A stretch of DNA of 64,000 nt, from NCBI RefSeq assembly GCF_013373795.3, contig NZ_CP088022.1:4526001-4590000 (forward strand). The letters are read 5' to 3'. Both the position numbers and the translations under genes were made by a program. The notes under the pieces are model-generated. The model ran no database searches. It was not told where the DNA came from and saw only the letters and a program-made list of their open reading frames with translations. The stretch is from Bradyrhizobium quebecense (lineage in GTDB: Bacteria; Pseudomonadota; Alphaproteobacteria; Rhizobiales; Xanthobacteraceae). This document shows positions 1 through 64,000 of this stretch, one piece after another; position 1 is the stretch's first letter; each line of letters opens with the position of its first letter.

Positions 1-1
1 T

Positions 2-1498
2 CTACTGCACGCCGAGGGCGACGAAGCGCAGTTCGCCGTCACCGTTGGAGACCAGCAGTAGCACGGACTTCTTGCCGTCCTTCTTCAGCTGGTCGATCCG
101 CTTCTTGATGTCGGCGGCGCTGGACACCGCCTCCTGCGCCACCTCGACGATGACGTCGCCAGCCGACAGCCGCTTCTCGGCGGCATCGGAGTTGCTGTCG
201 ACGCCGGTGACAATGACACCCTTCACGCTGTCCTTGATCTTGTACTTGGTGCGCAGATCCTTGCTCAGAGCCGCGAGATCGAGACCGAGCGCCTTCTGGG
301 TCACCGGCTTCTCGGCGGTGTCGTCCTTGGGCTTGGCGTTGGCCTGCTGAACCTTGTCGTTGTCCTCGAGCCGGCCGAGCGTGACCTTGCGGGTCTCTTC
401 ATTGCCCTTGCGGATGACGACGACGTCGACTTCCTTGCCGACCGCGGTATCGGCGACGATGCGCGACAGATCTTTCGGATCCTTGACGTCCTTGCCGTCG
501 AACTTGACGACGACGTCGCCCGGCTCGATGCCGGCCGGCTTGGCCGGGCCCTTGTCGTCGACGCCGGCAACCAGCGCGCCGCGCGCCGGCTTGATGTTGA
601 GGCTGTCGGCGATCTCGTCGGTGACCTGCTGGATACGAACGCCGAGCCAGCCGCGGCGTAGCTCGCCGAACTTCTGCAACTGGTCGACGACGCCGGCCAC
701 CGTCTTCGACGGCACGGCGAAACCGAGGCCGATCGAGCCGCCGGTCGGGGAGATGATCAGCGTGTTGACGCCGATCACCTCGCCATCGAGGTTGAACAGC
801 GGACCGCCGGAATTGCCGCGGTTGATGGCGGCGTCGGTCTGGATGTAGCTGTCATACGGCCCTTGGCTGATGTCGCGGTTCTTGGCCGAGACGATGCCCG
901 CGGTCACCGTGCCGCCGAGACTGAACGGATTGCCGATCGCGACCACCCAGTCGCCGAGGCGGATCTTGTCGCTGTCGCCGAACTTGACCGCGGTGAGCGG
1001 CTTCGGCGGCTTGAACTTCAGGACCGCGAGGTCGGTCTTCTTGTCGACGCCGACCAGCTCGGCCTTGATCTTGGTGCCGTCGTTGAGGATGACGTTGATC
1101 TCGTCGGCGTCGGCGATGACGTGGTTGTTGGTGACGACGATGCCCGCGGTGTCGACGATGAAGCCCGAGCCGAGCGAGTTGGTCTTGCGCGGCTGGAACT
1201 CTCCGCTCTTGTCGCCGCCCTTGCCGGGCGGGCCGCGGCGATTCTTGAAGAAGTCGTCGAAGAACTCCTCGAACGGCGAGCCGGGCGGCAATTGCGGCAT
1301 CGTCCGGTCCTTGGCCTCGATCGTCTGCGACGTCGAGATGTTGACGACGGCGTCGATCACCTTCTCGGCGATGTCGGCGATGCCCTCGGGGCCGCGTGCG
1401 AACGCCGGCACGGAGCTCAGCATGCTCGCAGCACCGATCGAGATCGCAGCTCCCATCATGCGGAGGCGACGGCTCAGGGCTGGTCTGGCAGCGATCAT
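2..1498 (-). CDS. degP: DegP/MucD-type periplasmic serine endoprotease
   Basis: The 498-residue product is an HtrA/Do-family protease that degrades or refolds damaged proteins in the periplasm. Residues 1-35 form a signal peptide ending in a PAFA-R type cleavage site. The trypsin-like domain carries the full triad: His126 (TNNHVIAD), Asp156 (KKTDLAVL) and Ser230 (NRGNSGGP). Two PDZ domains follow, at about 285-375 and 395-498. I start at 1498 because GGAGAAA lies just upstream and the signal peptide begins there; the frame is open for 61 more codons, but that part has no protease similarity. It follows hflK, hflC and a DUF2065 gene on the same strand, a typical alphaproteobacterial membrane quality-control block. 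The stop codon lies 2 bases inside the window. Confidence 0.95.
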   Translation of the reverse strand: MIAARPALSRRLRMMGAAISIGAASMLSSVPAFARGPEGIADIAEKVIDAVVNISTSQTIEAKDRTMPQLPPGSPFEEFFDDFFKNRRGPPGKGGDKSGEFQPRKTNSLGSGFIVDTAGIVVTNNHVIADADEINVILNDGTKIKAELVGVDKKTDLAVLKFKPPKPLTAVKFGDSDKIRLGDWVVAIGNPFSLGGTVTAGIVSAKNRDISQGPYDSYIQTDAAINRGNSGGPLFNLDGEVIGVNTLIISPTGGSIGLGFAVPSKTVAGVVDQLQKFGELRRGWLGVRIQQVTDEIADSLNIKPARGALVAGVDDKGPAKPAGIEPGDVVVKFDGKDVKDPKDLSRIVADTAVGKEVDVVVIRKGNEETRKVTLGRLEDNDKVQQANAKPKDDTAEKPVTQKALGLDLAALSKDLRTKYKIKDSVKGVIVTGVDSNSDAAEKRLSAGDVIVEVAQEAVSSAADIKKRIDQLKKDGKKSVLLLVSNGDGELRFVALGVQ

Positions 1499-1684
1499 GT
1501 CGGAGTTTCTCCAGGCAAACGGGTTCAAATTAGCTGGTCGCAGTATGCGCCCGTGATCACAGAGTGCGCCCGAACGGGCATATGGCGCAAGCATCTCACC
1601 CGGGCATTTCGGCGAAAAACCGGCTGCGAGAGGCTCACGATTATGTTCATTCCGGCGCGGTCTGCGCGGTGGAACAGGCAACGA

Positions 1685-1885
1685 TCAGCGCCGCACCAGC
1701 CAGATCAGGATCAGTCCCGCAACCGCCGAGCCGATGCCGACGATGCGCAGGATGTTGTCGGGCGTGGCCAGCGCGCTCTTCATCGCCCGGCGCATCCAGG
1801 CGGGGCTTGCCGCAAACAGGATGCCTTCGAGCACGAACAGGATTCCCAACCCGATGAGGAAGTCGCCGAACGCTATGGACTTCAT
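1685..1885 (-). CDS. DUF2065 family small membrane protein
   Basis: The 66-residue protein has two hydrophobic segments (about 6-26 and 43-63) around a short basic loop, which is the length and form of the DUF2065 (YjeT-like) family. Its function is unknown. It sits between hflC and degP on the same strand, so a role next to the HflKC/FtsH protease complex is plausible but only inferred. The start is supported by a GGGAGG ribosome binding site about 11 bases upstream. The 108 bases separating it from hflC contain an 8-bp GC hairpin (1926-1954) that could slow read-through. Confidence 0.85.
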   Translation of the reverse strand: MKSIAFGDFLIGLGILFVLEGILFAASPAWMRRAMKSALATPDNILRIVGIGSAVAGLILIWLVRR

Positions 1886-1993
1886 CGGATGGCAGCCTCC
1901 CGCTCGATGCTTGTTGTTGTTGAGTGGCGGCGACGCGTGATCCGCATCGCCGCCAGATCGTGGTGTTCAGGTCGTGATGTTCAGGTCTGGACG

Positions 1994-2893
1994 TTACTGC
2001 TTCGGCGCGGCGGCCGCCTCAGGCGCCTTGCCGTTCGCATTGCCGAAGTATCTGAAGAATTCCGAGTCCGGCCGCAACAGGAAACGCGTGTCGCCGGACT
2101 TGAGGCTGTTCTCATAGGCCGTCATCGAGCGATAGAACGCAAAGAAGTCCTTGTCCTTGCCATAGGCCTCGGCGAACAGGCGGTTGCGCTCGGCATCGCC
2201 CGCACCGCGGGTTTGCTCCGCGGTCGAGTTCGCATCGGCGACGATCACGGTCGCTTCACGGTCGGCCCTGGAGCGGATCTCCTGCGCCTTCTGGTCGCCC
2301 TGGGCACGGAACTCGGCGGCTTCGCGCTGACGCTCGGACTTCATCCGGTCGTACACTGCCTGGCTGTTCTGCTCCGGCAGGTCGGCGCGGCGGATCCTGA
2401 CGTCGACGACCTCGATGCCGTAGCCGTCGGCCTCCTTGTCGAGCTGCTCGCGAATCCGTGCCATCAGCTTCTCGCGCTCGTCACGCACCACCGTGATGAA
2501 GGTGACCTCGCCGAGCACGCGGCGCAGCGCCGCATTCAAGAGCGTGGTCAGCTGCAGATTGGCGGCCTGGATCGAGCCGACGCTGGTGTAGTAGCGCAGC
2601 GCATTCTTGATGCGATAGCGCGCGAAGGCGTCGACCACGAGCCGCTTCTGGTCGGAGGCGATCACCTCCTGCGACGGGTTTTCGAGATCGAGGATGCGCT
2701 TGTCGACGTTGATCACCGAATTCCACGGCGCCTTGAAGTGCAGGCCGGGATCGGTGACGACCTCAACCGGCTCGCCGAACCGCAGGACGATGGTCTGCTC
2801 GGTCTGCTGCACGGTGAACATCGAGCTGTAGCCGACGGCGAGCACGACAAAGAGGACGATCAGGGACACAATGCCGGTAACAGGGGACCTCAT
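1994..2893 (-). CDS. hflC: HflC, FtsH protease modulator subunit
   Basis: HflC (299 residues) is an SPFH/band-7 protein. It is anchored by one N-terminal membrane helix (about 7-25) with the bulk in the periplasm. With HflK it forms a large cage around FtsH that limits degradation of membrane proteins. Visible features are the SPFH core with the FKAPWNSVINVDKR segment and a long charged helical region around 180-245. The ATG overlaps the hflK stop in an ATGA, so the two are translationally coupled and should be made in equal amounts. Confidence 0.95.
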   Translation of the reverse strand: MRSPVTGIVSLIVLFVVLAVGYSSMFTVQQTEQTIVLRFGEPVEVVTDPGLHFKAPWNSVINVDKRILDLENPSQEVIASDQKRLVVDAFARYRIKNALRYYTSVGSIQAANLQLTTLLNAALRRVLGEVTFITVVRDEREKLMARIREQLDKEADGYGIEVVDVRIRRADLPEQNSQAVYDRMKSERQREAAEFRAQGDQKAQEIRSRADREATVIVADANSTAEQTRGAGDAERNRLFAEAYGKDKDFFAFYRSMTAYENSLKSGDTRFLLRPDSEFFRYFGNANGKAPEAAAAPKQ

Positions 2894-4032
2894 CGGGTGG
2901 CTCCCTGCTGCTGGCCGGTCGTGGCCGGCGGTGCCGGCGGACGCCGCGGCGTCAGTTCGCCGAGCGGAAGGTAGGGCACGATGTTCTGGCCCTGGCCGCC
3001 GTCATAGACCAGCTTCTCGGAACTGCCGAGCACGCGTTCCATGGTCTCCAGATAGATGCGCTCGCGCGTCACTTCGGGTGCCTTCTTGTACTCATCATAG
3101 ACTTTCAGGAAGCGTGCGCTCTGGCCCTTGGCCTCGGCGACCGCCTGCTCCTTGTAGCCTTCGGCGGCCTGCAGGATCTGCGCGGAACGGCCACGCGCTT
3201 CCGGCACGATCCGGTTGGCGTAGGTCTGCGCCTCGTTCTGCTTGCGCTCGAGGTCGGAGCGCGCCGCCTGCACGTCGCGGAATGCGTCGATCACCTGCGC
3301 CGGCGGATCGACCTTCTGCATCTGCACCTGCGCGATCTGGATGCCCGCGCTGTAGGAATCGAGCGTCTTCTGCATCAGCTCCTGGACGTTCTGCTCGGTG
3401 ACGTTGCGCGCCCCGGTCAGGATCGGCTGGATCTGCGAGCGGCCGATCACCTCACGCATCGCGCTTTCGGCGACCGCCTTCACGGTGCCTTCCGGATTCT
3501 GGATGTTGAACAGGTAGGCGCCGGCCCCGCCTGGCTTGATACGCCAGAGCACGGTGAAGTCGACGTCGACGATGTTCTCGTCACCGGTCAGCATCAGGCT
3601 CTCTTCCGGCACGTCGCGCATGGTGCGGCCGCGCCGTGCGGGATCGTCGATCAGGGTCATGCCGATCGAGATCGTGTTGACGCGCAGCGCCTTCGGCAGC
3701 AGCACCGTCTCGATCGGATACGGCAGGTGATAGCGCAGGCCCGGCTGCGCATCGCGGACGTATTTGCCGAAGCGCAGCACGACGCCGAGCTCTTCGGACT
3801 GGACGCGGAATATCCCGGTGGCGAACCAGATCGCCAGCGCGGCGACCAGCACCAGCGCGATGCCCATGCCGCTGAAATGACCGCCGGGCAGCCACTGCTG
3901 CAGCCGGTCCTGGCCGCGCCGCAGCAGATCCTCAAGATCCGGCGGCCTTGGCCCGGCCGACTGCGGACCTGAGCCCCATGGCCCTTTCGGACCCGAGCCC
4001 CATGGCCCCCCGCCTTGATTTTTCCACGGCAT
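2890..4032 (-). CDS. hflK: HflK, FtsH protease modulator subunit
   Basis: HflK (380 residues) is the partner of HflC in the membrane cage that regulates FtsH. It has a Gly/Pro-rich cytosolic N-terminus with near-repeats of GPWGSGPK, one membrane helix (about 58-78), an SPFH domain and a long coiled-coil-prone region, then a Pro-rich tail. I chose the ATG at 4032 because GGAGA stands 8 bases upstream; an upstream alternative would add only six residues. It is the first gene of hflK-hflC-DUF2065-degP. The 144 bases before it probably hold the promoter. Confidence 0.94.
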   Translation of the reverse strand: MPWKNQGGGPWGSGPKGPWGSGPQSAGPRPPDLEDLLRRGQDRLQQWLPGGHFSGMGIALVLVAALAIWFATGIFRVQSEELGVVLRFGKYVRDAQPGLRYHLPYPIETVLLPKALRVNTISIGMTLIDDPARRGRTMRDVPEESLMLTGDENIVDVDFTVLWRIKPGGAGAYLFNIQNPEGTVKAVAESAMREVIGRSQIQPILTGARNVTEQNVQELMQKTLDSYSAGIQIAQVQMQKVDPPAQVIDAFRDVQAARSDLERKQNEAQTYANRIVPEARGRSAQILQAAEGYKEQAVAEAKGQSARFLKVYDEYKKAPEVTRERIYLETMERVLGSSEKLVYDGGQGQNIVPYLPLGELTPRRPPAPPATTGQQQGATR

Positions 4033-4176
4033 CAAACGTCTCCTCGACAAGTCCGGACGGGACGCCCGGCCTCGAATGTCCGGCCCGGTTATAGGGGACC
4101 GCTCAGGCCCTTACAACGCAAGCTTCCTGGCCGGACGAGCTATGCGCCGGGCCACAATTGTCAATGCAAACATTGG

Positions 4177-4689
4177 TTAACCCCGGCCGCGCCGACGATA
4201 TGTCACATAGGAGAAGTCGGCGCTGTCGTCCGGACCTGCCGGATTTCGCACGCGCGCGACCTCGTCCCACTCCTTTGCGTCGATTTTGTCGAACCGTGTA
4301 TCGCCGTCCGGCCGGGCGTGAACCTCGGTGATCTCCAGCCGGTCGACCGTGCCCATCCATTGCGCATAGATCTCCGCGCCACCGATGACGGCAATTTCAG
4401 TGGCGAAACGCCGCAGCGCGTCACCAAGCGCAATTGCGCGAGCAGTTTCGAACGATGTGGTGACGATCGCGCCACGCGCGCGATAGTTCGCATCGCGCGT
4501 CACCACGATGTTGGTGCGACCCGGCAGCGGCCTGCGCAGGGATTCGAACGTCTTGCGTCCCATCACGACGGGCCGGTTGATGGTGATGGCCTTGAAGCGC
4601 TGCTGATCGGTCTTCAGCCGCCACGGAATTGCGTTGGCATTTCCGATCACGCCGTTCTCGGCGACCGCGACGACGAGCACGATCTCCAT
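4177..4689 (-). CDS. folA: dihydrofolate reductase
   Basis: The 170-residue enzyme reduces dihydrofolate to tetrahydrofolate with NADPH and so recycles the dihydrofolate produced by ThyA. Signature features are the N-terminal strand with VAVAENGVIG, the IPWRLKTDQQRFK segment, the VVMGRKTFES motif and the AVIGGAEIY motif. The start at 4689 gives the family length and begins on the last base of the upstream stop codon (TGATG). The frame remains open upstream, but that reads through the acetyltransferase gene and is not real. It is the last gene of thyA-acetyltransferase-folA. Confidence 0.95.
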   Translation of the reverse strand: MEIVLVVAVAENGVIGNANAIPWRLKTDQQRFKAITINRPVVMGRKTFESLRRPLPGRTNIVVTRDANYRARGAIVTTSFETARAIALGDALRRFATEIAVIGGAEIYAQWMGTVDRLEITEVHARPDGDTRFDKIDAKEWDEVARVRNPAGPDDSADFSYVTYRRRGRG

Positions 4690-5174
4690 CAGCGCGCTCC
4701 TTCCGCGAGCGCCGACAGCGCCGGACCGGAGACGCGGCAAATCGTCCATTCGTCCATCAGCTCGGCGCCGAGCGACTTGTAAAATGCGATCGACGGCGCG
4801 TTCCAGTCGAGCACCGCCCATTGCAGCCGCGCCCAGCCATTGGCGAGGCATTGCTTCGCCAGATGCACCAGCAGCGCCTTGCCGATCCCCTTGCCGCGCA
4901 GTGCCGGACGCACGAAGAGATCCTCGAGATAGATGCCGTGGCGACCGGCGAAGGTCGAGAAGTTGACGAACCAGACCGCGAAGCCGGCCGGCTCGCCGTT
5001 CCATTCCGCGATGTCGCAGGTAAGCCGCGGGTTGGGGCCGAACAGCGCCTCGGCGATATCGGCCTCGCTGGCGTGGACCTCGTGCAAAAGCTTTTCGTAG
5101 TCGGCGAGCTCGCGGACCAGCGAGAACACCAGTCCGGCCTCATCGGGCCGCGCACGGCGGATGGTCAGCGACAT
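4689..5174 (-). CDS. GNAT N-acetyltransferase, diamine/thialysine type
   Basis: This 161-residue GNAT enzyme transfers an acetyl group from acetyl-CoA to an amine. The acetyl-CoA loop is LRGKGIGKALL (about 93-103). The segment LQWAVLDWNAPSIAFYKSLG is typical of the spermidine/thialysine acetyltransferase branch, so a polyamine or lysine analogue is the likely substrate, though this is family inference. A GAGGGA site precedes the ATG. It lies 8 bases after thyA and is fused by a TGATG junction to folA, so it is co-transcribed with thymidylate synthesis without an obvious pathway link. Confidence 0.85.
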   Translation of the reverse strand: MSLTIRRARPDEAGLVFSLVRELADYEKLLHEVHASEADIAEALFGPNPRLTCDIAEWNGEPAGFAVWFVNFSTFAGRHGIYLEDLFVRPALRGKGIGKALLVHLAKQCLANGWARLQWAVLDWNAPSIAFYKSLGAELMDEWTICRVSGPALSALAEGAR

Positions 5175-5182
5175 CTAATCCC

Positions 5183-5977
5183 TCAGACCGCGACTTCAGC
5201 CTTGATGTGCGGATGCGGGTCGTAACCCTCGAGTTTGAAGTCCTCGTAGCGGAACGCGAAGATATCCTTCACGTCGGGATTGATCGCCATCGTCGGCAAC
5301 GGCCGCGTCGGCCGCGTCAATTGCAGATGCGCCTGCTCGATATGGTTCGAGTAGAGATGTGCGTCGCCGAGCGAGTGCACGAAATCGCCGGGCCTGAGGC
5401 CGGTGACCTGCGCGACCATCATGGTCAGCAGCGCGTAGGAGGCGATGTTGAAGGGTACGCCGAGGAAGACGTCGGCCGAGCGCTGATAGAGCTGGCAGGA
5501 CAATTTGCCGTTCGCGACATAGAACTGGAACAGACAGTGGCACGGCGGCAGCGCCATCTTGTCGACCTCGGCTGGATTCCAGGCGCTGACGATCAGCCGC
5601 CGCGAGTCCGGATTGCGCTTGATCATCTCGATCACGTTCGTGATCTGGTCGATGCTGCGGCCATCGGGCGCGGGCCACGAGCGCCATTGCGAGCCGTAGA
5701 CCGGACCGAGATCGCCGTTGGCATCGGCCCATTCGTCCCAGATCGTGACGCCGTTGTCGTTGAGATATTTGATGTTGGTGTCGCCGGCGAGGAACCAGAG
5801 CAGTTCGTGCACGATCGCCTTCAGCGGCAACCGCTTGGTGGTCAGCATCGGAAAGCCGGCCGAGAGGTTGAAGCGCATCTGGTGGCCGAAGATCGACAGC
5901 GTGCCGGTGCCGGTACGGTCGTGCTTCTCGGCGCCGTCGGCGAGGATGCGTTCGAGCAGGTCGTGATACTGGTTCAT
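5183..5977 (-). CDS. thyA: thymidylate synthase
   Basis: ThyA (264 residues, the classical length) methylates dUMP to dTMP using methylene-tetrahydrofolate. The catalytic cysteine is Cys146 in [10 protein letters not shown]. The dUMP-binding arginines lie in [12 protein letters not shown] and the N-terminal HDRTGTGT loop is intact. It is the first gene of a three-gene operon that also supplies dihydrofolate reductase, the enzyme that regenerates its cofactor. The ribosome binding site is weak (AAGGG, rather far upstream). Confidence 0.97.
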
Positions 5978-6101
5978 GGCGCTGGTTTCGGACCCTTCGG
6001 GGAAGCGGCGAACTTAACGGCCGAGGCTGCCAACCGACATGCCGATTCGGCGGATTACACCGATTATACCCTGAAAAGTGAGCACCCTTGAGCCAAACGA
6101 C

Positions 6102-6129
6102 AAGGGGCGGAACCTGTGTTCCGCCCCTG
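6102..6129 (-). terminator. terminator of the Bug-type binding protein gene
   Basis: A perfect 11-bp stem (AGGGGCGGAAC with GTTCCGCCCCT) closes on a four-base loop, 26 bases after the stop of the minus-strand binding protein gene. On that strand it is followed by a TTGTCGTTT stretch. It probably ends transcription before thyA. Confidence 0.75.
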
Positions 6130-6153
6130 CCCTATCCGATTGATCGCGTTGGC

Positions 6154-7134
6154 TTAACTTGCCGGCTTGAGCACCGGGGTCCACTTCGCGATCTCGTTCT
6201 TGACGAGGGTCGCCAGCGCCTCCGGCGTGCGGTTGGCGGGCGCCGGGATCACGCTGCCGAGCTCGAGCAGCCGCTTGCGCACGTTCTCGTCGTTGAGCGC
6301 CTTGATGGCCGCTGCATTCAGCGTGGCGATGATCGCGGGCGAAGTTCCCTTCGGCGCGAAGATCGCGTTCCAGGCTTGGGCCTGGAACGCCGGCAGGCCG
6401 GCCTCCGCCGTGGTCGGGACATTGGGGAGCGACGGATTGCGCTCGGGGGTGGCGATCGCATAGGCCTTGATGGTGCCGGCGTTGATCTGCGGCACCGCGT
6501 TGACGATCTGGTCGCACATGTAATCGACCTGGCCGGCGACCAGCGCGTTCATCGCAGGGCCGGTGCCGTTGAAGGGCACGCCGACCGGCTTGACGTCGAG
6601 GATCGAGTTCAACAGCTCGCAGGAGGCATGCGAGACCGAACCGATGCCGGCATGCGCGGCGTTGACCTTCTCGGCATTGGCCTTCACGTAGGCGACGAAT
6701 TCCTTCAGATCCTTCGGCGGGAAATCCTTGCGGGCAAGGATCAGGATCGGCGTGCCCGCGAGCAGCGCGACGGGTTCGAAATCCTTTTCTGGATGATAGG
6801 CGAGTTTCGGATAGAGCGGCACGGAAGCCGCGTGCGTGCCCATATGTCCGGTGACCAGCGTGTAGCCGTCATTGGCGGCGCGCGCGGCACGCGTCGTCGC
6901 CGTGGTTCCGCCGGCACCGACCACGTTCTCGATGACGATGCTCTGTCCGAGCGTCTGCGCCATGTGCGCGGTGACGATGCGCGAGATGACATCGGTCGGA
7001 CCGCCGGCTGCGAACGGCACGATCATGGTGATGGTGCGCGTCGGATAGGTTTGCGCGGAGGCCGGCACGGCGAATGCGCCCAGCGCCGCAAATGCCGAAA
7101 GGCATGCGCCCGCAAGCGAGCGAATGGACATCAT
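6154..7134 (-). CDS. Bug/TctC-type tripartite tricarboxylate transporter binding protein
   Basis: The 326-residue secreted protein is a periplasmic solute receptor of the Bug family. It delivers a carboxylated ligand to a TctAB permease. It has a signal peptide ending at PASAQ, then the typical YPTRTITMIVPFAAGGPTD entry and an AGIGSVSH segment of the ligand pocket. The ATG at 7134 is preceded by GGGAGGAA; the next codon is also ATG. tctB and tctA lie upstream on the same strand, but a terminator and a repeat stand between, so this subunit may have its own promoter or depend on read-through. The ligand cannot be predicted. Confidence 0.9.
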   Translation of the reverse strand: MMSIRSLAGACLSAFAALGAFAVPASAQTYPTRTITMIVPFAAGGPTDVISRIVTAHMAQTLGQSIVIENVVGAGGTTATTRAARAANDGYTLVTGHMGTHAASVPLYPKLAYHPEKDFEPVALLAGTPILILARKDFPPKDLKEFVAYVKANAEKVNAAHAGIGSVSHASCELLNSILDVKPVGVPFNGTGPAMNALVAGQVDYMCDQIVNAVPQINAGTIKAYAIATPERNPSLPNVPTTAEAGLPAFQAQAWNAIFAPKGTSPAIIATLNAAAIKALNDENVRKRLLELGSVIPAPANRTPEALATLVKNEIAKWTPVLKPAS

Positions 7135-7165
7135 CTCAATTCCTCCCGGGAACGTTTTGACCAAA

Positions 7166-7197
7166 TAAAAATGCCGGCCAAATCGGCCGGCATTTTC
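7166..7197 (-). terminator. rho-independent terminator after tctA
   Basis: AAATGCCGGCC pairs with GGCCGGCATTT around a five-base loop. On the minus strand the stem is followed by TTTTTATTTGG. It lies between tctA and the binding protein gene and would reduce co-transcription. Confidence 0.75.
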
Positions 7198-7274
7198 ATT
7201 CCATGAGACGACATCGAGTGTCGATTCGACTTCCGCCTGCGGCGCGCCGACGCAGGGCTGGCGCTCCTTGTTTG

Positions 7275-7321
7275 AGCATGATCTATCCGGAAAACCGCTT
7301 CACACTTTTCCGGATCATGCT
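7275..7321. repeat. dispersed intergenic palindrome, family A
   Basis: GCATGAT-CTAT-CCGGAAAA and its complement TTTTCCGG-ATCATGC surround CCGCTTCACAC. I recognise this as a common Bradyrhizobium/Rhodopseudomonas intergenic palindrome from general knowledge; only one copy is in this window. It directly abuts the stop codon of tctA. Confidence 0.7.
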
Positions 7322-8836
7322 TTAGCCCTCGGACTCCACGAACACTTCGTCGCGCTTGGCACGCAAGGTCGGCAGCACGGCAAGCACCAGGAGCCCCGCC
7401 GCGATCGCCAGCAGCACCGCCGACAGCGGCCGCGACAGGAACACGCTCCAGTCGCCGCGCGAGATCAGGAGTGCACGCCGCAGGTTTTCTTCCATCAGCG
7501 GGCCGAGCACCATGCCGAGCAGCAGCGGTGCCGGCTCGAAATCGTGCTTGATCAGCCAGTAGCCGACCAGACCGAACGCGCCTGCGAGCACGACGTCGAC
7601 CGGCGCGTTGTTCACCGAGTAGATGCCGATCGCGCAGAACACCACGATCGAGGGGAACATCAGCCGGTACGGTACGCGGAGCAGACGGACCCAGATGCCG
7701 ACCAGCGGCAGGTTGATGATGATCAGCATCAGATTGCCGATCCACATCGAGGCGATCATGCCCCAGACCAGGTCGGGCTGCTTCACCATCACCTGCGGAC
7801 CCGGCACGATGCCATGAATGGTCATCGCGCCGACCATCAGCGCCATCACCGCATTCGGCGGGATGCCGAGCGTGAGCAGCGGGATGAACGAGGTCTGCGC
7901 CGCAGCGTTGTTGGCGCTCTCCGGCGCTGCCACGCCCTCGATCGCACCGCGACCGAACCGCGATGGATCCTTTGCAATCTTCTTTTCCAGCGTATAGGCC
8001 GCGAACGAGGCAATCACCGCGCCGCCGCCCGGCAGGATGCCAAGGATCGAGCCCAAGATGGTGCCGCGGACGATCGCCGGCGCGGAATCCACCAGGTCCT
8101 TCCTGGTCGGCATCAGGCCGGTGATCTTCTGCTGGACCAGGTCGCGGCTCACCTCGGCACCGGCGTCGAGGTTGCGGATGATCTCCGCAAAGCCGAACAC
8201 GCCCATCGCCACCGTCGCGAAGCCGAGGCCGTCGGCAAGCTCGGGGATATTGAAGGCCATGCGCGAGGCGCCGGTCTCGATGTCGGAGCCGACCATCGAC
8301 AGCAACAGGCCGAACACGATCATCGCGATCGCCTTCAGCACCGAGCCCTTGGCAAGCACCACCGCGAAGATCAGGCCGAGCACCATCAGGGAGAAGTATT
8401 CGGCCGGGCCGAACGCCAGCGCGAGCTTGGTCAGCGGCGCGCCGAGCACGGCGATCAGCACGGTTGCGACGCAACCGGCGAAGAACGAACCGATCGCAGC
8501 GATCGCGAGCGCCGGGCCGGCGCGGCCCTGTCGTGCCATCTGGTGGCCGTCGAGCGCGGTGACCACAGAGGTCGCTTCACCGGGAATGTTGACCAGGATC
8601 GAGGTGGTCGAGCCGCCATACTGGGCGCCGTAATAGATGCCGGCGAGCATGATCAGCGCGCCGACCGGCGGCAGGCCGAAGGTGATCGGCAGCAGCATCG
8701 CGACGGTGGCGATGGTGCCGATGCCCGGCAGCACGCCGACCAGCGTGCCGACCAGCGCACCGATCAGGCACATCAGAAGGTTGATCGGCGAGAACGCGAC
8801 CGCGAAGCCGTGGGCGAGATTGGCAAACAGTTCCAT
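7322..8836 (-). CDS. tctA: TctA-type large permease subunit, tripartite tricarboxylate transporter
   Basis: The 504-residue integral membrane protein has about 11-12 hydrophobic segments. It carries the family motifs VGTLVGVLPGIGTIATVAMLLP near the N-terminus and LGILPGGGAVIASFAAY in the middle, which are the two re-entrant motifs of TctA. It forms the transport channel with TctB and a Bug-type receptor. A GTG one codon upstream could be used, but ATG at 8836 has better spacing to GAGGG. It starts 7 bases after tctB. Confidence 0.93.
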   Translation of the reverse strand: MELFANLAHGFAVAFSPINLLMCLIGALVGTLVGVLPGIGTIATVAMLLPITFGLPPVGALIMLAGIYYGAQYGGSTTSILVNIPGEATSVVTALDGHQMARQGRAGPALAIAAIGSFFAGCVATVLIAVLGAPLTKLALAFGPAEYFSLMVLGLIFAVVLAKGSVLKAIAMIVFGLLLSMVGSDIETGASRMAFNIPELADGLGFATVAMGVFGFAEIIRNLDAGAEVSRDLVQQKITGLMPTRKDLVDSAPAIVRGTILGSILGILPGGGAVIASFAAYTLEKKIAKDPSRFGRGAIEGVAAPESANNAAAQTSFIPLLTLGIPPNAVMALMVGAMTIHGIVPGPQVMVKQPDLVWGMIASMWIGNLMLIIINLPLVGIWVRLLRVPYRLMFPSIVVFCAIGIYSVNNAPVDVVLAGAFGLVGYWLIKHDFEPAPLLLGMVLGPLMEENLRRALLISRGDWSVFLSRPLSAVLLAIAAGLLVLAVLPTLRAKRDEVFVESEG

Positions 8837-8843
8837 CACGCCC

Positions 8844-9344
8844 TCACTGGATCAGGAAACGCGGGAACATCGGCATCGGAAGTCCCAGCACGTAGGGGAA
8901 AAGCAGCGCGCAACCGATCGTCAGGCAGCCGCCGACGATGATGGCTTCGATCCATTTCGTCTCATGCGAGCCCATCGCCGCGATCAGGAAGGCGGCAAAG
9001 GCGGAGACCACGAGCCCGAGCGGACGGATCGCCACCGCGAAGAACACGATTGCCGCCGACACGAACAGCGGCCCGCGCCAGGAATAGGCCGCGATATGCG
9101 GACCATCCCGCAGAACTCCCACCAGCGCCACAGCACCGCCGAGCAACAGCAGCAGCACGGCGAACATGCGCGGCGCGGTTCCGGCGCCGAACGAGAATCC
9201 GTGCATGCCCTGCAGATCGCTGGAGGCCCACAAGGCAAACACCGCAACCGCCATCATGGCGATCCCGCCGACAAAGTCCTGCGGACCGCGCACCCATTCC
9301 GGCAAGATCGATTTGACCGGCGCCTCGCTTGGCGTATCGCTCAT
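8844..9344 (-). CDS. tctB: TctB-type small permease subunit
   Basis: The 166-residue protein has four hydrophobic segments (about 26-44, 58-78, 88-120 and 130-160), as expected for the TctB (DUF1468) subunit. It stabilises the TctA permease in tripartite tricarboxylate transporters. A GGGGGAAG site precedes the ATG. Its position directly before tctA supports the call more than the weakly conserved sequence does. Confidence 0.88.
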   Translation of the reverse strand: MSDTPSEAPVKSILPEWVRGPQDFVGGIAMMAVAVFALWASSDLQGMHGFSFGAGTAPRMFAVLLLLLGGAVALVGVLRDGPHIAAYSWRGPLFVSAAIVFFAVAIRPLGLVVSAFAAFLIAAMGSHETKWIEAIIVGGCLTIGCALLFPYVLGLPMPMFPRFLIQ

Positions 9345-9437
9345 GACTTCGCTTCCCCCGTCAGGGCTGTCCCGCCCGTTGTGATTGAATGGCTTGGCTT
9401 GTGGTGCGTTGACCGAAAGCCTTGCTAGCGATTTTCG

Positions 9438-9971
9438 TCAGACAACGCCAGCAAAACCCAAGAGAGCTCCGGCAAGCAACATCCATAAGGGATTGGTCCG
9501 TGTCGCAAAGGCAAGCGCGGCTGCGACAATGGTGATCAGGACCGCGATCCAACTTTGGTCTGATGTCTGCGCCACGATCAGGCCGGAGGCGGCCATCAAG
9601 CCGATCGACAGCGGAACCAATGCGGCCTGAATGATCGCCGGCCAGCGCGCGTCGCGCGAGCGATCGAGGAAACGGCTCACATAATAGGCGAGCAGCGCGG
9701 TCGGTCCGCACATCGCCAGCGTCGCGGCCAATGCCCCGCCGACGCCTGCGACAGAATAGCCTATCAGCGTCACGATCAGCACGTTCGGTCCCGGCGAGAG
9801 CTGCGAGATCGCGAACACGTCGGCGAACTGCTTGTCGGTCAGCCAGTGATGCACGTCGACAGCGGCGCGGTGCATTTCGGGGATCGCCGAATTGGCCCCG
9901 CCGACCGCAAACAGCGACATCAGGCCGAAGGTCCAGACCAGCGCTGCGATCGGGCTGGACTCCGAATTCAT
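9438..9971 (-). CDS. short-chain chromate/anion transporter (ChrA half), second of pair
   Basis: The 177-residue membrane protein is one ChrA half domain. It contains the LMSLFAVGGANSAIPEMHR segment and the FAISQLSPGPNVL motif, the equivalent of the PGP motif of chromate transporters, and about five to six hydrophobic segments. It overlaps the upstream half by four bases (ATGA). The two halves are separate, coupled genes and together equal one long ChrA. The family exports chromate but also may carry other oxyanions; the real substrate is unknown. Confidence 0.88.
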   Translation of the reverse strand: MNSESSPIAALVWTFGLMSLFAVGGANSAIPEMHRAAVDVHHWLTDKQFADVFAISQLSPGPNVLIVTLIGYSVAGVGGALAATLAMCGPTALLAYYVSRFLDRSRDARWPAIIQAALVPLSIGLMAASGLIVAQTSDQSWIAVLITIVAAALAFATRTNPLWMLLAGALLGFAGVV

Positions 9972-10579
9972 GCCTTCACCATGCGGCGCGCCAGGACCGT
10001 CGTTGCAATGCTGAGCGGGATCGCCACCAGCAGCACGATCTGGAGCGGCCATCGGATCAGACCGATCGCGACGAAAACCGCGGACAGAATGGCGAGGCCT
10101 GTGACATCGCGCCGCTTCAACAGCGGCATCATCATCTTGAGGACGACGGCGAACAGCAGCCCGACCGCGGCACAGGCCACGCCGGCGAGTGTCCGGCGCA
10201 GGATGTCGATATCGCCGTAGCGGGCATAGAGTGCGGCAAGGACGGTCGCGATCACCATCGGCGGTCCGACCAGCCCGGCGAAGGCCGCAAGCCCGCCGGC
10301 GATGCCGCGAAAGCGCGAGCCGAATACAACCGACAGGTTGACGATGTTCGGACCTGGCAGGAAATGGCACAGCGCGAAGGTCTCGTTGAACTCCTCCGCC
10401 GTCATCCAGCGGTGCTGCTCGACGATCGACCGCCGGGCCCAGACCAGGACCCCGCCAAAGCCGGCCAGCGACATCTTGGCAAAGGCCAGGAACAGCTCGA
10501 GCAGGCCGGGCTGGAGGGGCGGAGACGGTACGGAGGCATCCGGCGCCGGGGCGGCAGCCGGCGGGGATTCCGGGGGCAT
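9968..10579 (-). CDS. short-chain chromate/anion transporter (ChrA half), first of pair
   Basis: The 203-residue ChrA half has a Pro/Ala-rich leader of about 28 residues, then AKMSLAGFGGVLVWARR and the FALCHFLPGPNIVNLS motif. Four to six membrane segments follow. No good ribosome binding site is visible before the ATG, and a TTG two codons upstream is also in frame. It is coupled to the second half by an ATGA overlap, which suggests an obligate heterodimer of antiparallel subunits. Confidence 0.87.
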   Translation of the reverse strand: MPPESPPAAAPAPDASVPSPPLQPGLLELFLAFAKMSLAGFGGVLVWARRSIVEQHRWMTAEEFNETFALCHFLPGPNIVNLSVVFGSRFRGIAGGLAAFAGLVGPPMVIATVLAALYARYGDIDILRRTLAGVACAAVGLLFAVVLKMMMPLLKRRDVTGLAILSAVFVAIGLIRWPLQIVLLVAIPLSIATTVLARRMVKA

Positions 10580-10712
10580 GGGCAAAATCTAGAACGGCGC
10601 CAGGACAGTGCCAAGACACAGCGCCAAGACGCCGCCAACCCAAATCGGCGGGTTTTCACACCTGAACAAGCCTGAATCGGCTCTATTTTTCTCCGTCCGT
10701 GCCGCCTATATT

Positions 10713-11044
10713 GGGGGTGCCGGTTCGCCGGCTATGGAAATAAATGACCGTCGCAATAAACCATTCGGACCCGGGGGCGGTACCCGGCGCCTCCACCAAA
10801 ACCCATCCCGAGCCCCTTGCTTCGGTGGCTTTTGGCGGGGGCGAAATAGGATCGACGAGGGCGTAAAGGGCGTGTTTTTTCTCGGTATGGTTCCGCCGTT
10901 ATCGGGCTAATGCAATAGTTGCCAACGACAACTTTGCTCCGGTTGCTCAGGCTGCGTAACGCAGTTTGAAAGACCATCTTAAAGTCCTAACGGGTTAAGC
11001 TCCGTTAGGCGGGGTTCGGAGGCACCTGGCAACAGAAGCCTCCA
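10713..11044 (+). ncRNA. ssrA: permuted two-piece tmRNA (ssrA)
   Basis: tmRNA rescues stalled ribosomes and tags the unfinished protein for proteolysis. The gene is circularly permuted as in other alphaproteobacteria. The acceptor piece comes first: its T-arm region and 3' strand CGCCTCC-A-CCA end at 10798. After a 38-base spacer the coding piece starts at 10837 with GGGGGCG, which pairs with CGCCTCC over 7 bp including the usual G-U. The tag frame at 10921-10959 reads ANDNFAPVAQAA followed by TAA. Hairpins CCTAACGG/CCGTTAGG (10986-11009) and GGAGGC/GCCTCC (11018-11043) close the coding piece. The 5' end of the acceptor piece is approximate; TATATT at 10707-10712 may be the -10 box. Confidence 0.93.
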
Positions 11045-11189
11045 CTTTATTTTCCGATCGGGCGTCCGCCCGCATTTTCCGCTGCCAGCCCTGCTGATTT
11101 CCACGTCCCGGCGGAGTAGCATGGCCAAAAGGGCGAGTCGGACGGGTCCGGCGGTGCCTTGCCGGCATTTTCGAAGCGACAGGAATACG

Positions 11190-11711
11190 ATGGCGACCGA
11201 TCACATCCGATATGACGTGCTGGCGCGCGACGCGCTGCGCGGGGTGCTGCGCCGGGTCTTGTCCGACGCCGCCGAACATGGCCTGCCGGGTGAGCACCAT
11301 TTCTACATCACCTTCCTCTCGCACGGCGACGGCGTGAAGCTGTCGCCGCGGCTGCTCGCGCAGTATCCGGAGGAGATGACCATCATCCTGCAGCACCAGT
11401 TCTGGGATCTGGTGGTGACCGAGGACCGGTTCGAGGTCGGCCTGTCGTTCGGCGGGATTCCCGAGCGGCTGAACGTGCCGTTCGCCGCGGTGACCCGCTT
11501 CCTCGATCCGTCCGCACCGTTCGATCTGCGGTTCGACGTCTCGGAGGCATTGTCCGAGGAGGCCCCGCCCGCGACGGCAGCGGCCTCTCCCCTTCCCGCA
11601 CCGGCCGCCCGGGCGGCAGTCGAGCCCGAGACGGCCGAGACCGAGCAGGAGCCTGCGAAGCCCAGCGAAGGCGCCGAGGTCGTGCGGCTGGACCGCTTCC
11701 GCAAGAAATAA
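11190..11711 (+). CDS. sspB: SspB-alpha, ClpXP adaptor for ssrA-tagged proteins
   Basis: The 173-residue protein is the alphaproteobacterial SspB (DUF1321) type. It tethers ssrA-tagged substrates to the ClpXP protease. The N-terminal 110 residues hold the substrate-binding fold (HFYITFLSHGDGVKL, EMTIILQHQFWDL, FGGIPERLNVPF). An Ala/Pro/Glu-rich linker follows and the extreme C-terminus EVVRLDRFRKK is the ClpX-docking tail. I start at 11190, where the conserved MATDHIRYD begins. The gene stands directly downstream of the tmRNA that makes the tags it recognises. Confidence 0.93.
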   Translation: MATDHIRYDVLARDALRGVLRRVLSDAAEHGLPGEHHFYITFLSHGDGVKLSPRLLAQYPEEMTIILQHQFWDLVVTEDRFEVGLSFGGIPERLNVPFAAVTRFLDPSAPFDLRFDVSEALSEEAPPATAAASPLPAPAARAAVEPETAETEQEPAKPSEGAEVVRLDRFRKK

Positions 11712-11756
11712 TCTAAACACCGATCGATCCTCGAGCTTGTAGGATGCATCCGAGGG

Positions 11757-11781
11757 CCGGGATGACAGATCGTCATCCCGG
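11757..11781 (+). terminator. GC-rich hairpin after sspB, REP-like
   Basis: CCGGGATGAC pairs perfectly with GTCATCCCGG over a five-base loop, 46 bases after the sspB stop. No strong T tract follows, so it may be a REP-type repeat rather than a true terminator. Confidence 0.5.
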
Positions 11782-11887
11782 ACTATCTTCTGCATGAACG
11801 TGCTTCCGCGCGGACGCTGTCGCGTTGCCGCGACGAAAAGCTGGCGCACCGCCGGATCACGTTCTGATGACGCAACGGAGAGCATCC

Positions 11888-13303
11888 ATGGCTCAATCGA
11901 CGACACCATCCAACGCCGCCACCCGTAGCGAGACCGACAGCTTCGGTCCGATCGACGTCGCCGCCGATCGCTACTGGGGCGCGCAGACCGAGCGCTCGCG
12001 GCAGAATTTCAAGATCGGCCACGACCGGATGCCGATCGCGATCATTCACGCACTCGCCATCGTCAAGCTCGCCGCAGCTGAAACCAATCGCGAACTCGGC
12101 CAGCTCGATGCACGCCGCGCTGACGCCATCATCAGCGCCGCCAGGGAAGTGATCGAGGGCAAGCTCGACGATCATTTTCCGCTGGTCGTCTGGCAGACCG
12201 GCTCGGGCACGCAAACCAACATGAACGTGAACGAGGTGATCGCAAACCGCGCCAACCAGATGCTCGGCGGCGAGCTCGGCGCCAAGCAGCCGATCCATCC
12301 GAATGATCACGTCAACATGAGCCAGTCGTCGAACGACTCGTTTCCGACTGCGATGCATATCGCTGCGGCGGACCGCATCATCGCCGACCTGATCCCTGCC
12401 CTTACCGAGCTGCATCGGGCGCTGCACCAGAAGCAGGAAGCGTTTGCCAAGATCGTGAAGATCGGACGCACGCATACCCAGGACGCGACACCGCTGACGC
12501 TCGGCCAGGAATTCTCCGGCTACGCCGCGCAGGTCGAGAGCGGCATCGCGCGGCTGCACTCGGCGGTGAAGGAGTTGTTCCCGCTGGCGCAAGGGGGCAC
12601 TGCTGTTGGCACCGGCCTCAACTCGAAGCCGGAATTCGCCAACGCCTTCGCCAGGCATGTCGCCGAGATTACCAAGCTGCCGTTCACCAGTGCGGCCAAC
12701 AAGTTCGAGGCGCTGGCTTCCAACGACGCCTATGTGCTGGTGCACGGCGCGATCAATTCGGTGGCGACCGGCCTGTTCAAGATCGCCAACGATATCCGTT
12801 TCCTCGGCTCGGGCCCGCGCTCGGGCCTCGGCGAGCTGGTGCTGCCCGAGAACGAGCCGGGCTCGTCGATCATGCCGGGCAAGGTCAATCCGACCCAGTG
12901 CGAGGCCATGACCATGGTCTGCTGCCAGGTGTTCGGCAATCAGACCACGATCACCGTCGCCGGCAGCCAAGGCCATTTCGAGCTCAACGTGTACAAGCCC
13001 GTGTTGGCATATTGTATGATAAATTCCATTCAGTTGCTGTCTGACGTTGTCCGCTCATTTACTGAGCATTGCGTTGTCGGAATACGCGCCGACGAAAAGC
13101 GCATCAACGAGCTGATGCAGCGCTCGCTGATGCTGGTGACGGCGCTCGCGCCGAAGATCGGTTACGACAACGCAGCCAAGGTTGCGAAGTCGGCGCACGC
13201 ACGCGGAACGACGTTGAAGGAAGAGGCTTTGCGGCTCGGATTCGTAACTGCCGACGAATTTGATCGCCTCGTGCAGCCGGACAAAATGACACACCCCGGC
13301 TGA
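11888..13303 (+). CDS. fumC: class II fumarate hydratase
   Basis: FumC (471 residues) hydrates fumarate to L-malate in the citric acid cycle without an iron-sulfur cluster. The superfamily signature [11 protein letters not shown] is at 325-335, and the active-site segments [10 protein letters not shown] and [10 protein letters not shown] are intact. The ATG at 11888 has GGAGAG in front and gives the usual length; an in-frame ATG 21 bases upstream is less likely. An oddity is a stretch of about 85 bases (13003-13085) whose codons (TTG, TGT, ATA, TCT, GTT, TTT, ACT) are unlike the rest of this GC-rich gene, although the protein sequence there is normal. Confidence 0.96.
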
Positions 13304-13450
13304 AGCGAAGCGCGCAATGTCCGGATAATTACGGTCAGCGCGCGTGATATAATTATGGATCATAACGCCTAAAGGCTAAGGCTGTTTGCCTATCAGCTCT
13401 GCGCTGGCGCATGGTACAGACGTCTAGTTTTCGCAGAGCGAGACGGATTC

Positions 13451-13474
13451 TTTGATGCTATCACAAGCATCAAA
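13451..13474. promoter_or_regulatory. inverted repeat upstream of the DUF4169 / RHH operon
   Basis: TTTGATGCT-ATCACA-AGCATCAAA is a perfect 9-bp inverted repeat in the otherwise AT-richer 275-base gap between fumC and the DUF4169 gene. It could be an operator, possibly for the ribbon-helix-helix protein encoded downstream, or a weak fumC terminator. I saw nothing else definable in the gap. Confidence 0.4.
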
Positions 13475-13578
13475 TGGGGATTCGGGATGGATATCGAGCC
13501 GGGCGCTTTGCGCGATCGCTCTTGCTTTCGTCACGATGCATCACCAATTCCGCTCTGGGGACGATGAGGACGACGAGC

Positions 13579-13767
13579 ATGGGCGACGTGGTCAACCTGA
13601 AACGATTCAAGAAGCGCGGTGAGCGCGAACAAGCAGCAAAGCAGGCCGAAGCCAATCGTGCGCTATTCGGTCGCACCAAGTCCGAACGAGCGCGTGACGA
13701 ATTTCTCGGCGAGCGCAGTACGCGCGTGCTCGATCAGCACCGCATCGAAAGTGGTGACGCATCATGA
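13579..13767 (+). CDS. DUF4169 family small basic protein
   Basis: The 62-residue protein begins with GDVVNLKRFKKRGER and is rich in Lys, Arg, Glu and Ala. This matches the alphaproteobacterial DUF4169 family of unknown function. It is likely one long charged helix with no membrane segment. I start at 13579 because the conserved MGDVVNLK begins there with GAGGA upstream; in-frame codons further up add a stretch unlike the family. It overlaps the next gene by four bases and is therefore coupled to the ribbon-helix-helix protein. Confidence 0.8.
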   Translation: MGDVVNLKRFKKRGEREQAAKQAEANRALFGRTKSERARDEFLGERSTRVLDQHRIESGDAS

Positions 13768-14039
13768 AGTCTCCCGTCGTCAAGCGGTCGATCGTCGTCG
13801 CCGGTCACAAGACCAGCGTCAGCCTCGAAGAAGCCTTCTGGAACGGCATGAAGGAGATTTCCGGTCTGCGGAACATGACGCTGTCGGAGTTGGTCGGCGA
13901 GATCGACAACAACCGTCAGCAGGGCAATCTGTCCTCCGCGATCCGGCTTTTCGTGCTCGACTACTTCCGTTCGCGCGCCACCCCGGCCGTGCCGACGGAT
14001 GTCAGGCCGCAACAGGTCGACACGCGCCAGCAGGCCTGA
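13764..14039 (+). CDS. ribbon-helix-helix domain protein (RHH_4 type)
   Basis: The 91-residue protein carries a ribbon-helix-helix fold. A basic strand (VVKRSIVVAGHKTSVSLE) is followed by helices EEAFWNGMKEISGLRN and TLSELVGEIDNNR, and the C-terminal part SSAIRLFVLDYFRSR is conserved in the family. Such proteins usually bind DNA as dimers; the target is unknown. It is translationally coupled to the DUF4169 gene, a pairing that also follows fumC in related genomes to my knowledge. Confidence 0.82.
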   Translation: MKSPVVKRSIVVAGHKTSVSLEEAFWNGMKEISGLRNMTLSELVGEIDNNRQQGNLSSAIRLFVLDYFRSRATPAVPTDVRPQQVDTRQQA

Positions 14040-14094
14040 TGGCCTTGCCGACCGTCGCTTCAGCAGACGGTCGTTCCCCCGCGTGGACTTCAGC

Positions 14095-14448
14095 ATGAAG
14101 GTCAATCGCATCGTCGCGAACGTTGCCGCATCAGATGTCGCGGCAGCGCAGTCGTTCTATCGCAATATCCTCGGCCTCGAGCCGCTGATGGATTTCGGTT
14201 GGGTTGCGACTTACGGTTCATCCGAAACGATGCAGGTTCAAATCAGCTTCGCCTCCGAAGGCGGCTCCGGCACGCCGGTGCCCGATCTCTCGATCGAGGT
14301 CGACGATCTCGACGAAGCGCTGCACCGGATGCAGGGCGCCGGCATCGCGATCGAATACGGACCGGCGGACGAGCCATGGGGCGTGCGGCGCTTTTTCGTC
14401 CGCGATCCGTTCGGCCGGCTGATCAATATTCTCCAGCACCGATCGTAA
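14095..14448 (+). CDS. glyoxalase/VOC superfamily protein
   Basis: The 117-residue protein has the beta-alpha-beta-beta-beta pattern of the vicinal oxygen chelate superfamily: VNRIVANVAASDVAAAQSFY at the start and FFVRDPFGRLINILQH at the end. This subgroup includes bleomycin-resistance-like and dioxygenase-like proteins. No substrate can be assigned, and the expected metal ligands are not all evident. The start is the ATG at 14095 with only a weak GTGGA site; it lies 55 bases after the ribbon-helix-helix gene. Confidence 0.8.
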   Translation: MKVNRIVANVAASDVAAAQSFYRNILGLEPLMDFGWVATYGSSETMQVQISFASEGGSGTPVPDLSIEVDDLDEALHRMQGAGIAIEYGPADEPWGVRRFFVRDPFGRLINILQHRS

Positions 14449-14449
14449 G

Positions 14450-14520
14450 CTCTGGATTCCTGTTCCGACGGGTTTTCGCCACGCGAACCGGTCCCCACTT
14501 CGCTTGGACGCGCTTTCTAG
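14450..14520. repeat. dispersed repeat, family B, copy 1
   Basis: The core GCGAACCGG-N5-CACTTCGCT plus a following GCGCT is shared with a second copy at 58863-58929. It lies between the VOC gene and the stop codon of the AsmA-like gene and overlaps that stop. I recognise the core as a frequent Bradyrhizobium intergenic element. Confidence 0.7.
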
Positions 14521-17500
14521 TTCTGCATTGCCGGCCGCGGCGGCGGATTGGCGACCTGCGGCGTCAGCGACAGCGGCGGCCGCAGCGGCCTCGACCTGGC
14601 CGCGCCGGGCACTGGCTTGACCTCGATCGGCGGCGGCAGCGGTGCCAGCTGCGGCTGGCTCGCAACCGGCGCAGGCGGCGCAATGGCGACCGGCGGGACG
14701 ATCGGCGGCCGCGGCGCAACGATCTTCGGCTTCGCCGGCACGCGGCGCAGATCAGGGCCGGGCACCGGCAAGTTGGCAGAAGGCACTCCCGCCGAATTTG
14801 GATTGGACGCATCCGGCGCCGGTGCGGCGGGCGGCGGAAGGGCCGCCGGGGTCGGAGGCGGCACCGGTTCGCCCCGCTCGATCGCGTCGAGCCGCTTGGT
14901 CTCCCGGTCGATCGCGCGCACCGCCAGCCACGACGACAACGCTGCAATGTCGATGCTGTGCGACAATCCGTCGGGTGTGCCCACCGCAAGCAGCTGGATT
15001 TCCGGGCGGCTGGTGGCGGTGCCGATCTGCGTCGATGTCAGCGCGGTGCGGATGTCGGCCTGGTCGGCCGGAATGTCGTAGCCGCCGGACACGATGATGT
15101 TGGCACCGCTCGCCGCGAGCGTGGTGGTGCCGATCCGGATCCGGCCGTCGCGGATGTTGAAGGGAATTTGCGCGGAAGCGACCGACAGCCCGCCGGCTGC
15201 GAGCGCCGGTTCGACGATCTGCCTCAGCCGCGCGTCGTCGGTCGCCTGCCCGGAATCGCTGGCGCGGATCGCAACGTCGAACGCGCGCGGATCGAGGCCC
15301 GGAAGGTTCAGCCCCTCCAGCGTCACGGCGCCGCTGCCGGACAGCGCACCGATCAGCGCCGCGGCGCTGCGGCCCTGCGTCAACAACGTCATCTGCATCG
15401 AAGTGCGTGCCTTGGGCATCGCGAGACTGCGGTAGCGCAAGGCCGAACCGTCGACGCCCGAAAGCTGCACATTTGCATTCAAGGCGAGTCCATTGACGCC
15501 CTGCCGCGCATCGATGGAGGCGATCGCCTCGCCGCCACCGATCTTGCCCTTGACGCCGTCGAAGGTCAGCGACTGCCCATCCGACCTGATGGTGCCGCTG
15601 AACGGCTGCAGCTCGGCGCCGCCCGGCAGCAGACCGTGCAGCGCTTCGAACGTGACCTTGCCGCGCCAGGCGCTTGTCAGTCCCTGGCCGAGCGGCTCCG
15701 TCGCATCGTGACCGGCCGCGCCGATCGCTGCCGCGAAAATCGGTGCCAGCGTGATCTGATCGAGGCCGACTTCGCCGTCGATGCTCTTCTGATCGGCGAG
15801 CGTCAGCGCCAGCCGGCCGCGCAGCCGCGAACCGGCGACAATGCTGTCGAGATCGTCGAAGGTCAGCCTGTCACCCGCAAGCGTGACCCGCGACGACAGG
15901 CGGATGTTTGCCGCCGGATCGGATGATTTCAGATTGAGCAGCGGACTGATGTCGGCGCTGCGGACACGGAGGCTGACGTTCGATTTGCTCTCCCCGGCCC
16001 CATCCTTCGACCACGGCTCCGCGGTCCCTTCCGCATCCGCGTCGAGCCCGGCGCCCCAAAGCCTCGCCTTCAGCCGCAACGGCGCGTGCCACGCGCCGCT
16101 CGCGGTGCCCTCGAACTGCGTCACCCCCGCACCGGCTGCCACCGCGCGGTCAAGCCCCAGCAGCGCCAGCAGCGCATTGCCCTCGCTGGCGGAGAATTTC
16201 GCTTCGGCCGTCACGTCGCTGTTGCGAAGTGCGTCGAAATCCAGCGCGCGGATCGCAGCCAGCGACGGCGTCGCCGAGATCACCGTATTGCCCTTGAGTT
16301 GCGGCGTGTCGAGATCGACCGTCGCGCGCGCGCTGACGCGATCGGCGGCCTTGCCCTTGCCGAGGTCGAGCGCGAGCCTGGCACGGACCGGACCGGCATC
16401 CGCGCGCAGCACGCCGAGCCGCGCGGCAAGCGCCGGCGCGAACGGCTGAACCATAGCCGTCAGCCGGCCAAGCGACGCGGCGGTCGCATCGACGGCGAGC
16501 TTGCCGGTCGAATTGGCGCGATCGAAATTGCCGCTGCCATCCAGCGTGACGTTGTCGGGCTGGCCGATCCTCACGCGCTCGAGCACGATGCTCTTCGGGC
16601 TGTAGGCGACCTTCGCGAGCAGCGGCCGCAATTCCTGCCCCGAAGAGATCGCGCGCCCGATATCGAGCGAAAGCTGCGCCTCGTCCGGCCATTCGGCTTG
16701 CGGGCCGGCCAGCGAGCGGATGAAGGCTGTGGTCGCATCGAGATCGAGCCGCTCCGCCTTCAACTGCGCCTCGACCTTGGAGCCGCTGGTCGCCTCGCGA
16801 TGCGCGACCGCGACGCGGCCCTCGACCGCGCCGCCCTCGATCTCCGCCTTCATCGCGTCGATCGAAAAGCCTGATGGCGACACCGTGACGTCGCCGCGCA
16901 ACCGCAGCGGCTTCTGGCTGCGGTAAGCGATGTCGCTCCGCCCCTGCAGCCAGCTCATCAGCGTATCGGGGTCGGACGATTCGATATTGAGCGCGGTCTT
17001 GAAGCTGTTCGAGGTCCCGGCCTGCGCGCTGGCACCGCTCATCGAGACCCGCGTCGATCCTGGTGCGCGAAACTCCAGCCGGCGCACGGTCCATGATTTC
17101 GCATCCGATTGCAGCTCCGCCGAGATGTCCTGCAACGGGCGGCCGCCGAGCATGATCTGCTCGGACGTGAGCTCCACCTGCGCCGGGATCGGGCTTTGCG
17201 GTAGGCCCGACAGCACCGCGCGCATCGCCGGCAGCACGCGCACCGGCTCGACATTGCCGTTGTTGCCATCCTTGGCGCTATCTTTAGCGGCGAACTTGTC
17301 GCCATCGAGCTGTCGTGCCGAAAGCGAGGCGCGCAGCAGCGGCGACGCGCCGAACTTGAGATCGCCATTTCCTGCGAGCTTCAGCGCGCGGTCCTCGCCG
17401 CCATAGCTCACCTCGACCTGGTCGAGACGCGCCGCCGAATAGTCCGATTTGATCTTGGCCGCGATCCGCCAGGGCGGCATATCGCTGCCGCCGCGCTGGC

Positions 17501-18227
17501 CAGGTGTGCCCGCCAGCGTCACGGCGCCCTCGAACCTCGGCGCGCGGGCCTCGAAGGTCAGGACACCGTCGAGATCGGCCGACAAAGGCCGCTGCCCGGG
17601 ATCGATGTTGAAGTGCAGGCGGGTGCCACTGCCGTCAGCGCTTTGCCCGGAGGAGATCCGAAACGGGTAGCGGTTGCCGTCGAACATGAAATTGCCGTCG
17701 CCGCGGATCGCGCCGGCAAGCGAGCGAACATCGCCGCTGAAGGCGATGTCGTTCAGCTCGAGCGTGCTGCGGCTTGCGGCGTCATGCAGTGTGATGCGGC
17801 CGGTCAGATTGAGACGGTCGATCGCCAGCGAAGCCAGGTTGAAGCTCCCGCTCGACGGCGACCAGTCGATCCGCCCCTTCGGATCGAGCCCGAGATCGAG
17901 GGACATGCCGTTGATGGTGAGTTCGTTGGCGCGCCACTCGCCGCGCATCAGCGAGCTCAGGCTGAGCTCGACCTCGAGATTGGTGGCCCGGACCTTGCCG
18001 CGGTCGTTGGCGCCGCCGACGGTGACATTTTTCAACCGCAGCGAGGGCGAAGGCAGCAGACGCGCGTCGAGATTGCCGGCGACACGAACCGGCATGCCGA
18101 TGATCTTGGACGCCTCCGTCTCGAACTGCGGCCTGAACTGGTTCCAGTCAACGAAATACGGACCGACCAGCGCGGCCACCAGCGCAAGAATGAAGGCGAT
18201 TGCCAGGCCGAGCAGCGTCGTCTGCAC
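14517..18227 (-). CDS. AsmA family outer-membrane assembly/lipid transport protein
   Basis: This very long protein (1236 residues) has one N-terminal membrane helix (about 6-25) followed by the AsmA signature VGPYFVDWNQFRPQFE and a long beta-rich periplasmic region. A second AsmA-like domain (AsmA_2) lies at roughly 830-1080. AsmA-like proteins are bridges thought to carry phospholipids between the two membranes. The last 110 residues are a Pro/Ala-rich low-complexity tail. I chose the GTG at 18227, which has AAAGGGAG at ideal spacing, over an upstream ATG that adds 17 unrelated residues. It is monocistronic. The stop codon is inside repeat family B. Confidence 0.9.
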   Translation of the reverse strand: MQTTLLGLAIAFILALVAALVGPYFVDWNQFRPQFETEASKIIGMPVRVAGNLDARLLPSPSLRLKNVTVGGANDRGKVRATNLEVELSLSSLMRGEWRANELTINGMSLDLGLDPKGRIDWSPSSGSFNLASLAIDRLNLTGRITLHDAASRSTLELNDIAFSGDVRSLAGAIRGDGNFMFDGNRYPFRISSGQSADGSGTRLHFNIDPGQRPLSADLDGVLTFEARAPRFEGAVTLAGTPGQRGGSDMPPWRIAAKIKSDYSAARLDQVEVSYGGEDRALKLAGNGDLKFGASPLLRASLSARQLDGDKFAAKDSAKDGNNGNVEPVRVLPAMRAVLSGLPQSPIPAQVELTSEQIMLGGRPLQDISAELQSDAKSWTVRRLEFRAPGSTRVSMSGASAQAGTSNSFKTALNIESSDPDTLMSWLQGRSDIAYRSQKPLRLRGDVTVSPSGFSIDAMKAEIEGGAVEGRVAVAHREATSGSKVEAQLKAERLDLDATTAFIRSLAGPQAEWPDEAQLSLDIGRAISSGQELRPLLAKVAYSPKSIVLERVRIGQPDNVTLDGSGNFDRANSTGKLAVDATAASLGRLTAMVQPFAPALAARLGVLRADAGPVRARLALDLGKGKAADRVSARATVDLDTPQLKGNTVISATPSLAAIRALDFDALRNSDVTAEAKFSASEGNALLALLGLDRAVAAGAGVTQFEGTASGAWHAPLRLKARLWGAGLDADAEGTAEPWSKDGAGESKSNVSLRVRSADISPLLNLKSSDPAANIRLSSRVTLAGDRLTFDDLDSIVAGSRLRGRLALTLADQKSIDGEVGLDQITLAPIFAAAIGAAGHDATEPLGQGLTSAWRGKVTFEALHGLLPGGAELQPFSGTIRSDGQSLTFDGVKGKIGGGEAIASIDARQGVNGLALNANVQLSGVDGSALRYRSLAMPKARTSMQMTLLTQGRSAAALIGALSGSGAVTLEGLNLPGLDPRAFDVAIRASDSGQATDDARLRQIVEPALAAGGLSVASAQIPFNIRDGRIRIGTTTLAASGANIIVSGGYDIPADQADIRTALTSTQIGTATSRPEIQLLAVGTPDGLSHSIDIAALSSWLAVRAIDRETKRLDAIERGEPVPPPTPAALPPPAAPAPDASNPNSAGVPSANLPVPGPDLRRVPAKPKIVAPRPPIVPPVAIAPPAPVASQPQLAPLPPPIEVKPVPGAARSRPLRPPLSLTPQVANPPPRPAMQN

Positions 18228-18405
18228 GGTGTCTCCCTTTGAGCCCGCTCCGCGGAGCTGAACCTTCGGCCGGAGCAACCCAAATATAGAGACAAGTATG
18301 GCGAAGTCACAGCGGCTTTACCGCTGCGATGTCAGGCGGATGACGGTTTTCCGCTCAAGCGTGCGTGCACGCCGGCCGTCACGGCAGGATTACCGCCCTG
18401 CCGCG

Positions 18406-18439
18406 CATCCCGGATGTCACCACATCCCGGATGTCACCA
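18406..18439. repeat. tandem 17-bp direct repeat at the P450 3' end
   Basis: CATCCCGGATGTCACCA occurs twice head to tail. The second copy contains the stop codon of the P450 gene. The unit resembles the GTCAYCCCGG arms of REP-like elements in this window. Confidence 0.75.
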
Positions 18440-19666
18440 GCTCGCAGGCAGCCGCTTCAGCCCGCGCAGCACGAAGGTCGGCCGCCACTCCGGGTTTTCC
18501 GCGTCATCGAGCCGCAGATCGGGGATCCGGCGCAGCAGCGTCGAGATCGCGATCTCGGCCTCGATCCGCGCCAACTGGGCACCGAGGCAGAAATGGATGC
18601 CGCCGCCGAACGACAGCGGCTTCACGTTCGGCCGCTGGATGTCGAGCTTCTCGGGATGGTCGGGATAGACCGCCTCGTCGTGGTTGGCCGAGCCCAGCAG
18701 GCACAGCACGCTCTCCCCCTTCGGGATGCGCTTGCCGCCGAGATCCTCGATGTCTTCCAGCGCGACGCGGCCGGTCAGCTGCACCGAGGAATCGTAGCGC
18801 AGGAACTCCTCGATCGCATTGGTGATCAGCCCCGGATTGGCCTTCAGCAGCGCGAGCTGGTCCGGGTTGCGGTACAGCGCGAGCAGGCCGTTGCCGATCA
18901 GGTTCACGGTCGTCTCATGGCCGGCGCCGAACAGCAGGATGATGTTGGCGGTCAGTTCCTCGTTGGTCAGCTTCTGGCCGTTCTCCTCGGCCTGCACCAA
19001 TTGTGTGGTGAGGTCGTCGCCGGGCTGCTTGCGGCGCAGCTCGAACAGCTGGTGGAAATACATCGCGGCCATCGCGTTGCCGGCGTTGCCCTGCTTGATC
19101 TCCTCCGCCGTCAGCGGCACCGGCTCGAGCAGGCGGCCGCCGTCGCGCGAGCCGTTGTAGAAGGCATCGCGATGCTCCTCGGGGATGCCGAGCATGTCGC
19201 AGATGATCGTCACCGGCAGGCGGAATGCGAAATCCTCGATCAGGTCCATCTTTCCTTGCGGAATGATGCGGTCGAGCGTTTCGTCGACGACGTGCTGAAT
19301 CCGCGGGCGCATGTCCTCGACCCGGCGCGCGGTGAACGCCTTGACGACGAGGCCGCGCAGGCGGGTGTGGTCGGGCGGGTCCTGCTGCAGCATCCAGTGG
19401 CTCATGCTGCGGATGACCGGCTCCTCCATGATCTTGGGACCGTAGCGGCGGATCGAGCGCTCGACATAGTCCTTGCCGAACCGCTTGTCGCGCAGCACGA
19501 GGCTCGCCTCGGCGTGCCGGCTGGCGACGAAGGCGCCATGCACATTGACATGCATCGGATCGAGGCGGCGTAGCCGCTCATAATACGGATAGGGATTGCG
19601 AATGAATTCGGGCGCCAGTGGATTGAAAAGCGGCTCGCCGCTGGCCGGCTGAACTTGCTCGTTCAT
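18434..19666 (-). CDS. cytochrome P450
   Basis: The 410-residue soluble P450 (class I bacterial type, CYP family not assignable) is a heme monooxygenase. The heme-ligand cysteine is Cys360 in FGGGIHFCLGAQLA. The I-helix oxygen-activation motif is FGAGHETT and the ExxR motif is EEFLRY. No fused reductase or ferredoxin gene is next to it, so it must use redox partners encoded elsewhere. A GAGGT site precedes the ATG. It is divergent from a TetR gene, and a perfect palindrome lies between them, so it is probably under TetR control. The substrate is unknown. Confidence 0.94.
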   Translation of the reverse strand: MNEQVQPASGEPLFNPLAPEFIRNPYPYYERLRRLDPMHVNVHGAFVASRHAEASLVLRDKRFGKDYVERSIRRYGPKIMEEPVIRSMSHWMLQQDPPDHTRLRGLVVKAFTARRVEDMRPRIQHVVDETLDRIIPQGKMDLIEDFAFRLPVTIICDMLGIPEEHRDAFYNGSRDGGRLLEPVPLTAEEIKQGNAGNAMAAMYFHQLFELRRKQPGDDLTTQLVQAEENGQKLTNEELTANIILLFGAGHETTVNLIGNGLLALYRNPDQLALLKANPGLITNAIEEFLRYDSSVQLTGRVALEDIEDLGGKRIPKGESVLCLLGSANHDEAVYPDHPEKLDIQRPNVKPLSFGGGIHFCLGAQLARIEAEIAISTLLRRIPDLRLDDAENPEWRPTFVLRGLKRLPASW

Positions 19667-19784
19667 GGTGACCTCGTTCGTGCGCTACGCCGGTGCCTGC
19701 ACTCTGGCGCGCCTTGGTGTCATCCTCAAGACCGCACCAACACGGGTGCGGCCATTCTGGTTATAGCAACTCTTGTCTTGATCA

Positions 19785-19820
19785 AATGCAACTCGATACA
19801 CTCTTGTATCGAGTTGCATT
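19785..19820. promoter_or_regulatory. 36-bp perfect palindromic operator, P450/TetR intergenic region
   Basis: AATGCAACTCGATACA, a CTCT spacer and TGTATCGAGTTGCATT form a perfect 16-bp inverted repeat. It ends 18 bases before the tetR start and 118 bases before the P450 start. Its length matches QacR-like double-dimer TetR operators. Autoregulation and control of the P450 are inferred from position. Confidence 0.8.
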
Positions 19821-19838
19821 GTGCCCTAAACTGCAGCG

Positions 19839-20450
19839 ATGTCAAGGGTTCGAACCAGACCGACACGGGACGACACCTGCGAGAAGCTGTTCGAGGCGGC
19901 GGCGCGGGTGTTCGAGGAACAGGGAATCGGCGGCGCCAGCATCGAGGCGATCGCGGCTGCGGCGGGTTTCACCCGCGGCGCCTTCTACTCGAACTTCAAG
20001 AGCAAGGACGAGCTGATCTTCGCGATGCTCGAGGATCACGTCGAGCAATCGATCCGGCGCAATCTCGATTTGCTCACCAAGCACACGGACCTGGCCGACT
20101 TCCTGGAGGCATTGCGCACCGTGGACCGCAGCCGGCAGGATCCGCTCGGCCGCTCGCCTCTCCTGCATATGGAGATGATCCTGTTCGTGGCGCGCGCAGA
20201 GAAGCGCAGGCCCGAACTCGCCAAACGCCTGCGCGCGCGGCGCAAGCTGATCGCCGACATCGTCGAGACCGCGCAGAAGAATAGCGGAAGGAACGCCAGA
20301 CTCAATCCGGACTGGACCGGCGCGATCGTGCTGGCGCTGGAAGATGGTTTCCGCCTGCACCGTCTGATCGATCCGGAGACCACCCCCGCCGACAGTTGCC
20401 TGCGCGCGATCACCGACCTGCAGCGGGCAATCGGCGTTTCATCCGCCTGA
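19839..20450 (+). CDS. TetR family transcriptional regulator
   Basis: The 203-residue protein has the TetR DNA-binding domain at about 10-57, with the helix-turn-helix GASIEAIAAAAGFTRGAFYSNFKSKDEL. The all-helical ligand domain follows and is not specific to a known effector. It is divergent from the P450 and ends 4 bases before the end of a convergent MFS gene. There is no clear ribosome binding site in front of the ATG, so the transcript may be leaderless or weakly translated. It probably represses itself and the P450 through the palindrome 18 bases upstream. Confidence 0.92.
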   Translation: MSRVRTRPTRDDTCEKLFEAAARVFEEQGIGGASIEAIAAAAGFTRGAFYSNFKSKDELIFAMLEDHVEQSIRRNLDLLTKHTDLADFLEALRTVDRSRQDPLGRSPLLHMEMILFVARAEKRRPELAKRLRARRKLIADIVETAQKNSGRNARLNPDWTGAIVLALEDGFRLHRLIDPETTPADSCLRAITDLQRAIGVSSA

Positions 20451-20454
20451 TGTG

Positions 20455-21747
20455 TCAGGCCGCGCTGGCGGCCTTGTGCATCTGGCCGGCGACGGCACGG
20501 ACCTTGCGCGGCGAAGCCTGCCAGATCGCGAATGCCGACAGCAGGCTGACGGCGATGCCGAGCAGGAACGCGCTGGTATAGCTGCCCGAGAGATCGTAGA
20601 GCTGGCCCGTGATCCAGGGACCGGCGGCTCCGCCCGCGAGTGCGGCCAGCATCACGGTGCCGAAAATGCTGCCGTATTGCTTGCCCTGGAAGATCTCGAG
20701 CACCACCGGTCCCATCACGGATGTCAGGCCATAGCCGAGCGCGCCCTGGGTGAAGACCATGAGATAGATCAGTGCCATGCTCGGCCAGTATTTCAAGGCG
20801 GCGAGCGCGGCAAAGCAGATCACGAAGCCCAAGCACGAGATCGCCCACACCCATTCCCGGCCGATGCGATCGGAGAGATGCCCGAGCCAGATCTGGCCGG
20901 GAATGCCGAGCAGGCTGACGACGCCAAGCGCCCAGACGCCGACGTTGGAGCTGAAGCCGATATCGAGCAGGAATTTGGTCTGGTGCACCTGCACCGCATA
21001 CCAGATGTACAAGCCGCAGAAATAGCCGGTCGCGATCCACCAGAACCGCGCGGTGCGCAGCGCACGCGACAGCGTCCAGTCGGTGCCGGCCCATACCGGA
21101 TCGACAATGTTCGATGCCGGCTTCGCCGACGTCGTCGTCGGCGCCGCATCGCCATCCGGCTGCAGGCCGATGTCCTCCGGCCGCTTGTGCAGCAACAGGT
21201 TGATCGGCGCGAGCACGACCAGCACCACGATTCCCATCGCGGTGCAGGCGGTGCGCCAGCCGGTGTGCTCGATCATGTGCTGCACCCATGGCAGCAATGT
21301 CACCGAACCGATGCCGACGCCGGCGAAGGCAAGCCCGATTGCCAGCCCGCGGCGGCGGATGAACCAGTTCGGCACGAACAGCGATTGGCCGGAATAGCCG
21401 AGGCAGAAGCTGCCGGAACCAACCAGCACGCCGATGGTGAGATAGAGATGCCAGGGCTGCGTGGTCAGCGGCGCCAGCAGCAGGCCGGAGCCCATCAAGA
21501 GCACACCAAGCTCCATCACCGCGCGCGGACCGCTGCGATCCATCAGCCGGCCGATCAGCGGGCTCGCGATCGCGGAAGCGACAAAGCCGAACGAGAATGC
21601 GCCCGCGGTAACGCCGCGCTCCCAGCCGAATTCAGAGATGATCGGTGGATAGAACAGCGAGAATGCCGTCCGTGCGTTGACGCCGATCGCCATGGTGACG
21701 AAGGTCACCGCGACGATGACCCAGCCGTAGAAGAAGGGAAGTCGCAT
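20455..21747 (-). CDS. MFS transporter, monocarboxylate/oxalate:formate-like
   Basis: The 430-residue protein has twelve predicted membrane helices with a central loop near 190-215. It starts with FFYGWVIVAVTFVTMAIGVN, typical of the OFA/MCT branch of the major facilitator superfamily, and has the loop 2-3 motif IGRLMDRSGPRAV. The substrate is probably a small organic acid, but this is family inference. I start at 21747, where the conserved FYGW region begins; the upstream open frame is unrelated. It faces the TetR gene tail to tail. A decayed partial copy of its 5' end lies upstream at 21980-22197. Confidence 0.9.
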   Translation of the reverse strand: MRLPFFYGWVIVAVTFVTMAIGVNARTAFSLFYPPIISEFGWERGVTAGAFSFGFVASAIASPLIGRLMDRSGPRAVMELGVLLMGSGLLLAPLTTQPWHLYLTIGVLVGSGSFCLGYSGQSLFVPNWFIRRRGLAIGLAFAGVGIGSVTLLPWVQHMIEHTGWRTACTAMGIVVLVVLAPINLLLHKRPEDIGLQPDGDAAPTTTSAKPASNIVDPVWAGTDWTLSRALRTARFWWIATGYFCGLYIWYAVQVHQTKFLLDIGFSSNVGVWALGVVSLLGIPGQIWLGHLSDRIGREWVWAISCLGFVICFAALAALKYWPSMALIYLMVFTQGALGYGLTSVMGPVVLEIFQGKQYGSIFGTVMLAALAGGAAGPWITGQLYDLSGSYTSAFLLGIAVSLLSAFAIWQASPRKVRAVAGQMHKAASAA

Positions 21748-21979
21748 GGGGGTCTTCGTTGCCAGGGTTGGAGGACGAATACCTGTTTCAGGCCGCGCCC
21801 GCTGACGGTCAAGTCCCATCGACCGGCGAGGTGGCTTCAAGGGCGGGTATTCCACCGGCCCGCGTCAATTCGCTCAATCAACAGCCCAAATTGTGTGAAG
21901 CAATTCATAGACAATCAGGCCTGGCGCGGCAGACTTGCGCGCGATGTCAACCACCCCGGCCGTGTCAGTGACCTTCTGT

Positions 21980-22197
21980 TCTGCGGGACTTCCGAGTACG
22001 CTCCATCGGACGACTGGCAGCACCGGATACGATGATGGCGATCGCTCTAGCGGTAACGCCGCGCTCCCGGCTAATCTCGCCCGTGATCGCCGGGAAGAAA
22101 GGAGAACACCGCTCCCGCGTTGACGCAGATCAATGGAGACGAGTTTCGCCGCCGCGATGATCCAGCCATGAAGCCAAGGGACGCATTTGCGTTGCAT
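21980..22197 (-). pseudogene. decayed fragment of an MFS transporter 5' end
   Basis: Read on the minus strand, the fragment gives WLHGWIIAAAKLVSID in one frame, then after a frameshift NAGAVFSFLPAITGEISRER and GVTARAI in another. These align with FFYGWVIVAVTFVTMAI, NARTAFSLFYPPIISEFGWER and GVTAGAF of the intact transporter at 20455-21747. The DNA also matches directly, for example GCGGTAACGCCGCGCTCC. It is a partial tandem copy or the remnant of a related neighbour gene, and it cannot encode a protein. Confidence 0.75.
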
Positions 22198-22446
22198 GTT
22201 CAAGGCGCGAATGCCTGCCTGGTCCGCACCGTATCCACCCATCGGGCGGATCACGATTGCGCGCCCACGGACGCCCCCCTCAAAGGTTGCAAACATCATA
22301 CTGTACCAGCGCACTTGGCTGGCACACCCTGCCGGATCAAGCCTTCCTTTATGATCTTGATGAAGATATTCTTTTTGCGTTGGTGTCCCGTACTTTGTGC
22401 CAGATTTTAGTCGCGTATCAGTAAATTTTGCAGAAGTATCAATAGT
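22198..22446. other. intergenic stretch before the cyclase gene
   Basis: This stretch holds no gene that I can support. It should contain the promoter of the cyclase gene at 22447; it becomes AT-richer over the last 80 bases. I cannot point to clear -35 and -10 boxes. Confidence 0.4.
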
Positions 22447-24219
22447 ATGATGACCCCATCGATCCCGGAAGTTCGCCGACGTCTTGCGGCAATCCTTGCG
22501 GCAGACGTAGTCGGGTATACGCGCCTGATGGAGGCGCACGAGGAAAACACCCATACCCGGCTGATGCGATTGCGCTCGGAAGTCCTCGACCCGGGTGTTT
22601 CGGCGCAAAACGGTAGGATCATCAAGAATACCGGCGACGGCTTCCTTGCAACCTTCGATACCGCGCGCGACGCGACGCGGTGTGCCCTCTCGCTGCAGGA
22701 AGCTCTGGCCGTGAATACAGCCGGGATGCCCGCTGACGAGCGCATCAGCTTTCGCATCGGGCTGAATGCCGCGGATATCATCGTTGAAAAAGATGACGTC
22801 TATGGCGAGGGCGTGAACATCGCGGCGCGCCTTCAGAGCTATGCACAAGCGGGCGGCGTCGTGGTTTCGGGCGCCGTTGCGGAGCAGATCGGCCAGGACC
22901 TGGACGTCAGCGTGATTGATCTTGGCGATCTGCATCTTCGCAATATGGGTCGGCCTGTCCGCGTGTATGCGCTCCACCGACCCATGCAGCCCGCGAAGCT
23001 GGTTGGCGAAGCCCCGATGGGCTCGGAACCTCGCCCCTCGATTGCTGTTCTGCCGTTCCGCATGAACCTGGCCACCCCGGAAGAGGGGTATTTCGCCGAT
23101 GGTGTTGTCGACGACATCATTCGCGGCCTTGCCGGGCTCAAGGAGCTTTTCGTCGTATCACGCGGGTCCAGCCTTGGCTTTAGCGGCCGCAATATTGACG
23201 TCCGCGAGATCGGGCGCCGGCTCGGGGTTCGCTATGTCCTCTATGGAGGGATTCAGAGGACGATGACCTCGGTCCGTATCGTGACCGAGCTCAGCGACGC
23301 CGAGTCGGGCGAAGTCATTCGTTCGGACTTGCACGAAGGCGACCTTCGCGAACTCTTTGAGCTTCAGGATCGGATCGCCATCAATGTTGTAAGACAAATC
23401 GCGCCGCAGGTTCGCGAGCGTGAGCTGATGCGATCGATGCGCAAACATCCGCAGAACCTGACCGCCTACGATCTCGTGTTGCAGGCGCTCGATTTGTTGT
23501 ACCGGATGGACTACGATTCCTTTTCCAAGGCGCGGGGCCTGCTCGAGCAAGCCATTTCATACGACCCTAATTTTGCGTTGGCCTATTCCTACGTCGCGCT
23601 GTGGTATGTGTTCCGGATCGGGGAAATGGGATCGCCGGATCCCGAGGGTGATGTCGTCGCCGGTGCGCGATATGCCAAGGAGGCTATCGAACGAGGCGGT
23701 GACGACGCATTCGCGTTGGCGGTGTATGGTCACGTCCAGTCATTTTTGCTGCATGACTTTCAAAGCGCAAGGATCGCCCTCGACCGCGCAATTGCCGCCG
23801 GCCCGAGTTCAGCCATGGCCTGGACCATGGCGAGCGCAACATCCGGCTTTCTTGGTGATGGCCCTGCCGCCCTGCGCCAAGGTGAGCAGGGCGTCCGGCT
23901 CTCGCCGCTCGACGCGCGCTCGTTCTGGCACGAGGGCTTGTTCGCCCAAGCTCACTACGTGAACGGCGACTATGAGCAGGCATTGGAGTGGGTACGTGGC
24001 GCACTGAATCGCAACGGACTTATTCGCTTCAATCATCGCCTGCTCATCGTCACGCTCGGCGCCTTGGGCCGTCGTGAAGAAGCAGCGGAGGCGGCACGCC
24101 GCTACCTGGAAATTCAACCCGGATTCCGTATTTCGTCCTACGCGCCACGCTGCCCGTTTCGTGGCGAGGCGTTGGAGACCTGGCTCGGCCACCTGCGATC
24201 GGCGGGGCTTCCTGATTGA
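22447..24219 (+). CDS. class III nucleotide cyclase with TolB-like and TPR domains
   Basis: The 590-residue cytosolic protein probably makes cAMP. Its cyclase domain (about 12-175) has both metal-binding aspartates, Asp20 (LAADVVGYT) and Asp64 (NTGDGFLATF), and the VYGEGVNIAARLQ region. A second domain starts at about 195 with SIAVLPFRMN and includes YFADGVVDDII, the TolB-like domain common in rhizobial cyclases. Tetratricopeptide-like helices fill about 360-560. There is no membrane segment. It precedes the PAP2 and G1 peptidase genes by 43 bases on the same strand. Rhizobia carry many such paralogues whose signals are unknown. Confidence 0.9.
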   Translation: MMTPSIPEVRRRLAAILAADVVGYTRLMEAHEENTHTRLMRLRSEVLDPGVSAQNGRIIKNTGDGFLATFDTARDATRCALSLQEALAVNTAGMPADERISFRIGLNAADIIVEKDDVYGEGVNIAARLQSYAQAGGVVVSGAVAEQIGQDLDVSVIDLGDLHLRNMGRPVRVYALHRPMQPAKLVGEAPMGSEPRPSIAVLPFRMNLATPEEGYFADGVVDDIIRGLAGLKELFVVSRGSSLGFSGRNIDVREIGRRLGVRYVLYGGIQRTMTSVRIVTELSDAESGEVIRSDLHEGDLRELFELQDRIAINVVRQIAPQVRERELMRSMRKHPQNLTAYDLVLQALDLLYRMDYDSFSKARGLLEQAISYDPNFALAYSYVALWYVFRIGEMGSPDPEGDVVAGARYAKEAIERGGDDAFALAVYGHVQSFLLHDFQSARIALDRAIAAGPSSAMAWTMASATSGFLGDGPAALRQGEQGVRLSPLDARSFWHEGLFAQAHYVNGDYEQALEWVRGALNRNGLIRFNHRLLIVTLGALGRREEAAEAARRYLEIQPGFRISSYAPRCPFRGEALETWLGHLRSAGLPD

Positions 24220-24262
24220 CTGGTATTGCTGACGACAACTGCCGAACAAGGGAGAGACGTCA

Positions 24263-25153
24263 ATGACAGGCAACACGGGTAACACGGGCAATACCGGAAA
24301 TACCGGAAACACCGGCAATACGGGAAACACCGGCAACGTCGGAGGGGGTGGCTGGTTTATTTCGGACCGCGTCGACTTGCCGTTCGTCACGCGGCTCGAC
24401 CCCTCCGGCACAAACGAGCTTGGCAGCCTACGGCGGACGCCGCCGGCGCATTTCGGCAGCCGACAATGGTCTGCAAACTGGTATGCGTGGCGTGTCCTGC
24501 ATCAGTTCATCGCCAACGCCCCCGGCTGGGCAGCGACCATCGATGCTGACGCCACCCTCACGCAGATTCGGAACGATCTGGTCGCCGACTATGCCGCCCA
24601 AATAGATAACCTTGTGCTCGCCGCGCGGGATGAGCGGCCGGATGCAATGGGCCTGATCCTCTCGCAGGACGTTGAATTTTTCACGGATTTCCTGGCGGTG
24701 CTGACCGCGAGGCCCGGCTCGCATACGCAAACCTGGCGCCTGTTGAATATCGCGAGTTTAATTGGGTCCTTTGCGGCATTGTATTTCAAGGACAGATACG
24801 ATTTGCCCCGGCCGTCGCAGATTTGCCCCGCATTGCTGCCGCCGATCCAGGTCCCCGGTCACTCATCCTGGCCAAGCGGACATTCTACCCAGGCGCATTT
24901 CATGAAGAACTGCATGCTCAGGGTGTTCGCCGCGACGGCGATGTCCGCGGCCGACCAGGCCGTATGGAAATCCGACCTGTCGATCCTGGCGGATTCGATC
25001 GCCCGAAACCGCGAGATTGCCGGCGTGCACTATCCGAAGGATTCAGAAGGCGGCGCCAGAATCGCCGATCTGCTAGACACCGTCATTCTGACGCCAGCCA
25101 TCGTGCCGATGTTTGACAGCGCCATCACGGCTGCCGCAGGCGAATGGCAATGA
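24263..25153 (+). CDS. PAP2/vanadium haloperoxidase-fold protein with TGN-repeat N-terminus
   Basis: The 296-residue protein has the three PAP2-superfamily motifs: KDRYDLPRP (176-184), PSGHSTQAH (204-212) and RNREIAGVHYPKD (248-260). These form the phosphate or vanadate site of acid phosphatases and haloperoxidases. The spacing and the lack of membrane helices fit the soluble haloperoxidase-like branch, so phosphatase versus peroxidase cannot be decided. Residues 2-25 are eight exact Thr-Gly-Asn units followed by VGGGGW. No signal peptide is present. An AAGGGAGA site precedes the ATG. Its stop overlaps the peptidase start in ATGA. Confidence 0.82.
   Translation: MTGNTGNTGNTGNTGNTGNTGNTGNVGGGGWFISDRVDLPFVTRLDPSGTNELGSLRRTPPAHFGSRQWSANWYAWRVLHQFIANAPGWAATIDADATLTQIRNDLVADYAAQIDNLVLAARDERPDAMGLILSQDVEFFTDFLAVLTARPGSHTQTWRLLNIASLIGSFAALYFKDRYDLPRPSQICPALLPPIQVPGHSSWPSGHSTQAHFMKNCMLRVFAATAMSAADQAVWKSDLSILADSIARNREIAGVHYPKDSEGGARIADLLDTVILTPAIVPMFDSAITAAAGEWQ
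24266..24337 (+). repeat. eight 9-bp coding repeats (Thr-Gly-Asn)
   Basis: Eight consecutive nine-base units encode TGN. They vary at synonymous third positions (ACA/ACG/ACC, GGC/GGT/GGA, AAC/AAT). The exact amino acid conservation despite silent change suggests selection on the peptide. Confidence 0.9.
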
Positions 25154-26190
25154 GCATACGGGACGGGCGGAGCCCCACATACGACATCGAAGGCCTGAAG
25201 AAGGTCATCAAGAATTCGACGACCAGCGTTCTTCCTCCCACCGGATTTCGCACCTTGGTCGCGTCGCAGGACGAGCTGAAGGCGCTCGGTTTTCCAAGAC
25301 GGCCGGACCCGGTGCTGCAGCCGGCCGAGTATTCATTCTGGCAGAAGATGTTTAGTCCGACAGTGGCGTTCGAGGCCTTCGATTTCCAAGTGCTCTCCCC
25401 TGTCACCGCAGGCCTCCGCCGATCTTTCGACCAATCGCCGCGGCGGGAAAGCAGCCTCAACTGGTCCGGTGCCTACATCACGCCGAGGGATGGAACCGTA
25501 TTCTCGTCGGTCTGGGGGAAGTTTCAGGTGCCGACACCCACCCGGCCGGCCAGCGGCCGGGCCAGCGAGACATATCACAGTTCGACGTGGATCGGCTTTG
25601 ATGGACAACGTCGGTACTACAGATCGACGCTCCCGCAAATCGGCACCGCGCAGAACATCGACCCTGCCGCGGGCGCGGGCGGCCCGACGACCTCGTTCTT
25701 CGCGTGGTGGCAATGGTGGGTAAGGGGCGATCCGGCCCAAGCGCATCCCATCACGCTCGTGTCGCCGAAGATTCATGCCGGCGATCTGATCATGTGCCTC
25801 ATGCAGGTAGCGCCGGATCGCACCGGGGTGTCGTTCGTGATCACGAACCTCACGACCAGCCGCTCCGTGCAGTTCTTTCAAACCGCGCCTCTGACACAGC
25901 TGGGGCAACCCTTCAAGATTCCCGGCGCAACGGCGGAATGGGTGATGGAGAGATCGGCTCTCCCGGGAAATCCAACCCCCCTGCAGCTCCCGGACTACGG
26001 CACGGTGGTCTTCCACGACTGCGGCGCGTCCGCAATCAACATGGATAGCGGAGCGATGGTGGAGCGCAATCTCTCCGGCGCGAAGCTCATCGACATGTAC
26101 GTCGTCGTGAAGGACACTCCGGAAAGGACCGAGAAGCCTTCCATTGCGAAGCCAATCGATTCGACGGAGTTCCTCACCTACTTCCGCTAG
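25150..26190 (+). CDS. G1 family glutamic peptidase (eqolisin-like)
   Basis: The 346-residue protein matches peptidase family G1, whose catalytic pair is a glutamine and a glutamate. The NWSGAYI motif is at 104-110. The glutamine lies in STLPQIGT (Gln163), after STWIGFDG. The glutamate lies in TAEWVMER (Glu263). The AWWQWW segment stands where fungal enzymes have AWYEWYP. G1 enzymes are acid proteases, known mainly from fungi. About 100 residues precede the catalytic fold and may be a propeptide, but no signal peptide is visible. The start overlaps the PAP2 stop (ATGA); an ATG two codons upstream is also possible. Confidence 0.8.
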   Translation: MSIRDGRSPTYDIEGLKKVIKNSTTSVLPPTGFRTLVASQDELKALGFPRRPDPVLQPAEYSFWQKMFSPTVAFEAFDFQVLSPVTAGLRRSFDQSPRRESSLNWSGAYITPRDGTVFSSVWGKFQVPTPTRPASGRASETYHSSTWIGFDGQRRYYRSTLPQIGTAQNIDPAAGAGGPTTSFFAWWQWWVRGDPAQAHPITLVSPKIHAGDLIMCLMQVAPDRTGVSFVITNLTTSRSVQFFQTAPLTQLGQPFKIPGATAEWVMERSALPGNPTPLQLPDYGTVVFHDCGASAINMDSGAMVERNLSGAKLIDMYVVVKDTPERTEKPSIAKPIDSTEFLTYFR

Positions 26191-26241
26191 CGAGCGTTCG
26201 CCCCTGCGGGACTCCGCGCCGAAGAAATTGGAGCGACGACC

Positions 26242-26985
26242 CTACGCCAACGCGTGGCTTTCATGGCCGAAGTAGGCGCGCTCGAGCCGGTGCGCGAGGT
26301 CGCTCTCGCCGGTCACAGCCTCCAGCGCGATCGTCCCCTGCACCAGCGCGTAGACCCGATCGGCGCACGCCAGCGCCTTCTCGAGCAGCTGCTCGACCAG
26401 CAGCACCGAGGTGCCCTGCTCGCGCAGCCGGCCGATGACGTTGAGGACGCGATCGACCAGCACCGGCGACAGTCCCGCGGAGGGCTCGTCGAGCATCAGC
26501 AGCCGCGGACGGCGGACCAGGCCCTGCGCCACCGTCAGCATCTGCTGCTGCCCGCCCGACAGCGCGCCGCCGCGCTCGTGCCGCTTCTCGGCGATCTCGG
26601 GAAAGAATGCCAGCGCCTCCTCGACGCGCACGGCGCGCTCGGCGCGCGGCAGGTCGTAGCCGGCGAGCAGCAGATTGTCGGTCACGGAGATCTGCGTGAA
26701 CACGCGATGCCCCTCGATCACGTGCACGAGCCCGGCACGCGCGGCCTCGCGCGGCGTGGCGTTGGTCATGTCGCGCCCGGCGAACCGCACTTGCCCGGCA
26801 TTGACGGGCAACAGACCCGACATCGCGCGCAGCAGCGTGGTCTTGCCGGCGCCGTTCGGACCGAGCAATGCGACGACCTCGCCGGCGGCGATCGTCAAGT
26901 CGAGGCCGTGCAGCACGCGGATCTTGCCGTAGCCGGACTCCAGCGCGCGCACGTCAAGCAGAGGTTCAGCCGCCGAGGTAAGCAC
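26242..26985 (-). CDS. livF: branched-chain amino acid-type ABC transporter ATPase LivF
   Basis: The 247-residue ATPase has Walker [10 protein letters not shown], signature LSGGQQQML and Walker B RLLMLDEPSAGL, with the EGHRVFTQISVTDNL segment typical of LivF. It energises uptake with LivG in the HAAT family, which imports branched-chain amino acids, amides or aromatic acids. The start is GTG at 26985 with a near-perfect AAGGAGGT site. It overlaps the upstream permease-ATPase gene by 20 bases and is the last gene of livK-H-MG-F. Confidence 0.93.
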   Translation of the reverse strand: MLTSAAEPLLDVRALESGYGKIRVLHGLDLTIAAGEVVALLGPNGAGKTTLLRAMSGLLPVNAGQVRFAGRDMTNATPREAARAGLVHVIEGHRVFTQISVTDNLLLAGYDLPRAERAVRVEEALAFFPEIAEKRHERGGALSGGQQQMLTVAQGLVRRPRLLMLDEPSAGLSPVLVDRVLNVIGRLREQGTSVLLVEQLLEKALACADRVYALVQGTIALEAVTGESDLAHRLERAYFGHESHALA

Positions 26986-28765
26986 TGACGACCTCCTTGT
27001 GGACGCGAATCTCCGCCGGCGTTCCTGCCGCCAGCGTGCGGCCGAGATTGAGCACGGTGACCTGATGGCAGATGTCGAAGATCAGGTCGGCATGATGCTC
27101 GACCAGCAGCACGCCGGTGCCGCGGCCGCAGACCGCCTTGATCAGGGTGGCGAGCCGCTCGATCTCGTCATTGGAGAGGCCCGCCGCGGGCTCGTCGAGC
27201 AGCAGGAAGTCGGGATCGAGCATCAGGGCGCGCGCGATCTCGATGAAGCGCAGCTCGCTGTGCTGCAGGCGGTCGGCGCGCACATCGGCGAGCGCCTCGA
27301 GGCCGACGACGCCGAGCAGCGCCCGCGCCTTGGCGGCGAGCAGGCGTTCGTCCGCGCCGTTGCGCGGCAATGCGAGCATCGCCTCGACGAAATTCGCCCT
27401 GCCCTCGATCGAACCGCCGATCATCACGTTCTCCAGCACCGAGGCTTCGCCGATCACGCGCGGCGTCTGGAAGGTGCGGGCGATGCCGCAAGCGGCACGC
27501 TTGACCGGCTGGCCCGCGGCCAGGACTTCATCGCCGACAGTCATGGTGCCGGCCTTCGCGGCGTAATACCCGGAGATCACGTTCAGCGTGGTGGTCTTGC
27601 CGCTGCCGTTCGGGCCGATCAGCCCGTGGATCTGGCCGGGCGCGACGTCGAGATCGAGGCCGTCGATCGCCTTCACATTTCCGAAACTTAGCGCGATGCC
27701 GCGCAGCTGCAGCGTCTTGCCGCCGTCGCGCCGGCGCACGATGGCGGCGAGCGCCGCCGGGCGAGGAACGATGGCGCGGTTGCTGGCGAGCGGACGGCGG
27801 TTGCGGAAATCGAGCAGCGCCGCGATGCCGCCGGGCATCACCAGCACGATCAGCAGCAGCAGCACCGCGTAGAGGAAGGTCGACCACGCCGCCAGCGGCG
27901 CCGCGATCTCCGGCAGGATGGTCAGGATGATGGTGCCGAGCATCGGCCCGAGGATCGAGCCGCGGCCACCAATCAGGATCGCGATGAAGAACAGCACCGA
28001 GAGATCGAAGGTGAATGCATCGGGCGTGATGTAGGTCTGCAGGGTCGCGAACAATCCGCCGGCGATCGCCGCCAGCGCGCCGGCGAACAGGAAGATCGCG
28101 ATCAGCATGTTCGGCTTGGAGATGCCGCTGGCTTCGGCGGCGACCTCGGCGTCGCGCACCGCGATCAAGGCACGGCCGAAGCGGCTGCGCGCGACATTGG
28201 CGCTCATCCAGGTGGTGAACGCGGCAAATCCGATGCAGAGGCCGTAGAAGCCCCACGGCGTATTGAACGGCGCCGGGAATTCCGGACCAGCAATGCCGAT
28301 GCCGCCGCCGGTCACGCTCTGCCAGGCCAGCGCGATCTGGGTCACGATGGTCGCAAAGCCCAAGGTCGACATCGCGAAATAGAAGGTGCGCAGGCGCAAG
28401 GCCGGCAGCCCGACGATCACGCCAAAGATTGCGCCGATCAGGCCCGCGACCGGCAAGGCTGCAAACACCGGAATGGCCGGCATCACATTGCCGGCGACCA
28501 GCACGCTGGTCGTGTAGGCGCCAAGCGTCAGCAGCGCGACATAGCCGATCGCGAGATGCCCCGCGAAGCCGACGACGAGATTGAGGCCCGACACCAGCAC
28601 CCAGTAGATCGCGGCGCGGGTGCCGATCAGCACCCAATAATCATTGCTGACGAAGGGCAGCAGCACGGCCAGCACGAGGATGCCGAGGAACGGCGCGATG
28701 TGCGGCAGCGCCGCGCGCCATGCGGCGCTGTCGGTTCGGGGCGGCGCGGCTGCGACCGACGTCAT
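26966..28765 (-). CDS. LivM-LivG fusion: ABC permease plus ATPase
   Basis: The 599-residue product joins two usually separate subunits. Residues 1 to about 330 are the LivM permease with about ten membrane segments. Residues from about 348 are the LivG ATPase with Walker A GPNGSGKTTT, signature HSELRFIEIARAL and Walker B DFLLLDEPAAGLS. The fusion fixes a 1:1 ratio of the two. The ATG at 28765 overlaps the livH stop by one base; a GTG one codon earlier is possible. Confidence 0.92.
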   Translation of the reverse strand: MTSVAAAPPRTDSAAWRAALPHIAPFLGILVLAVLLPFVSNDYWVLIGTRAAIYWVLVSGLNLVVGFAGHLAIGYVALLTLGAYTTSVLVAGNVMPAIPVFAALPVAGLIGAIFGVIVGLPALRLRTFYFAMSTLGFATIVTQIALAWQSVTGGGIGIAGPEFPAPFNTPWGFYGLCIGFAAFTTWMSANVARSRFGRALIAVRDAEVAAEASGISKPNMLIAIFLFAGALAAIAGGLFATLQTYITPDAFTFDLSVLFFIAILIGGRGSILGPMLGTIILTILPEIAAPLAAWSTFLYAVLLLLIVLVMPGGIAALLDFRNRRPLASNRAIVPRPAALAAIVRRRDGGKTLQLRGIALSFGNVKAIDGLDLDVAPGQIHGLIGPNGSGKTTTLNVISGYYAAKAGTMTVGDEVLAAGQPVKRAACGIARTFQTPRVIGEASVLENVMIGGSIEGRANFVEAMLALPRNGADERLLAAKARALLGVVGLEALADVRADRLQHSELRFIEIARALMLDPDFLLLDEPAAGLSNDEIERLATLIKAVCGRGTGVLLVEHHADLIFDICHQVTVLNLGRTLAAGTPAEIRVHKEVVSAYLGG

Positions 28766-29622
28766 CACACTCTCCGCGCGGTCGAGGCGCCGAACAGCCC
28801 TTGCGGCGCGGCGAGCAGCACCACGATGAACAGCGTGAACACTGCGACCGAGGAGAAGATGCCGCCGACCAAGAAGTTCGCCGCCTGCTGGAACAGGCCA
28901 AGCGCCAGCCCGCCGATGATCGCGCCTCTGTTATTGCCGAGCCCGCCGAGCGCCACCGGCACGAAGCCGTAGAAATTGAGCAGCGCGCCATTCGCGAAGA
29001 AGGCGAGCAGCAACTGCCCGCCGGAGAATCCGGCGATGCCGCCCACCACGCCGGCGAGCGCGTAGCTCGCGACGCGCAGATTGCGCTCCGGCAGGCCGAG
29101 CGCCCGCGCAGCGAAATTGTCCTCCGCGATGGCGAGGAACGCGCGGCCGACCAGCGTGCGGCGGTAGAGATATTCAAGGCCGATGATGGTGACGGCGCAG
29201 GCGGCGACCGGCAGCCAGAACTTCTCGTCCCAAACGCCCTCGCCGAATCCTGCGATGCGCGGGAACGGTTGCGGCTCGGTGCCCCATTTGATCGCCGTGA
29301 CCTGCTGGATCATTAGCGCGACCGCCAGGGTCGACAGCACGTAGAGATGCTGGTCGAGGCTCTTGAGCACCGGCCGCACCGCGACGAATTCGGTGATGAT
29401 CCCGATCACCGCGCAGCAGAGCAGGGTCAGGACGAAGCCGACAGCGATCGGCAGGCCGAGCTTCAGCGTGAACATCGAGCCGAACACGCCGCCCAGCATC
29501 GCGAGCTGGCCGGCGGTGAAGCTCATCACCCGCGAGGTCGAGAACATCGTGTTGTAGGTGACGCCGACCAGCGCGTAGATCGCGCCCGCCGCGAGACCGG
29601 ATGCAAGGATCGAGGCCAGCAT
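28765..29622 (-). CDS. livH: branched-chain amino acid-type ABC permease LivH
   Basis: The 285-residue membrane protein has about eight hydrophobic segments and the LivH features YALVGVTYNTMFSTSRVMSF near the start and RALGLPERNLR, the cytosolic loop that contacts the ATPase. It forms the channel together with the LivM part of the next gene. It lies 19 bases after livK. Confidence 0.92.
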   Translation of the reverse strand: MLASILASGLAAGAIYALVGVTYNTMFSTSRVMSFTAGQLAMLGGVFGSMFTLKLGLPIAVGFVLTLLCCAVIGIITEFVAVRPVLKSLDQHLYVLSTLAVALMIQQVTAIKWGTEPQPFPRIAGFGEGVWDEKFWLPVAACAVTIIGLEYLYRRTLVGRAFLAIAEDNFAARALGLPERNLRVASYALAGVVGGIAGFSGGQLLLAFFANGALLNFYGFVPVALGGLGNNRGAIIGGLALGLFQQAANFLVGGIFSSVAVFTLFIVVLLAAPQGLFGASTARRV

Positions 29623-29641
29623 CGGCTGCGCCCTCGCCCTG

Positions 29642-30838
29642 CTATGTGTATCCCGGCGCCAGCGCGAAGGTGCCGTCCTTGGCGGTCGAGGCTTCCGACA
29701 TCACGATCTCTTCGGTCAAATAGCCGTTATGCTGGGTCGGCGAGAAGCGGTAGTTGCCGAAATAGCCGGGATAGGTCGACAGCGAGTTCCAGTAGTTGAC
29801 GATGCCGGCGCTGTCGGTCGAGCCGCTTTCCGCGACCGCCTTGGCGATCAGCTCGATGCAATCGATGCCGCCCGCGATCCACCATAGCAGCGTGTCGTTC
29901 AGCGCGATGTTGGCCTTGGTCAGCCGCGCGACCAGATCGGCGCTTTTCGGCGGCAGCTTGCCGGCGCTGTCATAGCTGCAGCTCTTGTAGCCGATTGCAT
30001 AGACCTTCTTCCAGTTCTCCGGCTTTGCAACGAGGCTTGCAAGTTCACCAGACGCCAGCGAGGGATGTCCGACGAAGGGAACATCCCAGCTCATCGCGGC
30101 GCGGGTGTTGAACATGCGCGCCTCCATGCCGGTCGAGACGCTCCACACCACGATCGCCTCAGCGCCGGCGTTCTTGGCGCGCAGCATGTCCGGCGTCATG
30201 TCGGGCTGGGTGGCATCGATATTGGCCTGATAGACCACCTCGGCGCCGTCCTTCTTGAACGCCGCGACGGAGGCGCCGACCGCGGTGACGCCGTAGCCGG
30301 TGGTGTCGCCGATCACGGCGACCTTCTTCACCTTGAGGATCTTGAGGCAATAGTTGCGCACGGCGTCGTCCCATTGATTGTTCGACGGCGCGATGCGGAA
30401 CGCATTGGGGAACTTGACCGGATCGATCAGGGTCTCGACGACGCAGGGATGCAAGTCCGGCATCTTGGCGCGCGCCATGATCGGCGTCGTCGCCAGCGCC
30501 TCACCGGAATTCAGCGGCCCCCAGATCGCGTGCACCTTGGCCTGGCTGATCAGCTCCTGCGTGGCGTTCACCGCCTTGGTCGGGTCGCCCTGGGTGTCGC
30601 GCATCACGAGCTCGATCTTGCGACCCTTCACCCCGCCCGCGCCGTTGATGGCATCGACCGCGAAGTTGACGCCGCGGTTGAACCCGACGGTCGGCGCCGA
30701 ACTCGGGCCGGTAATCGCCGCGAGACAGCCGATCTTGATCGGTTCCGATTGTGCGATGGCAGGAGCCGGGAAGGAGAATGATGCGGCGCCCAATGCACCG
30801 GCGCTGCCCAACAAGACGTCACGGCGAGAAATGGCCAT
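29642..30838 (-). CDS. livK: LivK-type periplasmic substrate-binding protein
   Basis: The 398-residue receptor has a twin-arginine-like leader (SRRDVLLGSAGALGAAS) ending at AIAQS and then a periplasmic binding protein fold of the LivK type (IKIGCLAAITGPSSAP). It is the first gene of the livKHMGF operon. The ATG at 30838 has AGGGA nine bases upstream; a GTG three codons earlier is in frame. The ligand is not predictable; related receptors bind branched-chain amino acids, amides or aromatic acids. Confidence 0.92.
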   Translation of the reverse strand: MAISRRDVLLGSAGALGAASFSFPAPAIAQSEPIKIGCLAAITGPSSAPTVGFNRGVNFAVDAINGAGGVKGRKIELVMRDTQGDPTKAVNATQELISQAKVHAIWGPLNSGEALATTPIMARAKMPDLHPCVVETLIDPVKFPNAFRIAPSNNQWDDAVRNYCLKILKVKKVAVIGDTTGYGVTAVGASVAAFKKDGAEVVYQANIDATQPDMTPDMLRAKNAGAEAIVVWSVSTGMEARMFNTRAAMSWDVPFVGHPSLASGELASLVAKPENWKKVYAIGYKSCSYDSAGKLPPKSADLVARLTKANIALNDTLLWWIAGGIDCIELIAKAVAESGSTDSAGIVNYWNSLSTYPGYFGNYRFSPTQHNGYLTEEIVMSEASTAKDGTFALAPGYT

Positions 30839-31001
30839 GTGATGCACTCCCTGTTTCCCTCTCGGCGCCCGTCATTTGTTGCGGAACGTCCGTTGATTGA
30901 TTGTCCGCACGCTCTGGGGCCGCGGTTTGACAGCCTCAAGTTTGGGCCGGATGCGAAGGTCTTGTCCAGTCCCGCGGACGGCATTGGGATCAGCCGAACT
31001 T

Positions 31002-31985
31002 TCATGGCCTCGGCCGCCGCGTCCAGTGCTCGGCATTGACCGCGCCGACAGGGATCTCTCCGGCGACGATCTTTGCGACCTGACGCACGGTCTCCGACGA
31101 TTGATGCTCGATGGCTTGCGGCGTCAGGCCGCCGACATGCGGGGTTGCAATGACATTGTGCAGCTTCGCGAGCTCCGGCGCCGGCATCTGATCGGGCGCG
31201 CGGCCGACATCCATCGCGGCGCCGGCGATGCCGCCCTCGCGCAGCGCCGCCGCCAGCGCCGTCTCATCGACGAGGTTGCCGCGCGACAGATTGATAAAGT
31301 AGGCGTGCGCCTGCATCCGCGCCAGCGCGGCCTGCCCGATCAGGTTCTCGGTCTCCGCATTGGCGATCGCGAGGCAGACGACGTAGTCGGCGCGCGCGAG
31401 CAGATCGTCGAGCGGCACATGCCGGATCGCGGCATCGTCTGGCGTCACGAAGGGATCGGCGACCAGCACCTTCATGCCGAGCACCTTGGCGATCCCGGCA
31501 AGATAGCGCCCGGTGCTGCCATAACCGATGATGCCGATCGTGCTGCCCGCGAGCTGGCGGCCCATCACGACCTCGGGCGCCCTGCCCGCATGATAGTCAG
31601 CGGTGGCGCGCGAGACACCGCGCGACAGATCGACCATGAAGCCGAGCGCGAGCTCGGCGACCGACTGGACAAAGCCGGCGCTCGCCTGCGTCACCAGCAC
31701 GCCGGCGGCGGATGCTGCCGCCACGTCGATATTGCGGATATCGACCGCGCAGCGCACGAAGGCGCGGAGCTTCGGCAGCAGCGGAAAGATCTCCCCTCGC
31801 CCCTTCGTCATGCGATCGGCGACGATGATGTCGACATCGGCTGCGGCCTCGACGAGGGCAGCCGCGTCGAGCGCCGCGTCTCCCTCATACAGCCTGACGT
31901 CGGCGACCGCGCGCAGACCGTTCAGGCTGCGCTCGCCGTAATAGTCGCGGCGCATCTGCGGGGTATGGGCGAGAAGGACTTTCAC
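31002..31985 (-). CDS. D-isomer-specific 2-hydroxyacid dehydrogenase
   Basis: The 327-residue NAD(P)-dependent oxidoreductase has the nucleotide-binding motif IIGYGSTGRYLAG and the catalytic Arg (NLSRGNLVDE) and His (IATPHVGG). The loop that normally carries the catalytic Glu (DVFxxEP) reads DVGRAPDQMP here, so that Glu seems replaced. The start is GTG at 31985 with GGGGAA upstream. It lies 12 bases after the TRAP permease and was probably part of the same operon, so it likely oxidises or reduces the 2-hydroxy or 2-keto acid imported by that transporter. Confidence 0.88.
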   Translation of the reverse strand: MKVLLAHTPQMRRDYYGERSLNGLRAVADVRLYEGDAALDAAALVEAAADVDIIVADRMTKGRGEIFPLLPKLRAFVRCAVDIRNIDVAAASAAGVLVTQASAGFVQSVAELALGFMVDLSRGVSRATADYHAGRAPEVVMGRQLAGSTIGIIGYGSTGRYLAGIAKVLGMKVLVADPFVTPDDAAIRHVPLDDLLARADYVVCLAIANAETENLIGQAALARMQAHAYFINLSRGNLVDETALAAALREGGIAGAAMDVGRAPDQMPAPELAKLHNVIATPHVGGLTPQAIEHQSSETVRQVAKIVAGEIPVGAVNAEHWTRRPRP

Positions 31986-31997
31986 GCTTCTATTCCC

Positions 31998-33820
31998 CTA
32001 ATAGCCAAGCGCATGCGGCAAGGCCGTGCTGATGGCGGGCACGAAGGCGATCACCAGCAGGCACAAGAGCAGCAGGCCGAGATAGCCCGAGATCGGCTTG
32101 ATGGTCTGCTCGATCGGCACATTGCCGATCAGGCAGGCGCCGTAGAGCCCAAGACCAAGTGGTGGAGCAAAGAGTCCGAGCCCCATCGCGATGACAAGCA
32201 CGACGCCGAAATGCAGGGGATCGATGCCGAGCTTGACGGCGACCGGCAGCAGCAGCGGCCCGAAGATGATCAGCGCCGCGGCGCCTTCCAGCACCGAGCC
32301 CATCACCACCAGCACCAGGATCGACAGCAGCATGAACAGCCAGACGCCGTGGCTGCCCGAGATCGCCAGCATGAGCTCGCCGACCGCGTGCGGCACCTGC
32401 TGCAGCGTCAGGATGAAGGCCAGCGACTGCGCGGCCGCGACGATGAACAGCACCAGCCCGGAGCGTGTCGCCGATTGCACGAAGCAATGCGCGAGGCTTT
32501 TCGCGCCGAGTTCGCGGAACAAGAGGCTGCCGACAGCGATGGCGTAGACCGCGGCAAAGGCCGAGATCTCGGTTGCCGTGGCAAAGCCGCTCTTGAAGCC
32601 GAAGAAGATCATGAAGATCAGCCCGAACGAGGCGATCGCGCCGGTCCACAGCCCAGATACCGCGGCGCGCGGCTCGGCCTCCTCGTTCGCGGCGGGACGT
32701 TTGCCGAAGATGATCGATACAGCGATCAACGCCAGCGCCATCAGCGCGGCGGGCAGCATGCCGGCGACGAACAGTCCGCCGATCGACAGATTGGCGACGA
32801 AGCCAAGGATGATCAGGTTGATGCAGGGCGGAATGGTCTCCGCCATCACGGCGGAGGCCGCGAGCGGCGCGCCGCTGGGATCAGCACCGAGCCGACCGCG
32901 GCAACGTCGGCCATCTTGGAGCCCGAGATGCCGGAGAACAGCACCATCGACATCACCATCACGACGTTGAGGCCGCCGCGCATCCGTCCGACCGCGCGCT
33001 GCAACAGCTCGATCAGCCGGACCGACATGCCGTTGGCTTCCATCAAATAGCCGACCAGGATGAAGAACGGGATCGCCAGCAGCACGAAATTGTCGATGCC
33101 GCGCGCCATCTGCTGGGCGAAGATCACGCCGGGCAGCGTGCCTTCCACCCAGATGAAGATCAACGCCGCCAGTGCCAGCGCAAAGCCGATCGGCAACCCG
33201 CCGAACAGCGTGAGGAAGAAGCCGACCAGCATCAACGCCTGCGACGACGGCACCGACGACGGTGCAAGCGCATCCCAGGCCAGGTAGAGACCAGCAATGA
33301 ACGCGGTCGCGACGATGCCGGCCACCATGTCGCGCAGCGGCCTGCCGCAGAACGTCTCGAACGCGAAGACCGTCATGAACCCCGCACCGACGCCCATCGG
33401 ATAGAACGTCCATTCCAGCGGCAGGCCGGAGCCCGAGGTCTGGCCGGTGGTCAGCCAGCCCATCTTGACGGCGTTGAACGCGACATAGAATGCGATGATG
33501 GTGACCAGCAGCGCACCGACCGCTTCGACGACCCGTCGCACGCCCGGCGGCAGCATGTCGACGAAGAAGGCGACGCCAAGATTCTCGCTGCGCGCGAGCG
33601 CACTCGCCGCGCCGAAGAAGCTCGACCCGACCATCAGCCCGCGGGCGACGTCGTCGGACCATTCGACGGGTGCATTGAACAGGAAGCGGGCCAGCACCGA
33701 AACGCACACCACCACGAGATCGGCGGCGAGCAGGATCGCGGCGATCGCGTCACTGACGGCGAGCAGCGGCGCCGTGATCCGATCAGTGCTGCTTCTCGTC
33801 GCGACTGCGGCGACTGACAT
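31998..33820 (-). pseudogene. TRAP transporter permease DctQ-DctM fusion, frameshifted
   Basis: The reading frame from 33820 encodes a DctQ-like small subunit (about four helices) fused to the N-terminal part of DctM. It runs through ISGSKMADVAAVGSVLIPAAR and then hits a stop at 32846. The rest of DctM continues in another frame from PLAASAVMAETIPPCINL to the stop at 31998. The junction lies at about 32860-32885; a net frame change and probably a loss of some residues occurred there. Both halves show normal codon use, so the lesion is recent or a sequencing error. If real, the TRAP system is inactive. It lies between dctP and the dehydrogenase. Confidence 0.85.
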
Positions 33821-33829
33821 GCGCCGACC

Positions 33830-34861
33830 TCAGGCCTGGGTGGCGCGGATCAGCTCGACGACGGCCTTCGCCTCGGGCCGCGCCTTGATGAAATTGTCGG
33901 TCTGCGGCAGCACGCGCTTGCGGAATGCCTCCTTGTCGCATTCGACGACCGTGACACCCTTCTCGACCAGGGTCGCCAGCGCCTCCTTCTCCACCGCGAG
34001 CCCATGCGCGCGGGTCTCGATCGCGGCCTGCTTTGCCGCGTCGAGAAAGCCTTCGTGCAGCTTGGGGGCCATGCGGTTGAACGTCGTGTCGCTGAAATAG
34101 ACCGCGAGCGGCGAGAAGATGTGCTGGGTCAGCGCGTAGTGCTTCGCCGTCTCGTAGAACTTGCTGGCCAAGATGGTCGGCGGATCGTGCTCGAGACCAT
34201 CGAGCACGCCGGCCTGCAGCGCCGTATAGATCTCGCCGAACGCCAGCGGCGTCGCGGCGGCCCCCATCAGGCGCAGGCATTCGGTGATGATCGGGTTAGG
34301 CAGCGTGCGGATCTTCAGGCCGGCGAGATCTTCCGGCGTCTTCACCGGTTTCTTCGCCAGCACGCTGCGGGCGCCGAAATTGTAGGCCCAGGCGATGATG
34401 TGGATGCCGCCGCCCTTGAGCAGCGCGTCCTCGATCGGCTTGGCCGCGCCGGCATCGAACGCCTTGGTCTGCTGCTGGTAGCTGGTGAAGAGGTAGCCGA
34501 GATCGAACGTGCCGACCAACGGCACGAGGTTCGCCGAGATCGACGAGCCCGAGACCATCAGGTCGATCACCCCGAGCTTCACCGAGTTGATGACGTCGAT
34601 CTCCTGGCCGAGCTGGTTGTCGGGGAAGAAGGTGACCTCAATCTGCTCGCCGAGCCCGTTCGCCTTCAGGCTCTTGACGAGGTTGTCGTAGTAGACGCGG
34701 CCGTTGGCGTATTTGGGGTCGTTCGGAAGCGACGACGAGCATCGCATCTTCATGGTCGCGGCCTGCGCGCGGCCGATGATGGCGGGCGCGGCGGCGAGCC
34801 ACGCCGCAGCAGCAGCCGACGACCGCAACACGATGCGGCGGTTCACATGCTTCGAGATCAT
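33830..34861 (-). CDS. dctP: TRAP transporter solute-binding protein DctP
   Basis: The 343-residue periplasmic receptor has a leader with RRIVLRSSAAAAA and an AQAAT cleavage site. The DctP fold shows FFPDNQLGQEIDVINSVKLG and GLKIRTLPNPI, where the arginine that binds the ligand carboxylate is found. The ATG at 34861 has GGGGAGGAG upstream. It is the first gene of dctP-dctQM-dehydrogenase, divergent from a GntR regulator, with a palindromic operator between. The ligand is probably a sugar acid or hydroxyacid, judging by the neighbours. Confidence 0.92.
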   Translation of the reverse strand: MISKHVNRRIVLRSSAAAAAWLAAAPAIIGRAQAATMKMRCSSSLPNDPKYANGRVYYDNLVKSLKANGLGEQIEVTFFPDNQLGQEIDVINSVKLGVIDLMVSGSSISANLVPLVGTFDLGYLFTSYQQQTKAFDAGAAKPIEDALLKGGGIHIIAWAYNFGARSVLAKKPVKTPEDLAGLKIRTLPNPIITECLRLMGAAATPLAFGEIYTALQAGVLDGLEHDPPTILASKFYETAKHYALTQHIFSPLAVYFSDTTFNRMAPKLHEGFLDAAKQAAIETRAHGLAVEKEALATLVEKGVTVVECDKEAFRKRVLPQTDNFIKARPEAKAVVELIRATQA

Positions 34862-34953
34862 GATGGTGCTCCTCCCCAGGAACGGATCGCTTTTGTCTTC
34901 GCTTTGTCTTGGCGTTCTCGTGGCCCGCACGCCCGGCGCGAGCTTGGCAGCGC

Positions 34954-34976
34954 TTTTGTCATAATGTATGACAAAA
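34954..34976. promoter_or_regulatory. palindromic operator between dctP and the GntR gene
   Basis: TTTTGTCATA-ATG-TATGACAAAA is a perfect 10-bp inverted repeat. It lies 93 bases from the dctP start and 64 bases from the regulator start. Its size and TTGT...ACAA ends fit FadR-type GntR operators. Confidence 0.8.
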
Positions 34977-35040
34977 CACATTCGGTTGTGCAAGAGCACC
35001 GCGGCGGCGGTGCAGCCAACCAACCGCAGCGAGGCTTCCG

Positions 35041-35787
35041 ATGTTCCAGACCTCCAACGCGTTGCGCCGGAGCGTGCACAGCCAGGTCGCCGACCGCGTC
35101 GGCAGCAGCATCGTGCGCGGTGAGATCGGCGTCGGCGAGACGCTGCCGCCGGAAATGCAGATCTGCGAGATGATGGATGTCAGCCGCACCGTGGTGCGCG
35201 AGGCAATGCGGACGCTGACCGGCAAGGGGTTGATCGAGTCGCGGCCGAAGAGCGGCACGCGGGTGCGGCCGCCCGAGCAGTGGAATCAGCTCGATCCCGA
35301 CGTGCTGCGCTGGCACCTCGAGACCGCGGAGATCGATCGCTATCTGGCCAAGCTGTTCCAGCTGCGCTCCGCGGTCGAGCCCGCAGCCGCTGCGCTGGCG
35401 GCGACCCATGCCGGGGAAGACGACATCGCCCGGATCCGCGCCGGATGCGACGGCATGGACGCGGCGAGGACCAATGAGGACTTCGTCGCCGCCGACATCA
35501 TGTTCCATCAGGCAATCTATTTCGCGACCCGCAACGAGTTCTTCTGGCCGATCGCGCAGATGTTCGAGATCACCTTGCGCCAGAGCTTTACGATCGCAGC
35601 CCCCGGCTCGCACCGCCCGCGCGCGCTGATCGAGCACCGCGCGGTGCTGGACGCGATCGCCGCGGGAGATGCCGAGGCTGCGCGCGAGGCCACGGTGGTG
35701 CTGCTGACACATTCCGCCGACGATCTGGTGCGAATTCGCGGACGGGAGTTCGAGACGGCACCGGGCAAAGGCGCGCGCAAGCGATAA
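35041..35787 (+). CDS. GntR family regulator, FadR/FCD subfamily
   Basis: The 248-residue regulator has an N-terminal winged helix (about 10-75, with LPPEMQICEMMDVSRTVVREAM) and a C-terminal all-helical FCD effector domain. The linker WNQLDPDVLRWHLE resembles DgoR-like regulators of sugar-acid metabolism. It is divergent from the TRAP operon and probably represses it through the palindrome at 34954-34976 until a hydroxyacid or sugar-acid effector binds. Confidence 0.9.
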   Translation: MFQTSNALRRSVHSQVADRVGSSIVRGEIGVGETLPPEMQICEMMDVSRTVVREAMRTLTGKGLIESRPKSGTRVRPPEQWNQLDPDVLRWHLETAEIDRYLAKLFQLRSAVEPAAAALAATHAGEDDIARIRAGCDGMDAARTNEDFVAADIMFHQAIYFATRNEFFWPIAQMFEITLRQSFTIAAPGSHRPRALIEHRAVLDAIAAGDAEAAREATVVLLTHSADDLVRIRGREFETAPGKGARKR

Positions 35788-35804
35788 CGAGCGAGCAACT
35801 CTCT

Positions 35805-35940
35805 CCCCACCGTCGTCCCGGCGAAGGCCGGGACCCATACGCCGCGGCGGATGTTGTCGGTGGGACTGGTCGTTCGAGCATCGCGCAATAATTTGCATTT
35901 GGGGTGATGGGCCCCGGCCTTCGCCGGGACGACGATGAGG
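35805..35940. repeat. long inverted GC-rich repeat after the GntR gene
   Basis: Two perfect 22-base arms at 35811-35832 and 35913-35934 are reverse complements; their core is GTCGTCCCGGCGAAGGCCGG. About 80 bases lie between. This is a repeat that I know as frequent between Bradyrhizobium genes. It may also terminate transcription from either side. The remaining bases to the cyclase stop at 36029 hold nothing I recognise. Confidence 0.8.
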
Positions 35941-36028
35941 ATGGCTCTCGATTCAAGCTGTCAGACAGCCAAGCTCGCGGTGTTGCCGCACCTCACTGCG
36001 GCTTGCAGATGCCGCTGCGCAGTTCCCG

Positions 36029-38119
36029 CTATTTCGACCGCGCCACCGTGGTGCCGTCCCAATCCTCATCGGTGGGATTGGCGAGCTGATGCCTGCATCG
36101 CGCGATCATCTGCGTCGAGGCCATGTCCGTACCGCGGAGTTGCAAGGACCTCTCGAACGCTGCGATCGCTGCGGTGAAATCACCGGCGCGCCAGGCCGCA
36201 AGCCCGGCCTCATAGGAGGCGATCCAGTCGCGCGCGATCGCGCCCTCGTCGGCCATTGCGATCAACTCGTAGATTTCCAGCCCGCCGGCGCGGCCGTAGA
36301 CGGCGAGCCGGTCGAGCTCGCGGACGACGATGCGGTCACCGGCAAGACGCCGCGTCTCCGGACCGATGATAATGGTCGATCCATAGACCTTGTTGGTGCC
36401 CTCGAGGCGGCTTGCGATGTTCACGGCGTCGCCGATCACGGTGTAGTTGAGCCGCACTTCCGAGCCGATATTGCCGACCAGCATGTCGCCGGAATTGATG
36501 CCGATGCGGATCCTGACCGCCTCCCCCTTGTCGTCGACAAGGCCGGCCTGCGCGACCGCGCGCTGGCAGGCGAGCGCCGCCCGGCAGCAATCCGCGGCAT
36601 GATCCGGATTGGCCGCCGGCGCGCCCCAGAACGCCATCACGGCATCGCCGATGAACTTGTCGATGGTGCCGCTCTCCTGCTGGATCGCCGCGGAGACGAT
36701 GTCGAAATAGTGCGACAGCAAGGGGATGATGCGATCGCCGAGCCGTTCCGACATGCCGGTGAAACCGGCAAGGTCGACGAACATCACGCTCATCGGCCGC
36801 ACCGCGCCGCCGAGCCGCGCACCATTGCCGTCGCTGACCAGCCGCCGCACCAGATCGGCAGGAATGTATTTGCGGAACGCGGCGAGCCCCTGCGCCATGT
36901 CGCCGATCGCACCCGACAGGTTTTCGATCTCGGCAAGGCGCGACGGATGCCGCTCGACCTTATCGAGGTCGAAGCGCTCGACATGCCTGATCTCGCCGAC
37001 CACCTTGATCAGGGGCGCCGCGATCAGGCGCTGCGCCAGCCAAGCCGACAACAGTCCGGCGGCAGCGATCAGCGCCGCGAGCCCGATCAGCAAATTGCGG
37101 ATTGTCATCCGCACCGGGCCGAGGAATTCGGATTCCGGCACCACCGTCACCAGCGACCAGCCCGGGAACGAGATCGGCGTCAGCACCGCCTGATAGGCCT
37201 GCCCGTCGCGCGTCACCTGGGAGCGGTACGCCTCGCCCTCGCCGGGATCGTAGGCCTTGCCGGCCTGCCTGACCGCGGCGACGGCAACCGGCAGCAGCGG
37301 GTGGTCGGTCTTCTGCGCATTCAGCTCGTCGGCGTCAGCATCGGGAGACGCGATCACGCCGCCGTCGCGGTCGAGCAGGAAGGCGCCCGCGGACTTGCCG
37401 ACCGTGAGCTGCGAAAGGAAGTTCGACACCCGGGTCAATTCGATGATGATGGCGAGCACGCCGGTGCGCTCGCCGTCGATGTCGATCGGCACCGCCAGCA
37501 TCGCGGCCAGCCGTTCGCCGCGGGGCAGCGTCGTCAGCGTCGACCATTGCTGGTCGCGGGCCGCGATCGCATCACGAAACCAGGGCTGCTCCGTGACCAG
37601 ATATTTGCCGTCCTCGACAGTGCTGCCCTTCGGCTTGATGTCGATGCCGGCATAGTCGTATTGATCGGCCCGCAGCTTGCGGTCGGGCGAGATGGTCAGC
37701 ATCTCGACGCCGGCGTCGCCGAGCTTGTGGGCGCCAAAAAACGAACCGTCCGGCCAGCCGAACGCAACCCACGAGATGGTCGGTTGCGACTGCAACTGCG
37801 ACAGGAACACGAACTGCCGCTTGCGCGCGTCGCGGGCGTCCAGCACCTTCTCGGTCAACAGCGTCCGCACCGCCGTCATCGACGAGCGCGCTTCGGTCGT
37901 GATCGACTGCAATTCGTCGCCGACCGCGGAGACGATCTGGTCGTTGATGGTGTCGGCCAGCGTCTGGCTCACCCGTTGTGCGGTGCGCCACCACAACAGA
38001 TGCACGCCGACGGCGCTGACCACGATCGAGGTCAGGACGAGGGCGGAGATGGCACTGCGGATGCCGATGCGCATCGATGAGGTCCCGATCAGCGGTTGCT
38101 TTACCGCAATACGGAACAT
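36029..38119 (-). CDS. membrane-bound sensory adenylate/guanylate cyclase (dCache)
   Basis: The 696-residue protein has a membrane helix (about 20-43), a periplasmic sensor of about 290 residues with a dCache-like pattern (YDYAGIDIKPKGS, FPGWSLVTVVPE), a second helix (about 342-365), a short HAMP-like linker and a class III cyclase domain (about 443-570). Metal-binding motifs FVDLAGFTG and FIGDAVMAFWG are both present. A TPR-like tail ends the protein. It should make cAMP in response to a small periplasmic ligand. The start is uncertain: ATG at 38119 or 38074; neither has a good ribosome binding site. Confidence 0.88.
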   Translation of the reverse strand: MFRIAVKQPLIGTSSMRIGIRSAISALVLTSIVVSAVGVHLLWWRTAQRVSQTLADTINDQIVSAVGDELQSITTEARSSMTAVRTLLTEKVLDARDARKRQFVFLSQLQSQPTISWVAFGWPDGSFFGAHKLGDAGVEMLTISPDRKLRADQYDYAGIDIKPKGSTVEDGKYLVTEQPWFRDAIAARDQQWSTLTTLPRGERLAAMLAVPIDIDGERTGVLAIIIELTRVSNFLSQLTVGKSAGAFLLDRDGGVIASPDADADELNAQKTDHPLLPVAVAAVRQAGKAYDPGEGEAYRSQVTRDGQAYQAVLTPISFPGWSLVTVVPESEFLGPVRMTIRNLLIGLAALIAAAGLLSAWLAQRLIAAPLIKVVGEIRHVERFDLDKVERHPSRLAEIENLSGAIGDMAQGLAAFRKYIPADLVRRLVSDGNGARLGGAVRPMSVMFVDLAGFTGMSERLGDRIIPLLSHYFDIVSAAIQQESGTIDKFIGDAVMAFWGAPAANPDHAADCCRAALACQRAVAQAGLVDDKGEAVRIRIGINSGDMLVGNIGSEVRLNYTVIGDAVNIASRLEGTNKVYGSTIIIGPETRRLAGDRIVVRELDRLAVYGRAGGLEIYELIAMADEGAIARDWIASYEAGLAAWRAGDFTAAIAAFERSLQLRGTDMASTQMIARCRHQLANPTDEDWDGTTVARSK

Positions 38120-38264
38120 ATCCGCGATTGTTTCGCCAGCCCGGGACGCAACGCAGCACCCGGACACGGGCCTGTGACCATAGTTGAAGGCGCCGACGAC
38201 GAAACTTCTGGATTGTTGGCTGCGTACACGCCAAGAGAGGACAGCTACCCTCGAAGGTTCCTTG

Positions 38265-38996
38265 ATGCACGACGTCACGATCCCGGCCGCCTTGATCGCC
38301 GGTCTAGTCAGCTTCCTGTCGCCCTGCGTGCTGCCGCTGGTGCCGCCCTATCTGATCTACCTGACCGGTGCGACCATCGAGCAGGTCAACCAGGACGGCG
38401 CCACCGCAGCATCCAAGCGCGCGGTGATGATCTCGGCGGTCATGTTCGTGCTCGGCTTCTCGACCGTGTTCGTGGCGCTCGGCGCCAGCGCGTCGATCGT
38501 CGGCGGGCTGGTCCGCGCCTGGTCGGCCGAGCTCTCGATCCTGGCCGGCATCGTCATCATCATCATGGGCCTGCACTTCCTCGGCATCACCCGGATCGGC
38601 CTGTTGATGCGCGAGGGGCGGCTGACCGCGCCCAAGCCGGTCGGGCTGTGGGGTGCCTATGTCATGGGCCTGGCGTTCGCCTTCGGCTGGACACCCTGCA
38701 TCGGGCCGATCCTGGCCGCGATCCTTTCGATTGCGGCCGCGGAGGCCACGGTGACCAAGGGCGCCGGCCTGCTCGCGGCGTATTCCGCCGGGCTCGGCAT
38801 CCCCTTCCTGGTCGCCGCCTTTCTGGTCGAGCAGTTCTCCTCACTGTTCGCGCGAATGAAGCGCCACCTCGACACCGTCGAGCGCGTGATGGGCGTGTTG
38901 ATGGTGATCACCGGCATCGGCTTCCTGACCGGCGCGGTGTCCGGCGTCAGCGTCTGGCTGCTGGAAACCTTCCCGGCGCTGCAAAATATCGGATAG
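38265..38996 (+). CDS. ccdA: CcdA/DsbD-type cytochrome c biogenesis protein
   Basis: The 243-residue membrane protein has six helices. The two conserved cysteines lie in FLSPCVLPLVPPYL and FGWTPCIGPILAA. CcdA moves reducing equivalents from cytosolic thioredoxin to periplasmic thioredoxin-like proteins, mainly for heme attachment to cytochrome c. GAAGG stands seven bases before the ATG at 38265. It is divergent from the cyclase and is followed by doxX and a secreted protein with a WCHWC motif, so a wider periplasmic thiol role is possible. Confidence 0.92.
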   Translation: MHDVTIPAALIAGLVSFLSPCVLPLVPPYLIYLTGATIEQVNQDGATAASKRAVMISAVMFVLGFSTVFVALGASASIVGGLVRAWSAELSILAGIVIIIMGLHFLGITRIGLLMREGRLTAPKPVGLWGAYVMGLAFAFGWTPCIGPILAAILSIAAAEATVTKGAGLLAAYSAGLGIPFLVAAFLVEQFSSLFARMKRHLDTVERVMGVLMVITGIGFLTGAVSGVSVWLLETFPALQNIG

Positions 38997-39024
38997 GGCC
39001 CGTAACAAGCCCGCCATGTCAGGC

Positions 39025-39053
39025 GAAACTCCCACCATGACGCGGCCGTAGCT
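39025..39053 (+). promoter_or_regulatory. candidate ECF-sigma promoter of the DoxX gene
   Basis: GAAACT, 16 bases, then CGTAGCT. The -10 part is identical to those before both bufferin precursor genes; the -35 part matches GTAACC at 4 of 6 positions. It lies 79 bases before the ATG. Confidence 0.45.
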
Positions 39054-39131
39054 TTTGGCTCGTGCCGGTTGACGTGCGTTCGCAGTCAACGCCGGCGCAG
39101 GCTGCGTGGCGGAATATTGGGAGGGTTTCGC

Positions 39132-39596
39132 ATGAACTTCATCGTCAACCTGCTGATTCTGCTGCCGGCGCGGATCGCCTCGCATTTTTCCTGGGCCGGG
39201 CCGCTGATCATGCGGATCATCGTCGGCTACACCTTCATGCTGGCCGGCTGGGGCAAGCTCACCAACCTCGCCCAGGTCACTGAGAACTTCGTCGGCTGGG
39301 GCATTCCGTTCCCGACCATCCTCACCCCCTTCGTATCCGGCGTCGAATGCTTCGGCGGCGCGATGCTGATCCTCGGCCTGTTCACCCGCATCCCCGCCGC
39401 GATGCTCGCGGTGGTGATGATCGTCGCGATCAAGTCGGCGAAATGGGGCGACGTCGACTCGCTGGAGACGCTGCTCGGGTTTGAGGAGGCGACCTATTTC
39501 GCCGCCTTCATGTGGCTTGCGATCGCAGGTCCCGGCGCCGCCTCGCTGGACCGCCTGCTGGTCAACGCGGCCGAGGGCCGGAAGGCGCCGACCTGA
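39132..39596 (+). CDS. DoxX family membrane protein (BufD-like)
   Basis: The 154-residue protein has four membrane helices and the DoxX features RIIVGYTFMLAGWGKL and GVECFGGAMLILGLFTRIPA. DoxX proteins are quinone-linked or redox-associated membrane proteins of varied role, and one type (BufD) belongs to bufferin operons. Its position 2.2 kb before two bufferin precursor genes, with a shared promoter motif, suggests that it serves this module. GGGAGGG precedes the ATG. Confidence 0.85.
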   Translation: MNFIVNLLILLPARIASHFSWAGPLIMRIIVGYTFMLAGWGKLTNLAQVTENFVGWGIPFPTILTPFVSGVECFGGAMLILGLFTRIPAAMLAVVMIVAIKSAKWGDVDSLETLLGFEEATYFAAFMWLAIAGPGAASLDRLLVNAAEGRKAPT

Positions 39597-39693
39597 GTGT
39601 AACCCGGGAGGCTGGCTCACAATCCGGTGAGCCTGCGAGCCCCGATCCCGGCGGCCCCGTAGCTCAAACGACCCTCGCCTTCGGGAGCGCGCC

Positions 39694-41484
39694 ATGAGAC
39701 TTGTCGGTACCATCGCAATTCTCGTGGCCTTGAGCGCGTCGCCATCACGCGCGGCGGACGCTCTGGCATGGACCGGCTGGAGCCACGATCTGTTCGCGCG
39801 CGCCGCGACCGAGCAGCGGTTCGTCATCCTCGATCTTGAGGCCGTGTGGTGCCACTGGTGCCACGTGATGGAGAAGACGACCTACGCCGACCCCAAGGTG
39901 CAGGAGCTGCTTGCGGCGAAATACCTCCCGGTGCGCGTCGACCAGGACGCCAATCCGGATCTCTCGAGCCGCTACGGCGACTGGGGCTGGCCTGCGACCA
40001 TCGTGTTCGCGCCTGACGGCAACGAGATCGCCAAGATCAGGGGCTACATCGAGCCCGAGCGGATGCAGGCGCTGCTCAAGGCCATCATCGACGATCCCTC
40101 GCCGGGCCCGTCGGTCGGCGAGGCGTTCGAGATCAAGCCCGCCACATCGGCGTTTCTCAGCAAGGCGCAACGCACCGAGCTGACCAGGACATTCGACGAA
40201 TCCTACGACGACAAGCTCGGCGGCTGGGGCGAGAACCAGAAATATATCGATGCCGACAGTCTCGACCTCGCGATCAGCCGGGCCGAAGGCGGCGACGCGT
40301 CAGCCACACGGCGCGCAAGGCAGACGCTCGATGCCGCGATCGCGCTGATCGATCCGGTGTGGGGCGGCGTGTTCCAGTATTCCGAGGCCGGCTCCTGGAG
40401 CCATCCGCATTTCGAGAAGATCATCGCTTTCCAGTCGCAATATCTGCGGCAATACAGCCAGGCCTATGCGCAGTGGAAGGAGGCGAAATATCTCGCGGCC
40501 GCGCGCAACGTCGAGCGTTACCTCACGGATTTCCTGCTGGGCCCGGACGGCGCCTTCTATGTCAGCCAGGACGCCGATCTCGATCACGACGTCGACGGCC
40601 ACGCCTATTATGCGCTTGATGATGCCGCGCGCCGCAAGCTGGGCCTGCCTCGCATGGACAAGAACCTCTATGCGCGCGAGAACGGCTGGGCGATCTCAGG
40701 CCTCGTGGCCTATTACGACGCGAGCGCCGATCCCAAGGCGCTCGAGATCGCCGAGCGCGCGGCGAAATGGGTGCTCGCCAATCGCGCGCTGCCGGACGGC
40801 GGCTTCCGCCATGGCGACAGGGATCGCGGCGGCCCCTTCCTCGGCGACACCGTTGCGATGGGACAGGCTCTGCTCGATCTCCATGCCGCGACCGGCAATC
40901 GCGACTGGCTGACAGCCGCGGTGAGGGCCGGCGACTTCGCCGCGACGTTCCGCGACGACGCCGGCGGCTTCCTCACCTCGAAAACGCCGGAAGGACAAGC
41001 CGGCGTATTCGCCAGGCCCGCCAAGCTGATCGACGACCAGATCCAGGTCGCGCGCTTCATGAATATGCTCAATCGCTATACCGGCACCGACGGCACCCGC
41101 GAACTCGCGGCGCACGCGATGCGCTATCTCGGGGCGGCTTCGAGCGAGGTGCCGCGGCCGATGCCGGGCGTGCTGCTCGCCGATGAGGAGCTCGCCACCG
41201 AGCCGACGCATGTCACCATCGTCGGACACAAGGACGACACGCGCGCGCAACGCCTGCATGCGATCGCCCGCGCCCTGCCCGCACGCTACAAGCGGCTCGA
41301 ATGGCTCGACCTGCGCGAGGGCAGATTGCCCAACCCGGACGTCGACTATCCCGACCTCGGCGAGCCCGCGGCCTTTGCCTGCAGCAACCGCATCTGTTCG
41401 TTCCCGGCGTTCAGCGCCGCGGAATTGCAGGCCAACGTGGCGCAGATGGCGAAGCTGAAGCCGGCGCGCGCCGCGCAGAACTGA
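39694..41484 (+). CDS. secreted DUF255 (YyaL-like) thioredoxin-domain protein
   Basis: The 596-residue protein has a signal peptide (1-20, ending SPSRA). A thioredoxin-like domain has the motif EAVWCHWCHVMEK with Cys53 and Cys56, followed by WGWPATIVFAPDG, where cis-Pro is expected. The rest is an alpha/alpha-barrel-like region as in YyaL/SPATA20 proteins. Function is unknown; a periplasmic thiol-redox role is likely from the CxxC and from ccdA nearby. GGGAG precedes the ATG. A CGTAGCT element stands 30 bases upstream at 39658, but its -35 partner is poor. Confidence 0.86.
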   Translation: MRLVGTIAILVALSASPSRAADALAWTGWSHDLFARAATEQRFVILDLEAVWCHWCHVMEKTTYADPKVQELLAAKYLPVRVDQDANPDLSSRYGDWGWPATIVFAPDGNEIAKIRGYIEPERMQALLKAIIDDPSPGPSVGEAFEIKPATSAFLSKAQRTELTRTFDESYDDKLGGWGENQKYIDADSLDLAISRAEGGDASATRRARQTLDAAIALIDPVWGGVFQYSEAGSWSHPHFEKIIAFQSQYLRQYSQAYAQWKEAKYLAAARNVERYLTDFLLGPDGAFYVSQDADLDHDVDGHAYYALDDAARRKLGLPRMDKNLYARENGWAISGLVAYYDASADPKALEIAERAAKWVLANRALPDGGFRHGDRDRGGPFLGDTVAMGQALLDLHAATGNRDWLTAAVRAGDFAATFRDDAGGFLTSKTPEGQAGVFARPAKLIDDQIQVARFMNMLNRYTGTDGTRELAAHAMRYLGAASSEVPRPMPGVLLADEELATEPTHVTIVGHKDDTRAQRLHAIARALPARYKRLEWLDLREGRLPNPDVDYPDLGEPAAFACSNRICSFPAFSAAELQANVAQMAKLKPARAAQN

Positions 41485-41806
41485 TTAAAATGCAGACTGT
41501 GCAACGCAGCAAACCGGTCGGCTCGGCGCAATGAAATACTCTTTGGCCCACGGTGTTCGACATGGACCGGGCGTCAGACCCGGACCAAACAAAATTTTCT
41601 TTTGAAGCGCTGTAACCAAATCGCCTGATACCCCGTAGCTGATCTTGGACGAGCACTCAAATCGCGGGAAGCACCGCGCCGCGGACGCCCCTGCGATCTG
41701 ATTGTTCTCCGAATGTCCATCCGTTGTGCGGTCCGGGATCGAACGATCGTCGGATGCTCACGGCGCCATGTTTTTTTGCTTTCAAACAATCACCGAGGAG
41801 ATCGTC
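41485..41806. other. 322-base leader region before the first bufferin precursor
   Basis: No gene is visible here. A GC hairpin (about 41574-41592, one mismatch) followed by T-rich sequence may terminate the DUF255 gene. The candidate ECF promoter at 41612-41640 then leaves an untranslated leader of roughly 160 bases. Confidence 0.6.
41612..41640 (+). promoter_or_regulatory. candidate ECF-sigma promoter of the first bufferin precursor
   Basis: GTAACC, 16 bases, then CGTAGCT. The -35 box is extended to GTAACCAAA, the same as at the second precursor. GTAAC-type -35 boxes are typical of ECF sigma factors. Confidence 0.65.
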
Positions 41807-42070
41807 ATGAAGTTGAGTTCGAAGTCCGGCGCAACGCTCGCCGTCGCTGCGGCCACCCTGTTCCTCGCCGGCTCCGTGGTTTCGACCACCTCGACGCCCG
41901 CGAATGCCGCCATGGGCAAGTGCATGGCCGGCAATGCCTGCAAGGGCCAGAGCGCCTGCAAAGGCGGCGCCAATTCCTGCAAGGGCCTGAACGCCTGCAA
42001 GGGCACCGGCTTCTCGCTGAGCTCCGAAAAGCAGTGCAACGCGATGGGCGGCAAGTTCGTCAAGAGCTGA
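41807..42070 (+). CDS. bufferin-type Cys-rich RiPP precursor, copy 1
   Basis: The 87-residue precursor has a Sec signal peptide (about 1-34, ending PANA). The core has six cysteines at 39, 45, 51, 58, 64 and 77. Most lie in the repeated form ACKGxxACKG. Bufferins are periplasmic copper-binding peptides whose cysteines are modified by an MNIO enzyme; the MNIO gene bufB follows. It is probably of the BufA2 class, but I cannot be sure of the subclass. GAGGAG precedes the ATG. The cysteine spacing 6-6-7-6-13 is the same in the second copy. Confidence 0.85.
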   Translation: MKLSSKSGATLAVAAATLFLAGSVVSTTSTPANAAMGKCMAGNACKGQSACKGGANSCKGLNACKGTGFSLSSEKQCNAMGGKFVKS

Positions 42071-42147
42071 TCGCAATCGTCCCAAGAGGGCGCGGCGATG
42101 GCGCCGGGCCTTTCGCGCCACGGCGCGGATAAATGATCCCAGCATGG

Positions 42148-42175
42148 GTAACCAAAGCGGTGCATATCCGTAGCT
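42148..42175 (+). promoter_or_regulatory. candidate ECF-sigma promoter of the second bufferin precursor
   Basis: GTAACC, 15 bases, then CGTAGCT. It repeats the element of copy 1 (GTAACCAAA and CGTAGCT) and lies 80 bases before the ATG. Confidence 0.65.
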
Positions 42176-42254
42176 ATCCCTGGGAGCAGCCTTCGGCCAA
42201 CTCACACGGGTTGCGGGCGGCGCACCTTCAACCATCTTGCAAAAGGAGACGCTC

Positions 42255-42512
42255 ATGAAGCTTACAACCAAGTCCGGTGCCACGCTCGCCGCCGCAGCCG
42301 CCACGCTTTTCCTGGCCGGAGCCGTGGTGTCGACACAGTCCTACGCTGCGAGCGAAGGCAAATGCGTTGGCGCCAATGCATGCAAGGGCCAGAGCGCCTG
42401 CAAGGGCGGCAATCACGCCTGCAAAGGTCAGAATGCCTGCAAGGGCCAGGGCTTTGCCGAGATGACGAAGGCCGACTGCACCGCAGCCAAGGGCAAGTTC
42501 AAGGCCGGGTGA
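42255..42512 (+). CDS. bufferin-type Cys-rich RiPP precursor, copy 2
   Basis: The 85-residue precursor is a paralogue of copy 1, with nearly the same signal peptide (KSGATLA, AAATLFLAG). Its cysteines are at 37, 43, 49, 56, 62 and 75. The core reads NACKGQSACKGG, then HACKGQNACKGQGF. The C-terminal ADC and Lys-rich end is conserved. AAGGAG precedes the ATG. It is 184 bases after copy 1 and has its own promoter-like element, so the copies may be expressed independently. The peptide should be secreted by Sec after, or around, modification by BufB. Confidence 0.86.
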   Translation: MKLTTKSGATLAAAAATLFLAGAVVSTQSYAASEGKCVGANACKGQSACKGGNHACKGQNACKGQGFAEMTKADCTAAKGKFKAG

Positions 42513-42528
42513 ACGGATCGGACCAAGC

Positions 42529-42556
42529 GGGGCCCGGTGTAGGCCGGGCCTCGTTT
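42529..42556 (+). terminator. attenuator-like hairpin between precursor and bufB
   Basis: GGGGCCCGG pairs with CCGGGCCTC (one G-U) around a six-base loop, then GTTTCC follows. The short T run suggests partial termination, which would keep precursor mRNA in excess over enzyme mRNA. Confidence 0.6.
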
Positions 42557-42613
42557 CCATGATAGTTTTGAAGTTGGGCGCCACGATCCTGGCGCCAGAA
42601 GCGCGGAGCCGCC

Positions 42614-43513
42614 ATGAACGTTGCGAGCCGATCACCGGACAAGTCGGTGCTCGCAGAGCGCCCGCTGCAATCAGCCAAGCCGCCGTTCCTCGGCTTCGGC
42701 CTCGGCCTGCGCGCCCAGCACTACGACGAGATCCTGAACGGAAATCCGGCGATCGACTGGTTCGAGGTGATCAGCGAGAACTACATGCTGCCGGGCGGCC
42801 AGCCGCTGCGGATCCTCGACCAGATCTGCGCGCGCTATCCCGTGGTGATGCACGGCGTCTCGCTGTCGATCGCCTCCACTGCGCCGCCGAATTTCGACTA
42901 TCTGCAGAGCCTGAAGGACCTCGCACAACGCGTGCAGCCGAAATGGGTGTCCGACCATCTGTGCTGGACCGGCGTACACGGCAAGAACCTGCACGATCTG
43001 CTGCCGATCCCCTATACGCAGGAGGCGCTCGATCACGTCGTGAGCCGCGTGCAGCTGGTGCAGGATTTCCTCGGCCGCGCTATCGTGCTCGAGAATGTCT
43101 CGACCTATGTACAGTTCAACAATTCCGAGATGACGGAGTGGGAATTCCTCTCCGAGCTGTCGCGCCGCTCCGGCTGCTGGCTGCTGTTCGACATCAACAA
43201 TGTCTATGTCAGCGCCTTCAACCACGGCTACGATCCGATGGCCTTCCTCAACGGCATTCCCGCCGATCGCGTGGTGCAATTCCACATGGCGGGCCACAGC
43301 CATATGGGCACGCACATCATCGACACGCACGACCATCCGGTGTGCGAGGATGTCTGGGACCTCTATGTTGCGGCCTTGAAGCGGTTCGGACGCGTCTCGA
43401 CCATGATCGAGCGCGACGACAACATCCCGCCGCTCGACGAATTGCTGCGCGAGGTCGACCGCACCCGCGAGATCGCCGAGCAGGTGCTGCCCGTGGGCGC
43501 GCCGGCGGCATGA
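42614..43513 (+). CDS. bufB: MNIO (DUF692) oxidative enzyme BufB
   Basis: The 299-residue enzyme is a multinuclear non-heme iron oxidase of the DUF692 family (relatives: MbnB, TglH). It modifies cysteines in peptide precursors. Its TIM barrel shows the metal-ligand motifs: His80 (VVMHGVSLS), His115 (SDHLCWTG), Glu160 (VLENVSTY), Asp193 with Asn196 (LFDINNVYVS), His224 and His228 (QFHMAGH), and Asp237 with His239 (IDTHDHP). The substrates are almost certainly the two precursors just upstream. It overlaps the partner gene bufC by ATGA, and GGAG precedes its ATG. Confidence 0.92.
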   Translation: MNVASRSPDKSVLAERPLQSAKPPFLGFGLGLRAQHYDEILNGNPAIDWFEVISENYMLPGGQPLRILDQICARYPVVMHGVSLSIASTAPPNFDYLQSLKDLAQRVQPKWVSDHLCWTGVHGKNLHDLLPIPYTQEALDHVVSRVQLVQDFLGRAIVLENVSTYVQFNNSEMTEWEFLSELSRRSGCWLLFDINNVYVSAFNHGYDPMAFLNGIPADRVVQFHMAGHSHMGTHIIDTHDHPVCEDVWDLYVAALKRFGRVSTMIERDDNIPPLDELLREVDRTREIAEQVLPVGAPAA

Positions 43514-44295
43514 GCGACTTCGCGCGCCAGCAGAGCGAGTTTCAGCACGCCATCCTCAGCGGCGACGACGGCATCCTGACCGAAATCCTCGACAGCCCCA
43601 AGGAGACGCGCGCGACGCTGTTCGGCGTCTATCGCCATGCCTACGGCTCGCGGCTGGTCGAGGCGATGCGTAACGACCACGAACTGCTGCATCGCTTTCT
43701 CGGCGACGAGATGTTCGACGAGATGGGCCATGCCTACGTCGAGGCACGGCCGTCCGAGCATCCGAACCTGCGCTGGTTCTCGCAGGGATTGCCGGATTTC
43801 CTGAAGGCCACCGCCCCCTACAGCAACCATCCCGTGCTCGCCGACCTCGCCGCACTGGAGAAGGCATTGAACGACGCCTTCGACGCGAGGGAAGGCGCCT
43901 TGCTGGCGCTGGAGGCGATGTCCGGTTTCGCGCCCGAGGTCTGGAACGATCTCGTGTTCCAGCCGCATCCGAGCGCTGCGAGGGTCGACCTATCGACCAA
44001 TGCCGCAGCGGTCTGGATGGCACTGAAGAACGACGAGACGCCGCCCGAGGCGGAGACGCTCGCCGAACCCGCCCGTCTCCTGATCTGGCGTCAGGACACA
44101 ACGCCGATGTTCCGCGAGCTGCCGACGGAGGAAGCAATGATGTGGGACGAAGCCTCCGATGGCGTTCCGTTCGGCGTGCTCTGCGAGATGCTCGCGACCT
44201 ACGACGATCCCGACAATGCCGCGGCGCGCGGCGCCGGCTATCTGCATGGCTGGATCACGGCCGGACTTCTGATGGCAGCATCCGTTCGCGAATAG
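43510..44295 (+). CDS. bufC: DUF2063 domain protein, BufB partner (BufC)
   Basis: The 261-residue protein has the N-terminal DUF2063 helical domain (QQSEFQHAILSGD, TRATLFGVYRHAYGSRLVEAM) found beside MNIO enzymes, and a C-terminal domain of mixed fold. In such systems the partner binds the precursor and presents it to the iron site. It is coupled to bufB by a four-base overlap. The old family label of putative DNA-binding is misleading in this context. Confidence 0.88.
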   Translation: MSDFARQQSEFQHAILSGDDGILTEILDSPKETRATLFGVYRHAYGSRLVEAMRNDHELLHRFLGDEMFDEMGHAYVEARPSEHPNLRWFSQGLPDFLKATAPYSNHPVLADLAALEKALNDAFDAREGALLALEAMSGFAPEVWNDLVFQPHPSAARVDLSTNAAAVWMALKNDETPPEAETLAEPARLLIWRQDTTPMFRELPTEEAMMWDEASDGVPFGVLCEMLATYDDPDNAAARGAGYLHGWITAGLLMAASVRE

Positions 44296-44314
44296 GGGCG
44301 GGCAGCACGCCGCG

Positions 44315-45304
44315 ATGAAGAGCATCCCGACATATCGCGTGATCGCTGGCGCGATGCTGGTCGCGGCAATCCTCATCGGCATAGCATCGTGCCACGTCAG
44401 GGCGCAGTCCGAGTTCATGCGCGGCGAGGGCATGCCCTACGACGCCTTCGATCGGCTGCCCAAGACCGATCTCGACGTCGCCGGCGCCACCATCCATGTC
44501 GGGTTCGCACCCGGCGAGATGGCGCTGCCGAAGGACAAGATATTCGACTGGATCAAGGTGTCCGCCCGCGCGGTCTCGATCTATTACGGCCGGTTTCCCG
44601 TCAGCTCGTTGCGGCTCTTGATCGTGCCGGTCGACGGTTCGCGCGTGCGCGGCGGCACCACCTGGGGCTATCGCGGCGCCGCGATCCGGCTGCCGATCGG
44701 CCGCGACGCGGGCGTCGACGATCTCAAGCGCGACTGGGTGATCGTGCACGAGATGGTGCACACCGCCCTGCCCGATCTCGACGACCGCTACGCCTGGCTG
44801 TCGGAGGGGCTCGCGGTTTATGTCGAGCCGATCGCGCGGGTGCAGGCCGGCGATCTCACGGCGCGGGAGATCTGGCTGGCGATGCTGCGCGACATGCCCA
44901 AGGGCCTGCCGCAGGCCGGCGATGAGGGCCTCGACAATACCGACACCTGGGGCCGGAAATACTGGGGCGGCGCGATGTTCTGCCTGTTCGCCGATGTCGA
45001 GATCCGCAAGCGCACCGGCAACAAATTCGGCTTGCAGGATGCCATGCGCGGCGTGCTCGCCGCCGGCGGCAACCACGAAAAGGACTGGCCAATCGCGCGC
45101 GTGCTCTCGACCGCCGACAAGGCCGTCGGCGTCGACGTCCTGACGCGGCTGCACGGCGAATGGGGATCGAAGCCCGTGACGCCCGATCTCGCCGCGCTGT
45201 GGCGCGATCTCGGCGTCAGGCTGCAGGGCGAGAGCGTCGAATTCGACGACAGCGCGCCGCTGGCCGATATCCGCAAGGCAATCACCGAAGCGCGCGCTGG
45301 CTAG
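44315..45304 (+). CDS. exported HExxH zinc metallopeptidase-like protein
   Basis: The 329-residue protein has the zinc motif HEMVH (145-149) followed by LSEGLA, whose Glu164 fits the third ligand of gluzincin peptidases. An N-terminal hydrophobic segment ends in IASC, a possible lipobox with Cys26; cleavage by signal peptidase I at VRAQ is the alternative. It starts 19 bases after bufC on the same strand and could be co-transcribed, so trimming of exported bufferin is an attractive but unproven role. Its closest named family is not clear to me. Confidence 0.75.
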   Translation: MKSIPTYRVIAGAMLVAAILIGIASCHVRAQSEFMRGEGMPYDAFDRLPKTDLDVAGATIHVGFAPGEMALPKDKIFDWIKVSARAVSIYYGRFPVSSLRLLIVPVDGSRVRGGTTWGYRGAAIRLPIGRDAGVDDLKRDWVIVHEMVHTALPDLDDRYAWLSEGLAVYVEPIARVQAGDLTAREIWLAMLRDMPKGLPQAGDEGLDNTDTWGRKYWGGAMFCLFADVEIRKRTGNKFGLQDAMRGVLAAGGNHEKDWPIARVLSTADKAVGVDVLTRLHGEWGSKPVTPDLAALWRDLGVRLQGESVEFDDSAPLADIRKAITEARAG

Positions 45305-45401
45305 CGACCCGCTCCGCGGTTGCACATAGGCCAACTCCGCTGGATTTTGCCGGCGCGATGTCGGACTATCGGCGAATCGCCGCAATCCTCACGGGAGACC
45401 G

Positions 45402-47090
45402 ATGGCCGACGTTCATCAGATACGCGCCAACTGGCCCATCTTCCGTTCGCTGAGGGCGTTCCGGCCCGGCGACTTGCCGGGCGATCTGATCGCCGGGCTG
45501 ACGCTCGCCGCGATCGCGATCCCGGAGCAGATGGCGACCGCGCGGCTCGGCGGCTTCTCGCCGCAGATCGGCTTCTTTGCCTTCATGGCCGGCTCGCTCG
45601 GCTTTGCGATGTTCGGCGCCAACCGCTTCCTGTCCTGCGGCGCCGATTCCACGATCACGCCGATCTTCGCGGCCGGCCTGGCGCTGATGGCGACCGCTGG
45701 GACACCCGACTATCAGTCGCTGGCGATGGCACTGGCGCTGATGGTCGGCGCGATCATGATCGCCGGCGGCCTGTTCAGGCTCGGCTGGATCGCCAATCTG
45801 CTGTCGACGCCGGTGACGGTCGGCTTCCTCGCCGGCATTTCCGTCCACATCCTGGTCTCGCAGCTGCCCGGCGTGCTCGGCCTGACCACGCCGGACGGGC
45901 CGACGCTCTACAAGCTCGGGGTCCTCGGCGAAAAGATCGGCCAGACCAATGCCTACACGCTGGCGATCGGTCTCGGCGTGCTGGCGCTGGTCGCCGGATC
46001 GGAGAAGATCAGCGCGCGAATTCCGGGCGCGCTGATCGGCCTTGTCGTGGCCACCATCGCGGTGATCGCCGGCCATCTCGAAAGCAAGGGCGTCAAGGTG
46101 GTCGGCACCGTGCCCGGGTCGCTGCCAACGCCGACGTTTCCGGACATCGCGCCGGAGCGATGGGCGAAGCTGGCATCACTGGCGATCCTGATCGCCATCG
46201 TCGTCATGGTGCAGACCGCGGCGACGACGCGCTCGTTTCTATCGGATCCGGACAAGCCGGCCGACGTCGATCGCGACTTCGTCGGCGCCGGTGCCGGCAG
46301 CCTGCTCGCCGGCCTGTTCGGCGCCTTCCCCGTCAACGCCAGCCCGCCGCGCACCGGTATCGTGTCGGAGACCGGCGGCCGTACGCAGCTCGCCGGGCTG
46401 TTCGCCGCCGCCATCGTGCTCGCGCTGCTGGCGTTCGGTGCGACGCTGCTGCAGCACGTGCCCGATGCGGCGCTCGGCGGGGTCCTGCTGTTCGTGGCGC
46501 TGCGCATCATTCGCGTGAAGCAGATCGTCGCGATCTTCCGCCAGTCGTTCTACGAATTCCTACTGGTGGTGGCGACGACGGCCGCGATCATCGTGCTGCC
46601 GATCGAGCAAGGCGTCGCCGTCGGCATCGCGCTGTCGCTGCTGCACGGCATCTGGACCACGACGCGCGGCCAGCTGGTGGAATTCGTCCATGTGCCCGGC
46701 ACCACGATCTGGTGGCCGACGGGGCCGCACGTCACCGGCGAGCGCGAGCCCGGCATTGCCGTGGTCGGCCTGCAGGCGCCGTTGTCGTTCCTCAACGCAG
46801 AAGGATTCCAAAGCGGCGTGCTCAAGGCCATCGGCAGGGCGACACCCAAGCCGCGACTGCTGGTGATCGAGGCCAGCGGCATGGTCGAGATCGACTTCAC
46901 GGCGGCACAGGCGCTGCGCGACCTGTTTCGCGAATGCCGCGATGACGGCATGACGGTGGCGGTGGCGCGGCTCGAATCCACCCGCGCGCAGGAGGCGTTC
47001 GAGCGCTTCGATCTCTACGGCGTGCTGCAAAGGGACCACGTCTTCCACAGCGTCGATGAAGCGGTCCGTACGCTGGGCGCGCAGGCGTAG
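45402..47090 (+). CDS. SulP family anion transporter with STAS domain
   Basis: The 562-residue protein has about twelve membrane segments (SulP fold, with PGDLPGDLIAGLTLAAIAIPEQMA at the start and GAFPVNASPPRTG in the middle). A cytosolic STAS domain is at about 450-555 and has LVIEASGMVEIDFTAAQAL. SulP proteins carry sulfate, bicarbonate or dicarboxylates; the substrate here is unknown. GGGAGA precedes the ATG. It follows the metallopeptidase by 97 bases. A link of sulfate uptake to Cys-rich peptide synthesis is speculative. Confidence 0.9.
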   Translation: MADVHQIRANWPIFRSLRAFRPGDLPGDLIAGLTLAAIAIPEQMATARLGGFSPQIGFFAFMAGSLGFAMFGANRFLSCGADSTITPIFAAGLALMATAGTPDYQSLAMALALMVGAIMIAGGLFRLGWIANLLSTPVTVGFLAGISVHILVSQLPGVLGLTTPDGPTLYKLGVLGEKIGQTNAYTLAIGLGVLALVAGSEKISARIPGALIGLVVATIAVIAGHLESKGVKVVGTVPGSLPTPTFPDIAPERWAKLASLAILIAIVVMVQTAATTRSFLSDPDKPADVDRDFVGAGAGSLLAGLFGAFPVNASPPRTGIVSETGGRTQLAGLFAAAIVLALLAFGATLLQHVPDAALGGVLLFVALRIIRVKQIVAIFRQSFYEFLLVVATTAAIIVLPIEQGVAVGIALSLLHGIWTTTRGQLVEFVHVPGTTIWWPTGPHVTGEREPGIAVVGLQAPLSFLNAEGFQSGVLKAIGRATPKPRLLVIEASGMVEIDFTAAQALRDLFRECRDDGMTVAVARLESTRAQEAFERFDLYGVLQRDHVFHSVDEAVRTLGAQA

Positions 47091-47099
47091 ATTGCGGGC

Positions 47100-47304
47100 A
47101 ATCCGTAGCCCGGGTGAGCGGCTTGTCCGCCGCAGCTCAAGGAGCGAAGGCGGAAGCGATACCCGGGGAAACCGTTCCCGCATATCGCTTCGCTCATGCG
47201 GGCTACGCACCATCCTCCGTCATTGCAAGCGAAGCGAAGCGATCCATCGTGCGGCAATGCGGAAACATGGATTGCTTCGTCGCTATCGCTCCTCGCAATG
47301 ACGG
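47100..47304. repeat. two adjacent dispersed palindromic repeats
   Basis: The first (about 47104-47212) is bounded by GTAGCCCGGGTGAGCGG and a complementary GCGGGCTAC. The second (about 47219-47304) runs from GTCATTGCAAGCGAAGCGA to TCGCTCCTCGCAATGAC, again complementary ends. Both types are frequent in Bradyrhizobium intergenic DNA to my knowledge. They fill the gap after the SulP gene. Confidence 0.75.
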
Positions 47305-47362
47305 AGCTCCATATTCAAGACCACTCAGTATGAGCGACGAGACCCGTGCAGAGCGGGAGACA

Positions 47363-47755
47363 TCATTCCGGCCCCGCCGCGAGCGTCGGATGCTCCTTCA
47401 GCACTTCCGCCTTGATCGAGCTGGCGTGGATGGCGCGGAACAGCGCCCGGCCCGTCTTGATGTTGTTGGCCTTCATGCAGAGACCGACGATCTCGCGCAC
47501 CGCTGAATCACGCACCAGTTGGTCGGAGATCTTCATCGCTGTCTCCATTGCGGCCTTGGCTGCACGCTCATAGCGCTCGCGCTCGATCTGCTGCTTCTTC
47601 GGGGAACGATTGCTGGGTGAGCCGACCGCCTCGGCGCAGCCGGCCGCCTCGCGGCAGATCGCACGAATCCTCTGCGCAGCCTCGATGTCGCCGAGCGGCT
47701 GCTCGACGGGATCGTCCCAGATATCCTTCCGCTGAGCCTTGCTGAACCACCACAT
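47363..47755 (-). CDS. hypothetical protein
   Basis: I do not recognise this 130-residue protein. It begins MWWFSKAQRK, is predicted helical and charged, and has three cysteines and no membrane segment or signal peptide. The middle (KKQQIERERYERAAKAAMETAMKI) looks like one long amphipathic helix. It stands alone, 30 bases before the stop-side of the convergent repeats and directly after the start of nothing else on its strand. The ribosome binding site is weak. Its balanced composition makes it a more likely gene than the overlapping plus-strand frames. Confidence 0.6.
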   Translation of the reverse strand: MWWFSKAQRKDIWDDPVEQPLGDIEAAQRIRAICREAAGCAEAVGSPSNRSPKKQQIERERYERAAKAAMETAMKISDQLVRDSAVREIVGLCMKANNIKTGRALFRAIHASSIKAEVLKEHPTLAAGPE

Positions 47756-47785
47756 CGCAATGTCCAGTGGCCGGAAGATCCGATT

Positions 47786-49210
47786 TTAAATGGCAGGAAC
47801 GATCTTTCCGGGATTGAAAATGTTTTGCGGATCGAGCGCGTGCTTCAGCGCCCGCATCGCGTCGAGCGCCTCCGGGCCGAGCTCGGCCTTCAGATATTTC
47901 TGCTTCCCCTGGCCGATGCCGTGCTCGCCGGTGCAGGTGCCGCCCATGGCCTGCGCCCGTTCGACGAGGCGGTGCATGAACTCCTCGCCGCGCGCCATCT
48001 CGTCCTTGTTGTTGACGTCGCAGACCAGCGAGCAGTGGAAATTGCCGTCGCCGACATGGCCGACGATCGGCGACAGCAGGTTGAGCCGCTTCAGATCGTC
48101 CTCGGTCTCGGTGACGCAGTCGGCAAGCCGCGAGATCGGCACGCAGACGTCGGTTGCGACCACGCCGATGCTGTCGCCGGGGCGCAGCGCCTTGACGGAC
48201 CAGTAGGCGTCATGCCGGGCCTGCCACAGCCTGGTGCGGTCCTCCGGCTTGGTGGTCCAGCTGAAATCGCCGCCGCCGCACTCTGCGGCGATGTCGCGGA
48301 AATTCTTCGACTGCTCGGCGACCTCGACCTCGCTGCCGTGGAATTCGAGCAGCAGCAGCGGCGTCTCCGGCAATGACAGTTTCGAATAGTTATTGCAGGC
48401 CTTCACCTGCTCGGCGTTCAACAGCTCGATCCGGGCGACCGGAATGCCGGTCTGGATCGCGAGGATGGTGGCTTGGCAGGCGCCGCGCACCGTCTCGAAC
48501 GAACAGGCGGCCGCCGCGATCGTGTCGGGGATGCCGCGGAGGCGGATGGTCAGCTCGGAGATGATGCCGAGCGTACCCTCGGCGCCGATGAACAGGTGCG
48601 TCAGGTCGTAACCGGCCGACGACTTCTTGGCCCGCGTGCCGGTCGTGATGATCTCGCCGTCGCCGCGCACCACCTTCAGCGCCAGCACGTTCTCGCGCAT
48701 GGTGCCGTAGCGGACCGCGTTGGTGCCGGACGCGCGGGTCGAGGTCATGCCGCCGAGCGAGGCATCGGCGCCGGGATCGATCGGGAAGAACAGGCCCTGG
48801 TCGCGCAGATGCTCGTTCAGCGCCTTCCTGGTCACACCGGGCTGGATCACGCAGTCGAGGTCCTCGGCATGCACCGCGAGCACCTTGTTCATGTCGCGCA
48901 GGTCGATGCAGACGCCGCCCGCCGGCGCGTTGACCTGCCCCTCCAGCGAGGTTCCGGTGCCGAACGCGATGACCGGCACGCGATTGGCGGCGCAGATCCG
49001 CACCACGTCCTGGATGTCGGCGGTTTCCTGCGCCATCACCACAGCATCGGGCGGCTGGGTCGGCAGCCAGGTGGTGGTATGGGCGTGCTGCTCGCGCACG
49101 GCCTGCGACGTCACGAGCCGGTTGCCGAACCGCGCCGCCAGCGCGTCGATCGCGCGCTTCAGGGCCTGCGGCTCAGGTCGCGTCAGATTGCTCGAAATCG
49201 TTGTCGCCAC
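47786..49210 (-). CDS. FAD-linked oxidase, D-lactate dehydrogenase/GlcD type
   Basis: The 474-residue flavoenzyme has the FAD_binding_4 motif PVIAFGTGTSLEGQ and the segment PGADASLGGMTSTRASGTNAVRYG. The C-terminal FAD-oxidase domain has VGHVGDGNFHCSL and GTCTGEHGIGQGK, with histidines typical of D-lactate (DLD) and glycolate oxidase subunits. It likely oxidises a D-2-hydroxyacid. I chose GTG at 49210 because GGGAGGAA stands upstream; the ATG-like frame extension adds 12 residues before it. Confidence 0.9.
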   Translation of the reverse strand: MATTISSNLTRPEPQALKRAIDALAARFGNRLVTSQAVREQHAHTTTWLPTQPPDAVVMAQETADIQDVVRICAANRVPVIAFGTGTSLEGQVNAPAGGVCIDLRDMNKVLAVHAEDLDCVIQPGVTRKALNEHLRDQGLFFPIDPGADASLGGMTSTRASGTNAVRYGTMRENVLALKVVRGDGEIITTGTRAKKSSAGYDLTHLFIGAEGTLGIISELTIRLRGIPDTIAAAACSFETVRGACQATILAIQTGIPVARIELLNAEQVKACNNYSKLSLPETPLLLLEFHGSEVEVAEQSKNFRDIAAECGGGDFSWTTKPEDRTRLWQARHDAYWSVKALRPGDSIGVVATDVCVPISRLADCVTETEDDLKRLNLLSPIVGHVGDGNFHCSLVCDVNNKDEMARGEEFMHRLVERAQAMGGTCTGEHGIGQGKQKYLKAELGPEALDAMRALKHALDPQNIFNPGKIVPAI

Positions 49211-49343
49211 GTCAAATTTCCTCCCGGCTTTAGCCGACCGTGGCAAAGCTTGTATAAGGGGTCAAGAGAGCCTGACTTGAAAAAGTGGACGCCGGCGTCA
49301 CAGAAAAGCTCATGCTCGCACGCCAACGAACCGGGGACGGAGA

Positions 49344-49859
49344 ATGACTTCAGTGACTGCCGCCAGCGAGACGCCGATTCCGCCCGCCCCGTTCAAATCT
49401 TCCGTGATGCAGATCGAGCCGCAATGGATCGATTATAACGGCCATCTCAACATGGCCTATTACAATGTGATGTTCGACCGCGCCATCGACGAGATGTGGC
49501 TGCAGCTCGGCATCGGGCCGGCCTACATGAAAGCGCGGCACTGCTCGACCTTCACGGCAGAGTGCCATGTCCGGTACTTGCGAGAAATTCATCTCGGCGA
49601 TCCCGTGCAGGTTTCAGTCTACCTGCTCGGCGCCGACGAGAAGCGGCTGCACACGTTCGAGGAGCTGCGCCACGCCACCGAAGGCTGGCTTTCCGCGACG
49701 TCGGAAAACCTCACGCTGCACATCGACATGGAAGCGCGCAAGGTAGCACCGTTTCCACCTGACATCCGCACCCGCATTCAGAAGATCGTGGATAGCTATG
49801 CGGGCGTGCCGCGTCCCGAGGGCATCGGCCGCAACGTGGCGATGCCCTCGAAGAAATAG
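49344..49859 (+). CDS. acyl-CoA thioesterase, 4-hydroxybenzoyl-CoA type hotdog fold
   Basis: The 171-residue hotdog-fold protein has the motif WIDYNGHLNMAYYNVMFDRA, in which the Asp and the following helix resemble the 4HBT active site. HVRYLREIHLGDPVQVSV is the central strand region. It probably hydrolyses an acyl-CoA; the acyl group is unknown, and carnitine-CoA-like thioesterases are close in form. It is divergent from the oxidase gene, and GGGGACGGAGA precedes the ATG. Confidence 0.88.
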   Translation: MTSVTAASETPIPPAPFKSSVMQIEPQWIDYNGHLNMAYYNVMFDRAIDEMWLQLGIGPAYMKARHCSTFTAECHVRYLREIHLGDPVQVSVYLLGADEKRLHTFEELRHATEGWLSATSENLTLHIDMEARKVAPFPPDIRTRIQKIVDSYAGVPRPEGIGRNVAMPSKK

Positions 49860-49870
49860 CGAGCCCTTCA

Positions 49871-50044
49871 CTAGACCCTTGTGCGGCCGCGCGCCAGTCC
49901 GACCACCGCCGACACGATGAACAGAATGATGGCGATGAAGAAGATCGCCTTGGCGATTTCGATCGAGGCGCCGGCGATGCCGCCGAAGCCCAAAATGCCC
50001 GCGATCAGGGCGATGACCAGGAATGTGACGACCCAGCTCAACAT
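49871..50044 (-). CDS. DUF1328 small membrane protein
   Basis: The 57-residue protein consists of two hydrophobic helices with the family pattern [24 protein letters not shown]1328 (YtjA-like) proteins are often stress-induced, with unknown function. I start at 50044, where the family pattern begins with AGAGGTG upstream; the longer open frame is not part of it. It ends 11 bases from the convergent thioesterase stop. Confidence 0.88.
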
Positions 50045-50326
50045 GATCACACCTCTTGCTTCGTTTCCTTGCGCGGACCCTGTGCCCGGCGCCGCATTTG
50101 TTGAAACAATCCTGCGGGGAAACGCTGGTTCCTGACCGCGAAACAGGGAAATTTTCGCCGACTTCAGGAACCAGGCCGGTCGCGCGCTGCTGCCAAAACC
50201 GTTCCGGTCGGCGGCGATAAAACCTGTCAAAACGGCCGATCAGGCCCTATATGGCCTTCAATCCCTGTTAAGAAGGCTCCCCTTCACCGTCCCACGGTGC
50301 CATCGTGGGACTGAGACGATTCGCCA

Positions 50327-52912
50327 ATGACCGAGCCGAGCAAATTGCCCCATCACGGCGTTCCCGAGCACCAGCCGGTGGCTGGCGGCATCGCCGCGCG
50401 TGCGCGGGCTGCGGCGGGCGCTCCGCAATATCTCAACGGCCTCAATCCGGAGCAGCGCGAGGCGGTCGAGACGCTCGATGGCCCCGTGCTGGTGCTTGCC
50501 GGCGCCGGCACCGGCAAGACCCGCGTTCTGACCACGCGCATCGCGCATATCCTGAGCCAGGGCCGCGCGCGACCGCAAGAGATCCTGTCGGTGACCTTCA
50601 CCAACAAGGCGGCGCGCGAGATGAAGCTGCGGCTCGGCCAGATGCTGGGCCAGGCGGTCGAGGGCATGCCGTGGCTCGGCACCTTCCACTCGATCGGCGG
50701 CCGCATCCTGCGCATCCATGCCGAACTGGTGCAGCTCAAATCCAACTTCACGGTGCTCGACGTCGACGACCAGGTGCGGCTGCTGAAGCAGTTGCTGCAG
50801 GCCGAGAACATCGACGACAAGCGCTGGCCGGCGCGGATGCTCGCCGGCCTGATCGACAGCTGGAAGAACCGCGGGCTGTCGCCGTCGCAGGTGCCGGCGG
50901 GCGAGGCCGCCTCGTTCGGCAACGGCAAGGGCGGCAAGATCTACGCGACCTATCAGGAGCGGCTGAAGATCCTCAACGCGGCCGATTTCGGCGACCTCCT
51001 GCTCGAGAACATCAGGCTGTTCCGCGAGAATCCGGACGTGCTCCGGCAGTACCAGAACCGCTTCAAGTTCATCCTGGTGGACGAATATCAGGACACCAAC
51101 GTCGCGCAGTATCTGTGGCTGCGGCTGCTGTCGCAGGCGCCGTCGCGGCCGGGGCGATCGCTCGCTGATGTCATTCCGGGAGACATCACCTCTCCCGCCA
51201 TTCCGGGACGCCTCGAAGAGTCGAACCCGGAATCCAGAGGTCATGAGGACGCATCTCGAGATTCCGGGTCTGCGCTTTCAGCGCATCCCGGAGTGACGGA
51301 GAATGCGGCGCCACTGAAAAACATCTGCTGCGTTGGCGACGACGACCAGTCGATCTATGGCTGGCGCGGCGCCGAGGTCGACAACATCCTGCGATTCGAC
51401 CACGATTTCCCCGGCGCCAAGGTGATCCGCCTCGAGCGCAACTACCGCTCCACCGGCCACATCCTGGCCGCGGCCTCGCATCTGATCGCGCACAATGAAG
51501 GCCGACTCGGCAAGACGCTGCGCACCGAGGATGTCGACGGCGAGAAGGTCACCGTCACCGGTTCGTGGGATTCGGAGGAGGAAGCGCGCGCGATCGGCGA
51601 GGAGCTCGAGGAGCTGCAGCGCGCGGGCGAAAACCTCAACGACGTCGCCATCCTGGTCCGCGCCTCGTTCCAGATGCGGGAGTTCGAGGATCGCTTCGTC
51701 ACGCTCGGCCTGCCCTACCGCGTGATCGGCGGCCCCAGATTCTATGAGCGCGCCGAAATCCGCGATGCGCTGGCGTACTTGCGCACCATTAACTCGCCGG
51801 CCGACGATCTCGCCTTCGAGCGCATCGTCAACGTGCCGAAGCGGGGGCTCGGCGATGCCACCGTGCAACTGCTGCACGACCATGCCCGCAAGCGCCGCAT
51901 TCCGCTGTTCGAGGCGGCGCGCGCCGTGGTCGAGACCGACGAGCTGAAGCCGAAGGCACGCGGGTCGTTGCGCGATCTCGTCATGCAGTTCGACCGCTGG
52001 CGCGCCCAGCGCGAGGTCACCTCGCATACCGAGCTCGCCGAGATCGTGCTCGACGAGAGCGGCTATACCGAGATGTGGCAGAAGGACCGCTCGGCGGACG
52101 CCGCGGGCCGGCTCGACAACCTCAAGGAGCTGGTGCGTTCGATGGAGGAATTCGAGAACCTGCAAGGGTTTCTCGAACATATCTCGCTGGTGATGGACCG
52201 CGACGGCGAGGCCGGCGACGAAGCCGTGTCGCTGATGACGCTGCATTCGGCCAAGGGCCTCGAATTCGACAACGTGTTCCTGCCGGGCTGGGAGGAAGGC
52301 CTGTTCCCGAGCCAGCGCACGCTCGACGAACAGGGCCGCGCCGGGCTCGAGGAGGAGCGCCGCCTCGCCCATGTCGGGCTGACCCGCGCCCGCCGCCGCG
52401 CCAAAATCTATTTCGCGACCAACCGCCGCATCCATGGCACCTGGTCGACCACGATCCCGTCGCGCTTCCTCGACGAGCTGCCGGCGCACAATGTCGAGAT
52501 CACCGAATCCAAGGGCGGATCGGGCTGGGGCGGCAGCGGCGGCTATGGCGCCTCGCGCTTCGACAACCTCGAATCATTCGGCTCGAGCTATTCGACCCCG
52601 GGCTGGCAGCGCGCCCAGGCCAACCGCAATCGCGGCGGCGGGGGACGCAGCGGAGGAGGCGGCTTCGAGGAGCGGCAGTCCAACTTTTCGTCCGACAGCT
52701 TCAGCCGCACCAAGCGCGGCCACATGGTGATCGAGGGCGAGCTGGTGGCCAAGTCCACGGGCACGGTGTCGGAATTTTCACTGGATGACCGGGTGTTTCA
52801 CCAGAAATTCGGCTACGGCCATGTGGTGAAAGTCGACGGCAACAAGCTGACCATCGCCTTCGAAAAGGCCGGCGAGAAGAAGGTGGTCGACAGCTTTGTG
52901 GAGCGGGCGTGA
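50327..52912 (+). CDS. uvrD: UvrD/PcrA family DNA helicase
   Basis: The 861-residue SF1A helicase unwinds DNA in nucleotide excision and mismatch repair. Walker A is LAGAGTGKT (57-65). Walker B is ILVDEYQDT (near 249-257). Motif III is DDDQSIYGWRGA, and motifs V and VI are TLHSAKGLEFD and GLTRARRRA. The C-terminus has a Gly-rich linker and a Tudor-like end (DDRVFHQKFGYGHV). Residues about 281-325, between Walker B and motif III, are an insertion encoded by a palindromic repeat. Frame and motifs are intact, so the helicase is probably active. Confidence 0.95.
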   Translation: MTEPSKLPHHGVPEHQPVAGGIAARARAAAGAPQYLNGLNPEQREAVETLDGPVLVLAGAGTGKTRVLTTRIAHILSQGRARPQEILSVTFTNKAAREMKLRLGQMLGQAVEGMPWLGTFHSIGGRILRIHAELVQLKSNFTVLDVDDQVRLLKQLLQAENIDDKRWPARMLAGLIDSWKNRGLSPSQVPAGEAASFGNGKGGKIYATYQERLKILNAADFGDLLLENIRLFRENPDVLRQYQNRFKFILVDEYQDTNVAQYLWLRLLSQAPSRPGRSLADVIPGDITSPAIPGRLEESNPESRGHEDASRDSGSALSAHPGVTENAAPLKNICCVGDDDQSIYGWRGAEVDNILRFDHDFPGAKVIRLERNYRSTGHILAAASHLIAHNEGRLGKTLRTEDVDGEKVTVTGSWDSEEEARAIGEELEELQRAGENLNDVAILVRASFQMREFEDRFVTLGLPYRVIGGPRFYERAEIRDALAYLRTINSPADDLAFERIVNVPKRGLGDATVQLLHDHARKRRIPLFEAARAVVETDELKPKARGSLRDLVMQFDRWRAQREVTSHTELAEIVLDESGYTEMWQKDRSADAAGRLDNLKELVRSMEEFENLQGFLEHISLVMDRDGEAGDEAVSLMTLHSAKGLEFDNVFLPGWEEGLFPSQRTLDEQGRAGLEEERRLAHVGLTRARRRAKIYFATNRRIHGTWSTTIPSRFLDELPAHNVEITESKGGSGWGGSGGYGASRFDNLESFGSSYSTPGWQRAQANRNRGGGGRSGGGGFEERQSNFSSDSFSRTKRGHMVIEGELVAKSTGTVSEFSLDDRVFHQKFGYGHVVKVDGNKLTIAFEKAGEKKVVDSFVERA
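51167..51301 (+). repeat. REP-like palindrome inserted in frame within uvrD
   Basis: Nested complementary arms are visible: outer TCATTCCGGGA with TCCCGGAGTGA (one mismatch), and inner ACCCGGAATC with GATTCCGGGT. The same arm words occur in intergenic repeats at 11757 and 56246. About 45 codons of the helicase come from it. Confidence 0.85.
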
Positions 52913-53002
52913 GATAGCGGCCTTCCTTGGCGGCCTTCCTCCGGTGGCCTTCTCTGTTCGTAGCCCTTGACCATCGCTGATTTCACGGGTTGAGATGGCT
53001 CC

Positions 53003-53416
53003 ATGGTCCGGGGTGGGTTTTTCCTTTTTGTCATCGCGCTCACTGCGCCGTCGCTGGCGGTCGCGGAGACGATCAGCTTTGGCGATTCCGCAGCGCAGCT
53101 CGCCAAGGCCTGCGGCGCCGACATCACCGCCAATTGCCGCGGCGTCAATCTCGACTCCAACCGCCTCAAGGAGTGCCTGTCGCGCAACCGCGACGTGATC
53201 TCGCCGCAGTGCAAGGAGAGCTATTTCTCCACCCTCGATGCGATCCAGAAGCGGATCGCGGCGCGCGTGACCGTTGCCAACGTATGCACCCGCGAGATCG
53301 TCAAGGTCTGCGGCGGCTCGACCAAGGAGACCAGCAAATCGGTGCCCTGCCTCGTCGCTGCCAAGGGCCTCAGCCGCAATTGCGCCCAGGCGATCAATGA
53401 CGCGGGGTATCAATGA
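53003..53416 (+). CDS. secreted Cys-rich repeat protein (GLG1/FGFR-like domain)
   Basis: The 137-residue protein has a signal peptide (1-21, ending LAVAE) and two units of the cysteine-rich GLG1-type repeat: CGADITANCRGV...CLSRNRDVISPQCKESY and VCTREIVKVCGG...CLVAAKGLSRNC. Eight cysteines should form disulfides in the periplasm. The function in bacteria is unknown. It overlaps the OmpA-like gene by four bases (ATGA), so the two proteins are probably made together and may act at the same place in the envelope. Confidence 0.85.
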   Translation: MVRGGFFLFVIALTAPSLAVAETISFGDSAAQLAKACGADITANCRGVNLDSNRLKECLSRNRDVISPQCKESYFSTLDAIQKRIAARVTVANVCTREIVKVCGGSTKETSKSVPCLVAAKGLSRNCAQAINDAGYQ

Positions 53417-54105
53417 TGCGCCTGACGACGCGAGGCTTGCGCGATCTCGGCCTTTTAGGCGTGCTCGGCACGCTGGTTTTGCTTGCGATGCCGCTCGCCC
53501 CGGCTCAGGCGCAAACCGCCATCACGCGCGACGACGTCATCGCCAAGCTCAATCACTACGAGACGGACGCAACGATCGACGTCCCCGCGTTGCGCCAGCA
53601 GGTGCTCGAACGATCGCGGTCGCGATCGAAGAACGAGCCGCCGCCGCAAAAGCGCCCGCCGATCGCCCCCGACCTGACCAACCTGCCGACATTCAACGCC
53701 GACATCCAGTTCGACGTCGACACGCCGATCGTGCTGCCAGACTCCTACCAGTCCGTCGGGCGCATCGCCGATGCGCTGACGCACGCTTCGCTGCTGCCGT
53801 ACACGTTCCTGATCGTCGGTCACATCGAATCGACCGGACGGCGCGAGAACAACGTGCTGCTCAGTCAGCGGCGCGCCGACGCGATCCGCGACATCCTGGT
53901 CAACACCTTCAAGATCACGGCGAAGCGCCTGCAATCGGTCGGGCTCGGCGAAGAGCAATTGCTCGACCCCGCCCGCCCCAACGCGCCGGTCAACAACCAG
54001 GTGCAGATCATGCTGGTCGGCAAGGTCGCCGATAGCGCGCCGCCCGCGCACCCCGCCCCGGCGGCGGCCGCCAAGAAGCCGGCGAAACCGGCGAAGCGGC
54101 ACTGA
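53413..54105 (+). CDS. OmpA-like peptidoglycan-binding protein
   Basis: The 230-residue exported protein has a signal peptide (about 1-34, ending AQAQT), a linker, and an OmpA C-terminal domain at about 95-205 (NADIQFDVDTPIVLPDSY, LIVGHIESTG, LSQRRADAIRDIL). These motifs bind diaminopimelate in peptidoglycan. The tail is rich in Lys, Ala and Pro. It is coupled to the Cys-rich protein gene. There is no beta-barrel domain, so it is a periplasmic anchor rather than a porin. Confidence 0.9.
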   Translation: MMRLTTRGLRDLGLLGVLGTLVLLAMPLAPAQAQTAITRDDVIAKLNHYETDATIDVPALRQQVLERSRSRSKNEPPPQKRPPIAPDLTNLPTFNADIQFDVDTPIVLPDSYQSVGRIADALTHASLLPYTFLIVGHIESTGRRENNVLLSQRRADAIRDILVNTFKITAKRLQSVGLGEEQLLDPARPNAPVNNQVQIMLVGKVADSAPPAHPAPAAAAKKPAKPAKRH

Positions 54106-54547
54106 TTGGATTGAATAGCGGGGCGTCGGAACTGCGTCGCCTCCCGCCCGTATGCGATGGCCCCGGAGCGAGGGGCGCCTCCACGACTTCGGAATACTAG
54201 AAAAATACCGCTGATTTGCCCGACTGGTCAAATTGCAAATGTCCGCCGGCAGCCGCCGGCTCCTTTGCATGGGGTTGTTTTCGATATTTTGGCAGTGCAC
54301 CCCTAAGGCGGCAGGCTATCGGCCTCGTTCGATAGCCCGGCCACGGTGGACACGTCAGTTGCAGAAGCCGCAAGCGCCGTATGCGATGGCCTTGCCGCAA
54401 GCGGGAGCGGTGCACGCCGCAGAATAAATTTCTCCCTTGCCGACCGATTGCAGAACGGACCGTGCGTTCCTATCTCGGCTGAACCCGCATCACGCCCCGC
54501 CCGGGCCTCAATCCGCGCGCGCCCTTCCCTCACGCTGCCGATCCTCC
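54106..54547. other. 442-base intergenic region
   Basis: I find no gene. A stretch around 54195-54300 with CTGATTTGCCCGAC and TTTTCGATATTTTGG looks like a diverged dispersed repeat of Bradyrhizobium type; only one copy is in the window. The promoter of the ABC exporter must lie here. Confidence 0.5.
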
Positions 54548-55467
<920 letters not shown>

Positions 55468-55471
<4 letters not shown>

Positions 55472-56229
55472 ACTACCGCGCAATCCGGGCGATCTATCTG
55501 TTCGAAATGGCGCGCACCTGGCGCACGCTGCTGCAGAGCATCGTCTCGCCGGTGGTGTCGACCTCGCTGTATTTCGTGGTGTTCGGCGCCGCGATCGGCT
55601 CGCGCATCACCGAGGTCGAGGGCGTCAGCTACGGCACCTTCATCGTGCCGGGGCTCGTGATGCTGTCGGTATTGACGCAGAGCATCTCGAACGCCTCGTT
55701 CGGCATCTACTTCCCGAAATTCGTCGGCACGATCTACGAGATCCTGTCGGCGCCGATTTCCTATTTCGAGATCGTCATCGGCTATGTCGGCGCCGCCGCC
55801 ACCAAGTCGATCGTCCTCGGCCTGATCATCCTGGCAACCGCCGGACTTTTCGTACCTCTGCATATCCAGCATCCGGTATGGATGCTGACCTTCCTGGTGC
55901 TGACCGCGGTCACCTTCAGCCTGTTCGGCTTCATCATCGGCATCTGGGCCGACGGCTTCGAGAAGTTGCAGATGATTCCGATGCTGGTGGTGACGCCGCT
56001 CACCTTCCTCGGCGGCAGCTTCTATTCCGTGAACATGCTGCCGTCGGGCTGGCGCACCATCACGCTGCTCAATCCCGTGGTCTATCTGATCTCCGGCTTC
56101 CGCTGGAGCTTCTACGAGATCGCCGATGTCAGCGTCGGGCTCAGCCTCGGCATGACCGCGGGCTTCCTGATCGCCTGCATGGTGATCGTGGCCTGGATCT
56201 TCCGGACCGGCTACCGGCTGAAGAACTGA
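55468..56229 (+). CDS. ABC-2 type exporter permease
   Basis: The 253-residue permease has six membrane segments and the ABC-2 signature region [16 protein letters not shown] followed by [13 protein letters not shown]. It resembles YadH and NodJ. The exported compound is unknown; lipid-linked sugars or lipids are typical for the group. It is coupled to the ATPase by ATGA. Confidence 0.92.
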
Positions 56230-56245
56230 CTCGCGAAGGCAACCG

Positions 56246-56272
56246 TTCCGGGGCGCTCGCGCGCCTCCGGAA
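56246..56272. terminator. bidirectional hairpin between convergent genes, REP-like
   Basis: TTCCGGGGCGC pairs with GCGCC-T-CCGGAA (one bulge) over TCGC. It lies between the permease stop and the stop of the convergent secreted protein gene. Its GGAATGAC flank matches the REP family in uvrD. Confidence 0.6.
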
Positions 56273-56286
56273 TGACAGCCACCGCC

Positions 56287-56616
56287 TCAGTAGCAGTGGA
56301 AGTGGCCGTGGCGGTAATAGCCGCGACAACGGTGGCCACGGCGATAGCCGCGATCCGGGATACCGAACACGCCCTTGACCGCGCCCATCGCGCCACCGAC
56401 GCCGGCGCCGACGGCCCCGCCAACCACGCCGCCTATCGGGCCGGCGGCCCGGTTGCCTTCATAAGCGCCTTCATGCGCCCCGCGGACGATGCCCTGGGCA
56501 TGGCCGGCATGAGGGACAGTCACCAGCGCCAAAGCGAGAGCTGCGGCCGCAAGCAGGAGCCGCGCGGAGAGGCCGGCTGGGACGACGGCCGCGGTCTTAA
56601 CCTTGGTGTTGTTCAT
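56287..56616 (-). CDS. small secreted Gly-rich protein with His/Arg/Tyr tail
   Basis: The 109-residue protein has a signal peptide (about 1-41, ending GHAQG), then a Gly/Ala stretch PIGGVVGGAVGAGVGGAMGAV that resembles glycine-zipper segments, and a tail GYRRGHRCRGYYRHGHFHCY. The His, Cys and Tyr tail could bind metal, but this is only a possibility. The ATG at 56616 has AAGGA upstream. Similar short proteins are common in rhizobia without known function. Confidence 0.75.
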   Translation of the reverse strand: MNNTKVKTAAVVPAGLSARLLLAAAALALALVTVPHAGHAQGIVRGAHEGAYEGNRAAGPIGGVVGGAVGAGVGGAMGAVKGVFGIPDRGYRRGHRCRGYYRHGHFHCY

Positions 56617-56904
56617 CTGGATTCCTTGATGCGCGACGCGAACGCGCCGCTGGGCGGGATTGTGAAACGCCCATGCGGCCAAATGGTTGCGTGGCGGCGA
56701 CCAATTGGGGCCATGATCGCCGCCTGCTCGCGAAAATGTCAGCCCGCGGTGACAGCCCAGCCCGGCTTCGGCCTTGTTTGCGCCGCGTGCGGAATTAACG
56801 ATGCACCAGGTCCGCCACTGGAACCAAATTCGGATTCCGTGCATATTGGTTGCCGGGGACGGACAGCCGCGGCTTTGCGATCAGGCCTGGAGGCCAAAGA
56901 TAAA

Positions 56905-57699
56905 ATGCGTTCGTTCCTCATTGCGTTCACTTCCGTTATGCTTTTCACGGCCGGCGCCGCGCAGGCCAAGGTCGATATCACCATTGACAAGGACAACCAG
57001 CAGATGACCGTCGCGGTCGACGGCGTCGCGCGCTATCACTGGCCGGTCTCGAGCGGCATCCCCTCGCGCGAAACGCCGAACGGCACCTTCCGCGCCTTCC
57101 GCATGGAAGAGGATCACTACTCCAAGGAATTCGACGACGCGCCGATGCCCCACTCGATCTTCTTCACCAAGATCGGACACGCGATCCACGGCACCGACTC
57201 GGTCAATCGCTTGGGCACACCAGCCTCGCATGGCTGCGTGCGGCTGTCGCGCGACAACGCATCGACACTCTACGCCTTGGTCCAGAAGGAAGGCGTGCTC
57301 AACACCACCGTGACACTGACCGGCTCGTCCCAGGTCGCGCTGGCGCGCAATCCGCGCGGGCGCAACGGCACCGCGGTCGCCCGCCGCGCGCCGCAGCAGG
57401 ACGAGCAGTACGGTACCGCCGCCGCCGGCGACCCTGTCGTCCTGACACCGCAGCCGCGCGAATATCCGGCGCAGGCCCGTGCCGACGACGGCTACATCTA
57501 TCCGGCCGACGGCAGCTCGACCGCGCAGCGCTACCCGGCGCCGCCGTCAAGCCGACGCGTCTACGACGCGCAGGCCTATGGCCAGCAGCAATACTACGGC
57601 AACCAGGGCTACGCGGCGGCGCCGCAAGGCTACTATCAGCCGCGGCCGTACTACCAGCAGCAGCAGCGCGGCTTCTACGGCAACAACTATCAGGACTGA
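56905..57699 (+). CDS. L,D-transpeptidase (YkuD domain)
   Basis: The 264-residue exported enzyme forms 3-3 cross-links in peptidoglycan or attaches proteins to it. The signal peptide ends at AAQAK (residue 21). The YkuD motif shows His95 (AIHGTD) and ASHGCVRLS with His109 and catalytic Cys111. The last 100 residues are a low-complexity tail rich in Gln, Tyr and Pro. The upstream open frame is much longer, but the signal peptide at 56905 fixes the start. Confidence 0.93.
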   Translation: MRSFLIAFTSVMLFTAGAAQAKVDITIDKDNQQMTVAVDGVARYHWPVSSGIPSRETPNGTFRAFRMEEDHYSKEFDDAPMPHSIFFTKIGHAIHGTDSVNRLGTPASHGCVRLSRDNASTLYALVQKEGVLNTTVTLTGSSQVALARNPRGRNGTAVARRAPQQDEQYGTAAAGDPVVLTPQPREYPAQARADDGYIYPADGSSTAQRYPAPPSSRRVYDAQAYGQQQYYGNQGYAAAPQGYYQPRPYYQQQQRGFYGNNYQD

Positions 57700-57720
57700 G
57701 ACGCGCAATCTCCCGATCCG

Positions 57721-57750
57721 CTGACGGCGCCGCAGGCAGCGCGCCGTCAG
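57721..57750 (+). terminator. hairpin after the L,D-transpeptidase gene
   Basis: CTGACGGCGC pairs perfectly with GCGCCGTCAG over a ten-base loop, 21 bases after the stop. The T run is minimal (TTC), so termination is probable rather than certain. Confidence 0.6.
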
Positions 57751-57959
57751 TTCACGCTCCCCTCACCCGCTTGTGACCGTCGCAAAAGGCCCGCGTCGTC
57801 GTGCGCCGTGGCCCGTCGTCGCGCCGTCATCTGATTGTAAAATTAGCCCGATATTCGGCGGCAAGAGCGCCCACCCGGCCCCTGGAGGCCGAATCACGCG
57901 GAATGCCCATGAAACCAGGGCGAGAAGCGCGGGTCGCGTAGGCAATATCAGAGGTCGAC

Positions 57960-58814
57960 ATGAAACGGGGCATCATTGTCCTTTGCCTGTGCATCGTGGC
58001 GATGGCCGGCTATTTCACGACGGACAGATGGGCCATCCGCCACACCACGCTGACGTTCCACGACGTTCTGCGCGACGATCGCGACGTCACGGTCGAGGTC
58101 GCGGTCCGGCGCGACCGGCAAATGCAGGCGATGGCCGAGATGATCGAGCTGCCAGTCGCGATCCTGAGCCACGGCAACACCGTCAGGAACACCGAGTACT
58201 CGTTCCTCACCAACGTGTTCGCGTCACGCGGCTACCTCGTCGTCAGCATTCAGCATGATCTCGACACCGATGCGCCGATGGTGACCAAGGTCGGCGAGGA
58301 ATATGTCGGCCGCCGCATGCAATATAATCGCGGCGTCTTCAACATCATGTATGCGATCGACGAGCTGAAGAAGCTCTATCCGAACGCAAACTATCGCGCG
58401 CTGACCTTGATCGGCCACTCCAACGGCGGCGACATCTCGATGTTCTTCGCCAGGCAGCATCCCGACTTGGTCAAGAAGGTCGTGACGCTGGACAATCTGC
58501 GCGTCCCCTTCATCACCGACAGCAAGATCAAGATCCTGTCGTTCCGTTCCAGGGACCCGGTGTTCAAGGCCGATCCGGGCGTCGTGCCTGACGACGAGAC
58601 CTGCGCCAGACTCGGCATCAGGGTGGTCAGAACCGAATTCCAGCACAACGACCTCAGCGACCGCGGCCCCGACAGCGCGAAATCGTCGATCCAGGCAGGC
58701 GTGGAGCAATTCCTCGACGAGGACGCCGGCGAGAGCCCGCCGACGATGCCGCTGCTTGCGGCTTCGGCGTCGAGCCAGGACAAGGACAAGTCGGCGGCCC
58801 CCGACACCAAGTAG
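57960..58814 (+). CDS. alpha/beta hydrolase, exported
   Basis: The 284-residue protein has an N-terminal hydrophobic segment (about 4-20) that is a signal peptide or anchor. The alpha/beta hydrolase fold shows the oxyanion region AILSHGNTVRNTEYSFL and the nucleophile elbow LIGHSNGGD with Ser154. Asp179 (VTLDNLR) or Asp238 (near QHNDLSDRG) and a nearby His could complete the triad. The substrate is unknown. GAGGT precedes the ATG. The 260 bases upstream contain the transpeptidase hairpin and otherwise nothing I recognise. Confidence 0.82.
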   Translation: MKRGIIVLCLCIVAMAGYFTTDRWAIRHTTLTFHDVLRDDRDVTVEVAVRRDRQMQAMAEMIELPVAILSHGNTVRNTEYSFLTNVFASRGYLVVSIQHDLDTDAPMVTKVGEEYVGRRMQYNRGVFNIMYAIDELKKLYPNANYRALTLIGHSNGGDISMFFARQHPDLVKKVVTLDNLRVPFITDSKIKILSFRSRDPVFKADPGVVPDDETCARLGIRVVRTEFQHNDLSDRGPDSAKSSIQAGVEQFLDEDAGESPPTMPLLAASASSQDKDKSAAPDTK

Positions 58815-58837
58815 CGAACGACCGCCCGGACCATTTT

Positions 58838-58929
58838 CGGTTCTGATTGAATCAGAACCAAAGCTCTAGCTGTTAGTTTGGCGCGTTTTCTTCACGCGAA
58901 CCGGCGTCCACTTCGCTCGAAAGCGCTCT
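58838..58929. repeat. dispersed repeat, family B, copy 2
   Basis: TTCTGATTGAATCAGAA is a small palindrome at the left end, followed by the GCGAACCGG-N5-CACTTCGCT core shared with 14450-14520. The right end overlaps the stop codon of the fusion gene. Confidence 0.75.
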
Positions 58930-61192
58930 ACTGCTCGCCGTCGCGCAAGCGCCGGTAGACTGCGCCAAGCACGTTCGAATAATCGTCGGTCCAAACCCGC
59001 TGCTTCTCGTTGGCATCGGTCTCAGTCCAGACGTCGGACGATGCGAGCTTGCCGACGTCCTCCTCCTCGCGCGCGGAGACCACGACCGAGGTCGAGAAGA
59101 TGTACTCATTGTCGCGCCCGGAATCCTCGCTGTAGACCCAGCTCTTCATGTCGTTGGCATCGGCGATGCCGACCACGACGCTGGCAAGTTCGAGATGGCG
59201 GTTGGAGACGTGCATCACGACCGCCCCCTGTGGCGCCAGCTTCTCCTTGTAGATCGCCATCGCCTCCTCGGTCGCGAGATGGATCGGGATCGCGTCCGAC
59301 GAATAGGCGTCGACGATGATGAGATCGTAGACGCCGTCCGGCTCCTTGGCGAAGGTCAGCCGCGCGTCGCCGATCACAGGCTTCAGGTTCGGCTCGCAGC
59401 TCTGGATGTAGGTGAAGTATTTCGGGTCGCGCGCGGTATCGACCATCGACTGGTCGATCTCGAAGAATCGCCAGTCCTCGCCGGGGACCGATGCGCAGGT
59501 CAACGTCCCCGAGCCGAGGCCGATGACAGCCACTTTCAGCGGCGCACCCTTGCGCTCGCGCATTGCGGTGATGGCCTGCCCGATGCCGCCATCCTTGTGA
59601 TAGTAGCTGATCGGCTCCGGCTTTCCGGCGACCGGCGTGCCGTCGTCGTTCTTGAACTTCTCGGCGCCGTGGATCGTGGTGCCGTGCATCAGCACGTGAT
59701 ACTGCCCGTTCGGCGTCACCACGATCTTGTGTACGCCGAAGAAGCTGCGCACGGTTTCGACGCGGCCGTCGTCGGATGGATAGGCGCGCAGCACCACCAG
59801 CGCGACCACGACGGTGGCGAAGATCTTCCAGCGATTGGCATTCAGTGCGAGCGCGAGCAGCGCCGAGAGCACGCCGACTGCGCCGATCACCCACACCCGG
59901 TGGTCGTCGAACCAGTTGAAGATGTCGCCGGCCGAATAGCTCGGTGCGATCAGCGCCACCGCCAGCACCGTAAGGAACGGCCAGTACCAGGCGCTCCAGC
60001 GCGGCAGCCGCTCCGCGCCGCCGGGCGGACGGCACAGCGCTGCGAGCGCCAGCAGGATCGGATATTCGGCGATCCATGAGAAGGTGAACGGCGCGATCAG
60101 CCCCGCGAACAGGCCGCCGACCATGCCGCCGAACGACAGCGCGACATAGAAGCCGGTAAGATATTTCGCCGCCGGGCGGGTGCGCGCGAGCTCGCCATGG
60201 CAGGCCATCGCGATGATGAAGAAGCAGAGCTGATGGCCGCCGAGCGTGAGCAGCAGGTTCTGCTCGCCGCCGACCGCGAGCAGGATCACGACGCCGGCAA
60301 TCGCCAGCGGCTGCGCCAGCAGCATCCATTTGTGCGGCAGCAGCGGCCGCGACTGGAACACCAGCACCCAGGTCAACAGATACAGCGACAGCGGCAGCAC
60401 CCAAAGCAAGGGGGCGGCCGCGACGTCGGTCGAGATATGCGCCGTCACCGCGATCAGCAGGCCGGACGGCACCGCAGCCAGGAAGATCCAGCGCGCCCGC
60501 CGCGACCAGGACGGCGCCAACGCATTGGCATCATCACCTTGCGCGTCGCGCGCGGCCGCATAAGCCGGCGACCGCAACAGCAGCACGCCGCAGCTTGCGA
60601 TCAGGATGATCAGCAGGCCATAGCCGCCGGTCCAGATCAGGTTCTGGGTGCGCAACGTGAACATCGGCTCGAGCAGCACTGGATAGGACAGCAGCGCCAG
60701 GAAGCTGCCGATGTTCGAGGATGCATAGAGAAAATACGGATCAGGGCCGTTGGGGTGACCGGTGCGCACGAACCAGGCCTGCAGCAGCGGGTTGTTGGCG
60801 GCGAGCGCGAAGAACGGCAGGCCGATCGAGACCGCGAACAGGCCGAGCAGCCAGACCGCGTAGCCCGAGGTTGGCGGCTCGCCCCAGCCGCTCCTGATCG
60901 AGAGCGGCAATGTCAGCAGCGCGACGACGAGCAGCACGAGATGCACCACGATCGGCACCGCACGGCTGTTCAGCTTCATCAAGAGATGTGCATAGGCATA
61001 GCCGCCGAGCAGCAGCGACTGGAAGAACACCATCGCCACCGACCACACCGCCGGCGAGCCGCCGAGCCGCGGCAGCACCATCTTGGTGAACAGCGGCTGC
61101 ACCGAGAACAGCAGCAGCGCGCTGACGAAGATCGCGGCGGTGTAGACAACCAGCACCAGCCGGTTTCGCGAGGCGGACGGCTCAAATGTCAT
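58928..61192 (-). CDS. membrane protein fused to a spermidine synthase-like domain
   Basis: The 754-residue protein has about twelve to fourteen hydrophobic segments in its first 480 residues, then a soluble domain of about 270 residues. That domain has the spermidine synthase/methyltransferase nucleotide site VAVIGLGSGTL, RFFEIDQSMVDTAR and LIIVDAYSSDAIPIHL. In true spermidine synthases this fold moves aminopropyl groups; the membrane-fused types are not characterised. The ATG at 61192 begins the first helix region. Its stop lies within repeat family B. Confidence 0.88.
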   Translation of the reverse strand: MTFEPSASRNRLVLVVYTAAIFVSALLLFSVQPLFTKMVLPRLGGSPAVWSVAMVFFQSLLLGGYAYAHLLMKLNSRAVPIVVHLVLLVVALLTLPLSIRSGWGEPPTSGYAVWLLGLFAVSIGLPFFALAANNPLLQAWFVRTGHPNGPDPYFLYASSNIGSFLALLSYPVLLEPMFTLRTQNLIWTGGYGLLIILIASCGVLLLRSPAYAAARDAQGDDANALAPSWSRRARWIFLAAVPSGLLIAVTAHISTDVAAAPLLWVLPLSLYLLTWVLVFQSRPLLPHKWMLLAQPLAIAGVVILLAVGGEQNLLLTLGGHQLCFFIIAMACHGELARTRPAAKYLTGFYVALSFGGMVGGLFAGLIAPFTFSWIAEYPILLALAALCRPPGGAERLPRWSAWYWPFLTVLAVALIAPSYSAGDIFNWFDDHRVWVIGAVGVLSALLALALNANRWKIFATVVVALVVLRAYPSDDGRVETVRSFFGVHKIVVTPNGQYHVLMHGTTIHGAEKFKNDDGTPVAGKPEPISYYHKDGGIGQAITAMRERKGAPLKVAVIGLGSGTLTCASVPGEDWRFFEIDQSMVDTARDPKYFTYIQSCEPNLKPVIGDARLTFAKEPDGVYDLIIVDAYSSDAIPIHLATEEAMAIYKEKLAPQGAVVMHVSNRHLELASVVVGIADANDMKSWVYSEDSGRDNEYIFSTSVVVSAREEEDVGKLASSDVWTETDANEKQRVWTDDYSNVLGAVYRRLRDGEQ

Positions 61193-61369
61193 GAAAGCTC
61201 CGGCATGGCCCCGGCAGGCGCCGGAGGCGGACGGTCCGGCGCACCGCACCGGGGATTGGGATTGAGCATACGGCAGTATCACGGACAAGAAACCGCGGTC
61301 ACGCGGACTTGACGACGCGGCGCTGCGGCGCCACAGCACGTGCTCTAATCACTGCTTCTTGAAGCGGAC

Positions 61370-62971
61370 ATGAACGAAACAGACGTCGTCATCATCGGTG
61401 CGGGGCACAACGGCCTCACCTGCGCGGCCTATCTTGCGATGGCGGGGCTGCGGGTGAAGGTCGTGGAACGCCGCAAGGTGGTCGGCGGCGCCGCCGTCAC
61501 CGAAGAGTTTTGTCCGGGCTTCCGCAATTCGGTCGCCGCCTACACGGTGAGCCTGCTCAACCCGCAAATCATTTCTGACCTGAAACTTGCCGATCACGGC
61601 CTCAAGATCGTGGAGCGGCGCGCCCAGAACTTCCTCCCCGCGCCCGACGGCAGCTACCTGCTGACTGGCGAAGGCCGTACCCAGCAATCGGTCGCAAAGC
61701 TCAGTCAGCGCGACGCAACCACAATCGGCGCGTTCTCAAGGGAACTCGAAGCCATCGCCGACGTGCTGCGCCAATTCGTGCTGCGCGCACCGCCGAACCT
61801 GGTCGAGGGTTTTGGCATCGGCGCGATGAGCGAGGCCTTCAACGCGCTTGGCACCGCCAACATCCTGCGCCGGCTGTCGCTGGAACAACAGCGCGACCTG
61901 CTCGACCTGTTCACGCGATCGGCCGGCGAGATGCTCGACGAGCGTTTCGAGAGCGAGCTCGTCAAGGCGCTGTTCGGCTTCGACGCCATCGTCGGCAATT
62001 ATGCCAGCCCCTACGCGGCCGGCTCGGCCTATGTGATGCTGCACCATGCGTTCGGCGAGGTGAACGGCAAGAAGGGCGTCTGGGGCCACGCGATCGGCGG
62101 CATGGGCGCGATCACCCAGGCGATGGCGCATGCCGCGCGCAGCCATGGCGTCGAGATCGAAACCGATGCACCTGTCCGCGAGGTGATCGTCGAGAAGGAT
62201 CGCGCCACCGGCGTCATCCTCGACAATAGCGAGACGGTGCGCGCCAGATATGTCGTCTCCAACGTCAACCCGAAGCTGCTCTACACACGCCTGGTGCCGG
62301 AGGGCGCACTGGCGAGCGAATTCCGCACGCGCATCGGGCGATGGCAGAACGGCTCCGGCACGTTCAGGATGAATGTGGCGCTTGATACCCTGCCCTCGTT
62401 CACCGCGCTGCCCGGCCCGGGCGATCACCTCACTGCGGGCATCATCATCGCGCCTGGTCTCGGCTACATGGATCGCGCCTGGCGCGATGCGCGCGAATTC
62501 GGCTGGAGCCGCGCACCCGTCGTCGAGGTGCTGATCCCCTCGACGCTCGACGACAGTTTGAGCCCGCCGGGCCAGCATGTCGCAAGCCTGTTCTGCCAGC
62601 ACGTCGCGCCGCAATTGCCCGACGGCAAATCATGGGACGACCATCGCGACGAGGTCGCCGACCTCATGATCGCAACCGTTGATAACTACGCCCCCGGCTT
62701 CGCAGGCAGTGTGATCGGCCGCCAGATCCTGTCGCCGCTCGACCTCGAGCGGCAGTTCGGCTTGCTCGGCGGCGACATCTTTCACGGCGCGCTAACGCTG
62801 AACCAGCTGTTCTCGGCGCGTCCCATGCTCGGCCATGCCGACTACCGCGGACCGCTGCGCGGTCTCTACCATTGCGGTTCCGGCGCCCATCCCGGCGGCG
62901 GGGTCACCGGCGCCCCCGGCCACAACGCCGCGCGGGCCGTCCTCGCCGACCACCGCGCGCTGTTCGCATAG
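61370..62971 (+). CDS. FAD-dependent oxidoreductase, CrtI/PYROXD2-like
   Basis: The 533-residue flavoprotein has an N-terminal dinucleotide motif VVIIGAGHNGLTCAAYL and a C-terminal FAD motif GLYHCGSGAHPGGGVTGAPG, both typical of the phytoene desaturase/PYROXD2 group. No carotenoid genes surround it, so a role in carotenoid synthesis is unlikely. The start at 61370 directly precedes the flavin-binding strand. It is divergent from the fusion gene. Confidence 0.88.
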   Translation: MNETDVVIIGAGHNGLTCAAYLAMAGLRVKVVERRKVVGGAAVTEEFCPGFRNSVAAYTVSLLNPQIISDLKLADHGLKIVERRAQNFLPAPDGSYLLTGEGRTQQSVAKLSQRDATTIGAFSRELEAIADVLRQFVLRAPPNLVEGFGIGAMSEAFNALGTANILRRLSLEQQRDLLDLFTRSAGEMLDERFESELVKALFGFDAIVGNYASPYAAGSAYVMLHHAFGEVNGKKGVWGHAIGGMGAITQAMAHAARSHGVEIETDAPVREVIVEKDRATGVILDNSETVRARYVVSNVNPKLLYTRLVPEGALASEFRTRIGRWQNGSGTFRMNVALDTLPSFTALPGPGDHLTAGIIIAPGLGYMDRAWRDAREFGWSRAPVVEVLIPSTLDDSLSPPGQHVASLFCQHVAPQLPDGKSWDDHRDEVADLMIATVDNYAPGFAGSVIGRQILSPLDLERQFGLLGGDIFHGALTLNQLFSARPMLGHADYRGPLRGLYHCGSGAHPGGGVTGAPGHNAARAVLADHRALFA

Positions 62972-63007
62972 AGCGGACGGCGGATCGCGGTCGGGGCCGG
63001 GCCAAGT

Positions 63008-63176
63008 TGTGGACAGGTCTGTTGAGAAGCTGTGGGTCGGCCGTAGTCAGACTTGGTGTCCCCTAGCGGGACAATCGGTGCGTATCCCGGTGGACTGCCT
63101 GTGGAACAGCGACCGACAACCCCGGGACGACGCGCTTGACGCCCTGTGGACAGGCTGCGTGAGGCGCTGTGGACAA
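63008..63176. other. cluster of five TGTGG motifs, DnaA-box-like
   Basis: TGTGGACAG (63008, 63145), TGTGGACAA (63168), TGTGGAAC (63100) and TGTGGG (63031) lie in one direction in 169 bases of noncoding DNA. TGTGGACAA differs by one base from the complement of the DnaA box TTATCCACA. Function unknown. Confidence 0.4.
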
Positions 63177-63181
63177 CCTGT

Positions 63182-63214
63182 CAAAAAGAAAACACCGGGC
63201 CTCGTTGCCCGGTG
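63182..63214 (-). terminator. rho-independent terminator of the pilin gene
   Basis: CACCGGGC pairs with GCCCGGTG over a six-base loop; on the minus strand TTTTCTTTTT follows. It is 26 bases after the pilin stop. Confidence 0.9.
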
Positions 63215-63240
63215 CTTGCTAGAGAACGCCGTCTGCGAAA

Positions 63241-63405
63241 TTACTTGAGCGAGCTGGCGACCGTACTGAATGTCCCGCTCAAGTTCGTGCCGACGCCATT
63301 CACCGCAGCGATGATGGCGATGGCGATGCCGGTTGCAATCAGCCCGTATTCGATGGCGGTCGCGCCGGATTCATTCTTCAAGAACCTAACGAAAAGAGTC
63401 TTCAT
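63241..63405 (-). CDS. Flp/Fap type IVb pilin
   Basis: This 54-residue gene is easily missed because of its size. The product begins MKTLFVRFLKNESGATAIEYG; the FLKNESGATAIEYGLIA pattern, with cleavage after the Gly and the Glu5-Tyr pair, is the Flp prepilin signature. A hydrophobic helix follows, and the end is TVASSLK. It would be processed by a TadV/CpaA prepilin peptidase and assembled by Tad machinery, none of which is in the window. GGGCAGGG precedes the ATG and a strong terminator follows, so it is transcribed alone. Confidence 0.9.
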   Translation of the reverse strand: MKTLFVRFLKNESGATAIEYGLIATGIAIAIIAAVNGVGTNLSGTFSTVASSLK

Positions 63406-63576
63406 TGCAGCCCTGCCCTGGGTTGTGATGCCTTGGAACGAAGGGAGTTCCCGAGTTCCGCCACCGTACTAATACGGCGGTATCTAAGGTTGTCTGAATC
63501 GGGAACCTATCAATTCTCGCGATATTCGATTGAATCCGGGTTGAAATTTTAACAAAAACCGCGCTACCGGCCTCCG

Positions 63577-64000
63577 ATGACCCCATCCACACACCGCGCC
63601 AGCATCACCCTTCCAGACGAACCGACCGCAAAGCGTGTGGTTGACGCGCTCTCCGAGATGTATTTCGAGGATCAGGCGGCTTTTGCGGCCTTCGAGCGGC
63701 CCGACGGCCGCTGGGACGTCACCATCCATTTTGCCGAGGCGCCGGACCAGGCCTTACTGCGCGAGCTTGTCGGCCAGGTGGTAACGCGGCAGGATGTCGC
63801 ATCGACTTTGGTATTTGACACCATCGAGGCGAAGGACTGGGTCAAGGCCAGCCTGGAAGATTTGGTCCCGGTCCCGGCCGGCCGGTTCATCGTCCACGGC
63901 CACCATGACCGGCACAGGATAGCCCCCAACAAGCTCGGGATCGAGATCGAGGCGGCGCTCGCCTTCGGCACCGGCCATCACGGCACGACGCGCGGCTGCC
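63577..64000 (+). CDS. prmA: ribosomal protein L11 methyltransferase, 5' part (cut by window end)
   Basis: The 141 visible codons encode the N-terminal domain and the start of the SAM-binding domain of PrmA, which trimethylates ribosomal protein L11. The motif ALAFGTGHHGTTRGC at the very end is the family signature before SAM motif I. PrmA normally has about 295 residues, so about half the gene lies outside. No strong ribosome binding site is visible before the ATG. Confidence 0.88.
   Translation, partial: MTPSTHRASITLPDEPTAKRVVDALSEMYFEDQAAFAAFERPDGRWDVTIHFAEAPDQALLRELVGQVVTRQDVASTLVFDTIEAKDWVKASLEDLVPVPAGRFIVHGHHDRHRIAPNKLGIEIEAALAFGTGHHGTTRGC

What the first reader, a model, noticed from the sequence alone, without database searches (positions are those of the whole stretch)
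41807..44295. Bufferin RiPP locus with two tandem precursor paralogues and one MNIO enzyme
Two secreted Cys-rich peptides with identical cysteine spacing (6-6-7-6-13) and the repeated ACKGxxACKG core are followed by bufB (DUF692/MNIO, all metal ligands visible) and bufC (DUF2063). MNIO enzymes convert cysteines to heterocycles, and bufferins bind copper in the periplasm (family knowledge). Two diverged precursors feeding one enzyme suggests two mature metallophores with different ligands or timing. The six-cysteine repeated core is denser than in simple bufferins.
Basis: partly seen in the sequence, partly recalled or inferred. Interest (0 to 1): 0.85.

Follow-up and report, generated by a model that had tools for sequence, protein, structure and literature searches.

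The report
Twin copper-peptide locus with stress promoters
A Bradyrhizobium-type soil bacterium carries two small secreted cysteine-rich peptides and the enzyme pair that would modify them to bind copper; that kind of locus is already known, but here each peptide gene has its own promoter of an oxidant-stress type, which suggests that these copper-binding peptides belong to the cell's envelope stress response.

Summary
Both peptides pass the curated cut-off of the BufA2 bufferin family and the enzyme that of BufB; the partner is a DUF2063 protein. It is a type-2 bufferin locus. The cysteine spacing is the family norm (93 of 100 precursor ORFs in relatives), so 'denser' is wrong; tandem precursors are already in print. 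'Different ligands' has no support.

New here: each precursor has its own ECF16/EcfF-type promoter. Two of the seven strict matches in the 9.17-Mb genome lie at these genes. In 64 tandem loci of the genus a looser form precedes precursor A in 63 and B in 63, against about 1 of 64 in shuffles. The genome's one NrsF-type anti-sigma sits about 3.4 Mb away behind a sigma gene with the same motif, and methionine-sulfoxide-reductase units share it. The published survey saw sigma genes in Buf1 but not in Buf2 clusters.

Conserved hairpins follow the precursor genes; precursor A tends to occur with a thioredoxin-like gene.

Verdict: known family, new regulatory variant. Modification, copper binding and sigma dependence are inferred, not shown.

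The parts
38265..38996 (+). CcdA/DsbD_TM-type membrane protein (PF02683); conserved neighbour, likely electron carrier across the membrane
   Evidence: conserved order in relatives
39132..39596 (+). DoxX protein (PF07681), likeness to HvfX family below cut-off (65.4 of 80 bits)
39694..41484 (+). DsbH/DUF255 protein with thioredoxin-like CxxC (WCHWC) and signal-like N-terminus; tends to occur with precursor A
   Evidence: PF03190 78.8 bits; co-occurrence
41612..41637 (+). ECF16/EcfF-type promoter A, GTAACC-N16-CGTA, 195 bases (box start) before bufA-A
41807..42070 (+). bufA-A, Buf2 bufferin precursor
   Evidence: NF050166 74.7 bits, cut-off 60
42086..42113 (+). hairpin after bufA-A, terminator-like in relatives; weak in the window itself (z -0.39)
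42148..42172 (+). ECF16/EcfF-type promoter B, GTAACC-N15-CGTA, 107 bases (box start) before bufA-B
42255..42512 (+). bufA-B, Buf2 bufferin precursor
   Evidence: NF050166 84.5 bits, cut-off 60
42526..42555 (+). strong conserved hairpin between bufA-B and bufB (z -4.47); its 20-base core has no other exact copy in the genome
42614..43513 (+). bufB, MNIO bufferin maturase; ERDD at residues 266-269
   Evidence: NF050167 388.8 bits, cut-off 310; PF05114
43510..44295 (+). bufC, DUF2063 partner protein
   Evidence: PF09836 70.4 bits, cut-off 27.2
44315..45304 (+). HExxH protein with M61/M1 aminopeptidase-like predicted fold, 19 bases after bufC; possible peptide processing, untested
   Evidence: no Pfam match; invariant H145 E146 H149 E164 in 12 aligned; model and fold search

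Best explanation
A Buf2-type bufferin locus whose two precursor genes each start from their own ECF16 (EcfF-type) promoter. (1) An envelope oxidant or metal signal acts on the anti-sigma OsrA/NrsF and frees EcfF (inferred from Caulobacter and B. japonicum). (2) EcfF starts transcription in front of each precursor gene (promoter sequences and their conservation shown; use inferred). (3) Hairpins after bufA-A and bufA-B favour precursor message over enzyme message (hairpins shown; effect inferred). (4) BufBC recognises the shared N-terminal region and converts CKG cysteines of both peptides to 5-thiooxazoles (inferred from the family). (5) Both peptides leave by Sec and hold copper in the periplasm (inferred from the family). 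The two paralogues most likely raise the dosage of one kind of product; what sets them apart is unknown.
For: Family models. Single MNIO, two BufA2, no DUF2282 in the genome. BufB has the Asp reported for Cys-Lys enzymes (ERDD; 75 of 81 BufB share it; 3bww has ERDF there; PMC13097082 section 14). Promoters: 3 strict matches in the window against 0.03 by shuffles, two of them here; 7 in the genome, two of them here; 63 of 64 A and 63 of 64 B upstream stretches, both in 62 of 64, against 0.86 and 1.0 in shuffles and 0 on the antisense strand. Sigma pair: one NrsF match in the genome behind a sigma gene with GTAACA-N14-CCGA ahead of it. The same motif type ahead of Msr genes, as in the B. japonicum EcfF regulon. 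ECF16 sigma factors are reported to control MNIO operons in Caulobacter and S. meliloti. Hairpins. Shared N-terminus.
Against: No expression, mass or binding data exist for this locus. The looser motif is at chance level in the window as a whole (7 matches, 5.0 expected), so it counts only by position. The strict published form is met by 16 of 64 B promoters (63 of 64 A), and -35 base 6 is C here but g or a in B. japonicum. The genus loci are related, so the counts are not independent. The first hairpin is no better than shuffles in the window. ECF16 inducers differ: Caulobacter sigma-F targets are not induced by ROS and no inducer was found in S. meliloti.
Confidence: 0.75

Rival explanations
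1. Oxidant-buffer reading: in this lineage the twin peptides serve mainly as a periplasmic sulfur buffer against peroxide, hypochlorite or similar, kept reduced by CcdA and the DsbH-like protein; copper binding is secondary.
For: EcfF-type promoters at both precursors, the same motif type ahead of Msr genes, H2O2-induced EcfF in B. japonicum, an ECF16 regulon with a proposed sacrificial Met-rich peptide in Brucella (BcrX, PMC8315932, passages), conserved ccdA-doxX-DsbH upstream.
Against: Buf1 and Buf2 of Caulobacter are reported to act on copper. No EcfF-type box was seen ahead of ccdA in 38000-38265, so the relay is not shown to be co-regulated; one loose match lies at 39002 between ccdA and doxX. 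Loci without DsbH keep their promoters.
Confidence: 0.15
2. The boxes are read by another sigma factor, not EcfF.
For: -35 base 6 is C rather than g or a; the genome has eight further ECF-like matches to EcfF.
Against: The next best is 36% identical with 40.8 bits against 368.9; one NrsF match in the genome; GTAACC-N16-CGAA is the Caulobacter sigma-F form.
Confidence: 0.12
3. The two precursors are plain redundant copies and the conserved upstream boxes and hairpins are only inherited by descent without function.
For: The loci are related, and the paralogues share core and array.
Against: At promoter B the boxes stay while the spacer varies (26 of 26 and 35 of 37 sequences distinct); pairs after bufA-A change on both sides; A and B are two lineages kept apart.
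Confidence: 0.08

Closest known systems
Buf2 (Buf_6/12Cys) bufferin clusters, PMC12452194
   Same: Sec-type six-Cys precursor, MNIO enzyme, DUF2063 partner, DoxX nearby; tandem precursors reported
   Different: Sigma-factor and anti-sigma genes were reported in Buf1 and not in Buf2 clusters; here the Buf2 precursors carry ECF16-type promoters with the sigma gene far away
Caulobacter sigma-F/NrsF regulon with Buf1 operons CC2907-2905 and CC3254-3257, PMC3511200
   Same: ECF16-type promoter ahead of precursor-MNIO-DUF2063 operons
   Different: DUF2282 (Buf1) precursors with one precursor per operon; targets not induced by ROS
Sinorhizobium meliloti RpoE7 operon SMb20530-20527, PMC6180224
   Same: ECF16 sigma drives a DUF692-DUF2063 operon
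   Different: Sigma gene adjacent; first gene named only a conserved hypothetical membrane protein
B. japonicum EcfF/OsrA regulon, PMC3420878
   Same: Same promoter class, Msr genes, ecfF-osrA itself
   Different: No bufferin gene is named in the parts I read; three hypothetical targets there were not identified by me
Captophorins of the EGKCG type (fontiphorin, oxazolin), PMC13097082
   Same: MNIO with DUF2063 partner, Cys to 5-thiooxazole, copper
   Different: Lys-Cys substrates; here Cys-Lys with Asp at the matching enzyme site

Membership tests
Buf2 bufferin precursor | Match to the BufA2 model above its curated cut-off | tested here: met
   74.7 and 84.5 bits, cut-off 60
Buf2 bufferin precursor | Six conserved Cys with Sec signal peptide | tested here: met
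   six Cys, 6-6-7-6-13; signal peptide judged by eye only
Buf2 bufferin precursor | Neighbouring MNIO and DUF2063 genes | tested here: met
Buf2 bufferin precursor | Cys converted to thiooxazole; copper binding | not testable with these tools
   needs mass spectrometry and metal binding; for Caulobacter Buf2 only mass loss and 305 nm absorbance are reported
BufB, MNIO bufferin maturase | Match to BufB model above cut-off, better than to HvfB, MbnB, ChrH models | tested here: met
   388.8 bits, cut-off 310; HvfB model 272.9, below its 360
BufB, MNIO bufferin maturase | Metal-site residues kept | tested here: met
   H80, D114-H115, E160, D193, H224, D237, H239, E266 align with the same residues of 3bww; which of them are ligands is recalled
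Cys-Lys class of captophorin MNIO | Asp at the site of FonB Phe250 | tested here: met
   ERDD 266-269 in BufB against ERDF in 3bww; FonB itself was not aligned
[quoted passage not shown]
   DUF2063 residues 7-98 met; C-terminal part not tested, no solved relative by sequence
Buf1 bufferin (DUF2282) | DUF2282 domain | tested here: not met
   no PF10048 among Pfam matches of the two peptides; 0 matches in the genome
ECF16 (EcfF/SigF) regulon | Promoter of the ECF16 class ahead of the gene | tested here: met
   both precursors; base 6 of the -35 box differs from B. japonicum
ECF16 (EcfF/SigF) regulon | ECF16 sigma with NrsF-type anti-sigma in the genome | tested here: met
   one NrsF match, sigma gene beside it; Cys131 and Cys181 counted
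ECF16 (EcfF/SigF) regulon | Transcription depends on the sigma factor | not testable with these tools
   needs RNA or reporter data from sigma and anti-sigma mutants

The most novel reading that the evidence does not exclude
In Bradyrhizobium the bufferins are an arm of the EcfF oxidant response and act as a renewable periplasmic sulfur and copper buffer: two sigma-controlled promoters flood the periplasm with two CKG-rich peptides, and a CcdA-DoxX-DsbH relay, whose DsbH part goes with the second peptide, keeps them reduced and working.
Probability: 0.15. Interest if true: 0.75.

Novelty: new variant of a known kind. Interest (0 to 1): 0.5.

Why it matters
In the survey I read, Buf2 clusters carried no sigma or anti-sigma gene, so what switches them on is unclear. 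A sigma factor encoded about 3.4 Mb away, with one promoter per precursor, is an answer that one deletion strain can test. It would tie copper-binding peptides to oxidant defence in root-nodule and soil bacteria and give a way to find Buf2 regulons where no regulator lies beside the cluster.

Tried and rejected
Rejected: 'denser core' (same array in 93 of 100 precursor ORFs). Rejected: the residue after DTHD as a specificity mark, my first guess in note 1 (H in 47, A in 17, Q in 12, others in 5 of 81); the published site matches ERDD instead. Rejected as too loose to list a regulon: the relaxed whole-genome scan (135 matches; the same pattern read backwards gave 676), used only for matches ahead of Msr genes. 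The strict genome scan gave 7 matches against 47 for its backward control, so the motif is not enriched genome-wide; only its places matter. Sigma-70 scan found 0 sites and the terminator scan 1, expected 2.2. BufC found no solved relative.

Rows dropped or limited: of the 65 tandem genomes, G228 (contig end) was left out, so 64 were tested. G165, counted as single, carries a shortened A. L041's hit is not a BufA and L076 gave none. Of the 80 related loci, 63 (L021-L039, L041-L084) lie outside the Bradyrhizobium/Afipia-like set and L020; 4 of the 63 had a motif match within 400 bases (L021, L028, L045, L048). The hairpin count takes any stem of 6 or more pairs, a few plainly unrelated. The adenylate-cyclase column came from a wrongly framed translation with stops and is not used. 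The EcfF targets bsr4431, bll6527 and blr7741 of B. japonicum could not be identified.

Full report
WHAT IS THERE. The window is bases 4526001-4590000 of contig 1 of a 9.17-Mb genome; the closest named relatives by BufB are Bradyrhizobium (97 and 96% identity). Two precursor genes (41807-42070, 42255-42512) are followed by bufB (42614-43513) and bufC (43510-44295). Both precursors pass the BufA2 cut-off and the enzyme passes the BufB cut-off; bufC is a DUF2063 protein. The genome gave two BufA2 matches, one MNIO match and no DUF2282/Buf1 match. This is a type-2 bufferin locus.

WHAT IS ORDINARY. The run 6-6-7-6-13 is present in 93 of 100 candidate precursor ORFs found at the 80 related loci. 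PMC12452194 (abstract, passages, sections 4, 14 and 21) gives six conserved Cys for 90% of Buf2, reports tandem precursor genes and discusses several precursors served by one MNIO. BufB has ERDD at the site where PMC13097082 (abstract, passages, sections 11, 13 and 14) finds Asp in Cys-Lys enzymes; 75 of 81 BufB share ERDD and the solved relative 3bww has ERDF.

THE PAIR IS CONSERVED. Of 265 genomes of the genus, 75 have BufA2 above cut-off; in 65 of these 75 two genes stand in tandem. The paralogues form two lineages: mean identity 84% within A, 84% within B, 65% between the two of one locus. The A clade (support 0.977) also takes in one sequence each from L018 and L020 (titled Hyphomicrobiales bacterium) and L019 (Afipia sp.), so the duplication looks older than the genus; the B clade is weakly supported (0.58) and also holds precursors from loci without A. 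A and B are most alike in the N-terminal region (84%) and the CKG core (79%), least in linker (41%) and tail (38%), as expected if one BufBC must recognise both.

THE PROMOTERS. GTAACC-N14-18-CGTA occurs three times in the window, two of them directly ahead of the two precursors (0.03 expected). In the whole genome GTAACC-N14-16-CGTA occurs 7 times, two of them here; the backward control occurs 47 times. The looser form GTAAC-N14-18-CG(T/A) is at chance level in the window (7 matches, 5.0 expected), so it means something only by place. In 64 tandem loci it lies within 230 bases ahead of A in 63, ahead of B in 63, of both in 62. Shuffled upstream stretches give 0.86 and 1.0 of 64 (largest 4), the antisense strand 0 and 0, and precursor genes plus downstream DNA 7 hits in 252 kb. 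The loci are related and not independent; but at promoter B the spacer varies (26 of 26 and 35 of 37 sequences distinct) while the boxes stay. Loci without A carry the motif too: 12 of 12 precursors in 10 loci (nine without A, plus the contig-end locus G228), within 330 bases. Outside this lineage it is rare: 4 of 63 other loci.

THE SIGMA FACTOR. The motif is that of ECF16 sigma factors: GTAAC(g,a)-N14-15-(c,t)CG(t,a) for B. japonicum EcfF (PMC3420878, passages and section 10) and GTAACC-N16-CGAA for Caulobacter sigma-F (PMC3511200, passages). The one NrsF match in the genome follows a sigma gene that carries GTAACA-N14-CCGA ahead of it; it lies about 3.4 Mb from the locus on the same contig. 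Its translation has Cys at 131 and 181 (counted), the numbers given for NrsF. It falls below the NCBIfam NrsF cut-off (108.7 of 300 bits) but far above that of Pfam (193.2 of 26.8). Among the four Msr loci fetched (two MsrB and two MsrA matches) the motif type lies 89 bases before the start of an msrA whose msrB lies 3' of it, 67 before a second msrB, and, in a looser form, 51 before the first possible start of a second msrA. NrsF is found in 262 of 265 genomes of the genus but BufA2 above cut-off in only 75: the locus plugs into a core regulator. Against a perfect fit: -35 base 6 is C, not g or a; and only 16 of 64 B promoters (63 of 64 A) meet the strict form. Inducers differ among ECF16 systems: H2O2 and singlet oxygen in B. 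japonicum; Cr and Cd but not ROS in Caulobacter; none found in S. meliloti (PMC6180224, passages); hypochlorous acid in Brucella (PMC8315932, passages).

HAIRPINS. A stem of 6 or more pairs follows bufA-A in 59 of 64 and bufA-B in 55 of 64 loci; in 2 of the 9 without one no bufB start lay in the fetched stretch, and for some others the start taken was crude. Consensus folds score -11.33 and -16.57 kcal/mol against column shuffles near 0, with two-sided change after A (G-C in 41, A-T in 12, G-T in 11 of 64 at one pair). In the window the second is strong (z -4.47) and the first is not distinguishable from shuffles (z -0.39). The 20-base core of the second has no other exact copy in the genome. 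I read them as keeping precursor message above enzyme message; this is inference.

NEIGHBOURS. The order ccdA-doxX-DsbH-bufA-A-bufA-B-bufB recurs in relatives, with two genes' worth of extra DNA between DsbH and bufA-A in L007. In 20 fetched upstream regions DsbH is present in 10 of 11 with A and 0 of 9 without A; the exception L246 showed none of ccdA, doxX or DsbH. The genes are adjacent and the loci related, so few deletions could explain this. Downstream lies an HExxH protein found in 19 of 81 records, modelled at pLDDT 86.5 and nearest to M61/M1 aminopeptidases (7xyo E 4.4e-9, TMq 0.52; 4fgm TMq 0.59). Fourteen of these 19 also have a creatininase-family gene (PF02633; 76.5 of 172 bits to the mycofactocin peptidase MftE), which the window, L007, L008, L021 and L045 lack. 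Both could process the peptides; untested.

LITERATURE LIMITS. That ECF16 control of Buf2 in Bradyrhizobium is not in print rests, all in one open-access library; of most papers listed I saw only the listing. The founding bufferin paper did not appear in these listings and is known to me only through the papers above and recall.

Noticed in passing
window 39694-41484; loci L227-L246, L005-L021, L040: The DsbH/DUF255 gene tends to occur with precursor A: 10 of 11 fetched regions with A and 0 of 9 without; 15 of 15 named loci with A and 1 of 3 without. Adjacent genes in related genomes, so not independent.
   Followed up: partly
L005:8695-9471 and relatives; absent after 44295 in the window: Creatininase-family gene (PF02633) between bufC and the HExxH gene in 14 of the 19 records that have the HExxH gene; faint likeness to the mycofactocin peptidase MftE.
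   Followed up: partly
window 44315-45304: HExxH protein without a Pfam family, conserved beside bufferin genes, with an M61/M1 aminopeptidase-like predicted fold.
   Followed up: partly
L014/L218 (precursor A); L017, L164, L220, L221, L224 (B-type): Precursor A of L014/L218 is shorter with four Cys (6-6-13); some B-type precursors lack one core Cys (6-6-13-13), so single CKG units seem dispensable.
   Followed up: no
genomes G230, G166, G227: G230 has 9 BufA2 matches and 8 NrsF matches; G166 and G227 have two BufA2 genes about 2.7 kb apart.
   Followed up: no
window 5222-5248: A third GTAACC-CGTA match in the window with a longer spacer; its context was not examined.
   Followed up: no
window 39002-39026: A loose GTAAC-CGA match between ccdA and doxX; the loose form is at chance level in the window.
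   Followed up: no
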